Positions 1 to 64,000 of a stretch of 64,000 nt of DNA are shown piece after piece (position 1 is the first letter of the stretch; each line of letters begins with the position of its first letter). Under the pieces are notes generated by a model. That model worked only from the letters and a program-made list of their open reading frames with translations, had not been told where the DNA came from and ran no database searches. The stretch comes from Druceiella hillmani (taxonomy: Eukaryota; Arthropoda; Insecta; Lepidoptera; Hepialidae). The DNA lies in contig JAYKKI010000052.1 of assembly GCA_039881145.1 (NCBI GenBank), forward strand, positions 13,085,001 to 13,149,000, read 5' to 3'. Position numbers and translations under genes: made by a program.

Positions 1-189
1 AAGATGAGTTCATCCAATTTAATACATAATGTTTAAATTCTGTCCTGTTAGCACCGCTGGTTACTGAAATCGGATGACGCAACCATGAACGTTAAATATA
101 CATACATACATTTACTTTAGAGTACCCAATACTGGCGCGAAGCGTGTGTGCATCTCTAGTCGGCCTGATGTACACAACTGTTGGTTATT

Positions 190-490
190 TCAAAAGTTAA
201 GAATAATGACAGTCATCATGCAACAACGCGCGCCCGCCGGCGAGTATGCGCCATATTTTGCAACAATAGCGCCTTTAAGTACGACAACTCATAATAAGAG
301 TGAAATATTGGACAATTTTCACATTTTTTTCAAGTTATGAAATTTTGCACACGCCCGCCCGTGGATTGTTTTGCGGTTCGCGTTTTGGCTATCCTCCGCT
401 ATGTACGATATGTGTGTTGGTTTTATTAAATTAGATACAAAGTGGAATTTATGAGGATGCGCTTGGGAGCGCGGTTAGAAACCGCGTCGC
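190..490. other. CpG-containing GC-richer patch, no gene
   Basis: Two pockets (about 215-260 and 345-490) are clearly richer in G+C and CpG than the surrounding DNA. The second ends in a small dyad, CGCGGTT at 470-476 and AACCGCG at 480-486. No long reading frame, transposon motif or RNA gene is visible. It could be a regulatory element or part of an untranslated exon, but nothing in the sequence proves this. Confidence 0.3.
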
Positions 491-572
491 TTTAACCTTG
501 TCTTGGTTTGAATTTTGTGAGAATAACATCTTAGCAAACTCGATTTAATACGAACTCAATAACTCTTTTACA

Positions 573-628
573 TAGTTATAGTGTAATAAAATACTTTATT
601 ATGTAGTTATAGTGTAACAAAATACTTA
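573..628. repeat. Two-copy direct repeat, about 31 bp
   Basis: The word TAGTTATAGTGTAA followed by an AAAATACTT-type end occurs twice, starting near 573 and 604, with one internal base difference. The pair sits in A+T-rich DNA without coding signs. Confidence 0.7.
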
Positions 629-1021
629 ATATTTCTAGACTATACTTGGGAAGAGGGAGTTTTTCGATATTTATAACTTTATTAAAAATAACTGCGCATA
701 ATATAACAATATTATTTTCACATTTGGATGTATTTGAATTATTCACAATTACAAATTTTATTTTATTACTAGTTAATTAATTGATGTTAAAATTGCTTAT
801 GAAAGTTGCTATTAGTCGGTTTAAGATTTTTGTATTTAAGGATGCGAGGTGACCGAAAAGTCACTGTCTGGACGAACACTTTTGTGAAACAGGCAATGTC
901 TATATTGATGCGTCTCTATTAAGGTTAAGCAAACTTTTTTTTTATTATAGCCAAAATTTGAGGATTAAATGTCATTATTTAAAATCTTATGTTAATACTT
1001 ATTAGGTTAAAAATAAAAGAA
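629..1021. other. A+T-rich DNA, nothing recognised
   Basis: No reading frame of note, repeat or RNA gene is visible between the short direct repeat and the foldback element. Confidence 0.6.
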
Positions 1022-1212
1022 TTTTTAAAATTAGACGACATTTTTTGTGCAAGTGATAATGTACAAACTGTTGGAAAATAATCGTGAATTATTTGACTTT
1101 GTCTTTGTTCAGATGGAAATAAATGAACCCCACGATAATATTTCCATCTGATCTAAGCTTTAGTGTTTGGTACATTATCGCTTCTACAATAAAACCGTTT
1201 AATTTTAACAGT
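1022..1212. mobile_element. MITE-like foldback element
   Basis: The two ends (about 1022-1069 and 1162-1212) are reverse complements over nearly 50 bp with scattered mismatches, sharing blocks such as AAAATTA, GATAATGTAC and AAAC. A nested perfect 11-bp inverted pair lies inside (CAGATGGAAAT at 1110-1120 and its complement at 1140-1150). The left half carries about 35 bp extra. There is no coding capacity. This is the structure of a short non-autonomous foldback transposon, or of a long hairpin transcript. I could not define a target-site duplication. Confidence 0.5.
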
Positions 1213-1450
1213 TTTCTTCCTTTGTTTTATTTTAAACTTTTTATGTCCTTTATTTGCTAATCCTGTTATTTAAATTTGTAACCAGCAGATTGTTAAGTCT
1301 CATAATTTAGGATCACTGCCGTAACGCTGCAGCATCAGGAGAGAGGAATTAAAAACTGGAGATTAATGACAGAATCTCTGATGAGACCCAAAATAATAAT
1401 TTGAAATAAGCACATCCTTACGTCATAGGATTTAGGTATGAAGAATCCCT

Positions 1451-1945
1451 ACAGTTCAGGACCCAGCAACTGAAGTCCGGAGTTCGATGAAAAAATTCCT
1501 GCTTGGGATCCACAATACTAGTTCAAAACCTGAAGATTGTCAAGTGTCACGATGTTGACAAGCACTACAGCTTCAATATTTAAGGATTAAACGTTGAAAT
1601 TACCATGATGATATATTGTCATGGGGATTGAATATGCATTGAAAATTTCAAAAGTAGAAGTGTTTGGAAAACTAATCGCAAGTTTTGAATTAACAATATA
1701 CGGAATGTATGTAAACAGAAGGTAGAATCTCCTTATATATAGAATCCCCCATAAGATATAACAATAAACGGAATGTACGTAATATAGAGAAGGTAGAATC
1801 ACCCATAAGATATAAAAATATACGGAATGTACGTAAACAGAAGGTAGTAGGCAGAATTTCCGCAGATCAGGACCCACCAATTGAAGTCCGGAGTTCAATG
1901 AGAAAATCCCTGCTAACAATATACGGAATGTACGCAAACCGTGTG
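1451..1945. repeat. Compound tandem repeat field
   Basis: Two interleaved repeats are visible. One unit of about 45-50 bp, containing CAGGACCCA then GAAGTCCGGAGTTC, occurs at 1455-1501 and again at 1866-1913. A second unit, containing ATACGGAATGTACG and usually AGAAGGTAG, occurs near 1692, 1760, 1814 and 1915. The long minus-strand frame across 1587-2018 is a by-product of these repeats and not a gene. Confidence 0.75.
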
Positions 1946-2976
1946 CTAACGTATAGTTCATTGACGGATCTATGTGAAGTGATAATCTAACACTATGGAT
2001 TGAAAAACAGAATATCACAATTTAGCTAAATAAACTGGAGCAAGGTTAATATATACGACTGCTGCGTAATGAGATTCGAAATGAGGCTTAGAATAACTTT
2101 TGTAATAGCGTCGAAATGAAAAGTTCGTAGTCACATTAATCATTGTCACGCGAATAAAAGTTCGGACGACTGTGAATGGATTTTTTTACACGCGTCAATC
2201 AAATTATCCCGCAAATTTACAGCGGGGACGTTGTGTTTGTTTGTCACGTCAGTAGATTAGTTTGCTTTTGACAGTTCTCGATAAACGAGCCCGTGGCCTT
2301 TGGCTGAATTCGTAGAAAGATTTCAATTTAACTTCTTTGACAAAACAAGTTTAAAATGAAAATATTTGTTAAACTACTTGTCATGCAAATTATAAATTAT
2401 GTTTGGAAAATTTTGTTGTAGTTGTGTTGGTAAAAATTATCTTGTGGATAAGTTCGATTTGTTCCCATTTTGGGTGATTGTTTTTTGTTCTTTTGACAAA
2501 ATCAATCGGAATTTGTTTTTGTCGGAAACTGGAATTTCCTTTTCGTGATTCACTGGTTCATTGGAGTGTATTTATTATTATATATTGTATATAATGACTA
2601 TTTTTTATTCCAAGTAACTTGTAGCTTTCTATAGCAAAATGTTAGTACTATATTCTATCGATAAATATAGTCGACATTTTTATTTAAAATATTTCAATAA
2701 ACTTCTCAGAATTTTCATATTAAACTTACTAATTTATTAAGTTGACAATGTATGTATGTACAGGTGTAAGTACATCTTTATGTAATAATAATTTATAATT
2801 ATATTTCGAGGAGCTTTAAGCCAGAATTTGTCTTTCAGATAATCAAAATATGTTCCGTAAAGTGATTTCTCAGTGAAGTAACTCATAATGCAATATATTT
2901 TACAAGAAGTATTTTAGTCACTCAAAATTTCATTGATATGTACACTTATAAATTTTCATACGGCATATTAATCCCC
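1946..2976. other. A+T-rich DNA, nothing recognised
   Basis: No convincing reading frame or transposon motif. The portion near 2130-2300 is slightly richer in CpG and in unique-looking sequence, but carries no interpretable signal. Confidence 0.5.
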
Positions 2977-3534
2977 TATATCTCAATAATTAAAACTAGA
3001 AAATAATCAAATGAAATGTTAGTGAGACAAATAAAGTAATATAAGTAAATTAAAACTTGTTTTCCTAATTTTATGTAAGATAGTCCTAATGATATTGGCG
3101 AAAATATTCTTAAAAATGTTTTCAAAGCCTACTTGAGGTAAACATTTCAATATTAGTACGGTAGTAAATATATATCTCAATAGTTAAAACTAGAAAATAG
3201 TCATACGGAAATGTTTGTGGTACAAGTAAAACACTAATGTAAATCAAATAAAACTTGTTTTCATCATTTTATATAAGTTAGTTGTAACGATTTTGGCGAA
3301 AATGTTCTCAAAAATGTTTTCAAAACCTATTTGAGGTAGACATTTAAATATTAGTACGGTAGTAAATATATATCTCAATAGTTAGAACTAGAAAATAGTC
3401 ATACGGAAATGTTTGTGGGGCAAGTAAAATACTCATGTAAATCAATTAAAATTTGTTTTCATAATTTTCTATAAGTTAGTTCTAACGATATTGCCGAAAA
3501 TGTCCTCAAAAATGTTTTCGAAACCTATTTGAGA
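2977..3534. repeat. Tandem array, three units of about 195 bp
   Basis: The word TCTCAATA starts units near 2981, 3175 and 3373. Each unit carries the same order of landmarks: AACTAGAAAATA, TCATACGGAAATG, TTGTTTTC, GCGAAAAT and GTTTTC, then TTAGTACGGTAGTAAATATA. Units two and three are much closer to each other than to unit one. The third unit runs into the hairpin that follows. No coding frame is maintained. Confidence 0.8.
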
Positions 3535-3630
3535 TTATTATCTCAAATAGGCTTCGAAAACATTTTTGAGGACATTTTCGGCAATATCGTTAGAACTAAC
3601 TTATAGAAAATTATGAAAACAAATTTTAAT
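3445..3630. repeat. Near-perfect inverted repeat, 90-bp arms
   Basis: Positions 3445-3534 and 3541-3630 are reverse complements with one mismatch that I can see, separated by only six bases (TTATTA). The left arm is the end of the third tandem unit. The right arm is an inverted copy of it, after which the array sequence (TTAGTACGGTAGTAAATAT) resumes at 3631. The near identity, against the clear divergence among the direct units, suggests a recent inverted duplication, for example by template switching. Transcribed, it would form a long double-stranded hairpin. Confidence 0.9.
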
Positions 3631-3719
3631 ATTAGTACGGTAGTAAATATATTTCCCAATTAATTTTTGAGCGTTAACTCTAAAAAATATTCATATGGAA
3701 ATTGAACTATAATAACTTA

Positions 3720-4267
3720 GGACCTCTTCTCTATTTACTGTATACCGCTGATATTCCCACTACAGAAAAAAGCCTTCATGCGCAGTTTTGCTGATGATAC
3801 GGTATATATCTTAGACTCCATCTGGATAGTAGGCTTAATTGGAAATATCATGTTAAAGTAAAAGCTGAGTAAATCAGGTTGAAGCAACGACAAATGTTGT
3901 GATTGGTTGGACATCATTCCAAACTTAACCTCTACTATAAGCGACTAATTTACCTTTCTATCATCAAACTGATTTGGATGTATGATATCCAGCTTTGGGG
4001 ATGTACCGAGCACTCAAATCGTAATGTAATCCAACGAAGCCAAAACAAGTTCTTGCGTATAATTATCAATGCATATAGCTATTTACCAATGAAGAAATTC
4101 ACGATGACTTAGAAAAAAAATGGATTAACGAAGTTATCCAAGAATATGCTATTAAATACGAAAAACGACTCCTCAACTATACCAACGTAGACGCTATTCG
4201 ACTTTTGGATATTACCTCTGAATTGAGAAGGTTAAAAAGTATTAAACCTCTTAAATTAACTTCATAA
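3720..4267 (+). pseudogene. Jockey-like non-LTR retrotransposon RT relic
   Basis: This is the C-terminal part of an ORF2 reverse transcriptase of jockey-clade type, badly broken. In order: GPLLYLLYTADIP at 3720-3758 (before the RT catalytic loop); the catalytic FADDTV at 3787 in another frame; a deletion where the rest of the thumb leader should be; LHLDSRLNWK at 3816, interrupted by stops at two codons; then LNLYYKRLIYLSIIK and PIWTYGIQLWG-like IWMYDIQLWG, and QRSQNKFLRIIINA. A further frameshift near 4085 leads to NEEIHDDLEKKW and a C-terminus ending RRLKSIKPLKL before a stop at 4265. The order of blocks matches the family. At least two frameshifts, internal stops and a deletion make it non-functional. 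Its 5' part is absent and the tandem array lies directly upstream, so it is a 5'-truncated copy. Confidence 0.85.
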
Positions 4268-4400
4268 ATAAACTTAATTTATCTGGGAGCTGAATATTGG
4301 TGCAGTAAACCCACACACGACTTACTTGAAAATAAAATCATAAAGAAATAGGACAAATGCATATCCAATAAAGAAATAGGACAAATAAACTTTTCGGACA
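4268..4400 (+). repeat. 3' untranslated tail of the LINE relic
   Basis: Directly after the stop is a short A+T-rich tail containing two copies of TAAAGAAATAGGACAAAT, at 4341-4358 and 4369-4386 (28-bp period). Short repeated A-rich tails are typical of the 3' ends of non-LTR retrotransposons, so I read this as the element's 3' terminus. The exact end is not determined. Confidence 0.5.
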
Positions 4401-4635
4401 CATTTTTTTTAAAGTTCATTTATTTTATGAGATGTCATTCGAAGGCGCAAGTATGTCATTCGAAGGCGCATAAAGATTTCGAATTTATTTTGTTCCGAGT
4501 TTTTGGAGATGTGGTTGAAAAAATCTTTAGAAATATGTCATCTGTCTATAAAACTTAAAGATTAACATTATGAAAAAGCAGTGTTAACTTAAAGGTTAAA
4601 ATTATGAAAAAAGCAAATTTTACGCGCAGTGTGTA

Positions 4636-4672
4636 GGAAGCTCCGCTTCTGTCGGGTGTCCCACGACACTTC
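4636..4672 (-). repeat. Short dispersed repeat related to 61.63 kb
   Basis: Read on the minus strand, this stretch (GTGTCGTGGGACACCCG followed by an AAGCGGAGCTTCCT-type end) aligns with the plus-strand sequence at 61633-61669 (GTGTCAAGGGACACCCG, then ACGAAGTTCCT). The shared core GGGACACCCG and the spacing suggest two decayed copies of one interspersed repeat. Confidence 0.5.
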
Positions 4673-4869
4673 ACTTTTACCTTTTTATTTTTAAATATAT
4701 TATCCTAAATATATTGAATTTTATGACTTAAAGATAAAGCATATATACACATTTTGATTAACAACTACGTTTATTTCTGAATTCGTAATGTAATTTAATA
4801 CTTAAATTTACTTTGGCTACATCTTAAAAGGTTTTAAGATGGAATTTATTTTAGAATATCTAGAGCTAA

Positions 4870-5105
4870 AAATGCAATTACTCCACCTCAAGTACCCTCG
4901 ATCAGCACTTGTCGCGACGGCTCCATTCGCACCGCGAGTAATGAGAAACTGCGATCCCCTTTAGTGTTAGACAAACACTCAAGCAGGCACGCTTTCATTT
5001 AGACTCTGACACGTGGATATAAGGAATTTGACGCAGGGTCTACGTATGTACTTTTCCACCTCCCGATCGATTGGAAGAATTAATCTAGTTACGGTCCGCT
5101 ATCCT
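4870..5105. other. GC-richer unique patch
   Basis: The base composition is clearly richer in G+C than its flanks, with several CpGs (GTCGCGACGG near 4911, CACCGCGAG near 4930). There is no long frame, repeat partner in the window or transposon motif. It is a candidate for regulatory or old exonic DNA, and conservation with a related species would decide. Confidence 0.3.
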
Positions 5106-6390
5106 CCTCTCCAATTGAATTGACTTTCTCACTAAATTGAAGAGATTTGTGTAAATAATGTAATCAAAGTGAAATCACATTAAATACTATTCTGACTAAG
5201 TTTAAAATAATACTAGTTATGTGATAACAAAATAATATTTTATTATAGCTGTTAGATAACGTTTATTTATAGTTTATTTATGTGTAATTATTATTATCCT
5301 TGTTATATCCACTTATTCTCTTTTATTTGACACATTTGGGCTAAGTTTTCTGCTCTTCCCTCTGAAACCATATTGAACGTCAGATTATCGCTACTGTGAA
5401 AGAAAAGAAGGTGTTCATAAAATTTAGCGTTTGCTTACTTTCTATTGGCGATTGAATCATATATTTTCAAATAAATGGTTGCAAGTTTATGAGATTTGAT
5501 AAGGGATAAATTTTCTTAACTACGAGCTACTCGGTATACATGTAGTGCTTAAATACAATGATTATGAAATTATTAACTTTATTAGAAGCATGTTCGTTTA
5601 TTAGAAGCAATTTCGTCTACGAGACTAGACACGTTGACTTGAATTAGTACACGACATCTGGTTTTGTTATAAAGATGAATAGCTGTGAATATTTTTTCAG
5701 TTTCTAATCTCAGCTTAAAGGTTTACTAGCTTCTGGGATTCGGAGAACGTTTTAAAAGGTCTATAGATATATTGAATGTGTTCGACATGTACATATGCCC
5801 TATGCACTTATCAATAATACTTGCTGAAATTGTAAAAAACAAGGGACAAATATTACGAATTACATTTAAAAATAAGTACTAAGCAAGTACAAAAATATAT
5901 AAAATTTATTTTGTTCATTAAATAAGTATTTGTTTAAATATTTTTATCTCAAATTCGGCAAAATATACTTTCAAAATAATTATGAATTAATATAGTAAAA
6001 ATAAAAACAACAACAGAAAAATTAACAACTTAACTCTAAAAATTAATCATTTATATTATTATCCGCAAACAGGCGACTAGTATTGTATTTGCAATCTATT
6101 TGTATCTTCTCTCTTTACTTTAAGTATTATCCATATAGCCGGTTCACACCTAGAAAAAGGCTGTCTGTGATACTCATTCAAATGAACTTTGAAATGTTAA
6201 CCAAATTTAAACTAAACAGACGGCAAATGGCGCTTTTTATTACAAATTAATTCACATAACCAAACATTAAAAATAATTCTTTTGGTCTAACAGCGTGAAA
6301 TAATATAAATTTTTGGCGTTTTTCTGTACATCGGTTACTCAAGGATGAGTACTTTGATTTCTAATTAATTTTTTATCGGGTTAATATGTA
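5106..6390. other. A+T-rich DNA, nothing recognised
   Basis: No gene or transposon is visible. A two-copy 19-bp direct repeat (TTATTAGAAGCA-type) lies near 5579-5616. Confidence 0.55.
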
Positions 6391-6790
6391 TATATCTTCG
6401 ATCACATATCGTGAGCTTTTTTAAAAGAACTTTTTTCGAACTTTGTCTTCTTTCTTTGTATCTATCTTCATCTTTCTTTCTTCATTTCTATCTTTTTTAA
6501 CTTTGTCTTTTTTTCTTGATATCTATCTTTCTTTGTACCTATTATATATATATCTATCTTCGATTACTTATATCGTGAGATTTTTTAAAAGAACTTTTTT
6601 CCGACTTTGTATTCTTTCTTTGTATCTATCTTCATCTTTCTGTCTTTTTTAACTTTGTCTTTTTTTCTTGATATCTATCTTTATTTATACTTATTATATG
6701 TATCTATCTTCAATGACTTATATCGTGAGATTTTTAAAATAACTTTTTTTCCAACTTTGTATTCTTTCTTTTCTTCGTCAATTCAATTCT
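6391..6790. repeat. T-rich tandem triplication, about 150-160 bp
   Basis: Three units begin at CTTCGAT or CTTCAAT near 6396, 6558 and 6708. Each carries TATCGTGAG, TTTTTTAAAA, AACTTTTTT, TTTGTATCTATCTTCATC and CTTGATATCTATCTTT in the same order. The third is truncated. Open frames here read as Phe, Leu, Ser and Tyr runs in overlapping frames and are low-complexity artefacts. Confidence 0.8.
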
Positions 6791-9700
6791 AGTCATCGCT
6801 AGCCAGAATATCAAGAAATTATTTTAGTTTTTCACTTCTAAGTTTACAAGTTAAGAACTTATTCTATATTGAAAAATTTGTCTTTACCTTAACACTGTCT
6901 TGATACTAATTAGTGAACGTTCTGATATTCTTAAATTACTAATGAATACTGACTTTGAAAAAAATTACTTTATATAGCGTTGAAATGATCTTGGTTGTTG
7001 GTCCTCAAAGATACAGATCTATAGTCTATATATCTAGAAATATGTTTAATTATTAAATACCTGTTCTAATGCTTGTTTGCTTTGTTAGACAAAACATTCA
7101 TTTATTTTTTTCTTGCTTTATTCTTTTTAAAAATATTTGGTGACAATTTTGAAATAATAATTTGCACCCAAATTTAGACTTCAATGAAAAAGTAAAATAG
7201 AAAAACAACATTGAATTTAGTGATTTTTTGAATTTTTCTAACAAATGCCCGAAAACATTTAATTACATAACATTGGTATAATTACGTATAACTAAAAATA
7301 ATATTTTATCTTTATTAAATTGTCTAAAAATATACATTGTCACACCCTTGCAAATTTTCCCATTATTTATCTGAATAGAAAATACGGGAAAAAAATTTCA
7401 TCTTTTTGAAAGTATTTGTTTTTCGAATGAAATAAAGAAATCCATTTACGAAAGCTCAGTAATCCGTACAATTTCTCTAAACGAACAAGGATTTAACGTT
7501 AAACGATTTTATCGTTCAAACTATACTATTTGAAAATAGTAAACATTTCCTATAAGTCAACTCCACTGTAAGTCTGTTCTTAAAACTGAAGTACATTTTT
7601 CAAAGTCACAGATTGCTTCTAAAAGATAGATAGACACTCCACACATGCAAATACGAAGTGATTCCTGATTTATATCGGCGCTTTAATAGGGTTAGAAGAC
7701 CAATTTACCGTAACAAAATGTACTGAAGCATACAATGATTCAAACTGACATCGACAGCCTAATAAAACCTTCTTTCATTCATTCTGGGTCTCGCTAACAA
7801 AGCTTTATTTGGATAAGGGGAATTTCGTACGAGTGTATGTGTGTGTGCGTATCGAAGGCTTTTCAATCGGAAGCCTTAACTGTGGGTAATCATTTGAACG
7901 GTTGTGATTTACCTTAATTTTTCGTACATACTCCCAGTTTCGATCCTTAGGATTGTTTATACATACATTAATTCTCTTAAACACTAATAATTAGTTATTA
8001 TACGTGGTCTAATTTTGTTCGTAGAATTTTTACTATTTCATACATGTGCTATTAGTATATTGCTTGCCCCAGATAAATAAATTTTACATCTGACTTATGT
8101 TTTTGGTTTATTGAAATATAAAATATTTCATCTATTGAGCTATTATTTCTAATTTATATGTATTTTGCATTTGAGAAAAGACACTTCTAAGCTATTTATG
8201 GTCAGATTTTATATAATTTTTTCTGAGAAATTTTCTTTAAAAATATATAATTTGTTGCAAAAAAGTATATCAGATATTGAAAAGAATTCTCTTGTTAATC
8301 TTTCTTCTTTGTTTGCCCTTCTCTTCTCTAGGAAGCTTAAAACTACGGAACAAAAGGTACTTAAACAAAATCCGAGAAGTGGATAAATTTGAAAAGTAAT
8401 CAGGATAGTTTTTTTTCATTTTTTTAGGGTTACATAAGCCCTAATTTTTTTCTGTTACTCAAAAAATAATTTTATTGTACATTTCACCAAAACTTGATTT
8501 AGTTTTACGTAATTAAAGTAAAGTTAACTTTCTTTTTGAGAGTAGAATGAATTTAATGCTCTACTCCAGTTAATACAATTTATAGAATTAAACCTCACAT
8601 CAAATGACACGTTTATCCCTTTGGTTTTACGAATATATTTAAAAGTTAGTTGTTGTTTATAATAAATTCGGGTTATGTGCCAAAAATCTTTTGGCCAGTA
8701 TATAAATAGCTAAATTATCTTTTTATTCTAATTCAAACGAGTAGTGCCGATACAAATGAATGACGTTTATAAGAAACTGAAAATGGTGAGCATATACCCA
8801 ATAATTTAAATAAAAAAACTCTACCGATAAGATTGATGTTATAGAACTATCTATCAAGGATAAGATCATTATCAAAAAAACAATGAACGTTCTTGTTATT
8901 CCATTTCCAAGTCCTACCAATAATTTTTTTTAAAACCGCATTATATGGACAGATCTTTATATTTTTATGCCACAACTTGCTTAGATGAAGCAAAAATATT
9001 GTTTAATTGTAAAGCCACATTTTTAACATGCTCGATGTTAGAGTTATATATTCACCGTTTTGTAGTACTTTTAATATATTATTATTTTGTACGACAATTG
9101 AAAACAATGCTTTTTTCAATAACTTTGTTTTGATAAAATAATTAGTAATTAGTCAGAATAAACATATCGCTAGTAAATATGGTGATAGTACTGAATATTG
9201 ATAACAATAGCTTTAGGAATAAATTTAGCATTTAATAATTATTCAAAAATAAACTTTCAATTAACTATCATAATACCATAATCTATAATTACAGCATACC
9301 TAAGCGTTTAATGAAGCTGGATAAAGCGTCAAGCTGGACGGGTCTCGAAAGAGTTAATTGTCAATGTATGCCTGCGATCAATTGCGCACGGTATTCCTAA
9401 CCTAAGCAGTTGAAATAATCTATCATTTGATCCTACCAAAGAAAAGCCATGAGTTTAAAATGTTCTCAAATAAAAAATTGTAGATTTACAAGTATTTGTA
9501 ACATTATTAAATTAAAATAATCATAATCAAAAATAATTTTCGTCAGAGTTAAACGGAATTATATACAACGTCCTCTGTTACAGAATCCAAAACAAAAAGT
9601 ACATAAGGCATTCGTTGCAAAGACTATAACATATTTCTGTTTCATATTTACTTTACAATGTACAAATTCGATTTATCATTCTTGTTGATCCCACAAGCAC

Positions 9701-10609
9701 CTGAGGAAACATCAGACAAGAAAAGTGTAGAAAATGAAATGGTGTTATGAAAGTTGAATACAGTAGTTGTGCGAAAGCTGAATAAAGTTGCTTTGGGACT
9801 AAGATTTAACAAAGATTGTAGATGAGATTCAAAGCATGTACTTTGAAAATGCCTTTGGGATGGAAATACTGAAAACTTATTTGCATTTTTATTAGGGGTA
9901 AAACAAAGAAAATACAAGAAATTTGTACATACCTTTTGTAATATTTTGAAGTCTAACTACTTTTAGCAATAGTTATATAAAAATGTCTTAAAATAATGTT
10001 GAAAGTACAATTATTTTTCTGTTTTACTCTATACGCAATAGAATGACAATAGGTTCTTTTTTTCAATATAAATTAAAACAAAAAAAGTGAATTTAAAATT
10101 AGTACGATAACAAAAATGTCACACATGGTTGACAATGTCTTTTTTATTCCAAAGTTAATATTTAGTAGAAATCATATTATCTTCAAGACTTGCGCAAAAT
10201 AAACATTTTTTTAATATCAATGAAGTTAAAAAAGAACTGTTCACGCATTTGCTGTTGACAGAATCATTTTGTAAGTAATACATGGAGCATAAAAATGGAT
10301 TGTTAAAGTTCTGATATGTTTATTTTTTCCGATATGTTTATTGAAAAATTTTGGATTTATTTTTCTACAACGTATATCCTGATAGTTATAAAATTCTTTA
10401 TTTATGTTTAACGATTAATTGTATGATTATATCCAGTTATTTTATATCTGGAGTTAGAGCAATGGAAACCAGTTTTTCTATTTTTTGTATTATCACTTAA
10501 TCATAATATAATAGAAATAAATAACACGCCTGCATGCATACACACACACCTGGTGAAAATGGATATATTAAAATAACTAATTAAATATACTTAGGGAGAA
10601 TTATTAATT
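6791..10609. other. A+T-rich DNA without recognised gene
   Basis: Small frames exist (for example 8165-8386 plus and 9648-9917 minus) but show no recognisable domain, and their A+T-driven codon content matches random frames. The part near 7640-7930 is less A+T-rich and looks unique. The part near 9300-9420 is also somewhat richer in G+C. I see no RNA gene or transposon motif. Confidence 0.5.

Positions 10610-10654
<45 letters not shown>
10610..10654. repeat. (TA)n microsatellite
   Basis: A nearly pure alternating TA run of about 45 bp with one C interruption near its start. Confidence 0.95.
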
Positions 10655-10657
<3 letters not shown>

Positions 10658-12073
10658 ATATTTTTTTGTTATTTTTTTGTTATTTGAGTATACCTTTGTT
10701 TAAATGAGATACAACAGGTTCAATTCTCGAAAAGGTACTGGGATTAATTAAGGGAGAAGGGACAAAACTAAATCGCGGTTTAACTTATCGATTCCATGAA
10801 CTTAGACAAATTTTTAAAATGCTTAGGAATAAACGTTTTCACATATATGTATGTATATTTGAAAATAAACTTGTCAAGTACAAGTAGAACTCACAATACG
10901 ATACATTCACTACCAGTATATGCATTGACAAATATATTGATACAGCCTGGCTAAGATAAAATAAAGTCTAAACCTTGAATTGAAAGTGGGAAGGCTGAAA
11001 ATTTGCATAAGCCTTTGTCTTCGTTCTAATGACGACCTGAAAAGTCTCAAAAGGTCAAAGGTCACGAAAATTGTTTTTTTGCAAATATCTCGCTTGTTAT
11101 GTCTGTCATGTCATTATAGGTTGAATAAATGTAGGGCTTGGCATTTAACCCAACTTCTCTGTAAGTTGGGTTAAATGCATTATTTGTATGATTAATTTTT
11201 TTCGAGGTATAGCGCAGAGAACGAAAAGCATAATATAGAAGACACGATGTAAAGAAATTTCTATGCATATTTTCAGTTTTTTTATTTTCATTCCAAAATT
11301 TAATATTTATTTCGATTATTTCACTGTGTTAATATATTTATCGTGAGTTTTCCTTTTGAAATTTTTATATTTTTACATTTACATGTATCAACTATAATGT
11401 GACAACAATATGGTGACTTTCTCAATAACTATGAATTTTACAATTATCACCGTAGTTTTTCGGTAAATCCTAAATAAACCCACAACGATGCTATTTTTAT
11501 CATAACTTGACTTTAGTGGTTTTGGAGATAGATGATTCTTCTTTTTTGTGGACAATTTTAAGGATATCTGTGAAACTTTCTTCTATGAAATTCCACAAGC
11601 ATCAACAATTTTTGAGACACGTGTGGATCTGCATCAATCGATTTCTGTTTAAATTGTTGTCGACATTTTTAGCCATATTAAGGAACCATATTATATAAAA
11701 TTTTAAAATAAATAATTTTCTATAGCTTGAAGTGACTTTAACTGCCATGATATCATCATGTAAAAAGAAATAATTAAAAGAAAATAATTGTTGTTCAATA
11801 CTGTAGTTATCCTTAAGATTAAGATAAATATAGATTGGTACACTTCATCACTTTACCAAATTCCAAGTTTCTAATCTTAAACGTTTTCAGAAGAAGAAAC
11901 ATGTATGATGGACAGACGAATCTTTTAATTTTTAGTGCTGGAACCTAAAACGAATACTTTATTTTCTCAATTAGTAGTGAATATACTTTTTGCTCTTTTG
12001 CACTTTTGTTACAGGCAATTTTCACCGGTACGTATTGCTAGTTGCCTTTCAAGAACTTGTCAACCTTTTGGTG
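10655..12073. other. A+T-rich DNA with one hairpin
   Basis: Apart from the perfect hairpin at 11141-11178 (listed separately), no gene is visible. A block at 10980-11110 is less A+T-rich and contains AAAGGTCAAAGGTCACG, a tandem of nuclear-receptor half-site-like AGGTCA words. This may be coincidence. Confidence 0.45.
11141..11178. repeat. Perfect 16-bp hairpin with 6-nt loop
   Basis: GCATTTAACCCAACTT (11141-11156) and its exact reverse complement (11163-11178) flank CTCTGT. Nothing identifies it as an RNA gene. It could be a small foldback remnant or the result of local template switching. Confidence 0.9.
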
Positions 12074-12184
12074 GGTTCCTAAATTGTCTGTAACTGAATA
12101 ATGTGATTAGACTTCTTTAATAGCATTAAGATATATTATTAAGGAAGTCTAATCACAATATTCGGTTAGAGACAATTTGGAACC
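12074..12184. repeat. Foldback with about 46-bp arms
   Basis: The arms are 12074-12120 and 12139-12184. The left arm starts GGTTCCTAAATTGTCT and the right arm ends with its near complement. The inner word GTGATTAGACTTC at the left is matched exactly by its complement at the right. A few mismatches occur across the arms, with about 18 bases between them. It has no coding content and resembles a small foldback transposon or hairpin locus. Confidence 0.8.
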
Positions 12185-13850
12185 TTAATGATAGCTTATT
12201 TTTAATTGTAAGTACATTTGAAATTCCAGTCAAGGTAAAATTTTGCAAGTGGCCAGTCAGTCGGCAGGAAAGGCATTTATTCATATCCATGTTTCTAAAC
12301 CTAATATAGCTGCTTCAGAGTCTATTATTATAGAAATGTTAACAAAGAACTAACAAGTGTGTAAAAATATTGTTATCCTTCCACTCTAATATGATTTTAC
12401 ATCTAGGTTGTAGATATTAGGTTCATTTCCATTTCTTTTTTTTATTTTTCGTGTGCCTAATTAATATTTTTTTTTTAAATATTCTTCATGTTCTTGATTC
12501 TTCTTTATTAGGCTTTAAGACTACCCTCGCCAATGCAGTCATTGATGATGAATGTGTTGCTATCATTAATATTCCTTGTACTGCTCGGCTTTAGTAATAA
12601 TTCTAAGTCCATTGATTTCGATATCTTTCCTATTCGACAGAAATCACATAATATTTCCTAAGTTTCTTTAGATTAATTTTGATCCTGTTTTACAAATCGT
12701 AGGTAATCTTTGTAAACTTTTAATTGTTGTTCATAATAAATTAGATTTTTTATACTTGTTTCATATTTTTACCATTGTAAAAAGCAAATATTCTACCGGT
12801 TTTTATTTTTTATTTCTCATATTTACCATAGAATATGATTACTCGAACTATAACAGTAAATAATACTCGAACTTTACAGTAAGAAATATTATCCTATGAT
12901 GAGACCCTAACGTTTCTACTGATCGATTAAAGCTTTGAGCTTTTAATGAACTTTTCATGAACATATTCACTGTCAGATATTCGTACTCTCTTCACTGAAC
13001 TATGGAAAGATAAACTATTTGGATCTTGCTGAAGATGTTTTAATAAGAATGTCTTAAAATTCCATATATCCGCTGTATTCTCGGAATATCAAGAAATACG
13101 AAAATGTTATCACAAAAAGTATTATTTGTTTTTTTTCTTTGATGTGCTATGGTAGTCTTGTTGCCCGGATTATTTTAGGCTCGGATTCTCAGCATTATTT
13201 GCGCGTTACCTGGGATTTTGGTCTGAAAATCTCATTATTATTATTCGCAAACATGATGTTTTCTTACATATTTTTCCACTGAAAATGGTGTTGAATTGTG
13301 GAAAAATCGGGGATTGACATATGGAACGTGTTCTTGATATATGTCTTCAAAGTTGTCATAAGAAAATATTTCCTTTCTTATCTCATCTACTGGTATTCTT
13401 TTTAATATTTGGACTTCTTTATATGTTTACAAATATAAAGATTTTTTAGTCTATCTGTTAGAAATATATAACTGTTTTGTTATTATTATATTCAAAATAT
13501 GTCAAATTATTCCAAAATACAAAATCGATTTTATAATTTGTATAAATACATAATATTTGCCGAACAAGACATGAAATTAATACATAAATCACGGTACAAT
13601 TTTGTTTTAAAAGATATAAAATTAAAATATTTTTTAAAATTCTTCAGGAAAAAAAATTAAGAGGTACGACAATGGACTCCATAGCAGCATTGAGCAGCAT
13701 TTGAAAGACCCGTGTTATTGTTTGAGTTTTACTTATGAATTATTTTTAAAAATTAATTTGGTTCTATTAAAGACAGGAGAACATCTCGGATTTTAATTTA
13801 TTATATATGAAAAACTTTATACTGGATAAAAATATTTCCATGTATTTTAT
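12185..13850. other. A+T-rich DNA, nothing recognised
   Basis: No reading frame of note, repeat array, RNA gene or transposon motif was found. Confidence 0.55.
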
Positions 13851-13932
13851 ACTACATAATTAGGAATCATAATTATACTACATAATTAGGAATCATAATT
13901 AGGAATCATAATTAGGGTTCATAATTAGGAAT
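13851..13932. repeat. 13-bp minisatellite (ATAATTAGGAATC)
   Basis: ATAATTAGGAATC or a close variant repeats about five times, in a mixture of a longer unit containing ACTACATAATTAGG (twice) and the bare 13-bp unit. Confidence 0.85.
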
Positions 13933-14272
13933 TGCTTAACCGTCAAAATTACATTTTAAAGACCTTACTTTTGTTTATGTACCGATTGTTGAATGAGTTA
14001 AAAAAATCCAAAAGTATATTAACGTAATATATTGGGATTAATTTTATAGCATGTATTTAAATTAAGGCGATTTATGTATTCCGCACCTTTATTAATGTCT
14101 TCAAATTCACAGAAAATTTAAACGAAGAAGATTAAGAACGAAAAAAAAACAGAAAATTGCCAACAGACGACGGTGCTCAATTCATAAATTCATTTCCAAC
14201 GTCGTAAATATGAAATCCCTGTATTAAACACATTTACAAAAAAAAATGTGGCAAAAATGTGACATCATTTTA
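13933..14272. other. Flank of the 383-bp duplication, nothing recognised
   Basis: Mostly A+T-rich. The last 120 bases become richer in G+C (ACAGACGACGGTGCTC near 14163), leading into the duplicated block. No gene is seen. Confidence 0.45.
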
Positions 14273-15010
14273 GCGAGCATCTTTTCCTCCCAAACAAAGC
14301 CGAGAAAGCTTCGCAACCATGTATCTTAACAAGGCGTCTTTATAGAGATTATATCAGAAAATGAGAAGTTTTTTGTAACCGCCAAGATGTCTCGAGTGGC
14401 CTCCCCGCCCAGGATTCCGGCGACGAGAATAAAAAAATAAGAAATCACCTGCGCGTTTCGTCTCATTTTCTTGAGCGAACGTTTTTGATGTCGTCATATT
14501 TTATTACGATGTCGTGTGAAATGTTAATGTTAAAATTACGTAAAATTTTAAATGCAGATTTTGCTTTAATTTTCATAACTATCAATTTCTTTTGTAATCA
14601 GATTTCATTGTTCGGGCTAATATTATGTAATTTTAATCGGGCATATAATTTAATAGCGAGCATATTTTCCTCCCAAACAAAGCCGAGAAAGCTTAGCAGC
14701 CATGTATCTTAACAAGGCGTCTTTATAGAGATTATTTCAGAAAATGAGAAGTTTTTTGTAATCGCCAAGATGTCTCGAGTGGCCTCCTCGTCCAGGAGAA
14801 AAAAAATAAGAAATAACCTGCGCGTTTCGTCTCATTTTCGTGAGCAAATGTTTTTGATGTACATTTCATCGTCATGTTTTATTACAATGTCGTGTGAAAT
14901 GTTAATATTAAAATTACGCAGATTTTGCTCTAATTTTCAAAACTATTAATTTCCTTTCAGTAATCGGGTTTCATTATTCGGGGTAATATTACGTGATTTT
15001 AGTTGGGTTT
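14273..15010. repeat. 383-bp tandem duplication, GC-richer head
   Basis: Unit one starts GCGAGCATCTTTTCCTCCCA at 14273 and unit two starts GCGAGCATATTTTCCTCCCA at 14656. Both then carry CAAAGCCGAGAAAGCTT, CATGTATCTTAACAAGGCG, CAAGATGTCTCGAGTGGCCT, CTGCGCGTTTCGTCTCATTT and a TGTCGTGTGAAATGTTAAT tail. Unit two lacks about 13 bases near CCAGGATTCCGG and has other small indels. Identity is high over the first 200 bp and lower in the A+T-rich tail. Neither unit encodes a recognisable protein. The well-preserved head could be a duplicated regulatory element or untranslated exon. Confidence 0.85.
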
Positions 15011-17138
15011 CCACTCAGTAATTTATATGATGTATATATAATTTAATACATTTCCTTGAAATATAACTGAGTCTGCTGTTATTAACGAAGTGCATAAAAT
15101 AATCTTTTAAATTACAAATATTTATAAAAGAGATTTATTAAGTGTTACATTATTTTAAATAATAACGCTTTTCTATAACAAAATTTGAGAAGAAGATTCG
15201 CTTATGAATCTAGCGATACAACTTTTTCATAGCGTAAATTTATTTTCAGTAAAGTAGTTACATTACTTCACATTACTTAAAGAATCATATTACATGAATC
15301 ATATGAATAATATTTATTAAGTTATATATGATATTTTCACATATTGTGTTATAAGGTATTATTCCTCGCATATTGAAAAAACAAAGCCATAAAACGGTGA
15401 AAAGCCTCATCGATTCGTTGAGTTTTCTTCCTCATAATTAGTCGAATTTTATCTTTACTGTTAAAAATATAACAAAAATATTTAATAATCTTATCGAATC
15501 ATTTAATAAATTTATAGTTTCGTATTTATATATCAAACATTTAAAATAAATCAAGGAGAGAGGACGTAAATAAAATGTTTAATCATTGTAAGTATAGTGA
15601 AATTATTACTTGGACTAATCGTGTCATGTGTAATTGTGACAAACCATAACAAAACATTTATGTAATTAAAATATCTGTACCTGGTTTAGACGAAATAAAA
15701 ACGTGGAAATTAAAATAAAGAAATATTAATACGTGTAAAATTTACGTTATGAAATACTGATAGCGTTGTCGTCATACTGCTTTTGTTTTGCCCATCTTTA
15801 ATTGGTTAACGAAAAAAAGGCACCGAATATTGTTTGGCGTCCAGGGTGCAAGGAGATCGATATTCTCTTAAGGGATATACAAAAAGTCTCGTTATTTTTG
15901 AGTATCGATTACCTTTTGTTCGATACCGAGTATCTTTGCGCCCAATATCTCTTAATCGATGCTTTTACTCATATGAGTACTTTACTGCAGGTATTCTAGG
16001 GAATTCTTTCCTTAAAATAATACTCGATAAACTTCTTTTAAATGGTGGTAATATAATGATCACCAAAGTATTATCATACTAGTGACACTTTTTTTAAATT
16101 GAACAAAATAGTATTAACGCATATTTCGGTATCTAACTCGAAGCGAAACGATGGAAAAAACATTATTTTTAAGAGATTGCATCGAGGTAGCATGGGAAGT
16201 TTAGAATTTTATTCACGTTCCCTCTCTTCTTTAATCGTTTCGCTGATTTCTTTTGTATTTTAGTTATTCATGACAAAATTTAAGGTTTTTGAGTCATCTA
16301 GAAGTAGTACAAATATTTAAGGAGTGAGTAGCTGAGTTAATATAAACATAACTATATTCAAATGTTAATATGTCAAGAAATATTTAAACTAATATATATT
16401 TGATTTACTAATATGCATTGGAGGTTGGTGGAGTTATTCATAATTACTTTCAAACAAAATTACAAGTCTGGAGATCAAATAGATTTTGAGTTGTAGGAGA
16501 TATAAAGTTGCTCGAAACTAACTTGTAAACATATGATGAGTGTTCACCATTTTTTGTTTTCTGATTTTGGCTGACATACTGTCATGTGTCTTGACAAAAG
16601 GTTCTGTACATTATGATGTATCTTTGGATGATCAACAGACAGATATTGAGATATTTAGTTAGGTTTTCTATAAGGTATCATTTTTGCTAGCGGTCTTTAG
16701 ACGGGGATACGGTAATCTATATTACTGTATTAATTATATTTAATTGAATTGACATTATTAACATTAATGAACCAATTTTGGAATGAAGATTGATTCATCG
16801 ATAGCCATATAACAGTATAGTTTTTTGAGAACAACGATATTAATTGATCGCATATGATAATATGAACTGACCTCTAAGTCGTCGTCACAATAAGTTCCAT
16901 GTGAATCTCATAAACTGTCTGCAGATGAGAATAATTGAAGTGTATTGTTTTTTCCCTTTGTTTAAATAAACATTTGTATTAATTAAATTTTTCTATGTAC
17001 ATTACTATAATTTGTATTGTAGTTTGTTTATACAATTTTGATGGTATCATATAATCAGTAAGAATATGTTTAAATTTGGAATATGGAGAATAACTCTCAA
17101 ACAATGTAACATAATATTTACGAAAAGTATCGATACCT

Positions 17139-17140
<2 letters not shown>
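15011..17140. other. A+T-rich DNA, nothing recognised
   Basis: Overlapping frames at 15802-16082 lie in a segment less A+T-rich than its flanks, rich in TATCGAT and GATACC words, but have no recognisable domain. No RNA gene or transposon motif is seen. Confidence 0.5.

Positions 17141-17198
<58 letters not shown>
17141..17198. repeat. (TA)n microsatellite
   Basis: A pure alternating AT run of about 57 bp. Confidence 0.95.
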
Positions 17199-17201
<3 letters not shown>

Positions 17202-18410
17202 TACTTTCCTTTCGGGGGTTTTGATTACAGCTATAATGAGACTTTACTTCTTAGGCTAGATATCGTAAAATTTGGCATAGCGCTTGACCCAATAATATAT
17301 TTCATAAGCTAACGTTGAAAAACATTTGCATAATAATTTTTGAAAGTAAAAATTTTATTTTTATTAAACTGAAAGGAAAAGTTAAAAGAAAACTGAAACT
17401 AATCCTAGAGACATTGTTGAACATATTTACAACTGCTACTGTTATGAAGAAACAACTTTACTGTAAATTTACCAGAAATCAACGGCAATGATCACAAATA
17501 TCAGTTTTTTTTTTAAATTCAGGATATTTTGACTACTGTAGAAAGTGCAATAGACGACATGTTTAAATTATTAAAACTAGCCATTAATTTTAATGTGGTT
17601 GATAGTATATTAGGAATAATATGTGCTATTTATATATATCTAACTACGCGGGGAACTGCAGCACGAGTATACCAAGTGCACAAGTGCAAATTACCCTAAT
17701 GTCTTTTCCAAAGCATGCTTCATGTATTTACGTTATTACATTTTACAAGTTTATATAATGTGTACTTACAAAATATTGGATGCGTGCATTCAGTATTAGG
17801 CAGACTTGTTTTGTGTTTCAACATTATATTTATTTTTAATCAGTTATTTAGCTATGTAATAAAAGGAACCATAATTTGCTACTATTATTACTCTAAGAAA
17901 AGTTTTGGTATATAATCCAGCAATATAATTTAGTTTTACAATTCTATTATACGTCATTTACCTGTTTATAAAAGTTTAATGAACTTATTAGGTTCTTTGT
18001 GAACCTTTATCAAGGCAATAGACAATTGTAAAAGCGGGCCTGTCCCCTCTCTTCTTTGTTTAAAGTACACTGGTATTTCGCGCAATACGCCCTCTATCTT
18101 TACAGTCATTCAGTCAACTCGATTATTCGATTTACATTGTTATGCTAGCTTGCAGTTTCTTCTATTAGGAGGTTTTCTCTGTATAAAGACATTATAACAA
18201 ATTATGAAGAGATGTATATTATGTTGATTGCAGGTCAGTATTTTTTATAAGCTATCTATTTTCTGTCAGTTCTGCTGATTAGTCAGATTTGAGTAATGTG
18301 GGGAAAAGATGGCACTTGGTAGGGAAATTTAAGTTTTATTATCACAAAATATACAATATATCGATTGTAGAAAAAATATTTCCCACTCGGAAAAACATAG
18401 CAATATTTAT
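17199..18410. other. A+T-rich DNA, nothing recognised
   Basis: No gene, array or transposon motif was recognised. Confidence 0.55.
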
Positions 18411-18444
18411 TTTCGAAGTAATTATAATTACAATTACTTCGAAA
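18411..18444. repeat. Perfect 13-bp inverted repeat
   Basis: TTTCGAAGTAATT (18411-18423) and its complement (18432-18444) flank eight bases. A small dyad with no evident function. Confidence 0.8.
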
Positions 18445-18575
18445 TTAAATACTACTCTCTTTTCTTGGGGTATTTGAATATGTGTGAATTTAACGTACAT
18501 AAAACTAGTTTATCGTTAATGTTTCATAAACCAAATTAAATAAAAATAATCTTCAATAAATATAGAGTATTTTCG

Positions 18576-19509
<934 letters not shown>

Positions 19510-20245
19510 AAGACCACAAAGTAGTTCATTCAGATCAATCAAAAATGTTTCTTGCAGCGCCCCTTGACGAGTTAATAACATAACACTTAAATCACAAAAT
19601 TTTGACCGAAAACTGGACGCGTCGTTAAATCATATACTTTTTACCGGAAACGGTATCTAAATCGGTTAAACGGTTTTGAAGAAAAATAAGAGCATTCCTT
19701 TGCAACGAAATATTGCAGCGCTCCCTGGCGATCTAACCCCATAACACCTATCTAAGAACCATCGCTGATTAGTTCCGAATATTTTGCAGAAAACCGTATC
19801 TAAATCGGTCAAACCATTTTATATGGAAATAGGAATGTCCGTTTGCAACAAAATGTAGCCGCACCCCTGGTGAACTTACTCAATTACACCTATCAGAGAA
19901 CCATCACCGATTAGTCTCAAATATTTTTCAGAAAACCGTGTCTAAATCGTTCAAATCATTTCGGAGATAAATGGGAAAATTCGCTTGCAACAAAATGTTT
20001 ATTGCAACACCCCCTGGTAAGTAATTACCATAACACCTATCTAAGAATCATTGCGGATTAGTCCCAAATATTTTGGAGAAAATCATATTTAAATCAGTCG
20101 CACCGTTTGGGAGATAAATGGGAATATTCCTTCTCAACAAAATATTTATTTCGGCGCTCTCTGGTGCGTAATCACCGTAATAACTATCTCAGAACTATTG
20201 TCAATGAATAATAAATATTTTACAGAAAACCGTAACTAAATCGCA
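19510..20245. repeat. Minisatellite, five units of 142-148 bp
   Basis: The landmark GTATCTAAATCGGT or a variant recurs near 19652, 19794, 19936, 20082 and 20230. Between occurrences the same ordered words appear: a GATAAATGGGAA-type word, TTGCAACAAAAT, GCACCCCCTGG, ATAACACCTATCTAAGAA, GATTAGTCCCAAATATTTT and CAGAAAACCGT. The units are diverged, with no two identical, so the array is old. The phrase resembles insect minisatellites I remember. No protein frame is kept. Confidence 0.85.
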
Positions 20246-20615
20246 GTGTCGTGTTGATAAATGCAAAAAACTCATAAAATAGGCAAATAAAAAAAATTAA
20301 CATATGTTTTCTTAATATGTGGTATACACATAAATTAATATTTAAAATTTCAATTAATGAATAATAGTGTTTTTAGTAGTATGAAATTCCTGGTACTATA
20401 GTTGCATGGGGACAACAGTTACTATAAGACACTTCCTTTTGAGTCACTAGGACAACTATTAAAAAAGTATTAAATTGCAAAATATTCACAACAATTATTT
20501 ATGTATTAATTTTTATTAAGATTAATAAAACAATGACTAATAAAATAATTTTTACATATTTCCTGGTTTTCACCGGGGACAGAGTTATGTCGCCCTTGGA
20601 CAAATTAAAGTTAAT
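20246..20615. other. A+T-rich DNA, nothing recognised
   Basis: It lies between the minisatellite and the transposase relic. No coding or repeat signal was recognised. Confidence 0.5.
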
Positions 20616-20780
20616 TTACCCATAAACGAAAGCCTTCATGTGGACCCAAATGTAAAAATCATATAGCGTTAAGTCAAGATATCTTGCAAGCTAAGGGATC
20701 GGTCCTCCTCTATTGATCCACCGCTAGGCCATTGAGGCACAGCTAAACGAAAGTGCCACGGGTAGCCACCATGCTGGAAT
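20616..20780 (-). pseudogene. DDE transposase relic (Tc1/mariner superfamily-like)
   Basis: On the minus strand one frame reads RWINRGGPIP, a stop, then LARYLDLTLYDFYIWVHMK and AFVYG before a stop at 20616-20618. This follows the block around the third catalytic Asp of insect Tc1/mariner-superfamily DDE transposases, which in intact proteins has the order RW-GRGGP--WP-RSPDLTP-DF-LWG--K--VY. The expected W-P of the WPxRSPDL motif is lost to the stop. The SPD Asp is still visible as the D of YLDLT. Sequence upstream on the minus strand (to about 20780) stays open in part but is not clearly homologous. The first two catalytic residues were not found. This is a short decayed fragment. Confidence 0.65.
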
Positions 20781-22859
20781 ATCATATTTTGTAACTTGGC
20801 CAGTGGACCGTTTTCAATCAATTTCGTAAAATTGTTTTTTAAAAAAAATCCTAGTTTTCCCCATTTAAGTTCTGGGGCAAAAAGTAGGCTAAATGGTTGT
20901 TTATTACATTTATCCTAACATTGATTGAGAATCGAGATTGGGAACTCCTTTTCTTACACTTCCTAGCACTTTCATCTTTTTCTTTTTATGACTAATAGCG
21001 GATGTTGTGGTAATTAATAATATTAAGAAAACTTCAGGTTTTCGGCGTTATTAATGAATCCCTAAAATTCTTTTTTCCGATCGGATATTCTACTAGTGTT
21101 CGGACGGGCTTGTAGTGATATGGGTGTGGATCATGTACAAAACCGTTCGTTGCAACATTCCAAGATGCCAAGCTATAACGTCCGCATTTTGGGATGTTGT
21201 ATCACACAAAAATAAATTACCCTAATATAATAACACAAAGAAAATCTAGGTAGAGTCCACTCTTATTTGTATTTTTATTGAACTACGTAAATTTTTTGCA
21301 ATATGTAGACTTCTTTGAATAAGTGATTAATAAAATAAGTTCCATAGTAATTTATACTTAAAATATATAACCATAATCGCTGTAAATAAATAAATAATTT
21401 AGTTTGTATAGAATTCATCAAGTTTTATTAATTTTATTCCGAAAGCAGGCGATCATTTCTAAAAAGTTACTTGGGCCGATTAAGTGTTCTTTTCTTGTTA
21501 AAAAATAAAAATTATTAAGTTTAAATTAAATTCTTTTCTTTCAGAAATGTTTGAAACAACAAAAATAGTTGTTCTGAAAAAAAAACCGGGAATGTTATCA
21601 TTAAATCAAAGCAAATTCGGACAGAGATTGCATAGACAAAATTATTGCAAGTAACCTCTATCACTATTATTTAAAAGGAATATAAGTCGATTAGCAAAAA
21701 CCTGTAGATATATTAAGTGGTATTTTTTCCTAGGCTTTAACATAACAGTTCAAAAAATCCATCATGTAGTTTCTATATTATCAAGAAAGAAGTAAACGAT
21801 ACAAATAAAGTCACATTTCTATATCGGGCAGGTTAATAAGATTTAATCCTCATATTTTCTTACAAAAAAATGTTTTAAAAACGGAATTTTAGTCATCAAA
21901 GTTTACATGTACTGTCTTTATCTATGACTTGCCGCTATTTGGTAGGGAGGGATAATATATCTTCAGCATCCAAGTTGATGACCTATGTTAAAAAAAGGCA
22001 ATGCCGTTTTGATAGTTTTCCAACTCTCAATTTTTTTATACTTCGAGCAAGTGATAATCAGATATTGTAATATCTAGTAGTGGAATGCAGCTCTGCAATT
22101 TCGAATGAACATATTATGCCGTGTATGGTTTAACTTTATCACGAAGGAAGTAGTTTCGTTGACTAGTTTGTTAGCTAATCGATTTATTTTCTGACTATAA
22201 ATCTCTCTTCTGAAATATGCATTCCAACTAACAACTCCCTTAATATTGCACCAGCAGCTCAATATTTCCTTTTCGGTATTTAATTGAGGTTTAAATATTG
22301 AAATTCTTGTACGTTCAGCACTAAATCATTGATATTTGAGTGTGTGATTTATGTACATAATCCACTTTTTATCATTAGTTACTAATTGATTTAATAAATT
22401 GAAGTTAACTTTTAATCACAAAAGTCTATTCTTGATGTCGGTGTCAATTAATTTATTTCCAGTTGACGTATTGAAATCTTAGCGTAAATACTATCATTAA
22501 CTGATCACCCTTTGCACTATTTATACCTTTTAATAATTCCGGAACATTCGACAAATTTTCTGGAAATTTTCCGACCTGAAAGTTTCCGGCTACAAACTTA
22601 CTATCTTACCAAATAATAAATTATTTCTATATATTTCATGCATAATATATAGTACAGTTAAATTCTCAGGCTAATTAAATTTTTGAATTTGCTCAGTGCC
22701 TAATAAAATATTTGTAAGTAGCATTAAAATTGTTTACTACAAAGCTTCATTATAGGAAACGCAGCCATTTGTAACGCAAAGTGGCGGCATCTACAGTAAC
22801 TATTTCTATTTATATGTACGTTTCTAAATCTACATGTAAGTAACTATATATTATATGTA
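20781..22859. other. A+T-rich DNA with one inverted repeat
   Basis: The only structure seen is the dyad at 21153-21199. A minus-strand frame at 22074-22262 has no recognisable motif and is judged to be chance. Confidence 0.45.
21153..21199. repeat. 16-bp inverted repeat with 15-nt loop
   Basis: CAACATTCCAAGATGC (21153-21168) pairs with GCATTTTGGGATGTTG (21184-21199) at 14 of 16 positions. The flanks are slightly G+C-richer than the local average. Confidence 0.75.
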
Positions 22860-23200
22860 ATAAGTGATCTATGTATGTAAACCGAGCTCACATAAGCAAA
22901 CTCCGACCTTTGTCTGCGAGGAGGGTGGGTACATATATACGGAGGGTCGTACTGAGGTCACGTAGAAAAAAGAACTTTTTCAGTGCTAATGATCCCCGCA
23001 CGTGCCCACGATACGGTTCGACTTTACTATTGCGTTCTTGTGCTACAGAAGCACCATCATTAGGTTTTAACTACCCGAGCGAATATCGAAGTTTGATCAT
23101 GTTTTGTTTGAAAAGAAAAGGCATTACGAGTCGTGAAAATGTTGTGCGGTTAAGATTATTTCGCTGCTATGTTGGTACGTTTCAGTTAATGTGAAGTAAT
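22860..23200. other. GC-richer unique patch with an open frame
   Basis: Composition changes sharply here (GAGGAGGGTGGGTACATATA near 22918, CCCGCACGTGCCCACGATAC near 22994). A plus-strand frame of 107 codons (22871-23194) covers the patch, but its Arg-rich translation matches nothing I know. I see no start-site context or splice pattern that would make it a gene. It may be a regulatory element, an untranslated exon or an old insertion. Confidence 0.3.
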
Positions 23201-24054
23201 TTTATTTCTCGTGTAATCCAATATACATTAATAACTTCGTACGAGTCAACTTTCTAAATTGCATCAGACATTGAATTTCGTTTTGGAAATTTTTCTGTGT
23301 TCTTATCAAAAGAAGTTTTCCTTGAATTTCCGTCGTTTTCGGTTATTACTGCGTGTTGACTTAACCAGGTTATGAAGTTTAAATCTACACATTAAATTAT
23401 CACATATACTGAATTAGATATCTTAAAGGTTCTTTCTATTATACGTAAATGATTCGGGAGAAACTAAAGTAATTTTAACTTACAGAAGACTAATTAGGAA
23501 TCTTCAAGTCTTGAATTAGGGGAAATTATATATTTACGCGAATATCTTGAAAACGAAAAATATTAATGTTATTGATCATTTTGCAAGTAAATTGTAGAGG
23601 ATGCGTTGCCATTGTAGTTTGTCAGTATATTAATGTGTAATTATTTGTTTACATTTATTAAGTTATAATTTTCCCAACAGAGTATTTAACTAGTTTTATT
23701 TCATATATTATCATAATTTGGGTTTGTTTATTTCGATTAGTAATAAAACAATTTAATTGGCAATGTTAAAGAAATATTAAAAATTGTGTTTTTTTAAGCT
23801 CAAGCAAATTTTGAAAAAAAATATTTGTTATAACAATGAATTTTAAATACACATTCTTTTAATTAATAATTCTTCTTCATCATTTTAATTTTTCATCATT
23901 TTTCATTTTAGAATCATAATTTCAAGTACCTGTATTATGATTAGGATTTTTTCTCTTAATTATCCGCCAGCGATACCATCATTACAATTTTAATGACTGC
24001 CTCATCATTCAAATTATTGAGAACCATTAACGAGACCAAAAATATGTAAGTGGT
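23201..24054. other. A+T-rich DNA, nothing recognised
   Basis: No gene or repeat was recognised. Confidence 0.55.
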
Positions 24055-24560
24055 ACCGACTTTCTACTTCCATTAAAAATACGAGTCTACGTATCCTTTG
24101 AAGTTCGTATCGCAGACTAGCGAGTCCTCGTGATGCTGCTTCAAGCTGAAGTGAAAGCTTGCTAGTCTCGGTCGTCTGCAGAGCGCAGACTACCGCGGGC
24201 CACGAAAAGGAAAAAAAGACAAAGTTTTTCTCATCAAGTAAATGTAAACAAAGCTACCAGCTGAAAGTATTTCTTTCGGAGAAAAGACATATTTTATCAC
24301 TAAAGGGACTAAATTGTGAAAGAAAATTTATTTGATTTGGCCTAGTGAAATTATTCATAATAAATGTGAGAATTGTCCTAGGAAATTGTGGGAGAAGAGG
24401 ATCTATTGTGGTTATTTTGGGACGAACACGAGTTGTCTGTTTTTATTATCTCTCATAAAAGGTTTAGGTTCTCACGGGTAAATATTTTATGTAGACGTGT
24501 TTTAGACACAAGCACGATATAACGAAACATTGTTTGCTTTGTATGGAAGGTAAGGTTAAT
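24055..24560 (+). other. Candidate promoter / first-exon-like patch
   Basis: The first 170 bases are CpG-containing and rich in dyads: AGACTAGC near 24115 pairs with GCTAGTCT near 24162, and GTCTGC/GCAGAC flank AGAGC near 24174. They are followed by an A+T-richer stretch without repeats, ending at TGGAAGGTAAGGTTA near 24550, which resembles an insect splice donor (G, then GTAAGG). The combination would fit a transcription start with a non-coding first exon, but no acceptor or coding exon can be linked to it. This is inference only. Confidence 0.2.
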
Positions 24561-25424
24561 ATATTAACTGTAATTTATTCCTGAGGAAACTTGCTGAAAT
24601 GTTGTGAGCGAACTTAGAGCCTTCATAATAGTTAGGTTTTAAATTTGATCACCACTATTAACGCCTTGCATATGCTATTGAATACCTCTTTTATGAATAT
24701 GAAAGGTGAAATAAATAGATTTACCTCATATATATCTAGACTATTTTCCATGTATGTTTTAAATTAATTTTATGTTAGGAGTGCTCATTAAATTTTTGTA
24801 TGAAATTATTGGGACACATTTATTTTAGTTCGTTTTCCGATGTATACCTTTTCAATCAAACCTTACCGCGTTTAACCGTTTTGCATTAGCAATGCATTTA
24901 GCGTTTTATGAGTATTCGTTTGAAACTAAAACTCTATTACGGTGCATGTGTGGTGAATTGATTAGTCAATACGGTGTACTGATTAGTCACTTGACTAGTC
25001 AAGTGAAATAAAAAATATTATTTTACATTGAAACTTCAAAATTGTAGTAAGAAGTAATATAGTATCGGAAATATCATTTAGTGATTTAAATCATATTGAG
25101 AGAAATTTAATTATTTTCCGGATTAATTCAAGTATTACCCAAATTGTTTGTATAATTTGTATATTTTGTTTTATTTTTAGCCTTCGACTTAAAAATGCAT
25201 TTTAGGAATATATTTATATGAGAGAAATCTCTTTCAGTTAACGAAAACATTGGAAGTGGAGAACTTAGTCCCTAATACAATCATATAGACTGAAATAAAA
25301 TATCAGACAATACAAAATTAACTATCTATTACAATAAAACAGTTAAAAATATGACTATGTAGTAAAGATTAACTTATTAGTACCTATATTAGCAAGTAAT
25401 TCAGAAATCAATATTTAGATGTAA
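24561..25424. other. A+T-rich DNA with one palindrome
   Basis: The 20-bp palindrome at 24987-25006 is the only structure seen. Confidence 0.5.
24987..25006. repeat. Perfect 20-bp palindrome
   Basis: TCACTTGACTAGTCAAGTGA is its own reverse complement, centred on ACTAGT. The word GATTAGTCA occurs twice just upstream (near 24959 and 24981). It could be a binding site for a dimeric factor or a chance dyad. Confidence 0.9.
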
Positions 25425-26052
25425 AATAGATAGGGTAAGAAAAGAAGGAATATAGTAATGATATGGAATCAAAGTCGGAATGTCGTTTTCAGACAACTTT
25501 TGAAAACATAAATCAACGTTGCGTATTGCATGTTCAATTCATTCAAGAACAAGTTCATACACCGAAGAAGTACTTAGAGATTGACAGTGTATACACTGAA
25601 GAAGTACTCGTGGAAGGTAGTGTCATGTTTAGGAATAACGAGAGCGAGTTTCAAAAAGTAATGCAAGACCTGCAGCTCGTAGATTTTGAATCTTTGCATC
25701 TAGAATTTATATATGGATAGATAAAAAGACAGGATAGTAAAAGAAAGATATGGTCATGATATGGAATCAAGATAGGAATATCTTTTTCACACAACTTTTG
25801 AAAATATAAATCGACGTTGCGTGTTGAACGTTAGGATCAAGTTTATTCCAGAGTTTCCCAATATATACATTGAAGGAGTACTCGTGAAAGATAGTGTTAC
25901 GTTTAGAAACAAGATTTTTAAAAAGTAATGCAACGCCATAAGCACCTAGATTTGAATCTAGCCTTTAAATCTAGAATTGATATAAAACGAACTACAAAGA
26001 TTTTTCAGAGTATTGAAAAGAAAACATTAAATGGGCCGGTCACGTATTTTCG
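25425..26052 (+). pseudogene. Decayed LINE RT fragment, tandemly duplicated
   Basis: The frame 25463-25720 (85 residues) contains LEIDSVYTEEVLVEGSVMF then RNNESEFQ, which follows the pattern of the block after the RT palm in RTE/CR1-type elements (a VEEV-F-YLGS-F--NGE-E pattern). A second copy starts 298 bp later (GATATGGAATCAAG at 25758 against 25460) with indels and a stop. It is followed in another frame by QRHKHLDLNLAFKSRIDIKR and TTKIFQSI, then, after a one-base shift, ENIKWAGHV at 26020-26046. The order QR-(M)--L-L--R---I--RT, then KW-WAGHV, is the typical C-terminal stretch of these proteins. It is inactive through shifts and stops. The match is by pattern recognition of a decayed sequence, so confidence is moderate. 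If wrong, it is merely a 298-bp tandem duplication. Confidence 0.45.
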
Positions 26053-26377
26053 TTCAGTTGAGACGTGATCTAAACTCGGAAATATGGTATCAGGCTAAAT
26101 ATATAGCGAAACCATCAATTTTGAAGGCCTGCTATTTTCAGTAACCTATCTTCAGTGAGGTCAGGGTAGCATATAACTCCATAATCAAGTAAAGGAAATA
26201 AAAGCCTTTGAAGAAGGTTGATTTTAGTTGTCAATGGAGTAAATTATTGAAGACGCTTATACAACCTTTCCCTAAAATTTGCAAATTAGCAATAAGAATA
26301 TGCAATTCAACGAAAAGGATATTTGAATGCTATTCTGCCAACTCCAATTTAATTGCAAAACATATGTGCTTCTTCGG

Positions 26378-26381
<4 letters not shown>
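26053..26381. other. DNA downstream of the LINE relic, nothing recognised
   Basis: It may still include decayed LINE sequence, but no motif can be read. The frame running into the following TA tract is an artefact. Confidence 0.4.

Positions 26382-26428
<47 letters not shown>
26382..26428. repeat. (TA)n microsatellite
   Basis: A pure alternating AT run of about 47 bp. Confidence 0.95.
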
Positions 26429-26431
<3 letters not shown>

Positions 26432-27109
26432 GAACAGGTATCATTTATATATAAGCTATCACTAGAATTTACCTGGAAGTACTATCTGTTTACAAAGTTG
26501 ACTTCGTAAGGAGTCAAGGTACTGATGTTCAAGCTGTGAAACGTCACTTTTTTTGGTACCGCGTTTTAAGAAATACATTACGAATAAATTAATCAAATTA
26601 CTTATAATTTTTTTTTCTCGTCTTTTCAAGTATTGTTATTGCGTTGCAATTTTGAAATATTTTTCAAAATAAATTATATTTTTTTTTGGATAAAATATAA
26701 GTTTTAATCGTATTGCTTTATTTTTCTTTTAAAATTTATTATAGGAGCGTTTGCCCAGAGTTTTATATATGTATATCGTTAGATTTTATTTACGCAGAGT
26801 GCGATGGATTTTTAAAAATAATTCCTCAGTTAATTGGTTAAGACTTGATATTTTAACCCATTATTATAATGTACCCTCATTTAAAACACTAAATTTAGTA
26901 CATTAACGAAAGTAGACTTTTAGTTTAATGATTACTATTCACATTATTGATGAAAATCATGTATTTTCTAAACTACTTGGAAAGTAAAGGCCTAAATTGA
27001 CACACATACTTATACGAATCCAAATCAAATGACAAAATGCTGTTGTCAGTAACACACCCGACTAATATCCAAACTTTTTAATTATCCCTCGTTAATAATC
27101 AAAATCCAG
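26429..27109. other. A+T-rich DNA, nothing recognised
   Basis: No gene was found. A weak inverted pair (ATAATGTACC near 26869 and TAGTACATTA near 26899) vaguely recalls the ends of the foldback at 1022-1212, but it is too short to call. Confidence 0.45.
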
Positions 27110-27440
27110 CCTCAACTTCTAATGAAAATTTGTCTCAATTCGCGAGGGAAATGAAACCAAGTGTAACTTGAATGTTTTTTTCCGCGATGACTTTTTTAAA
27201 CACAGACTCGCTATGAAAAAGGTTTTTATATCTCAGCTCTCACTCAGACACATTGACGCCAAAAACAAAGAAAAATAAAATACGAAAATGTCGACGACGT
27301 TATAAAACAAAAGGCTGGGCCGGGTTTTGTCTGCTTGGGCACGCTTTGCGTTTCGCTTTCGTCGCTAGGCCTGATGAGACGCCAAGTCATATAGTCGTAG
27401 ATATAAAATCGGGGATGCATTCTGGAGTATTTGGATAAAC
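27110..27440. other. GC-richer unique patch
   Basis: It contains GGCTGGGCCGGGTTTTGTC (near 27312) and GTCGCTAGGCCTGATGAGAC (near 27360). A 61-codon plus frame (27253-27438) crosses it and translates to a Lys/Arg-rich start followed by GHALRFAFVARPDETPS. I recognise no family. Absence of a repeat partner and the composition shift make it a candidate conserved element or exon remnant. Confidence 0.3.
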
Positions 27441-29639
27441 TTATAGAGGTACATGAAACTATGTATAGTAGGCTTTTGATACGTTTCGTTAGTCACAATA
27501 TGAGTGAGATAGAAAAAGAGAATGAAAGGGTTATAGCTATTAGATTAAAAAGATGCAAATTTGAAAGCTTTTGAACAAAACTTATTCTTATAAAATGTGT
27601 ACAATGTCTTCTTTTATCTGATTTCTAGTTATTGTATTGATATATAGTATTTGAAACGAAGCGCCAGAATATTTAATTGAAGATAATGTCCGAAGAATAA
27701 AAACGAAGTTGAAAATAAAATTAAAAATTCCTAAAATTAATTTTTAATTTTAGGTAATTTGTTATCATACTCAGGAGAAAAATGTAACAATGGTGTTTTT
27801 TTGCTATTTTTCTTAAAGTATTTTGATGATGTAACTAGAGCTTCGTCATTGAATTATACCAGATTGAGAAATTCATAATTAAATTAGAGAATTTATTTAA
27901 AGTTTTACGAGAAAAGAAACTCTAAAAAAACAAGACGTTATGTTTTTCATAAGGATTTTCAGTTTTAACGCTATCTTTAAATATTTTTTAACTATGGTTA
28001 TTTTTTCTAATTTACTAAATTCGATTTAGATATTTTAATTGATTGCAAACGTAGATGAGTTTGTAAGTATTTGTTCTCAATATGGCACCCGTTAACAGGT
28101 TCCAAGTAAGCAGAAAATAATAAGTGTCAAAATAGCAGCATATAGATATTCAGTTGTTTATGGATGGCCAAGTTATCTTGTTTTTTTCTTTTATACGTAA
28201 CAAAATTGTAGGTACTATTTTTTGAGTTTTTTTGTTTATTATTGAGTTTATTATTTTTGTTTAATTTGTTTATTATTGAGTTTCTTTTTGTTTTTTTTTG
28301 TTGTTTATGATATCCATATATCCTTTATATTTGCGTTAATCGCAAACAATTTTACACTGATACTGGGTTTATTTTTTTGGGATACGTTTAATAATCACTA
28401 ACATATTTACATGGATCTATTTGTCTTAAAATAAAACTTATTAGGTACGAATCGAATCTACACTACGAGGCTTCCGTATACGATTGGTAGTGTTTATAAG
28501 TACCAATGAACACTTAAGAACACCTAGTATTTTAAATGAAACTATTTACAATTATTATTGTTATTTTCGATGATATAAATTTTGTTTACTGAATGTCCTA
28601 AAACATAGATTTCGATTTAGAATTATTGCTAAATTTTCCAGGTGAACTTCAGGAAAATTCCTAGTAACATAGTCTTTTTTCGTAATTTTGATGTAAGTTT
28701 CAGAGACAGCGGGATTTGTTTCTGTGTAAAATTATTGTAATCTAGATGTTTTTCGATCACTTCATTTGGCCCTGTAATAATTATTTATAATAATATAATT
28801 AAGTATTTTTTTTAATGTTAACATAAACAAAAAGTATGTTTATATTGAAACACGTGTTGGAAAGTATCCTTGATCATTATGCGAAACGTCAAGTTTCTAT
28901 GTGAATATTTTTTGTTAGGAAAATAACGTCGAACATTTTCAATAATATTTCAACAATTACCTTATATAAAATCCTAAAAAGTTTAGGAATGTTTATAACA
29001 ATACTTTCAAGTTTTCTGCTAAATCAAACTGAAAAAACAATATATTTCTTTTTTACTTTCTCTAAAATGTTAGTATTAATAGTTTTAAGTATTAACTATA
29101 AAATTATATGTAGATTAATATGTTTCAAGCTTCTATGTGAAAAGATTTCCAAGAAAAATTTTGTAACCTTTGAATCAATACCTCTGGAACAATCTTACAA
29201 AAGATTCTGGAAAAAATCGTTTTGTACTTCTTATAAGTCAATACGTATTTCAAAAAATATATGAAATTAAAAAAATGAGTATTATTTTAGTATTCAAAAT
29301 TATCATAAAAACATTTTTAAATGCTAACTATTGATAATTAGTTCAAGAAATATTGGTGAAATAATCTACAAAAATATGTTTACCCCAAACTCGCTCCGAA
29401 ACTATATTGGATATTTCTTAAACTTAGAAAATTTATAAACCTAGCAAAAAATATTGCAGATATCAATCCACATTATTCAACAAACAGCTGCCTTACATAC
29501 CAAACCCGATAAATTACAACTAGTAAGAGAAAAAAGAATGTTTTGCCCGAAGTACATTGTTCTCCAAGAACCCCTACAATACTGCCATATATAACGTACA
29601 CTCCTACCCATCACAACCCTTCAGACCTGCATAATACGC
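27441..29639. other. A+T-rich DNA, nothing recognised
   Basis: Long and featureless. A frame at 28989-29264 has only A+T-driven composition. No transposon or RNA motif is seen. Confidence 0.5.
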
Positions 29640-29885
29640 CCAACCGTGCCTAAAGGGCCTAGTACCTACCCACGTTTTAAGTCCGCCATGTTTTATTTTT
29701 TACCTGTTTTAGGGTTTCCGCTGGCACGTCTCGAGTGTCGATGACGTCACCGCCCCCCGGGGTAATGCGACACCGCTACGCCGCCCCGATCATGCAATTG
29801 CACCGTACAGTGCAATTGCCTTGCATTTACCGCTTGTGCATTGTGGCGAACGCACGGCTGGAGGACGAGGGATATTGAAGCATTG
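29640..29885. promoter_or_regulatory. GC-rich patch with CRE and YY1/Pho-like sites
   Basis: This is one of the most G+C-rich parts of the window. It contains CCGCCATGTT (29683-29692), which fits the YY1/Pleiohomeotic core; TGACGTCA, a consensus CRE palindrome, within GATGACGTCACCGCC near 29740; a C/G run at 29754-29761; and a perfect hairpin at 29794-29819. No frame is recognisable. The clustering suggests an enhancer, promoter or Polycomb-type element. The individual sites are short enough to occur by chance, so this is inference. Confidence 0.35.
29794..29819. repeat. Perfect 10-bp hairpin with 6-nt loop
   Basis: GCAATTGCAC (29794-29803) and GTGCAATTGC (29810-29819) flank CGTACA. Each arm also contains the CAATTG palindrome. 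Confidence 0.9.
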
Positions 29886-30726
29886 TTTTATTTATGTGTG
29901 ATGAATACGTTTCATTTACTTTCACATATCCTATACATGTACATACATACATATTGAGTGTGTACTTGGCTCTTACATTGAGTGAGTAGGTATCAGATAG
30001 ACTTTGATGAATGTAAGGGCGTAGCCATATTCTAAGAGTAAATCGATTGTAAATACAAATTCGACTATAAATGTAGATAAATTAACTCATAGTTGAATTG
30101 TGATGTCATCGCCTTATTGGATTACGGCTATTTAAAGATATTTTATTTTATCCGCGGTTTTGCTCACATGGGAAAGATGAAAAATGATGGCGTAACTTAA
30201 AACAATCATTCCTGCGAAAATATTTTAATATTTCTTTAAATATTTTAATCCCACATTCTTGAAGAAATGGCGTGAAAAGAAACATTACGAACTTATTTTT
30301 TTGTTAAATAAAATAAAATTTTGTAAGTTTCTTTAAAAATATTTTTAAAAATAATATGATTATTTGGAAGATTAATATAACATTATCCACTTAATAAGTA
30401 AAATTTACATATTTACTAATGTAATTGCTCATATGTTTGACGATATAATTTTTAATGATAAGAAAATATTTCTGTTTCGGGATAACAATTCTATGTTATC
30501 CTCATAAAACACTTTGAGAGTGCAACATTTTATGTGATAAACAATATTTTCTAAAACTAAACTAGAAAACAAGTAAACTAACAAACAAAAATAAACAAAC
30601 GCAAAAATAAACTTTTTATAATGCTGGCTAGGATTTTTCTACCTACTAACATTATTTATCATCGATCTGATTATTATTTCCTTTCAATCTATTTTTTTTC
30701 TGACTTATTTTATTATTTTAATATGT

Positions 30727-30730
<4 letters not shown>
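29886..30730. other. A+T-rich DNA, nothing recognised
   Basis: No gene or repeat array was recognised. Confidence 0.55.
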
Positions 30731-30822
<92 letters not shown>

Positions 30823-30826
30823 ATGC
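30731..30826. repeat. (TA)n microsatellite, about 96 bp
   Basis: Alternating AT with single G interruptions near 30759 and at the 3' end (ATGTATGTATATG). The Tyr-Ile frame read through it is an artefact. Confidence 0.95.
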
Positions 30827-32229
30827 AATCCTCAAGTCCAAGTGGTTAAAATAAAATTGATAGCCTTAAAAGGAAAGTTAGTACAATCGAAATAAATATA
30901 TTACATACATACATAATGGAAGACATGTTGCTTACAATATGTTTAGTAAAAGGATAATTTAAATTGAATAACTGGAGAAAATATTTTAACATTTATATAA
31001 GAGCTGAAGCATATTTATGTAAATAAAAATATATTTTCGAATCTTTAGTTTTATAATAATTAAATTTGATTTTTTTGTACAAGTGTTATTATTTTGTATT
31101 TAAAAGTAATTTGAATAATTGTTTGGCTAGAGCAAGAAAACTTGCAAAACTTAAAATTATACATTTATAAATGTTAACGTTACTCAATTTTTCGTACATC
31201 TCTATAAAAACACAAAATTAATATACCTCTTTTCTGCAGTAAAATGTTTTTTTAAATATAAAATTACCATGCCCTTCATATTTTTTACAGTTTCACCTAT
31301 CTTAAAATTCATAAAAGCTATATTGCACAGGTATTAAAATATACCGACTTGTTCAAAAATCTCGCAAGCAATTTGAAAATAATATTCCAGAGTGCACATT
31401 GATGTGACTGCACTCAGCTAAGAGAAAAAATATATTTCATATTCACAACGCAGCAATGGAGCACGTGACTTACAATACATAAGTGCAATCAATCTGCGCC
31501 ATAAGCTCCAAGATGTATCGCACCCCTTTTCCCTCGCGATGGGGAGGCGCATGCATAAGACAGAGGAAAAGAGTACCATTGAGGGAAAATTATACTTTAT
31601 TAAGATAAATACTACTATAATATAAAATATAAATAGGTTTCTGTGATTTCTATGTCATCAATAGTTAATAGGCCAAATTTTAGGTTTCTATTTTACAAGG
31701 AAAAATATAGAGAAATTCAGGTTTTTGCTTTATATTACTATTGTTTCACTTCGTATTCGTCGAATAATGAGCCAAGTAAAAAATTATGGTTTACATTGAC
31801 GTGCCTTGGCGTGAAGAATTACTATTTTAAGCTGCCCCTTTAAATCGTAGATGATAACATATAATCTTCCATAAAATATGGGCTTACTAATACAAAAATA
31901 TTGTTTGAAATAGAACATGGAATCGGAATCTCGAGATCAGCGCAAACAAACAAATAAACTTTTCTACATTGTTATTAGCATAGACTAGTGAAATACTGCA
32001 TGAGACAGGTCCACTTGTTCTCACCTCTTCCTTATCAATGTAATTTTTCTCCATGGAAAGGGAAGCATTTTTGTTAAACTGCCGATTTGTTAAAAATATA
32101 AAGGAGTACTCTCACTCTGCAATTTTCGATCACAAAGCCTTTGCTACTTTATCACTAGCACAAAATTGCTGGAAGAAAAAGTCATGTTTTAGGATATGCT
32201 TGTATCTTGATGGACTACTGCTTCAATCT
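30827..32229. other. Mostly A+T-rich DNA; short GC-richer stretch
   Basis: Between 31390 and 31570 the composition is less A+T-rich (GGAGCACGTGACTTACAATA with an E-box CACGTG near 31462; CCCTCGCGATGGGGAGGCGC near 31531). No gene is supported. Confidence 0.4.
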
Positions 32230-32514
32230 TTATATATTATTTCCGAAGGGTGTTTTTTCTCGGTGGCCCATATATCCATTAATCCATCAAAATTATATGT
32301 ATCCATCCTCCATCAAATCCATCCAATATATCCATCAAAATCCATCAAAATTAATAATTGAGCTATCATTTTGAAGATTATCTTTACCGCTAAGATATGA
32401 AAAGAAAACAAATAATTGAAAATTAATTCTTTAATTATTTTTTTTAGTTTCTTAATTCTCCGTATATTATTTCTCAAAGGTGTTTTATTGTAAATAGCGC
32501 ACTCTATTTACAAT
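32230..32514. repeat. Short repeats: ATCCATCAAAA minisatellite and paired motif
   Basis: A word of the form ATCCATCAAAA recurs irregularly at 32270-32350. The phrase TATATTATTTC followed by GGTGTTTT occurs near 32232 and again near 32463. The frame at 32053-32361 runs into the minisatellite and is not supported as a gene. Confidence 0.6.
32487..32514. repeat. Perfect 11-bp hairpin with 6-nt loop
   Basis: ATTGTAAATAG and its complement CTATTTACAAT flank CGCACT. Confidence 0.85.
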
Positions 32515-32796
32515 TTTTAGTGAGGCTTTGTTTATTGCTTTTCAAAATAAATCAATAACAAATAACCTCGATTATAATAAAGTTTTAAATTATTGTCCGA
32601 AATGGTTCGTCAAACTAAGCATTTAATGTGCTATTATCGGAGAAAGAAACAATTTAGGTAACGTCAGCAGTTTTGAAATTGATATAGTACGGAAGCATAT
32701 AAATACTCACGTATCTCGATAGCTAACACTCAAAAATTTTTGAAGATAGGCAGGTGGTAAATTAAGTGTTCGAAAAGTCATTTTAAAATTTCATAT

Positions 32797-33012
32797 TTAG
32801 TGTGGAATATCATTGTCGCCGTTGTGTGTTGGGTTGATCAGAAGGCTTACGGACTTTGAAGATACAGCCCACCGCGGGAACTCAGTTTTAATTTCCGACC
32901 GCTCATCGAGCGGGGCTGGAGTGACATTTGAATTGACGTAGTTAAAATTCCACAGACCAATGACGGGCAGAAGCGAGAAGCTACACACATCTAGTGTTAA
33001 CTCGCCTACCAT
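32797..33012. other. GC-richer patch with minus-strand open frame
   Basis: Composition is distinctly G+C-richer than its flanks. A minus-strand frame of 71 codons fills it exactly and reads like ordinary protein (for example SNVTPAPLDERSEIKTEF), but I recognise no family. It could be a short exon remnant, an old transposon piece or chance. I do not call it a gene. Confidence 0.3.
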
Positions 33013-34317
33013 ATGGTGTATATGGGTATTACCGAAAATTATTCCCGCATAGCAGAGGTTTACTTCCTAAAATTGGCGGAGACAGATTGTTGATTATGAT
33101 GATGGCGATCCAATGAAATAAGATTAGAATATAATTTTAAATTGCATATCTTGAGTTATGCTGAAAAATATGCAAACGAATAAGCCCTTCCTATTTAATA
33201 AACTATTAAATACTGTAATTTGAACTACTATAACATGATTACGAAACAATGGGATATTTAGAAGCCTATGTGAAGATTGTAGGAAAGCTATAACGATGAT
33301 TTGAGCTATCATATTTTTCGAGATATTCACGGTAATATAACTAATAAATTAAGCAATTTCACTTCAAATTGGGCAAGGGTTCTTGGATACCTGAACCAGA
33401 CTCAACCTTCAGAAGTTTTTAATTTTTCGACCACGAAATAAATTGATTTGAATAAATTTGAAAGGTAACACTCATTTTCTTTCAATCTTAAGAAAATTTT
33501 ATACGGCTAGGATTGTTTCAATTTACTTTCTATTTTTATTTTCGTATGTAAGTTCTATTTTCGTATCCGAGTTTTTTTAAACTATTATTTCTTTTTATAG
33601 CAAAAAATGCTTTAAATTCTTATTTAAATGTACAATATTGGAAAATAATGTTATAAGGTATTAGACTTCGTTAAACATACCATTTTGTTGCATAAATTTG
33701 CTTGAATGTATGATTGACATCTCGTATTTAATGGACGAAAACACACGGTTAATTATTTGGTTTTACATTTGAATATTTTCCCTTTTCTGTGGTTCAAAAT
33801 TTGTTTTGAATAAAAGCAAACTGTAATCATACAACATTTCAGGTTTAGTTTATATGGTTAAGTTTCTAGATAGGTTTAACAGACGATCAGATAGTAAAAT
33901 ACCAATGTATAGTTCATTATAAGTGGACAGCATTTACCAAAGCCGGAAATGAACACAAAAAAGAAAAATAAAAGTTAAGCTGATATATGTCACGTGATAA
34001 CTCCCATTGTCCAAATTGTAAAGTGAAACTTTAGCGACGTTTGTGTTATTCTGTCACCCTATAATTGTGTAACGTTTGAGGAGACAAGTGCCGAACCCAT
34101 CTGACCAAATGGTGGAACCAGTCAAACGTTATATGGCAGTTTTGGCGAACATGGCGGTCAAGAAAAAAGTTTATTCAAAAGCTAATATGGTGATGGATCG
34201 GCAGGTCGCCATCGATTTTTGTACTTTTAGTCAAAGTATTTATTTTTATATAAGGTATAACGCAAAAAGTAAAAATGAGTGTTATAATATTATTTATCCA
34301 ATAGCATCAGAATTCTC
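33013..34317. other. Mostly unique DNA, no gene supported
   Basis: The segment 33960-34220 is less A+T-rich and contains AACATGGCGG (34148-34157), the reverse complement of the CCGCCATGTT seen at 29683. No domain is recognisable in the frame starting at 34076. Confidence 0.4.
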
Positions 34318-34420
34318 TACGCACGTACGTACGTGGGTACGTGCGTGCATGCGTGTACACGTCTGTGTATGTCTGTGTGAGTTTGTACGTATGTAAGTAC
34401 GTACCAGGTACGTGACAGGT
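34318..34420. repeat. ACGT/TGTG-rich simple repeat
   Basis: The stretch is an irregular alternation of ACGT, GCGTGCATG and TGTGTATGTCTG words with several overlapping palindromes (GTACGTAC). It is alternating purine-pyrimidine and could adopt Z-DNA. Frames through it on both strands (Thr/His/Arg-rich) are artefacts. Confidence 0.85.
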
Positions 34421-34929
34421 GCTACTCGTAAACTGACTGCGTTGGTGATGCTTACAGCACAACTCGAGGTCGAACTTAGAACACAAGCCGAGCTTCTCGT
34501 CCTTTTTAACATAACGTTTCGCATTGAATTTGTTATTATTTCTCTCTTTGTTTAAAATAAATATCTGTATATACCGCTTTTTCGTTTTTGTACATTTTAT
34601 CCGCAAACAAATGATTATTATTATTATAATTTTATTATATATTATTAACTAACGTGAACTGTTAAAGAAGTTTCACTTCATACCTAGGCTTAAGTGAATG
34701 AGGGTCAGGATATTTTTTTTCATATTTTGATATTACCTTTTTTCAAAGAGAATAAATTAGCTTCCATTTTTTCTTGAAGTTGCCAAACTTCAATTGCAAC
34801 AGTAAAACGTTTATCAGGAAACCGTCAGTACGATTCTAATTATTTTCGTTATAAGCAGGAAGTAATACTGACAAAACAATTTTAGATGAATTTCTATAAA
34901 TGTGTTATATAAAAAAAAAAAAAAAAGTA

Positions 34930-34961
<32 letters not shown>

Positions 34962-35479
34962 TCTATAAATACTATAATGTGAAAGAAAGTTTTTTTATTT
35001 GATTTGGTTCGTTTTCCCGCCCCAACTCTTTAATGTATCTATGTTAACATTCGCAAACATAACCTGTATTGTGGAGTTAGACATTTTTTGGTAACTAATT
35101 AAATTACTCCATTAGGACTGAGATCCCTAATGGACCTCAAAAAGAATTTGTGTACACTTACGCAGTAAATGAACAATAGAGTCCCTACAAAAATTCAATA
35201 TTTTCACTAAAATTTAATTTTGATTTACACTACCATTTTAACCTTCTCCATGCGAGCGACGCCACATATTTAAACTGATAGTTTCTTAAAATTAAAATCT
35301 CCCAAATAATGGATAAATTTGTGACGCATACAAGTAAACTTAATCTTTCAACTGAAGTTTATTATATTCATATACTTTTACGATGAGGTACTAAAATAGG
35401 TGAAAAATTAAATATTTTGAATCCTCTATCAGATTTTGTACAAGTACGCTTATTAATTTCAGTAAACCCCTCTCGGCTG
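34421..35479. other. A+T-rich DNA with one short (TA)n tract
   Basis: A (TA)n run lies at about 34934-34960 after an A-run at 34910-34926. No gene is recognised. Confidence 0.55.
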
Positions 35480-35800
35480 CATCGACTGTAAGACTATACA
35501 TAGGTAATCCGCGATATTAAAACGGACTAATCTGTTCTACTGTAGCTCATTCGCATCACGTCAAACCGCCTCCCATGCATCGCCCGTACTGGCACCTGCA
35601 TTTTACCCCCTCTAAAACCTTCTACCGGCATGTCAGACCCTCTTTTTCACAGAGTGCATGTTGCACTGTGCAGTTATAATCCGCCAATGGAAGGAAAGAC
35701 TCTCCCTTCATTATTTTAGTGTACTTCATCGTCCATTTTACTCCATCGTTTGTTTCCTACGTATTTGCCTATAGCTTACATGGCGGCTCGCATTTTTTTC
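35480..35800. other. GC-richer patch with CCAAT and YY1/Pho-like words
   Basis: It contains CACGTCAAACCGCC (near 35557), CCGCCAATGG, a CCAAT-box-like word (35681-35690), and ACATGGCGG (35778-35786), the reverse complement of CCGCCATGT. A small dyad, GTGCATGTTGCAC, lies near 35656. Candidate regulatory DNA only. No transcript signal can be tied to it. Confidence 0.3.
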
Positions 35801-37216
35801 TATTGTAGTTAAAGAGTACATGGTTCGTTTGTTGAGATGAGTGTGTCTTACATATATATACGTACATATAGTATATAAAACCACTTTGAACTTACACACT
35901 AATATTCTCTCGTATAAGGCCCAAGTGAAGCAGCAATTATAACTGTTAGGGGTTTCATTTTTCCGTTGTCCCGACTTTATTAATCTTTACCCTGAAAGCT
36001 ACTCCATGATGTTTTGACGTGTTGAAGTTCCCTAACACTATGCATCCAGCATACTCATCATAGATAAATACGTTCATGTTTTAGGTGTAATTCTGTATTT
36101 ATACTAACATTGTTGAGAGCCAGTATAGATATATAAATACAAAAATTGTACGAAAAATTGTTTTTGGCAGGACTTGGAAGCAAAGATAAATTTCGGTCCA
36201 TATTGATTATGCTATAAGTTACTACACAAAATACGTATATTTTATGAAGGGACTTGTAGTAATAGATGTATGCATGGTTTACGTATGATGAAATGCACCT
36301 TAAGCATGTAATTAAAATATACTAAGACATACGATATTAGGATGGTTAAATTTTAACTGCATCCAGTTTTTGTCGGTTTTTGTGTTCTTATATGGTTTTT
36401 ACATATATATGAAAAAATTATAAAATCATAATTTCTCAGCAACCGCTATCCGCTAAACCGTTGTCCAAAATTATATATAATTATCATACTGAGAAAATAA
36501 TAATAATATGATAATATAAATAATATAATAAAAATATATTATTTGTGTATCTACTGATAATATTGGAGAATACTCAGTATTTCCCTATTTCATTTGTTCC
36601 TTTAATAAAACTCTTATCTAAGTTTATTAGCTTAAAAAGCTCTATATAAAAATCAACAGTCCTCTGACTTAGGAAATATTCTTCATGAAAATAGAAAATG
36701 CAGCACGCATTGTACTTTGCTTTGTACTTTGTACTTTTCGACTTCCTTCTAATTCCTTTTTGATTAATTGGGAGACTTGACCATCAATTTTAGGCAAGAT
36801 GATTTTTGAACAATGGGAAAAATTACTTAAAAGATATGATTATAAAAAAAATAAAAAATTATGGAGTGAAATTTATCCTAAGGACATATGGAATTTTATA
36901 ACATTTTAAATAGTTAATGTATTAAAAACTTGTTTGGCATAACAATTACTGAATTTAAAAAAAAAAAAGTTTTACTGGATAAAAAATGAATAACAAAAAA
37001 ATGTTTTCGTTCCGTTTTAGGAACAATTTTTTTATTTTATAATTAGATACTATTGAATTAATATTTATGAAGAATTAAACATTTTGTGTACTAAGGTTAC
37101 AACTAATATGAATATTATAATGAAACCTATTTATTAGTTTGTAAAGAATAATGTAGCTAGTCAAGTAATTTGATGAGGGTTTGTCTCTTTATTGGTTCTG
37201 TTCCTACTGATTACTT
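35801..37216. other. A+T-rich DNA, nothing recognised
   Basis: No gene, array or transposon motif was recognised. Confidence 0.55.
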
Positions 37217-37736
37217 GTGAGAGAGTATTGCTTCGAGAACAGTCTACTTTTCTTTTTAAGGAACACGTCAAATGTTATTTTAATCTTTGATCACGTAAAA
37301 CCTGACGACTCCGTTCGGATACGTCTGTACCCGATATATAGGTTCGATAAACCAGAGGAACAATTATGTTCCCAATATCCGGTATTGTCACGCAGCACTT
37401 GCACCATAATTCCAAAATCGCAGTATCTGGATCATAAACCATATTTTAAAGCACCAGCCGCATTTATCCCATTTGATCACGTGACACCTGGTAATGGCTT
37501 CCGCCGGATGTAACCGGCTGATGACGTGGCAACGCCGCCGTTACTCGTCTCGCGTTTACGGGAACAGGAAAAAGGTCCTTTTTACGACGCTTCAGCAGTG
37601 GATTACCATGTCAAAAGGATTTATGGCTTTTGCAAATTTTTTCTCTCTTTTTTGGTGGGTAGGTGTTAAGACGAAATATGTATGCGTGCAGCTTGATGTA
37701 TCTATAGTAATTTGCATTATATTTCGTATATTTTAA
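37217..37736. other. GC-richer patch with two overlapping plus frames
   Basis: Frames of 98 codons (37217-37513) and 80 codons (37494-37736) overlap here. Their translations are not low-complexity but match no family I know. The word TTTGATCACGT occurs twice (near 37288 and 37475). A 29-bp stretch at 37598-37626 recurs at 43366. A recurring piece suggests part of this is interspersed repeat rather than gene. Confidence 0.3.
37598..37626 (+). repeat. 29-bp dispersed repeat, copy 1
   Basis: It begins GTGGATTACCATGTCAAAAG and ends ATTTATGG, with one difference from copy 2. Flanking sequence on either side does not align clearly. Confidence 0.8.
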
Positions 37737-39805
37737 GGTTATCACTGTGTCTTGCGTCTCTTTAGAATTAATCACCCTTGTCAGTTATAAATAAGGCCTA
37801 TTTATTTGCTAAAATTAAAAAAAAACTAAAGATTGATGGTGAATACAAATCAATATATTGAGTTAAACTATAATAATTAAATTATGCACGTATGTAAAGA
37901 CTACAGATGATATTGGAGTTTTAGGGGATGAACATTTACAATGAAACCGAATGATACAAGAGCGCACACGAAAATTAATCCCTCTGGGCACCAGTTAGGT
38001 GCTTTAGTGTAATGCTTAAAATTTCAAGCATATCCAAAATAGGTACTTTAAACATTTACATAAAAGTTAGAAAAGTAGCTCATCGGTATCTCGGTATCGA
38101 TATTGATATCTCTAATTTCAGTATGATATTAAACTAAAAGAACTGAATTGCAATTAGACCACAATTTCTACTCGCGTTCTTCAAACTGATATTATTTCTA
38201 CATAATAAAGAAGAATTGTATGTGACATTTGTCAAAGACGTGGGATGTGAGATACATGTCACACTATTAAACTGTAGAAATACGTTACAATTGATATTTA
38301 TTTAAATCTTACTAAGAATATAGAGGTACCAATTTCTTACAATGAGCATATTCGTGCTTCTTTTTAACTTATATGTAATTTGTTATCAGAATTGTCGCTT
38401 GAAAATTTAAAAAAAGCAATATGATATGGAAATGTTATATAAACTCGAAGTAAAAAATCAAAAGAACGTTAGTAGCAGTGTATTGCAACTGTCAACTTTT
38501 CCGTTACCATACTCTTTTTATTGAGCTTAGCAAATTAGAAACAGTTGGCGTAAGTTTTTTGATGGTAGAATTTGTTTCTTCTTCAAGAAAATATTTTGTA
38601 CATCTAAATTAACTAAGGTTAATATTTTTAAGAGTTAGAGTAAAACATTTTATTGTTAATTAGATCAAAATTATATATTTCTTTAATAATATTCGATTTG
38701 AATATATAAGCGTTTAAAGTGTAACATATTTTTATGCATCGCATGCTCGTCATATAACACCCGTCTAATGTCGAGAATAAGGAAGTTCTATCAAAGCAGA
38801 AAGAGAAAAAAACATGTAAAAGTGATAACAATATTTGCTTAAACTTTCTTTATAACACCCTTTTAGGCATAGTTTCTATTTTATACTATATTACAACGTC
38901 ATATAACACACATATTTTATAACTCAATACTTTCCTGAAATATGAAATTATTGGGGTTCCACCTTTTTTCCAATAATTTTCCAGTTCTAAAACAATTTTT
39001 CCATACCTTCGATATAGCCATACCTTCAATATTCTCACCTAACTGGGCTCTAAAATTGCGAGAGTAGATAATGAGATATTGCATGCAAAATGTTCCTTTG
39101 AATATAAAATGTTTAGTTTAGTTTTGTATTTAAGAAATGGACCAAAAATAAATTAAAAAAAGTTGGATAGCGGCGAATGCAGAGTAGAAGTGAAAATAAT
39201 TACGTTTTATGAGCTTTGAACAAAACGAGAATGTATTTTGAACTAGTATCCAAAAACAGGAAATAAAATTATGGAATCATGAGAAATAAAAAATATTGAA
39301 GTCAAATTACAAAATATAATTTAAAAAAATTGGAATTCAAAGCCATCAAGTCGAACGAGTCACATGTATTTTGCGTAATTTTACGAATGACCGGAAATGC
39401 AAACTTGCTACAATAAAGAGACCGAGACAAACAAAGACGCACTGAGAGGCATCGACTTGTAGAGATTCGGACGTGGCGCTTATTCATTAGTTTAATCTGT
39501 ATATTCGTTTCATGCTAACATGCACCGTAAAATGTTTCACGTTAATAAAAAATAACTTATTAACGAAAAAGACTGACTTCAAAAAATACTGAAAAAAAAT
39601 GTAACGCCCTTTGTTATTGAAAATACTTTTTCTGATTCACAAATTAAAAGTAAGTGCGAATAGGCTATCTATCTATTTATCTACATTTTCTGTAAAATCT
39701 TCTTTTTGCAGCCGGTGCCAAATAATATGGGTGAAGCAGAGATTATTTTTTCCAATAAAAAATGTTAATATTTTCTCCGTATTTTTTTGAAGTCGGTTCC
39801 TTTTT
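37737..39805. other. A+T-rich DNA, nothing recognised
   Basis: No gene supported. Near 39560-39580 and 39790-39800 are ACTTCAAAAAA and TTTTTTTGAAGT, an inverted pair that frames the start of the next array and may belong to the same repeat. Confidence 0.45.
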
Positions 39806-40316
39806 GTTAAAAATTTATCCTATTTTATACTTGGCTATTTGAAGACGGTTCATTTTTTGTAAAAAAGTAGTCTTTTCCATTTTTAAGGCCTAAGATATCG
39901 ATTGTTGTTCTCAAAATGTTATAAAATTGCAAAGAATTTGATATCTCATTTATTGAAATCAAAACAGTATTTGCCGTATACAATATACATAAATACATTC
40001 ATAAATACTTTCGGTTAAAAATTTATTTTACTTTATACTTGGCTATTTGAAGAAGGGGCATTTTTTGTAAAAAAGTTGTCTTTGCCATTTTTAAGGCTTA
40101 AGATATCGATAGTTGTTCTCAAAATATTATAAAATTGTAAAGAATTCGATAATATCTCATTTATTGAAATCAAAACAGTATTTGCCGTATTCAATATACA
40201 TAAATACTTTCTGTTAAAAATTTATCCTATTTTATACTTGGCTATTTGACGACGGTTAATTTTTTGTAAAAAAGTTGTCTTGTCCATTTTTAAGGCCTAA
40301 GATATCGATTGTTGTA
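39806..40316. repeat. Tandem array, 2.5 units of about 200 bp
   Basis: Units start at GTTAAAAATTTAT near 39806, 40014 and 40213. Each carries TTTATACTTGGCTATTTGA, TTTTTTGTAAAAAAG, CCATTTTTAAGGC, AAGATATCGAT and TTGTTCTCAAAAT, and the first two also carry CAGTATTTGCCGTAT then CAATATACATAAATAC. The third unit is partial. Identity between units is high, so the expansion is fairly young. No coding frame is present. Confidence 0.9.
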
Positions 40317-40510
40317 CCTTCATTATCAGACCCTGACCACCATTTGTAACCAAGTAACTTATCAAGTAATGCCAAATGAGGTCAAACTCTATTAATCTCC
40401 GTCACTCGATTGAGGAGTTATTTTACCACAATCTGGTTCCACCATCAGACCCTGGATACCGTCTGCTTTCTCTTGTTCATTGGGGAGTTCATCAGGATAT
40501 CTCTGGAGTT
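40317..40510. repeat. Decayed repeat with TCAGACCCTG, two copies
   Basis: TCAGACCCTG occurs at 40326-40335 and 40445-40454 in similar context (ACCTTCATTA before the first and TTCCACCA before the second). This suggests a 119-bp degenerate tandem unit abutting the previous array. Confidence 0.5.
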
Positions 40511-43365
40511 AATCATTAATTACTGAATATATTTATATGGAATCACCTAGGAAGTAGGTCTTATAATTAAAAAAAAAAAGATTTTTTAACATCAGTCTAC
40601 TTATTAAAAAGCTATGAGTGAACATACATAAACAATAAAAAAATAAAGTGGTTCAGTAGAGAATTACCACCTATTTTTTATGTTAGTAAAACATAATAAT
40701 TCCTCGACTTCTTAGTTGACCATCAGTGGTAATTTAATTTATATTAGTTTAATAGTTTCACATGATGAGGTAACAGCGTCAAAAAGAAACTTAATATTCG
40801 GTAATAATAAAATTTGTCTAATAAAATAAAGAAAGGATATAAAATTATTTTGCAAACGAGAGGCGAATATAACGTAAAACATACGGGCTAAATAAATTTA
40901 CTACTCAAAGAAAAATATTCATATTCTTAAATAGAGACCGAACTCCTATTCGTGGCCACAGCGAACGCCGACACGAGCTGTGAAGAACTCATAACAGAGG
41001 TAAATACTAACAAGATATACACTATTGAGGAAAATAAATCACAATGCTAAACGAGTTGTCTGCTGTGTATGAGAAGCGTGAAAATGGGCGGCGTGCCAAT
41101 TTTTATTGCGGCTTCGTTCAATATGGAAAATAACATGTGACCTTTTACTTTGTTGATACACGACCCACTTTAACTTAGGTGAACATTTGAGAAAGTCTTT
41201 ATGACAGAAGGTGTTTTAAAGTTAAGTATAAATCATTTATTAGACAGTAGTTCATGTGGAAAAATAAACTTAAAAATTATAATTTTTTATAACAGCTTGG
41301 TGGCAAGAAGAGAAAGATTATTGGATAATTGCTTTTCTGACTCCGAATAACGATTATATTTAATTACTCATCATAAGTCATTTCATTTATGAATCAGTAT
41401 CTATTTCATATTAACACTAATATCTATTAAAAGTATAGTATAACTACATACATTCATTAATAAACTAGAGAGGTTACGTAATACGTTTCTACCATCTTAC
41501 TCGCTTATTGATTAAAATTTTGAACAAAATGCAGTAGTCAATAGTCTAGACTTCTGCAAGTAGTTTCCTCTGCTAATCTATTTACGTATTTCGTTATTAA
41601 AATATAACTTATTTGAGAAGATAGGCATCACACTGGTACTGAAACAGCTGTGTAACTCCCAATGCCATCTGTCGACAAGCTTACAAGTAACGTAGAAAAA
41701 CTCGGTAAAACAGGGAGCTGGTACAACATAATGGTTCCACCTTCATACACACATGCTACATCTGGGTATAAATTTTATAGCTGAATGTACGTTATTTGTG
41801 TTTTCAATGATAATTTTCTTTTTTTTTTAATAAGGATAAAGTTTAATTAAATGCTATTGTATGCTGTGAAATTTAGGTTCATTTTTTTTTAAATTTGAAT
41901 GAACAACATTAATATAATGCATTTAAAACCCTTACCGGTCACTTTTTAATATTTTTGTTATTCTTTGCATATGTTATATGTGTGAGGATTACAAACAAAG
42001 ACTAAAATAATATGCGTAAAAACTAGCACGCATGCATTCAAGAAAACTTTGCATTTCCAAAATGCCGATAAATATCACTGATATACATCGTTTATTATTT
42101 CTTTTATTTCTTTACTTTATTCCACTTAATACGTTTGCTCGTTTGCGATTCTTGGTAATCTTATTTTCATATTTATCATTCGGTTTATTTTTATTACCGC
42201 TTAAACCTGTTTTTGCTCATGATTTATTTTGTTTTCTTCATTGTTTGTACCATTTTCTTCATTATGTGCTCTGTTTTTAATTTAGTTTTCCACGCATACA
42301 ACTGTGAGTATGTAATTTGACATGATTTTTTTCTGTACACAAAGTAATTTTTCTAGTTTATTCAAACTTTAATAACACGATCTGCGAACGTAAAATATGT
42401 CTAATATATTTGAAATAGAAATCTATGGGAATTTAGATATTGGTTTTCTACTTTTTACTTTTGAACTATTCAGTTTTGATATTAATGTCTGAAGAATATT
42501 TTAGATTCCCTTCATAAAGTTTTGAACTTACATAAGGAACGTTAATATTTCCTATTTTTTTCGTTTGAATTACTAGAGGTTTTGTAAGTATTGAACTCTT
42601 AATTTCTTTGTTTAAGTACTAATTATAAATTTATGTCGCTCAGTGTAGTATCATTTATACTGAGAATTGGAAATAAACTTCATACTATTGACTTTGAATA
42701 TTCTGTAGGATAGGAAAATATAACTTATCGTTTAAATAATGTTATCTTATATGATATGTATTGTTTTGTCTATTTTATTCCATATATATAAGTAATAGGG
42801 ATATTCTTGACAATTTTGAAATAAATGATTCAGATATTAGAAGCCATTGTCCTACAAATGTACATACAGAATTCAGTAATATACAAAATCAAAGACAGAA
42901 GCTAGTGATAACAAATATAAAGAGAAAGTCCCGCAATATAAAAAGATTCAAACAGAAGTCAGTAATATGGTTGTAGGTAATATTATGTAAATACGAATTC
43001 AATACAATGCAGAGACTTTACGTGTATTATAATATTTTACTTGTTATTATAAATTTGACACTAGTGCAAGTATACAAAAAAGATTAAAAAATTGATCCGT
43101 AACACTTTAAATATCATTGATAAATTATAACAGTATTTCCCGTTGCACTTAAATTAGTCATATCGACTATATTTTTTATTATGTCACTGAAGTGAGTGAT
43201 CATATTATAAATCTTAGTATTATAGTCAAAGAAATCTTTAGAAAAAATCTAACTCCTGTTATATTGTGGGAAATTTGCCCCAGTACCTCAAACCATAAGC
43301 CCTGGAACGGAAATAACAAAACAAATTAAATTCAGAAGGGAAGAAGGAATTCGCGTACCCGCGCG
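40511..43365. other. A+T-rich DNA, nothing recognised
   Basis: Small frames (42032-42280 and 42761-42976) are A+T-driven. Two less A+T-rich stretches (40940-41120 and 41630-41770) look unique but carry no interpretable signal. Confidence 0.5.
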
Positions 43366-43394
43366 GTGGATTACCATGTCAAAAGAATTTATGG
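43366..43394 (+). repeat. 29-bp dispersed repeat, copy 2
   Basis: It matches copy 1 at 37598-37626 at 28 of 29 positions and lies just after CGCGTACCCGCGCG. It is the only other occurrence seen in the window. Confidence 0.8.
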
Positions 43395-46300
43395 TCGCGC
43401 CCATGGTTTGTATCTCCTAGTCTTTTAAGGATAACGCAAGGAATAAATCATTGTTGATGCGCGATTTTTTTATTACAGCATAAAGTAGCAACATAAAGCT
43501 CGGATGTGACCCGTCCCGACTTAGGCGAGCCTTGGTTTTGTTGTTTAAATTTATCTTAAAACGTTAAGGGTATAGTTTCAGTTGGGAAGTAACATTTTTT
43601 GCTGCACATTCGGCCCTTTTAGGCAAATAAATCGAAGATAAGGGAGACTAAGTGATAAGAGTAGCCATGTAATTTGATCAGTTTATGATGAAAAAGTTAC
43701 GATAACGACTGCTGATGATATGTATATTATTTACAGTAAAATCCTTTATTTACAGTAAATATAAAACGAGATATTCAGGCTTTCGTTCGTTGTGAAAAAG
43801 AGGACTGCACGTAAGATAAACGGAAAAATAGTGAACACTTTGTCTATGTAATAGCTTAGAAGAGAGATATGTAACGCGTATTTTTAAAATTTATTACCCG
43901 ACCAGTACTATATAATAAATATAAATCGTATAAGTAGATGAATTATTTAAATTTAGTTAGTAAAAACAAAATAAAATCAATACTAATCATACATTAAGGG
44001 CATTGGTCGACAAGATCAATTGATACCGGTCTCTCTGTAATAATTATTAAAATAGAGTTTTTATTTTCTATGTACATTATTGACAAACTTATAAGTATAT
44101 TTATTAGAAATATTGGTTTATAAGTTAAAGGTAATAAGATACAAAAAGTCAATTGAAACATTTTTTTATCTATTTGGTACGAGATTAGGAAAAAAATATG
44201 ATGGAGATATATGAATTTATGTGGACGTTTAATTTGTTTAGCCAAGCTAGATTTCATGCCAGATTCGGCATTTCTTGCACGAAGTTTGCAATGCGATCGG
44301 TTAAAAACAGCTATCATATTGACAAAGACTAATATGCGCAATTACTAGCCTACTATTATATTCACCTCATTGTATTGAAGATTGCTTTGCAATATTTTCC
44401 AACCTTGATTAATACTAAGATTGGTTAATATTGCGGATAAAGGAGACCGGCAAAAATGGGCCCAGACGTCACACAGAAAAACATAATTATTAAAAAAGCT
44501 GGTATTTTTTAGAATTTTTAAAAACCAAATAATTCAGTAATTGAAAATCAGGAAAGTCAAAGAAATAGAATTATAATTTCTAATCATAATACGAAACAAA
44601 AAAGCTATTTCATAAATGCGCATATACTATATTTTTAAAATATAAAGGATTATTAACTGGAAATTAAAATAACAAAAAAAACATTGAATGGCATTCGTGA
44701 TAACTTTTTAGAAACGATTACAGAAAATAATCAATGCCTCTTTTTTTCATTAACATATAGCCTTTGCCCAAATTAATTAAAAATAATCTGTTAACAAACA
44801 TTGACAATGGTTCTATTGTTGTCTATGGCCCAACACTATATGGTTTTTTGCCAGTATCCTTTGACACTTAAGAATAGCACAAGCAGTTATTCGCAGCATT
44901 TTTACTGTTTATTGAGTGAGTGGTGAGGCTTTAATACGGAATCATTTGGAAATGTCACAATAGTAAATTCTAAGTAGCTAAATTAAATCTCCATTTATAT
45001 AATTTTGTTTCGCTAATAGCAGGATTTTCACTTAGTTGATGCAATATTTTAAGGTTGTTTTTCCGGCATTAAGCCTTGAATATATAAATTTATAAATATA
45101 TATGACTTTCTACTAAAATTATTTTAAATATTTTTTTTGGATTAATGACTTAGTAAACAATGACTGTGATAGTCCACAGTCATTACGAATCAGTGTTGTT
45201 TAAAAATAATTATCTTTTAAAAATGTTGGATCTTATTACTGGAAATGACCATTACTTTTATTAACGTTAGCTATTTTCAGTAATAAAAACAACGATCAGA
45301 TTTTTTTGTTATAATTTTTTGGTGAATAAATTAACGTTCCATAGTTTTTCTGAAAATTTTTAAATTAAGACAATATTACTATGTAAACATATATACATAA
45401 CTTTGTCTATACTATTATTTTTGGGTGAAAAGTCTAAATATGTATAAATTGGTTGAAAAGTCTTAAAGCAAAGTAAATAAACAACCAAAAAGATTTGTAG
45501 TATTTATAAAACTTTAGTAAACAATTCGGTTTTTTCACAGAAAATATAAATAAGAAAATGAGTGAAATAAAAAAAGGTAAATTTACTGGTAAAAAGTAAA
45601 TAATGGATAAATGGTCTCGTGACTTACTTCTTATACGACAATTAACTCGACTGTTAATTAACAAAAAGGTCAAATCATTTACTGTTTCTGTCATTAAATA
45701 AATGAAAAAAATGCATTTAAAAATTGTATTTTAAACAAATAAACCGAAACGTTTGAAAATTGTAATAACGGTGTACGAAATTTTATCACAGAAAAAAATT
45801 TAGAAAAAGTAAAATACTCTAAAGTAGAAGTTCCTGGTATGATAATTAATATTTTGAAGATTTTTGGTGATATTTTATACTTTAGACTCCAAGGAATAAA
45901 AAGAATTAAAGCACTCTATAAAGACAATCTATTTTGTTGTTTTGTGGATACCATTTTTCTTTTTACGTGATTTGATGGAAGTATTATATTTAAATCCATG
46001 TATATCAAGAAAATGTAAATATATAAAACAAAATTTTTTTTAATATTGCAGTCAAAAAGAAGAATGCTTTTTCAAATCAGTTTTATTCAATTTATTTCTT
46101 AAATTTGGCAACATTTTTATGTTTCATTAAATCACAATGTTTTTGGAATTGATAATAATTGGTAATATCGTTAAAATGTGATGTTTCAATGACGTTAATT
46201 GTTATCAATGACACTTAAAGCGATATTGTGCACATAATGCAAGACAATAGTTTTATTTCCTTCTCTTTTTATTAACGGCTAAGCTTGCAAAAATGTAATT

Positions 46301-47482
46301 CAATGTTATGAAATTAAGCAGAAGTTATATTAATTATCATTTTAAGAATTAGTTACATAACAAAAATTTACAATCAAAATCTGTACAATTAGACTTAAAT
46401 TTGTTGTTTACTAAATATTAATAAGAAATATAATTTTTTTTTAAATATTGTACGTTTTAAATGGGTCTATTTTCCCTACAAAAATGATAATTAGGTTATA
46501 AAATGTAAATAAAAAAAAACTACGTTAGAGACAAAATAAAACAATAAGTCTAGGAATTTTTTAAATAACGAACACAAAACTTAAAATAAAATTATTTATT
46601 TTGTCGGTCAATAAAAGGTTTTTCAAAAAAAAATTTACTTTCAAAAACATTTCTACTATATATATATATTTCTACCAACTTGATTTATTATGTTTCACAT
46701 TAACCACGTAACAGTAATTCTAAAAAAAAATTTTTTTAATTTTTGTTCTTCCGAACTTCGGTCAAAATTTATAGGAAAATATTCTTTACGATTTTCCCTA
46801 TAGGAATGTGTGCACATTTGAAAGATTTACGTAGATGTAGATACATCAAATTTTAGCCTGATATCGATATATACCTTGGAAAAACCGACTGTGACATAAG
46901 TCTCTCACAGACAAACGAAGCGAGTGAAATAAGGTTTTGGTTTAATTTTTTTAAAATAAGGACAAAGATATAAGACAGAAAAAGATATCAATATAAAATG
47001 TCATAAGTGATATTATAAATGTGAAAGTAAATACTTTGTCTCATTTTTACGCCTTACTCAATCTGTGTCTCAACAAATAAGTCTAGAAAATGTTATACAC
47101 ATATAGCCCGTATTACGGAAATCAAAGTAAGATCCTTATCTTGAAATATAATTTGTTTATTAAAAAAAAATACTCCATTAGAATGTAATTATCCATGTAT
47201 GTACAGCAAGTGGGTAATATACTACCTAGCCATTTCCAATGTTAGTCTTTAAAAAAAATTTCTCAATAATATTACTTTTAAATTACGCTCTCATTTTTTT
47301 CGCGAAAGCAAGTATGATAATATATAGAACTGCTTTTCATAAATTTATTTAAAATTTTGCAAAAAAATATAACATAAATCAATACCAAAATATACTTGAA
47401 AATTATATATTTTATACAAATTAAGCCAACTAAATAACTTTAAAATCCATTTTATAATGATTAAATGAAACCAATTTAAGTG
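43395..47482. other. A+T-rich DNA with one hairpin, no gene supported
   Basis: Frames at 43994-44341 and 45434-45694 (both minus) show no recognisable domain. A stretch at 46735-46960 (TTCCGAACTTCGGTC, then AGACAAACGAAGCGAGTGAAA near 46913) looks like decayed interspersed repeat, but I cannot name it. A perfect hairpin lies at 45159-45184. Confidence 0.45.
45159..45184. repeat. Perfect 10-bp hairpin with 6-nt loop
   Basis: AATGACTGTG and CACAGTCATT flank ATAGTC. Confidence 0.85.
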
Positions 47483-48275
47483 AAACGTTCATATTGCAAG
47501 TTATCTTTAAAGTCATTTTTATATTCATTCCTCTTTTTAAATGTTCATCTTTTATATTATAAAACTGACAAAATACGCTCCTCTACAAATTTTAAACTAT
47601 CAATTTCAATTTATAAATTTTAAAACTTGTAATAACCTTCTTTTGTATATATTTCTCCGGATTGATGACCAATCTCTGCATCATAAAAGAGGGCGAACAT
47701 TTGATTATGTGAACTTAAAATAGTCCATCTCGGCGGAGCATCCATCCAACTCCCATTGAAAATTGCTATTTCATCTATTACAAGTTTCAATGGGGTCCTT
47801 CTAGCAGGTGGCGTTGCGAGGCGTTTTAGCGGGTGGGCATGGTTACCTGGAGGAGTCAATACGATGGGCGGGCAGAGGTCGAAGTTCACGGACTGGCCGC
47901 CCCCGAGATAAGAGGGTCGATTGTCCGTCCTTACCAAAGCGGGCTGGTCTTTATTGGAGATCTTACAACTCATATGCTTGAAAAAAGTGAGTGTGAGTCC
48001 GAGAGTCAATGGGGACATTATGGGACTCGTGTCCGTCATGTAAATTAAAATTGATTTTGAAGACCGAGATGTGTCTGAAATAAATGACAGGAAAACGTAC
48101 ATTTTTCCTTAGTCACAGAAATAGTATAAAACCGTTATTTAACGATATTCTTTTCACAAATTATATAAAATATTTCGTTTAATGAGAAGTGTAAAAATAA
48201 TTTATATATATTGAGTTGTATCTTAAAAAATTAAATTTTATTAGATATCAATTGAGATTCCTGTTTAAGTCACAA
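47483..48275. repeat. Segmental duplication block A, 5' part
   Basis: This aligns colinearly with 58195-59084. Shared words in order include TCATATTGCAAGTTATCTT; CATCATAAAAGAGGGCGAAC against CATCATGAAAGGGACCGAAC; ATTACAAGTTTCA; GGTTACCTGG; TTCACGGACTGGC; TGAAAAAAGTGAGTGTGAG; and TATTAGAT followed by TTCCTGTTTAA against TAGTAGAT followed by TTCCTATTTAA. Divergence is considerable, with many substitutions and small indels. The core at 47700-48050 is much G+C-richer than the flanks. See the open frame listed separately. Confidence 0.8.
47620..48102 (-). CDS. Unrecognised 160-codon frame in a repeat
   Basis: This is the longest frame in the window. I recognise no domain. The middle (about residues 55-110) is rich in Pro and reads QSVNFDLCPPIVLTPPGNHA, then PLKRLATPPARRTPLKLVID. 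The diverged copy in block B keeps the same minus-strand frame over its best part (QSVNFNLRPPIMLTPPGNHD, then PPLERF) but is broken by stops on either side. The differences I compared by eye fall mainly at codon positions one and three in similar number, so there is no clear sign of selection. The start ATG is simply the first in frame. It may be a fragment of a transposon protein, a chance frame in a GC-rich repeat, or a lineage-specific gene. I favour a repeat-derived frame. Confidence 0.2.
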   Translation of the reverse strand: MYVFLSFISDTSRSSKSILIYMTDTSPIMSPLTLGLTLTFFKHMSCKISNKDQPALVRTDNRPSYLGGGQSVNFDLCPPIVLTPPGNHAHPLKRLATPPARRTPLKLVIDEIAIFNGSWMDAPPRWTILSSHNQMFALFYDAEIGHQSGEIYTKEGYYKF

Positions 48276-48548
48276 GAAAACAATTTCGTCCATTATATTA
48301 AAAACTCTGGCAGGTAGATGGGCGGATATGACGATGATTTTTGGGTTCTTTGTATTGGTACTTAACACTGAATTTGTAGTTGATGAAAAATTCAGATATT
48401 TCAAATATTGCTTTCGTTCACTTGAAAGAAAAAAAATTCTATGTAACACGTGTATTTAGTTATTAAAGTCCTTATTTTAGATACGGACTATTTATAATAT
48501 AAGTAGTATTTTGCTCTAAGCTTAACTCGCGTAGACTATTCCTTTTTT
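48276..48548. other. A+T-rich interval inside block A
   Basis: It aligns only weakly with block B (for example ACTCTGGCAGG and ACTCTAAAAAA, and CTTGAAAG against GTTGAAAG), then loses similarity. No gene is seen. Confidence 0.4.
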
Positions 48549-48623
48549 AAATTTCAGTCAAATTTTTAAGTTTCAGTCGTTCTGGCCACACACGACTGAA
48601 AGTTAAAAATTCAACTAAAATTT
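48549..48623. repeat. Foldback with about 32-bp arms
   Basis: The left arm (48549-48580) ends GTTTCAGTCGT and the right arm (48592-48623) starts ACGACTGAAAG. They pair over about 27 of 32 positions with 11 bases between. It lies in the stretch present in block A but missing from block B, so it probably inserted after the duplication. Confidence 0.7.
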
Positions 48624-48689
48624 AAAAAACAAATCGTGGTTCTAACATTTTCGATTTAAGAAAACCTATGGATCAATTACAATCTCGCT

Positions 48690-49130
48690 ATCACTATCAC
48701 AAATTATCATGAAAATATTTTTCCTACACAAATTTAATCACCTTCTTTTAATCTCTCAGGGATTGAAACTCGGAAAATGCTTAATTTTAAGTAAAAATAA
48801 CCAAGTTTTAAGTAAAAATTGACATAAACATATTTTCGCCCATACAGATTTAGCTACTTCTTTTCACCCCCTTAGAGGTTGAATCTCGAAAAACGCTGAA
48901 ATACGTGTTTCATTATTTGTATTGAAGAGCATTAATGAAAAGATCCTCGTGGAAATTTACAATAAAAATATTTTTTCTATACAAATTTTACCATCTTTTT
49001 TTATCTCTTTAGGGAAAGAATTTCAAGCAATATCTTCTTAAACGAAGCCTCCAGTATAAAATCAACATCCTCTCCAAATTTCAAATTGCTATCATTTGCG
49101 GTTTGGGCTGGGCATTTATTGTGGACTTAT
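48690..49130. repeat. Decayed tandem repeat with CTCTTTAGGG-type units
   Basis: Three units of about 120-140 bp share ATATTTTTCCTACACAAATTT or a variant, then CTTCTTTTAATCTCT, AGGGATTGAA and TCGAAAAA words. The end reads CAAATTTCAAATTGCTATC, then GCGGTTTGGGCTGGGCATT, which resembles a phrase common in arthropod interspersed repeats. That last point is from memory. It is absent from block B. Confidence 0.6.
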
Positions 49131-49169
49131 AGATTATAGGTATTTGCTAGATTATAGTCTGTTCATAGT

Positions 49170-49480
49170 AATCAAATTCCTAAATGCCAGAAGTCAAGTG
49201 AACCAGTGTCATTGCAATTCAAAATAGTTCACAGTTAATCACATTAAGAAGAATAATAAATAATCTGCGACTATCTATAAGCAGAAGTAAATCAAATTTA
49301 GAATATATTTTATATTGATGTGGATATAATGTACAACCATTGATTTTTTTAATTTGTTTCTGGAAAAAAAAACAGAAATAAATTAATTTAGTTCGAGTGT
49401 TTAAATCACGTATATAATCTAGGAACAAGTATAAGCTACGTTTGCAAAATCTAGAAAGTACACCTAACAAAAATACATAG
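49170..49480. repeat. Dispersed repeat, copy related to 50.75-51.15 kb
   Basis: Words such as AAATGCCAGAAGTCAAGTGA, TGTCATTGCAATTC, CACATTAAGAAGA, AGAAGTAAAT and ATATTGATGTGGATA recur in the same order at about 50755-51130. The mariner relic sits between this copy and the next, so the repeat may have been split or duplicated around it. Confidence 0.65.
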
Positions 49481-49668
49481 CGGATTTATTCATAAGTTAG
49501 TGTATAGTTTACAGAAATAAACAATCAATTATACCGGTAGCTTGCATGAATGGTAATGAACTCGTTAAGATTCTGATTAATTCTTAGTATTCATTTATAC
49601 TATAAATACATTTTAAGTTTAAGATTATAAAAGAATATCTATATTAATTAGAAACTGTTATTAAAATG

Positions 49669-50575
49669 TTAGGTTGACCACAAATAAACGCACTACGTTA
49701 ATTCATCAGTTAGCTCATTTGGAAACAGAATATTCCTACTTCCTCCTTAAAGTAAAAAGTTGTTTTTCTATTGCAGTATAAAGAGCATGGGACTGGGTCT
49801 GCAAGATAACGCTAATTTGACCTAGGGTTCAGGAGGTACCGCGTGGATGGACAACTTTTTGAAGAGATCAACATTTCATTCTTTGAATCTTTGGAACCAG
49901 TTCTTGACTGTATCGTTAAATAATATACCTTCACCCATTATAATGTAACAGTACACTAAACTGCTTTTGTAATTTTCCTAGTTTCTTTGTTCTTTACTCA
50001 CCGAAGTTCAGTTGCCTAATGAATAGAATATCGAACCCCGCGCTCTTAATATATTGTGTCAATGACGTCTGAGACCTTTGTATAACGTTCCCGTAATCTT
50101 TGTAAGTAGTGAGTTTTTATTAAGTTGCTAATATAATACTTTAGCGAGGACAAAATCCGTAATGAAAACTAAATATGGCAATAGATCGAACAAATTTGTA
50201 AATAAATATGACTAATGGGTGGAGAATCTGCTTAAATAAAGAGAGGGTGATCTCCAGAGCTCCTTAAGTGCTATTATGCCAGTAACCTCAACAATTAATA
50301 ATGGTAATTAAAATGATTAATGTCTGTTCTTGTAACAAAATTGATAAATATTGTATATGACAATGCGTTTATTCATTAAAATAAGTACTGTCATAAATGA
50401 TAAATATTATATGTGATAACATTTTTATTCAGTAAAGCACGTATAGTCATAATTACTTAAAATGTTTGTATGACATTGTAACGTCTAAAGCCTGGAATGT
50501 CATAATACAGTATTAATGTGGATGTTAGATTGTTTGATTTCGTTAGTTTAAATTTGCAAGTCGACAAAAGGTGTT
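49669..50575 (-). mobile_element. Mariner relic, copy in block A
   Basis: It starts TTAGGTTGACCACAAATAAA, like the terminal inverted repeat of irritans/mellifera-type mariners. It aligns over its length with 59789-60672. On the minus strand an N-terminal DNA-binding piece reads MGEGILFNDTVKNWFQRFKE (49879-49938), a stop, then NVDLFKK. This is the second helix-turn-helix of mariner transposase, followed by the place where RSGRP should be. Below it, a broken frame reads VKLALSCRPSP. The catalytic DDD region is absent, so this is an internally deleted, non-autonomous copy. The far (N-terminal) end of the element is uncertain. Confidence 0.6.
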
Positions 50576-50639
50576 AGGTTAAAAATTCAAATTGATGTAA
50601 AAATTACAATTATTTGAAAGTTACGGGCTCTATTGAACA

Positions 50640-51160
50640 AAATTTACAGCCTTTAATATGTAGAATTGAATTACAGATACGATTTTGAACCCCACCAATA
50701 TACATGGGTTAAAACAAATATTTTCATAGTAAATGACATTATTCATATTCTTGTATGCCAAAAGTAAAGTGCGCCAATGTAACTGCAATTCGAAAGATTT
50801 TATTATAAAGCACATTAGGAAGAGTAATTATGATTTTACAAAACTGATGAACCAAATCCCCTTAAACTGATGAACAAAATCAACAGCTTTTAATATGTAG
50901 AATTGAATTTCAGTTACTATTTGGAACCCCATCAATATACGTGGGTTCACACAAATATTTCCATAGTAAATGACATTATTCGTATTCTTGTATGCCAAAA
51001 GTAAAGTGCACCAATGTAACTGCAATTCGAAAGACTTTTTTATAAAGTACATTAAGAAGAGTAATTATGATTTTACTATATACGTTCAGAAGTAAATAAA
51101 ACTTAGAATATATCTTATATTGACGAGGATAAAATGTATAATTTTTCAGGTTTTAATATA
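50640..51160. repeat. 237-bp tandem duplication
   Basis: TTTAATATGTAGAATTGAAT begins units at 50652 and 50889. Each unit goes on with GAACCCCA, CAATATAC, GTAAATGACATTATTC, CTTGTATGCCAAAAGTAAAG and TGTAACTGCAATTCGAAAGA. The second half is related to 49170-49480. Two minus-strand frames (50630-50815 and 50828-51052) are similar to each other only because of the duplication. Confidence 0.9.
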
Positions 51161-51450
51161 TTTTTAGAAAAATTGACTTAAATAGAAAAATTGAATTAAA
51201 TAGGGGATTTTTAAAAGTTTCCTAAATATTTCATGATGTTTTTTGAGTTTCCTAAATATGTCATGATGTTTTTTGAGTTGTTAAGAGTTCCCTCAGAAGG
51301 AAAAAGGTGGAATCTATCAAATGTTCGTTTGTTTGCCTGTGTGTGTGTGTGTGTGTGTTGTAGCCGTTTTTTCTCAAAGTGCGTGAAATTTGGCACAGTG
51401 TTAAAGTAAATTGAACCGGATATCCGGTTCAACAGTTGAAAATCAAAATT
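51161..51450. repeat. Interspersed repeat piece with (TG)n and palindrome
   Basis: It contains a two-copy 31-bp repeat (CATGATGTTTTTTGAG near 51231 and 51262), a pure (TG)n run at 51338-51358, GAAATTTGGCACAGTGTTAA (near 51385) and a perfect 22-bp palindrome at 51411-51432 (TTGAACCGGAT and its complement). The phrase is typical of insect interspersed-repeat tails as I remember them. Confidence 0.6.
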
Positions 51451-51769
51451 TTAGAGAAATTTTAGGGGTGGCAAATAAGAAATCGAATTTGTTTTACTTT
51501 CCCCTTTGCGATAAAATTTTATGAAGATAGCTAATAAGATATTGTTAAAAATGTCCATGCCGCTCTTTTCATAAACAGTTTGACATAGACACTTGTAATT
51601 TAGTGTAGTGATGAAACATGTTAATTTATAAACATAGCATATATATTTCAAAATAAATAAACGACAGTTTGAAAGGAAATAAATATAGGTGAATCAATAG
51701 AAAATAATATTTTAATTTCCTTCTTGTTAAATTTAAAAAAATTGTTTGCTCATGCTCGCTTAAAATTTA
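51451..51769. other. A+T-rich DNA, nothing recognised
   Basis: No gene or clear repeat is seen. The minus-strand frame at 51451-51651 is not supported. Confidence 0.5.
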
Positions 51770-51890
51770 CTCGAAAAACAAAATACCGATTTAAAATCTC
51801 AAACTCGATAAGAAATTAAAGATATTTTACGTCTGTAAAAGATACGTTGGGCAATATATCATGATGTTTTTTGATTCATGAGATTGTTAA
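51770..51890 (-). repeat. Dispersed repeat, inverted copy of 60.75 kb
   Basis: Read on the minus strand, ATCTTTTACAGACGTAAAAT, then TTTGAGATT and GAGTAAATTTTA, align with 60745-60850 on the plus strand. A further piece of the same family lies at 62055-62095. Confidence 0.65.
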
Positions 51891-51892
51891 TA

Positions 51893-51935
51893 GCCCACCT
51901 TAAGATTTTGTAATATTCATATCTTCAGATGGCTT
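51893..51935. ncRNA. Inverted pair of partial hammerhead-like motifs
   Basis: On the plus strand GCCCACCTTAAGAT matches the first half of the motif at 51957 (GCCCACCTGAAGAT). On the minus strand AGCCATCTGAAGATA gives a second first-half core. The two are head to head and share the dyad. Neither can form a full ribozyme. They look like a truncated inverted junction of the element carrying the motif. Confidence 0.4.
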
Positions 51936-51956
51936 ATTAGCAAAGATTGCTAACAG

Positions 51957-52099
51957 CCCACCTGAAGATGTTGTAATACAACAAAACCTAGGTCGTGGTA
52001 AAGAACTTAAAGAAAGTGGAAATAATACTACATCACGTAGTTTAATTTAATTGCGAATAATGAACTTCTACAAAATTAACAACAAATGTATTAAATATA
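51957..52099 (+). ncRNA. Hammerhead-like ribozyme motif with shared tail (H1)
   Basis: Parts in order: stem I 5' strand CCAC (51958-51961); core CTGAAGA (51962-51968); one extra T; stem II GTTGT/ACAAC with loop AAT (51970-51982); AAAA where GAAA is expected (51983-51986); a CCTAGG stem III that is self-complementary and so suits a dimeric fold; T then C as the cleavage site (51993-51994); and GTGG (51995-51998), which pairs with CCAC. After the predicted cut is a tail (AAAGAACTTAAAGAAAGTGG and onwards to about 52099) shared with two other copies. The G12-to-A change should abolish cleavage. The family assignment rests on the ordered match, not on a fold calculation. Confidence 0.6.
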
Positions 52100-52635
52100 T
52101 TTACGTGGTTAAAAATAATTTTATTATTTGTTATTAGTTTAATACAAACATCTGGTACCTTAAAACGTTTACTTTTCGTCCTAAAACATTTATATTACGT
52201 CCTATACTTCTACAGAGCAAATTATATTCTAACAGATTTTATTTAATACAAAAACTTACTTGGAATGCAATATTTTATTCTTTTTTTCTGGAAATATTGG
52301 TAATATATATTATTACTTATTTTACGATTCCACGATAAATGCAGGTCTATAGTACCTTAAACAAATTTAATATTTTCCTACATATTCATTGAAACATCCA
52401 TATTTAGCACCTATTTGCAACATTGCACATACATAAGTCTAAAACTGTGGATACGGTAAGGCTATGCCAGAGGGATAAACATGAAGTTATGATAATGCCT
52501 TACTTCTCTTCGGAAGCTTAATAATAAAAAAATGTCTCAAACTGAATAGAAGCAACTTTTCTTGCAAACTACTCAAATTAAAATCACGGGGAAATTTTTT
52601 GCATATTTATTCAAAATGTTACTGAACTCTATCAA
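52100..52635. other. A+T-rich DNA, nothing recognised
   Basis: No gene or repeat was recognised after the end of the H1 tail. Confidence 0.5.
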
Positions 52636-53000
52636 AATTAACAAAATACGCCGTTTTTGCCAAGGGTTTGTTTCAAAGGGCGTCTCTCCCGAGACGCCCG
52701 CTTGGCGCTAAAAATAATCACACCACGTCCACGGTACGCCTTTACTCGATGGCTGTCTCGCGAGGGCTCGTTATTAAGCACTATATCGACCCTCGTGTAA
52801 ACATTAGCTCCAGGAAGAAGCAATAAGTTGGTCGGGCTGGCAGCATCAATTCGCTATTCGGTTTGAATGTGAGTGTCTTGGAATAGAGGCCTCGTCTGAG
52901 GCGGTAACTGTCGGTCTCTCTCAGGGCGCTTGTGTAAGTAATAGTAGGAGCTGTGTACATCGATACCGCGGACCGTATAAGAACCTGTGGAAGAGAGCCA
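52636..53000. other. GC-richer unique patch with perfect 9-bp hairpin
   Basis: This is a strong composition shift with many CpGs. GGGCGTCTC (52678-52686) and GAGACGCCC (52691-52699) flank TCCC. Two overlapping minus-strand frames cover it (52638-52823 and 52781-53116) but match no family. GCGGTAACTGTCGGTCTCTC (near 52900) and GATACCGCGGACCG (near 52961) have no partner in the window. Possible regulatory element or old exon. Confidence 0.3.
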
Positions 53001-53362
53001 TTATTGAATGGAACATGTTGTTTGGCGCAGATGTTATTTGAGGCAATAGCAATATTTGGTAAATTACTGTAACATTTAGGGAATACATTTATGCGAATCA
53101 TGCAATTTAAATGCATAGATCAATTTTTTTTAAGAAAGCGACATGCACAAAGCAAGCGGAATTCTTTACTTTGATTATAAGAAGATTCTTCTTTATTTTC
53201 AGCGTGCGTCTCACTCGGAAGAGGCTTTTACATAAACCGTAGTGTCTATTTAAGCATACATAATGATATAAACATAATAAACATAATATAGAACAGAGAT
53301 TGAATATATTTAGCGTTAGTCTTGTAGAAATTCATTATTACTATTCATATTATATTCGACAC

Positions 53363-53424
53363 TATCTTAGATATCTTTGCTAATAAGCAAATAACTAAGA
53401 TATCTTAGATATCTTTGCTAATAA
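53363..53424. repeat. 38-bp direct duplication before H2
   Basis: TATCTTAGATATCTTTGCTA occurs at 53363 and 53401, with a short dyad (AAGATATCTT) between. TTTGCTAATAACCCAC recalls TATTAGCAAAGATTGCTAAC before H1, so the leader of the motif also appears related. Confidence 0.75.
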
Positions 53425-53525
53425 CCCACATGAAAATGTTGTAATACAACGAAACGTGGGTCGTGGTAAAGAACTTAAAGAAAGTAGAAATAATACTACA
53501 TCACGTAGTTTCATTTAATTGTGGA
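53425..53525 (+). ncRNA. Hammerhead-like motif with shared tail (H2)
   Basis: It has CCAC (53426-53429), a core reading ATGAAAA instead of CTGAAGA (53430-53436), an intact stem II (GTTGT/ACAAC around AAT), GAAA (53451-53454), a changed stem III (CGTGGG), TC (53461-53462) and GTGG (53463-53466). The following tail (AAAGAACTTAAAGAAAGTAG, then ATAATACTACATCACGTAGT) is nearly identical to that after H1. The two core changes make it inactive. Confidence 0.5.
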
Positions 53526-53750
53526 TAGAACAGAGAATTGATGTAAGCAATTTTATTTTCTATCCAGACTCCGGAGCGCTTCACATCAGAACGTGGGGTG
53601 GTAACAGGCATCCTATTTAGGACAATGTGCCAAGACCGGGATCCGCTTGTAGAAGTTCTTAACCGAGAGGTCGGTGATTTTAAATTGTTTGTCCTGTCGT
53701 GGTTTAGCTACGAAATTAAGATTGCTGGCGCGAAATATACAGAAGTGTAT
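53526..53750. other. GC-richer unique patch
   Basis: Between 53565 and 53740 the sequence is G+C-richer (AGACTCCGGAGCGCTTCACA near 53567; CCAAGACCGGGATCCGC near 53630; CGAGAGGTCGGTG near 53663). No family is recognised and no frame stands out. Confidence 0.3.
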
Positions 53751-55584
53751 GAAGTTCAGTGGAAATTATTGTTTTAGGTATTCTTGAAAAAACCCACGGA
53801 AGTTACATGGAGATCACTTACTTACTTCAACATATTTTGTCCACACTTGTGCTTGGTAACGCCTCTAGCCTCAACAGTGTCAAATATAATATACACAGTT
53901 TATTAGCAAATCATAAAATTGAAAGAATAATAATTTGGGGCATAGTGTAATTAAGATTAAGCATTTGGAACATGTTTTTTCTATGAATAAAATAAATAAA
54001 CACCATAGTTTAAAATATGATTTTATGTCATAACTTAGACAGCACAAAAACTTTGACATCTACATAATAAAAAAAAAGTATAATAAAAAAATTATTTCTT
54101 CAAACCCACATATCACTTATTTTTTATTACTCTTCCGCAACAAAATTGGCGAAGCGGAACACTTGCTGGCTCATTTCGGCATTCGTTCGACATGTTAGAA
54201 AATATTTGACGTTGAAAGTTCAAATTTGGTATGGCTATAAGAAGTTGGAGCTCACCTAAGAATATGAAGTAAAAGTGTTTACATTTTAAATTTTTCGTTT
54301 ATTTAAGGGGTAAAGTGGATAGTTAAAAAAATATTTTAAGACCATCGTCTTGGGTATCAAATGACATACTTCTTAGTGCATATTCATAATTATTTTATCT
54401 AATTTTTTTCCTGTTAATCATTTGAACGATTTTCTCTCACTTGTCTCCGAAAATATCACTTACATTGAAAATAAAGTGTAAATTGAAACCCGTTTATGAG
54501 TTTTGAATTATTTCGAAATTTTGTTAATGAAGTTAAACAACAAATTTGGTTGTGTGGTTTAATACCATTTTTATACAAAGAGTACTTAACTATAGAACAA
54601 AGTTTAAATTATCAAAGGAAATACCTCATATCATTTTTTTTCTTTTTTGTTACGTAACGAGAATCAGTCTTATGAAAATATATGGAATCTGTGTTATGAA
54701 AAATATTGCATAACGCTCTTAATTGTATTGTTTCCTTGCTCTTGGGCAACAATAGTATTATGGATAGACGTTAACAAATTTTCTATTCTGTCTCTTTCGG
54801 ACAATAGTAGTTTGTCAGAAAGAAACAACCAGAAAAGTTATATTTTTATTATTATCGATTTGTATCTAGTCTTGTCTGTTTTTCTTTTAGCAAAGCATTC
54901 GGATGAGTTGAAAACTCAGAAAGTAAACAACTATTACAATTACCGACGTAAATGAAATAATGAATTAATATTTACATTTAACAAATATTTCAATTTAAAA
55001 TTTGTATTAGTTTTAATGAGGAATCCGCGAAATCCCTCAACGGCCGAGACGGACCTCAAAGAGAAACTTTACCATTGAGAGATTTTCTTTGTGATATCAG
55101 ATGGATGTTGCCGCTTAAAATATTTACGTTGAACAAAAATGTTCCTGTGCCGCATGAAAATGGCACAAAGTTTTTCGTTTCCGGGAGAATTTGTGGTGAT
55201 GGAAATTTTGTTTTGCGTTATATATTTTATATTTAACTGGAAAGTTTGTTGCCAATTACAAGGTTTGTATTATTAATTTTACTGTTATGGCTTTATAATG
55301 GGTTTTAGAATTCGCAGCTAACGTGTAACCCATATACAATAAAATTTCCAAACAAGAACATTTGGAAAGTCCACTAAGCACATATTAAATTTGATTTTAA
55401 AGAAGTTATTAACAGTGACCAATAAACAGTAAACTGGTTTCACTTGTTTCAACGATAATCAGTGACCAATAAATTGATATTCAGTCCATTAAACATTATC
55501 CCTTTACGCTAAATCTCTCCTCATATTTTTATTTACTATATGAAACAATACACTCTCTACTATTACAATAAAGTTAGTCGAAGT
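53751..55584. other. A+T-rich DNA, no gene supported
   Basis: A 102-codon plus frame (54647-54955) has a hydrophobic stretch, and a polypyrimidine-AG followed later by AAGTAA could mimic exon borders. There is no family match and nothing to splice to, so I leave it uncalled. Confidence 0.4.
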
Positions 55585-55895
55585 ATGTAGTGAAAACACC
55601 ATATTAATATTTAATCACTCTCATTGTATAACGAGAGAATCGGGTCTCATAACGCTTGTACATTTTCTCTTGAATTTTCATTGCTTTAAATTAACAAGAA
55701 GCAAAGTTTACTTTAAGATAATGTTACAAGTAGGTATGCTGAACAAATATGAAACGGAGAATTACTGTTTATATGTATTTCCTCAGCGTAAAATTGGAAT
55801 AATACCTCAACAGACTTACGCAATACACATAGAGGGGAAGTAATAACAAGAGACGTAAATTCATCTTTAATGAGTATGTGGAAATTTTAGATACT
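55585..55895 (+). repeat. Dispersed repeat, copy 1 of an inverted pair
   Basis: It aligns with the reverse complement of about 63168-63482. Shared words: ACACCATATTAAT, AATCACT, ATTGCTTTAAATTAAC, AGAAGCAAAGTTTACTTTAA, GAGACGTAAATTCATCT and AATGAGTATGTG. Identity is high for this window. No coding frame is present. Confidence 0.85.
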
Positions 55896-57129
55896 GATTT
55901 TATTACGAGATACGTAAATTTGCGCGAAAATCTTAATCATTTGGACCATGTGTATTCAATCTCCTTCCCTACAAAATAAATTAAATGATACGACAAGAAT
56001 ATTAGAATTGTGTATTCATTATTAATTAATTACATTTTGGTATACATCAAGTTATTTTAGTAGTATTTAAAGTTTTTAAGGAATAAAACATAAGTTAAGT
56101 AGATTTTTGTCATGTTTTAAATGTTACAATCTAAAGTAATCCGAATTATAATATAGACGGTCTATCGAATTTTTAAACCATGCTGTAATAATATAAAATG
56201 CCATAATTTAAAACTCTTGGCTAAAATGTATAGAAAATATATTCCAACACAATACTCAGCTCAATATTTAAAATTAATAGAGAGCGTGTCATACGATAAA
56301 ATTATATATAAGCAGTATCAACTAAATTATTGCATTTCAAGCTATAAGTTATCCAAAAATATGAAATTTATTTAATGCAAAAAAATAAAGTTATTGAATT
56401 TCAAATTAATAGTTTTACAAAGATTAAAACTCGTTGTTTTAATTCATAATTTCAGTTGAAAATTTAATCGTCTTAACCATTCCCCAAATGTATGTTGCCT
56501 TTTTTGCTTACAGATAAGAGTTAAAAGTTGAAATCTTTGACTCTTATCACAGCAATAAGGGTCAATATTTGAAGTCGAAGAGATTTATAGTACGATAGTT
56601 TTTTTCACTATGTATGAAAAACTTATACTTATATACTATACTTCACTTATACATGAAAAAATTCTATGATACCCATTTAGTAACAAGAAAAAATATCTTT
56701 TTTTCTAACTATATAATTATAGGTGCCCTCGATGTCAAGTAATGTCCCTGGCCTCCATGTCGTTAATGTAGTACCAATAAGTTTGTTTGTAACTTAATAA
56801 CGACGAATCACAACCAATTTTGATACACGTTTGTTTTGTCTAGTAAAGTAATGTGGAAACTATATATTATTTACGAATTTACTGGCATTGAACATTAAAA
56901 CACGAAGGGTGTATTTGGATAATTGTGAGTCAATCACGTCTAAACGGCACGACCGATTTCAATAAACCGTGATGACAGAGCTCACGATTAAAACTAATCT
57001 ATTGGTCACTTAACTTGACAAATAACGTCATTTCTGTGGAATGAAACTCGGAATTCTTGTTAAAAAGAATAACATATTAGTACTGCGATAGACAGTGCCG
57101 ATATTATAAATCAAGGATATAAAATTAAA
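55896..57129. other. A+T-rich DNA, nothing recognised
   Basis: No gene or repeat was recognised. Confidence 0.55.
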
Positions 57130-57205
57130 TTAATAGAAAATCTACGTGATCCGCCTTAATAGAAAATCTACGTGAATCCGCCTTAATAGAAAATCTACGT
57201 GAATC
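57130..57205. repeat. 26-27-bp tandem triplication
   Basis: TTAATAGAAAATCTACGTGA starts units at 57130, 57156 and 57183. The first two end TCCGCC, and the third runs into unique sequence. Near identity means a young expansion. Confidence 0.95.
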
Positions 57206-58194
57206 GTGACTCGAGCAAAAAGCATATCGCACATATTTTTAAGCTACGCCTCATCAGGAGTATTTCTAAATATGCATACGGACCAAAAATATTTTTTCTC
57301 TTTTTAATTGAGACTGCTTGAAATCGGCTTGTTTGAAGTATTATGTCGCGGTAATCGAAAAAATTGTTATTTCTCTTCACCCTAAGGTTTGAAATAGAGG
57401 TACACTTTTTGGTTTTCCAATGATTCCAGGACGCTTCATCGTTCCTTCAACAAACAAAACTTTAAAAAACATCACGACAGTTCATTTTTTAATTATGTTT
57501 TTATTTTTGGCGTCACTGATTTGTTAGTTTCGGAAATAGAAAATCACTTTCCATTTTAAAAAAAAATTTGAAAAAAATGTTCGCTAGCGCAAAAAAGAGC
57601 TTTCGTCCTCCCAAATCTCTCCCCCGAAATTAATAGGAAAATAATTTTTAAGTTTCCTCTAAAATATTTACGCAACTGAAAGCTTTATATCAAACAAAAA
57701 ATTGCAGTTTTTTACCGATATTTAACCTTAAAAAATTGGTTAAAAACAAAGTTATTAATGGAAAAACGAACTAACTATATAGAGTGTTCCATAAAGTTTG
57801 TGTTTAATTCCTTCTGAAGTACTTTCTGAAAGTGTTTTACATTAAAAAATTTTTTGGTAAATATAAAAGCGATAACTAAAAAAGCCCAGTCTGAACAAAT
57901 ATCTTCATGAATTTGCTTTACCGAGATACTTAAGTAGAGAAGGTTCAAATAATTAAAATAAAAAAATTCATGTTTTTAATACGAAGTAATTTTACATACC
58001 TGAGTCCTTTATCATGAAAATGATCCATAACAGTTTTATCCTGGAAGAAAATTATCAAAATATGCGTTAAGTTTAACATTTTAGATAAATTAATTTATTT
58101 TACATAATTTTAGATATATTTTATACCCACACAAAAAAAAACAGTCTAATTAAGCAGTAATTTTTGGTAATAAAAATAATTGTTATCATCGGTA
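57206..58194. other. Mixed A+T-rich DNA, possibly decayed repeat
   Basis: The segment 57540-57760 (TTCGCTAGCGCAAAAAAGAG, ACGCAACTGAAAGCTTTATA) reads like a decayed interspersed repeat and is faintly similar to 46735-46860. No gene is seen. Confidence 0.4.
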
Positions 58195-59084
58195 AAACGC
58201 TCATATTGCAAGTTATCTTGGAGATTATTTTTATATTTTTTCCCATTTCCAATGTTTACCTTCACGTATTACAAAATTATAATACAGCGTGATAGTGTTG
58301 ATTTTTTAAAATATTAATTTAAATTTACTTGAAATTAATTTAATAGTTTAAAAAAGTCTACTATAAACTTCTTTTGAATACGTTTTCCTCGATCGTGTGG
58401 TCGATCTATGCATCATGAAAGGGACCGAACATTCCATAACGTAAACTTAAAATACTCCATCTTGATAAAATATTAGTCCAAACCCCCATTGAAAGTCACT
58501 AGTTCATTTATTACAAGTTTCAGTGAAATTCCTCAAGCAGGTGATTGTGAAGCGTTCTAACGGTGGGTCGTGGTTACCTGGCGGCGTCAACATGATGGGA
58601 GGGCGGAGGTTGAAATTCACGGACTGGCTGCTCCGAGATAAGTGGGTAGATTGTTCGCCCTTACCAAGGCGGTTTTTATTGGAATATCTCACAGCTCACG
58701 TTACTTGAAAAAAGTGAGTGTGAGTTCGAGGGTAAATGGAGATATTATAGGACTTATATTTAGAATTTGAGTTAGAATTGGTTTTAGAAACCGTGATTGA
58801 TCTAAAATGAATATTACAAAAAACGAATATATCTTCCTTAATTATATAAATAGTGGGAATGTTACATTGGTAAATGAAAATATTTTTTCCACAAAATGGT
58901 TTTAAATTACTACGCTTAAAGAGGAGCGTGAAAATAATTGTTCCCCCGATTTGATATGATTTGGGTGGTTAATGGAGGGTTTGAAAATTTTGTTTGCCCC
59001 TGTGTGATATGTAGTGCATTATAGATTAACAAAAATTATTATGTTTTAGTAGATTTTAATTAATATTCCTATTTAATGCATTGT
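58195..59084. repeat. Segmental duplication block B, 5' part
   Basis: This is the diverged partner of 47483-48275, same strand, about 10.7 kb apart. In addition to the core, the stretch CCACAAAATGG, then GAGGAGCGTGAAAATAATT near 58890-58940, matches CACAAATTATA, then GAGAAGTGTAAAAATAATT near 48155-48203. The minus frame at 58504-58692 is the broken counterpart of the 160-codon frame in block A. Confidence 0.8.
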
Positions 59085-59788
59085 TATATGAAAAATGTTG
59101 TAAGTTTAAACCCAAACTCTAAAAAATATGATGTAGATATCAATGTTACTGGTATTATTATGAAAACCTGAAAATATAGATTGACACAAAATTCATCTAT
59201 TTTGTAGGTAATACACTTGATTCCGGTTGAAAGATAAAAAAATACTAGATACCATCAAACTCAAGGACAAGGAAAAACGCAAGTAGAGAAAGCCAAATGG
59301 TTTATGATCAGCTTTTCTCCTCGCGTTTTTTTTATTCTGTACAATACATCATGTAGGTGATACAAGTTAAATAAGAATATATATTTGGTAGTAAACATGT
59401 CACTGAAAGCCGTTTGAAGAAATCGAATTCGATTAGATCATTTAAAAGTCGGTTCAGGTCATTTGAACTGGGCCACGAGCATTGCAATTTTGTCGAAAAT
59501 TCGATGTTAAATATTTTAGATTGATACTTCGGTGATGGGGATAATTTGGTGATGTGAGATAATTTTATAAATAATATTTCTGATCCAGAAATATATATTC
59601 CATATAAAAGATCTAGAAAGTAGGTCTACTTAGGATATAAAGTGGATTTAGCAAACTCGGTATCAGCGGCCGTAAATAACGGTGAACTTGATTAGATTTT
59701 ATTGTCAGAATATTTGTATACTAAAATAAATCTTTAGTATAAAGTTACAGAATAATATTAATATCGATTAAATTTCTCTATAAGAATA
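59085..59788. other. Interval between the two shared parts of block B
   Basis: Mostly not alignable to block A, which carries extra repeats at the corresponding place. No gene is seen. TCGGTTCAGGTCATTTGAAC near 59451 is a short unexplained unique stretch. Confidence 0.4.
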
Positions 59789-60672
59789 TTAGTTTGGCAA
59801 CTAATAAACAGGTTTTCCCAATCCATCAGTCATCTCGTGTGGAAACAGAATATCCCTACTTCTTCCGTAAAGTAGGACGTTATTTTACTGCAGCAGTATA
59901 GAAGTATGGCAATAGATTTGTAAGATAATGCGAACTTAACTAAAGGTTGTGTTCCAATAAAGTCTTTTAACATTTCTAAATTTATTATAGGAAGTCCCTC
60001 TAGTTGAAGACAAGAGAAGAGATCAAAATTGTCTTCTTTGTACATTTTGAACAAATTTATAATTGCATCATAAGAGAGTACACATTCACCCATCGTCGCT
60101 GCGTCATAAGAAAGTACACCTTACTACTGAGAGTTGCTTTTTTCACCCTAAATGGAATTTATGAAACATGAGCACTATAAGTTCCCTTTGCAAAGTTGCC
60201 ATATTTTGTTTGTTCTTTTCTGTCCAATACTCAATTTTATAATAAAGAGGATATAGAACGCAGTGCTCTTAATATATTCTACGACGATTTTTGAGATATT
60301 TTTAGAAAATTAAAAAAATCGCTGTGATAAGCGTTGTGTTTATTTAATTGCTAAATGAATATTATCAAATAATATTTACGTTTTTATTCACAAGGATAAA
60401 ATCAGTTATGATAAATCATATACGGCAAAAAACAAACAAATTTCTATCTAAATACGACTAGATGGCCAGTCTTGTAAAAAATTGATAAATATTACATGCG
60501 GAAACATGTTTATTAATTAAAACACGTACCGTCATGAATATTTATCTGAAACCTTCCTATGACGTTATAACGTTCAAAGCCTGCAATGTCATAATGTTGT
60601 ATCTAATGCGGGTTATAGTAATTGATTGTTTCATAGTTTGATTCCGTTGGTTTAAATTTACAGTCAACAAAA
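59789..60672 (-). mobile_element. Mariner relic, copy in block B
   Basis: The left end TTAGTTTGGCAACTAATAAA is the counterpart of 49669 and resembles mariner terminal repeats. The whole block aligns with 49669-50575, including the non-coding stretch at 60330-60672 (TTGATAAATATTACATG, ACGTACCGTCATGA, ATGACGTTATAACGTTCAAA). Both copies lack the transposase catalytic core, so they descend from one internally deleted element or were duplicated as a unit. Confidence 0.6.
59830..60202 (-). pseudogene. Mariner transposase N-terminal relic
   Basis: Read from 60202 down, the frame opens with MATLQRELIVLMFHKFHLG and a stop at 60143, corresponding to the first helix-turn-helix region. After frame changes it resumes as MGECVLSYDAIINLFKMYKE (ATG at 60093), then DNFDLFSC. 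Mariner transposases have GEG-LSYDT--NWF-RFK-GDFDL-D-PRSGRP here. The RSGRP linker is changed to QLEGLP. The rest of the 87-residue frame (59830-60093), including LEMLKDFIG, keeps some N-terminal-like sequence. It ends with YFTEEVGIFCFHTR, which I cannot place securely. Catalytic residues are absent. This copy preserves the reading frame better than the one in block A. Confidence 0.55.
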
Positions 60673-60744
60673 AGCATCTGAATAAACATAGTATTTCTAT
60701 CAAACTAATTATAAAAATTCATATTATTTTTAAACACTTACATG

Positions 60745-60850
60745 TATTGCGTGATATATCTTTTACAGGCGTAAAAATGTTATGAATTCTTATAGACTTT
60801 GAGATTTAGAATCATTTCTGTAGTTTTGGCGTAAACTTTAGAACAATTTC
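60745..60850 (+). repeat. Dispersed repeat, partner of 51.8 kb
   Basis: ATCTTTTACAGGCGTAAAAA, then TTTGAGATTTAGAATC and GCGTAAACTTTA, match the minus strand of 51770-51890. Confidence 0.65.
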
Positions 60851-60911
60851 GAGTGAAGAGAAGTTTTAGCTGGCTTTAACCTTTAAAATTGTTATACAAT
60901 TATTTTGGAAT

Positions 60912-61034
<123 letters not shown>

Positions 61035-61264
61035 TATCGGTGCATATGCGTTATCGGTAAGCGAAATTAAAAGTTTTTATGTCAAACGGTTTCCAAAAAG
61101 AACGGCGTGGACGTTTGTGTCAATACGTCAAGAACCTTTATATTTACATAAAATTTTATTAATTCCCCTATGACTTTGTATAAATATCTTTGAATATAAA
61201 CTATTCAAATACATCCAGAACAGTATGCTTTGTTACTATGCCACATATTATTTTTTTTGAGAAA

Positions 61265-62010
61265 AGCAGGTATGACAGACACATAGGCAGACGGACGGAC
61301 TAACATTTGATAAATCTTCCAAGGGTTCCGTTTTTAGGGTTTCGTATCTCAAAGGCAATAAAAAACCCTTATAAGATTACCACGTTGTCCGTTTGTTGTT
61401 CGGCCAAGACCCTTTTTCTCAGGAACGCGTGGATGTACCAAGTTGAAATTAATATTAAATGCTTAGGGAGATTACGCAATCAAGAAAAATCCCTAAAAAT
61501 ATGGCCGTTTATGGCACATATTTTGACACTCGCAAATAAATCGAAACCTATAGGGTACTTTCCGTTGATCTAGAATCATGAAGTTTGGTAAGAAACAAGG
61601 TCTTACAGCACAAGTAAAGGAAAAAAACTTGAGAGGTGTCAAGGGACACCCGGATGGTACGAAGTTCCTTTCGATTAATTAGTCAAGGAATTGTAATAAA
61701 ATTTTATTTGTTTTAAGTTATAATAATAATTATTGTTATTATTTTTTATTATTTATTATGTACAAAAAACCTGTATACACTCAACAAAAATAATCGTCGC
61801 GACACCACACTGTTCAATGCGAAATAGAAAGACGAAACGAAAATAACTGGCTTGCTTTTTATGAGAGAGAGAGACAGACAGAGATACACGCGCACGCCGC
61901 ACGGCTTGCAGCGCGCCCGCTAGCAACTATAGCAAAAAGTGTCGTTACTTTTGGTCTTAATTTTTTCCGTCTAGCCCCCTTTCGCAACGATAAGGAACTT
62001 CGTTCCAAAA
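61265..62010 (+). mobile_element. Non-coding insect interspersed repeat, composite
   Basis: The order is CAGACACATAGGCAGACGG, AAGGGTTCCGTTTTTAGGGT, TATCTCAAAGGCAATAAAA, AACCCTTATAAGATTACCAC, TTTCTCAGGAACGCGTGGAT, GAATCATGAAGTTTGGTA and GGACACCCGG. From memory, this matches the style of very common moth repeat tails (a run of GACAGACGG, then GGGTTCCG). Towards the end ACGAAGTTCCTTTCG (61658) and its inverse CGATAAGGAACTTCGT (61988) form outward inverted ends about 350 bp apart, with a (GA)n run and a GC-rich stretch (near 61885-61922) between them. Frames here (61307-61573, 61859-62104) are not genes. Confidence 0.55.
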
Positions 62011-62054
62011 ATCCATAAATGGTTAATTTGTAGTTATATTGCATGTAATTTTTT

Positions 62055-62095
62055 TTAGATATGCGTCTCTGAAAGATATAGTAAGCAATATATTT
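62055..62095 (+). repeat. Short piece of the 51.8/60.75 kb family
   Basis: GATATGCGTCTCTGAAAGAT, then CAATATAT, aligns with 51830-51865 in the same direction. Confidence 0.45.
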
Positions 62096-62410
62096 TCGTT
62101 CCAAAAAATTAAAATTTCGTAAATAGTTTGATAGGAATATTATCTACCATTAAATATTTAGAAATGCCTGAATGTGTACGGAACTCCGGAATTTCACTCG
62201 TACCTGACAGGATTTATGGTTGGCTTTCTGTTCGCCGCATCTTTCGCGTGAATTTTCAATATTAAGATGGTGGAATTTGTCTTTAAGCTAGTGATATCAT
62301 CACAATATGCAAATTTACGAATAATTTTGTATCCCTAACGTTTAGCTGCTACGCTGTCTATTGAATGCACTAAATGTTATCATTGAACAAAAACGTCGAA
62401 TCCCTCTCTA
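62096..62410. other. Unique-looking DNA, nothing recognised
   Basis: The portion 62165-62290 is less A+T-rich (TTCTGTTCGCCGCATCTTTC near 62228). No gene or repeat was recognised. Confidence 0.45.
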
Positions 62411-62415
62411 CAGGA

Positions 62416-62456
62416 CCACGACCTAGGTTTCGTTGTATGACAACACCTTCAGGTGG
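62416..62456 (-). ncRNA. Hammerhead-like motif, minus strand (H3)
   Basis: On the minus strand: CCCAC, core CTGAAGG (CTGANGA expected, last base changed), an extra T, stem II GTTGT/ACAAC with loop CAT, GAAA, CCTAGG as stem III, TC cleavage site and GTGG pairing with CCAC. It is the best match in the window apart from the A9-to-G change. It faces away from H4, 40 bp downstream. Confidence 0.55.
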
Positions 62457-62496
62457 GCGATTGGTAAAGATAGATACAAAGATATAAAGATAGAAA

Positions 62497-62600
62497 CCTG
62501 AAGGCGTTGTCATATAACGAAATCTAGGTCGTGGTCAAGAATTTAAATACAGTAGAAATAATACTACATAGTTTTATTTAGTTGTGAATAAACATTAAGT
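62497..62600 (+). ncRNA. Hammerhead-like motif with shared tail (H4)
   Basis: It has CTGAAGG (62498-62504), an extra C, stem II GTTGT/ATAAC with loop CAT and one wobble, GAAA (62519-62522), TCTAGG as a slightly weakened stem III, TC (62529-62530) and GTGG (62531-62534). The stem I 5' strand is AAAC, so that stem is weak. The tail (CAGTAGAAATAATACTACAT, then TAGTTTTATTTAGTTGTGAA) is a decayed form of that after H1 and H2. H3 and H4 form an inverted pair. Confidence 0.5.
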
Positions 62601-63167
62601 GATAATGAGTGTCTACAAAATTAATGCCCAATATATTCAGTATATGGAGATTTAAAACTTTAATTTGAAAAATAAATTGGAATATTGAATTTTGATATAT
62701 TTTAAAGAACTCTTAAGTTGGAATGTATCAGCTACTTACAAATTATTTTGTCATTTGATATTTTGACTCTCGCTGTGTTCATTGCAGATATTAAGATGAA
62801 TAATGTGGAGGAATATATTTCTATATAGTTTAGCTATGAGTTTTTCAATTACGGTATTTATAAATACAATACAATAAAATATGTAATAGAATTAAAAAAC
62901 GTCGATAAATAATCTATATTAAAGTTCTGATTACGTTATATTTTTACATTGATAACTTTATAAGGAGCCTTTTAACATGCCTTTTGATCATAAAAATACA
63001 AAAATTAATAAAATTGCTTATACGTACGTATATTGAAACCAAATTAATTAACATTAAATACACAATTCCAAAATTCAATGAATTTTGTAGGGAAGGAGAT
63101 CAAATAAACGTGCTCCAAATGATTAAGGTTTTCGGGAAAATATACATATCTCGGAATACAACTAGAA
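62601..63167. other. A+T-rich DNA, nothing recognised
   Basis: CTACAAAATTAATGCCCAAT near 62613 still recalls the end of the H1 tail (CTACAAAATTAACAACAAAT). Nothing else is recognised. Confidence 0.5.
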
Positions 63168-63482
63168 GCTAAAATTTCACATACTCATTACAGATGAATT
63201 TACGTCTCTTGATATTAATTTCCCGCTAGCGTGTATTGTTTAAGTTTGTTGGCACAGTATTCCAACTCTACGCTAAGAAAACATATATAAATAGTTATTT
63301 TCCTTTTCGTATTTCTTCAGCATACATACTTGCAACAATATCTTAAAGTAAACTTTGCTTCTCGTTAATTTAAAGCAATGTATACACGAGAGAAAATACA
63401 CAAGCGCTATGAAACCCGAATTCCCTTGTAATACAATGGCAGTGATTCCTTATTAATATGGTGTTGTCACTGCATATTTCAA
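63168..63482 (-). repeat. Dispersed repeat, copy 2 of an inverted pair
   Basis: It is the reverse complement of 55585-55895 with scattered substitutions. Together the copies bracket block B, the second mariner relic and H3/H4, so recombination between them could invert that 7.3-kb interval. Confidence 0.85.
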
Positions 63483-64000
63483 TTAATTTTATTACTACTA
63501 AAATATGATTAGGGGCTATAAAGGGAAAATTTATAAGTGTCTTTAATAATTATGTAATTTTAAAAAATCATTTTATTTATTTCTGTGTTTCAATAGCATA
63601 GCCCCAATATCTTTGGTCTACACATGTTTAGTATATGCTAAGTGTACTTTCAAAATATTTCTTAAATTAATTTTCGTAAAATATATTGTTTATGAGAGGA
63701 TTACGAGTTAGCTTGAACTTCCAAAAAACATTATAACATTTCAGAACAGGACCACAATTATTAAATCAAAAATCTTACAATTGGTTCCACGCATTCTAGT
63801 ATGTAAAATACATTATACTAAACAAAATTTCTGCCACTGCAAATACGCCCGCCAACAAACAACTTTTTGTTAGTTTTTTTTCATTGGACAGCAACATTTT
63901 TATTCAAAGTAAATATTTTAAACGCCAACATTCATCTAACATCGAAAAGAAAATCTCTCAAAGGCAACATTCCTCTTTGCGGCCTACCTCGGTTGTTTAG
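63483..64000. other. A+T-rich DNA to window end
   Basis: No gene or repeat was recognised. Confidence 0.55.

Follow-up and report, generated by a model that had tools for sequence, protein, structure and literature searches.

Decayed insertions of a high-copy, hammerhead-bearing repeat in Druceiella hillmani: probably a non-coding Penelope-like unit

The closest described systems are Penelope-like elements (PLEs) that carry an endonuclease, such as Pen of bdelloid rotifers (PMC3846280) and Poseidon PAc of the anole (PMC11167929). For the bdelloid elements it has been reported that the inverted pseudo-LTR (pLTR) is 37 bp shorter and overlaps the direct pLTR by 15 bp, and that in two families a palindrome of 18 or 38 bp lies at the 5' end of the pLTR; in A. 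vaga, one inverted pLTR bears a 31-bp tail and target-site duplications (TSDs) are 8-10 bp long or missing (PMC3846280). According to PMC11167929, a PLE protein acts on both strands, which it cuts and extends, and two internal start sites bound a tail of 30-40 bp; in the lizard element the starts are found at 111-118 from the ATG, with no difference between the two strands. In D. virilis the tail measures 30-40 nt (PMC11167929, PMC3846280). A PLE has also been described to contain a hammerhead whose C3 and G8 precede the start codon and which is cut 26 bp past the ATG (PMC11167929), an arrangement much like that of the repeat described here. Finally, minimal type I hammerheads are dispersed in animal genomes and occur in PLE pLTRs (Cervera and de la Pena 2014 and Lunse et al. 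2017, as cited in PMC7761336).

In the window (that is, the whole stretch of 64,000 nucleotides analysed here) a first-pass annotation had described four hammerhead-like motifs, H1 to H4, and one inverted partial pair. All four motifs are found where they had been placed, H3 being on the minus strand, and the core defects are as claimed: G12A in H1, C3A together with G8A in H2, and A9G in H3 and H4. Stem I of H4, which had been called weak, is broken, and all four motifs have an extra base preceding stem II. The tail that was said to be common to at least three of them lies behind H1, H2 and H4 and is absent behind H3. This confirms the observation that decayed copies of a hammerhead-bearing repeat are present in the window. 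The four motifs are parts of three insertions, all of one repeat, and these insertions are in all likelihood inert. When a model made from the four was run over the window, it did not detect another full copy (the next match has E 0.46).

The H1 arm (51947-52098, plus strand) covers positions 5-156 of the genome consensus described below, that is, the hammerhead and the complete tail to the outer end, and 142 of the 152 aligned bases are those of the consensus; the hammerhead motif, from stem I to stem I, is at 51958-51998. At the join with the inverted arm we read the palindrome TTAGCAAAGATTGCTAA (51937-51953). The inverted partial pair upstream of H1 consists of a direct fragment at 51884-51915 (consensus 5-36) and an inverted fragment at 51897-51947 (consensus 1-51), as given by local alignment to the consensus and by weak profile matches (E 0.005 and 0.05); the whole stretch 51884-51947 is probably the remnant of the partner arm. 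A wide search gave a poor candidate for the TSD of this insertion, 13 bp with one mismatch.

The H2 insertion is bounded by a perfect 12-bp TSD, ATAGAACAGAGA, with its left copy at 53288-53299 and its right copy at 53525-53536 (12 of 12 bp), and this sequence occurs just twice in the window. Next to the left copy lies the tail end of the partner (long) arm at 53300-53345 on the minus strand (consensus ~107-154, 43 of 47 bases matching, profile E 1.6e-6); the hammerhead of this arm is missing. The H2 arm itself (53411-53524, plus strand, motif at 53426-53466) is the short arm, which runs from consensus 1 to ~113, matches the consensus at 111 of 117 bases over 53411-53527, is without the last ~42 nt and stops at the TSD. 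H3 and H4 are arranged head to head. The H3 arm (62415-62471, minus strand, motif at 62416-62456) corresponds to consensus 1-57 with 52 of 57 bases matching, and alignment to the consensus finds the hammerhead alone and no tail. The H4 arm (62494-62643, plus strand, motif at 62494-62534) is aligned from 62496 as consensus 18-156, with 118 of 134 aligned bases matching; its TSD candidate, 10 bp with one mismatch, is poorer than that of H1.

A first look at the animal's own genome gave 933 candidates. Of these, 40 were scored, picked by their likeness to H1; one is H1 of the window, and the other 39 show a match of 88-94%. We fetched all 39 loci. The consensus of these copies has every core base, plus one extra U before stem II, and it is complete although the search query H1 itself bears G12A. 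The proposal that each copy decayed in its own way from an ancestor with an intact core is thus supported. A blind 120-kb sample suggests a genome copy number of about 100,000 (35,000-250,000), so the repeat is apparently very common in this genome.

The extra base had been called atypical. It is indeed found in all four copies of the window; on the other hand, it is no defect of these copies but belongs to the genome consensus, and also to 21 distinct, well-formed hammerheads from viral contigs. The latter come from a search with a loose pattern that gave at least 241 matches; among the matches listed, 23 have both stems of at least 4 bp, and the 21 that we used (stem I at least 4 bp, stem II at least 5 bp) are all from viral contigs. 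The exact core was not found in viral contigs. When viral contigs and bacterial genomes were searched for minimal-stem forms, none of 38 matches had a stem of at least 4 bp, and the form with a 4-nt loop gave 2 of 15, both weak, one of them L277 with a 3-bp stem I and a 5-bp stem II. An added core base, in this case an A, is also described for the plus-strand hammerhead of chrysanthemum chlorotic mottle viroid (PMC3705267). What the repeat has in common with the viroid and the 21 viral-contig hammerheads is one added nucleotide in an otherwise standard core; we do not claim descent, and the viral-contig hammerheads have longer stems and other settings.

Whether the motif can be called a hammerhead was judged with a type I descriptor, in which the stems have at least 4, 4 and 2 bp and the core may contain one inserted base or none. 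If one core mismatch is allowed, the descriptor has two matches in the window, H1 and H3 (one mismatch each), while in 1081 dinucleotide-shuffled windows it gave 54 one-mismatch matches and a single match with none. The genome consensus, with one extra U allowed, has zero core mismatches; it shows the type I core and three stems with stem I open, and H1-H3 carry 1-2 changes in that core. The two mismatches of H2 are at chance level taken alone, as 40 shuffles contain 29 matches with up to two mismatches. A covariance model trained outside the window and run over the 64 kb ranked H1 and H3 first and second (E 0.00036 and 0.0069); H2 came third at background level (E 0.43; 11.4 bits, the same as the next, background match) and H4 was absent from the 15 matches. 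This test is partly circular, because the sequences used for training had been collected with a pattern that was itself derived from this motif.

The Rfam hammerhead models are silent: at the gathering threshold there is no hit over the window, and at E<=10 there is none over 51700-62900, around H1 or around H3/H4, as the low-threshold matches fall on the TA tract and on the H3/H4 inverted pair or are weak and due to chance. This could mean that an AT-rich repeat resembles a hammerhead by chance, a reading with which a core free of selection and a non-hammerhead fold of the single copy (see below) would also agree. However, Rfam is a weak criterion here, since its models also miss clear-cut control hammerheads with the extra U (12 loci at gathering, one at E<=10). 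The zero-mismatch consensus core (one such match in the 1081 shuffled windows) and the exact fold as a double hammerhead (2 of 300 controls) make a chance likeness highly improbable.

The fold in question is that of the dimeric form. Two direct consensus copies give an exact double hammerhead as the minimum-energy structure (26 of 26 pairs, -23.0 kcal/mol), and two copies of H1 also fold into one with 26 of 26 pairs; dimers of H2, H3 and H4 give no such fold. Among gap-free arms, the two-copy fold is obtained for 24 of 37 long ones and 13 of 27 short ones, as compared with the 2 of 300 controls mentioned above. For the single consensus copy the minimum is a non-hammerhead structure (-7.2 vs -3.8 kcal/mol), and none of the four monomers H1-H4 has a hammerhead minimum. 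The bond predicted for self-cleavage of a type I hammerhead would be the one after C17. Consensus and folding thus support the idea of a repeat family of the Penelope-associated, minimal-hammerhead kind that is best folded as a dimer; as a whole, the first-pass interpretation is partly supported. We see no sign of selection after insertion: the core is not better conserved than the rest (0.041 vs 0.032 differences per site in long arms, 0.080 vs 0.060 in partner arms).

Like the dispersed minimal type I hammerheads, the repeat has a short stem III, a supposed action as a dimer and many non-coding copies, and it is set apart from them, going by the description in PMC7761336 alone, by the extra U before stem II. 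With metazoan retrozymes it shares the type I hammerhead and the nature of a short, AT-rich, non-autonomous retroelement (PMC7229834). The first-pass annotation had named retrozyme-type repeats among the known carriers of such hammerheads. A retrozyme would be a small tandem repeat amplified via circular RNAs that are cut by its own hammerheads, and the weak stem III, together with the view that retrozymes depend on PLEs (PMC7229834, PMC7761336), would suit it. The loci do not bear this out. Two long, direct, neighbouring arms are found in L307 only, one of 39 loci (L308 has an additional 27-base direct fragment); the copies form inverted pairs instead of the tandem direct repeats described in PMC7229834. 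Moreover, they start before the cut site and contain it, and so are not cut-to-cut monomers. We consider a retrozyme very unlikely.

Instead, at 37 of the 39 loci (35 of 39 by profile) the arms lie on both strands, head to head. A clear TSD, with a score of at least 9, is present at 24 of the 37 two-armed loci, compared with 1.6% of chimeric-flank controls, and a score of at least 11 at 21 of 37 compared with 0 of 555 controls; the other 13 two-armed loci are without a clear duplication. The most frequent length is 12 bp (13 of 24), with a range of 9-17. Where the duplication is clear, the short (left) arm ends at consensus 108-115 in all 24 loci. The long (right) arm ends at 151-156 in 19 of 24; for the other five, a crude match of 22 bases puts the end at 93-148. 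About 42 nt separate the two outer ends, and the tail is on one arm only. Our first arm-end estimates had given a variable short arm (44-157), which the duplications showed to be largely an effect of alignment.

Near-identical inverted arms, a fixed unit and a high copy number could also be expected from a MITE, that is, a DNA transposon of the cut-and-paste type bounded by terminal inverted repeats, and in this case the hammerhead likeness would be incidental. However, the two outer ends do not mirror each other, one being at ~112 and the other ~42 nt further out, the TSD varies around 12 bp with no fixed length, and the arms fit the pLTR plan and ribozyme placement of PLEs. There is little to recommend a MITE in view of this.

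Much the best explanation, in our opinion, is that the copies are decayed insertions of a non-coding, high-copy PLE unit, in which inverted and direct pLTR copies with a minimal type I hammerhead are joined at a 5'-end palindrome. As far as Pen and Poseidon PAc are described in PMC3846280 and PMC11167929, the repeat shares with them a shorter inverted pLTR placed head to head at the 5' palindrome, a short TSD and a tail on one arm. Both have a minimal hammerhead with the cut, predicted in the case of the repeat, 26-27 nt after an ATG (PMC11167929), and the two reverse-transcription starts of the PLEs, 30-40 nt apart, have their counterpart in two putative starts of the repeat, ~42 nt apart as judged by its ends. 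There are also differences. The tail of ~42 nt is slightly longer than those of A. vaga and D. virilis, and the 12-bp TSD is longer than that of A. vaga (PMC3846280). The ends are at +87 and +130 from the ATG, near but not equal to the starts in the anole PAc, and both sites seem to be used per insertion, one per arm, whereas in the lizard element the strands are alike in their start sites (PMC11167929).

Furthermore, unlike the PLEs, the repeat has no reading frame, and the repeated unit, estimated at 100,000 copies, is the inverted pair alone. After the ATG of the consensus come TTG and TAA, and a PLE protein thus cannot be started there by this unit. The single frame of a PLE, with reverse transcriptase and GIY-YIG endonuclease, for which we looked in 30 of the 299 open pieces of the window, was not found: neither reverse transcriptase nor GIY-YIG is above the Pfam cut-off. 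No homologues were found for a piece at 3903, and two frames of 132-133 aa, taken from nine fetched loci, gave nothing above the Pfam cut-offs. Among the titles and abstract openings searched, which leave most subscription papers outside, we found no description of a Penelope unit that is an inverted pLTR pair alone.

A possible cycle can be proposed. A PLE protein, supplied in trans, would cut both target strands ~12 nt apart and prime reverse transcription at two sites of the RNA, consensus ~155 and ~112. Both cDNAs would be extended as far as the palindrome at the 5' end of this RNA and would there anneal or be joined by their ends, giving the product TSD-[112 to 1 inverted]-[1 to 155]-TSD of ~267 bp. 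The transcript of one inverted unit is predicted to form a hairpin of ~110 bp, in which the ribozyme would be locked; it may be active only in transcripts with two direct copies, as a double hammerhead.

Tentatively, we suggest that each insertion is a single reaction in which two reverse transcriptases, one primed per cut strand, work on the same RNA ~42 nt apart (112 and 155), and in which the palindromic RNA 5' end serves the annealing of cDNAs of equal sense. The pairing of 112 with 155 and variants shared between arms are both predicted by this reading. A usable partner arm is present in 31 loci; in these, the two arms of one locus have 29 non-consensus states in common, while 500 re-pairings gave a mean of 11.1 and a maximum of 20. 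The palindrome half TTAGCAAAG is found within 60 bases of the head of the long arm in 28 of 39 copies, and 11 of 39 have no exact half near the join.

On the other hand, a fixed palindromic RNA, as of a SINE-like master, could serve as template over its full length, from a 3' end at 155 to a 5' end at the complement of 112, with no second priming. The precision of both outer ends where a duplication shows them, and the presence of two arms and of almost the full length in most copies, are in line with this. However, the join of the partner arm differs among copies (in L295, L296, L309, L314 and L316 it passes abruptly to the palindrome from a more internal position, and L317 and L323 are joined without the inverted palindrome), although later deletions could account for it. 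There are no arm-specific consensus differences over positions 5-110, and the RNA of such a master would itself be the ~110-bp hairpin. We regard this explanation as doubtful.

The arms could also arise by self-priming, as proposed for the Penelope elements of rotifers (PMC3846280): a single cDNA, or an antisense RNA, would fold back at the palindrome and serve as its own template for the second arm. The palindrome at the join, the head-to-head arms and the variants shared within a locus speak for this, but the fixed end at 112 requires a separate cause. At L339:3000-3340, moreover, the long arm starts at consensus 22 and the short arm reaches consensus 2; positions 2-21 could not be copied from a cDNA that ran from 155 to 22, nor could 113-155 be copied from a cDNA started at 112. 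While this is one locus, which a later deletion could mimic, we think self-priming unlikely.

Ribozymes of this kind are already known; the repeat is useful as evidence on the insertion of PLEs. In PMC11167929 and PMC3846280 the second-strand synthesis of PLEs and the cause of inverted pLTRs are left open. Perhaps 100,000 short insertions, with two fixed ends and clean duplications, make the repeat a large natural record of the PLE insertion reaction, in which a single copy can display the target, the join and the two starts. If the reading with two reverse transcriptases is true, it would account together for the fact that the pLTRs stand head to head, that only one arm has a tail and that a palindrome lies at the join; it would also supply the missing second-strand step of Penelope transposition.

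The four hammerhead-like motifs, H1 (51957), H2 (53425), H3 (62416, minus strand) and H4 (62497), are pieces of three insertions. Reading and alignment placed them at the positions given in the first-pass annotation, with the core changes named there, and all four carry the additional base between A9 and stem II that it had described. With a type I hammerhead descriptor, H1 and H3 have one core mismatch each and H2 has two. On 1081 dinucleotide shuffles of the window, the same descriptor found 54 one-mismatch sites and 1 mismatch-free site, and when up to two mismatches were allowed, 29 sites turned up in a smaller run of 40 shuffles. Given these match rates, one worn hammerhead site is weak evidence; strong evidence comes from homologous copies with a mismatch-free consensus.

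We searched the species' own genome (2,586,002,920 bases in 181 contigs) with H1 and obtained 933 first-look candidates. The best 40 of the 933, which were scored, comprise the copy in the window itself plus 39 further copies with 88-94% identity; the consensus and the locus counts rest on these 39 fetched copies, chosen by their likeness to H1. The consensus includes CCAC CUGAAGA U GUUGU AAU ACAAC GAAA CCUAGG UC GUGG. It has G12 despite the A in the query, which bears out the earlier suggestion that the ancestral core was intact. In what follows, an arm is one direct or inverted repeat copy, numbered by consensus positions 1-156. An A at position 12 occurs in 7 of the 39 long arms, a number that selection by H1 likeness may have enriched. 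Of the 39 long arms, 23 have an intact core, as do 15 of 31 comparable partner arms. To estimate the copy number, we took twelve 10-kb stretches with positions fixed beforehand; they contain five insertions, one of them truncated by the stretch end, and their reversed sequence contains none. By our own arithmetic, this density of about 42 per Mb corresponds to about 1.1 × 10^5 copies genome-wide (Poisson range roughly 3.5 × 10^4 to 2.5 × 10^5).

Head-to-head inverted arm pairs are found in 37 of the 39 loci (35 with a stricter profile; L300 and L309 have poorly matching partner arms). We looked for target-site duplications (TSDs) using a tolerant left boundary, with joined flanks of different loci as controls. 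Scores of at least 9 were seen in 24 of 37 loci and in 1.6% of controls, scores of at least 11 in 21 of 37 loci and in none of 555 controls. The TSDs of the 24 loci are 86% A+T and mostly 12 bp long (13 of 24, range 9-17). They place the end of the short arm at consensus 108-115 in all 24 loci and that of the long arm at 151-156 in 19; the remaining five long-arm ends, at 93-148, were positioned by a crude 22-base match. From the arm ends set by the TSDs, the unit is therefore TSD-[112 to 1]-[1 to 155]-TSD. The H2 insertion follows this plan: its two TSD copies (53288-53299 and 53525-53536) are 12 bp long and identical, and its long arm, on the minus strand, no longer has its hammerhead. H1 and H4 are long arms; H3 is a remnant of a partner arm, as are the pieces lying upstream of H1. 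No convincing TSD was found for the H1 and H4 insertions.

The region also contains other repeats. Long diverged repeats (about 65-70% alike) connect its two halves, pairing 47364-48202 with 58075-58939, 49557-50615 with 59683-60729 and, inverted, 55036-56417 with 64000-62653, a pattern that would fit an old segment having been copied both directly and in inverted order. A separate repeat of about 100 bp (51782-51876; 60722-60821, minus strand; 62045-62112; common part GCGTCTGTAAAAGATAT..GCAATATAT) adjoins the H1 insertion once and lies outside the Penelope-type unit. At relaxed Rfam thresholds, the long TA tract at 60900-61050 gave false microRNA matches. Open pieces at 3903-4264 resemble, in our tentative reading, the final part of a jockey-type reverse transcriptase, a likeness without database support in the searches made with these pieces.

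A covariance model trained on 21 viral-contig hammerheads and run over the window ranked H1, H3 and H2 first to third, with H2 scoring at background level, and did not recover H4. The core letters of this model are not independent, since the training hammerheads were picked with a pattern drawn from a window motif; their stems are independent of that pattern. All 21 have long stems and the additional U ahead of stem II (for example L014:9405-9459, L075:7946-8000, L075:8393-8447 and L105:3401-3455, with 17 further sequences). In several of them loop II seems, by eye, complementary to the bases right after stem I (for example UUGC/AGCA and GGUU/AACC), and L105 additionally contains two type P5 twister ribozymes. 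Rfam reported no hammerhead across the window at gathering thresholds and none at E ≤ 10 in the window stretches tried. As a control we took 12 loci from this viral-contig set, whose hammerheads share the extra U and have a complete set of core bases, a stem I of 5-6 bp and a stem II of 7-9 bp. None of the 12 was reported at gathering thresholds, and the hammerhead of a single control locus scanned alone at E ≤ 10 was likewise missed, so the Rfam negative has little weight.

The first-pass annotation had pointed to hammerheads that act as dimers, and the predicted folds agree. A single consensus copy favours another fold (-7.2 kcal/mol, the hammerhead being at -3.8). For two copies, an exact double hammerhead is predicted (-23.0 kcal/mol, 26 of 26 pairs). 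The same two-copy fold is obtained for 24 of 37 gap-free long arms, 13 of 27 gap-free short arms and H1, for 2 of 300 controls in which stems II and III were kept, and for none of H2, H3 and H4. The predicted structure of a lone inverted unit is a hairpin about 110 bp long (-190.8 kcal/mol), and a lone insertion should therefore not cut itself. One locus of the 39, L307 (786-1035), has two long direct arms adjacent, the layout needed for a double hammerhead to form within one RNA. Slower change at core sites after insertion was not seen in long arms (0.041 per site versus 0.032 elsewhere) or short arms (0.080 versus 0.060). Stems I and II are slightly lower in the long arms (0.022 and 0.023), without such lowering in the short arms (0.103 and 0.064). 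We take this pattern as neutral decay.

How are the two arms joined? The arm head bears the palindrome TTAGCAAAGA.TCTTTGCTAA, and its inverted half TTAGCAAAG occurs in exact form at most 60 bases from the long-arm head in 28 of 39 loci. In most loci the partner arm extends to the palindrome; in L295, L296, L309, L314 and L316 it jumps there from further inside (in L316 to a mutated form), and in L317 and L323 the arms are joined without the inverted half. Across the 31 loci whose partner arm could be used, arms of the same locus have 29 non-consensus states in common; when the arms were re-paired 500 times, the mean was 11.1 and the highest count 20. At consensus position 64 the arms agree in 26 of the 31. 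Over positions 5-110, neither arm has a specific consensus of its own.

In the sections of PMC3846280 drawn on here, a palindrome of 18 or 38 bp is described at the 5' end of the pseudo-LTR (pLTR) of two bdelloid Penelope families. A 31-bp tail is borne by just one inverted pLTR, and TSDs, where present, are 8-10 bp long; the authors propose self-priming on an antisense template. Plain self-priming seems to us unlikely here; one locus (L339:3000-3340) argues against it, its long arm starting at consensus 22 while the short arm reaches consensus 2, a pattern that later deletion could also produce. For an anole element, the corresponding parts of PMC11167929 describe a protein that cuts and extends both strands, with two RNA-internal start sites that flank a 30-40 bp tail and do not differ between strands. 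Its hammerhead C3 and G8 lie upstream of the start codon and the cut 26 bp downstream; in our consensus, with an ATG at 26-28, the predicted cut after 52 is 27 nt from the A of the ATG. The anole ribozyme cleaved only with the protein present, and insertion still occurred with ribozyme mutants (PMC11167929). A bolder reading, in which two enzymes would act on one RNA and their cDNAs would be joined via the palindrome, is consistent with the pairing of ends at 112 and 155 and with the variants shared by the arms, and we regard it tentatively as a possibility well short of an even chance. The Penelope enzyme was not seen in the window pieces searched. Our best reading is that the repeat is a non-coding unit belonging to a Penelope-like element, with the enzyme encoded elsewhere.
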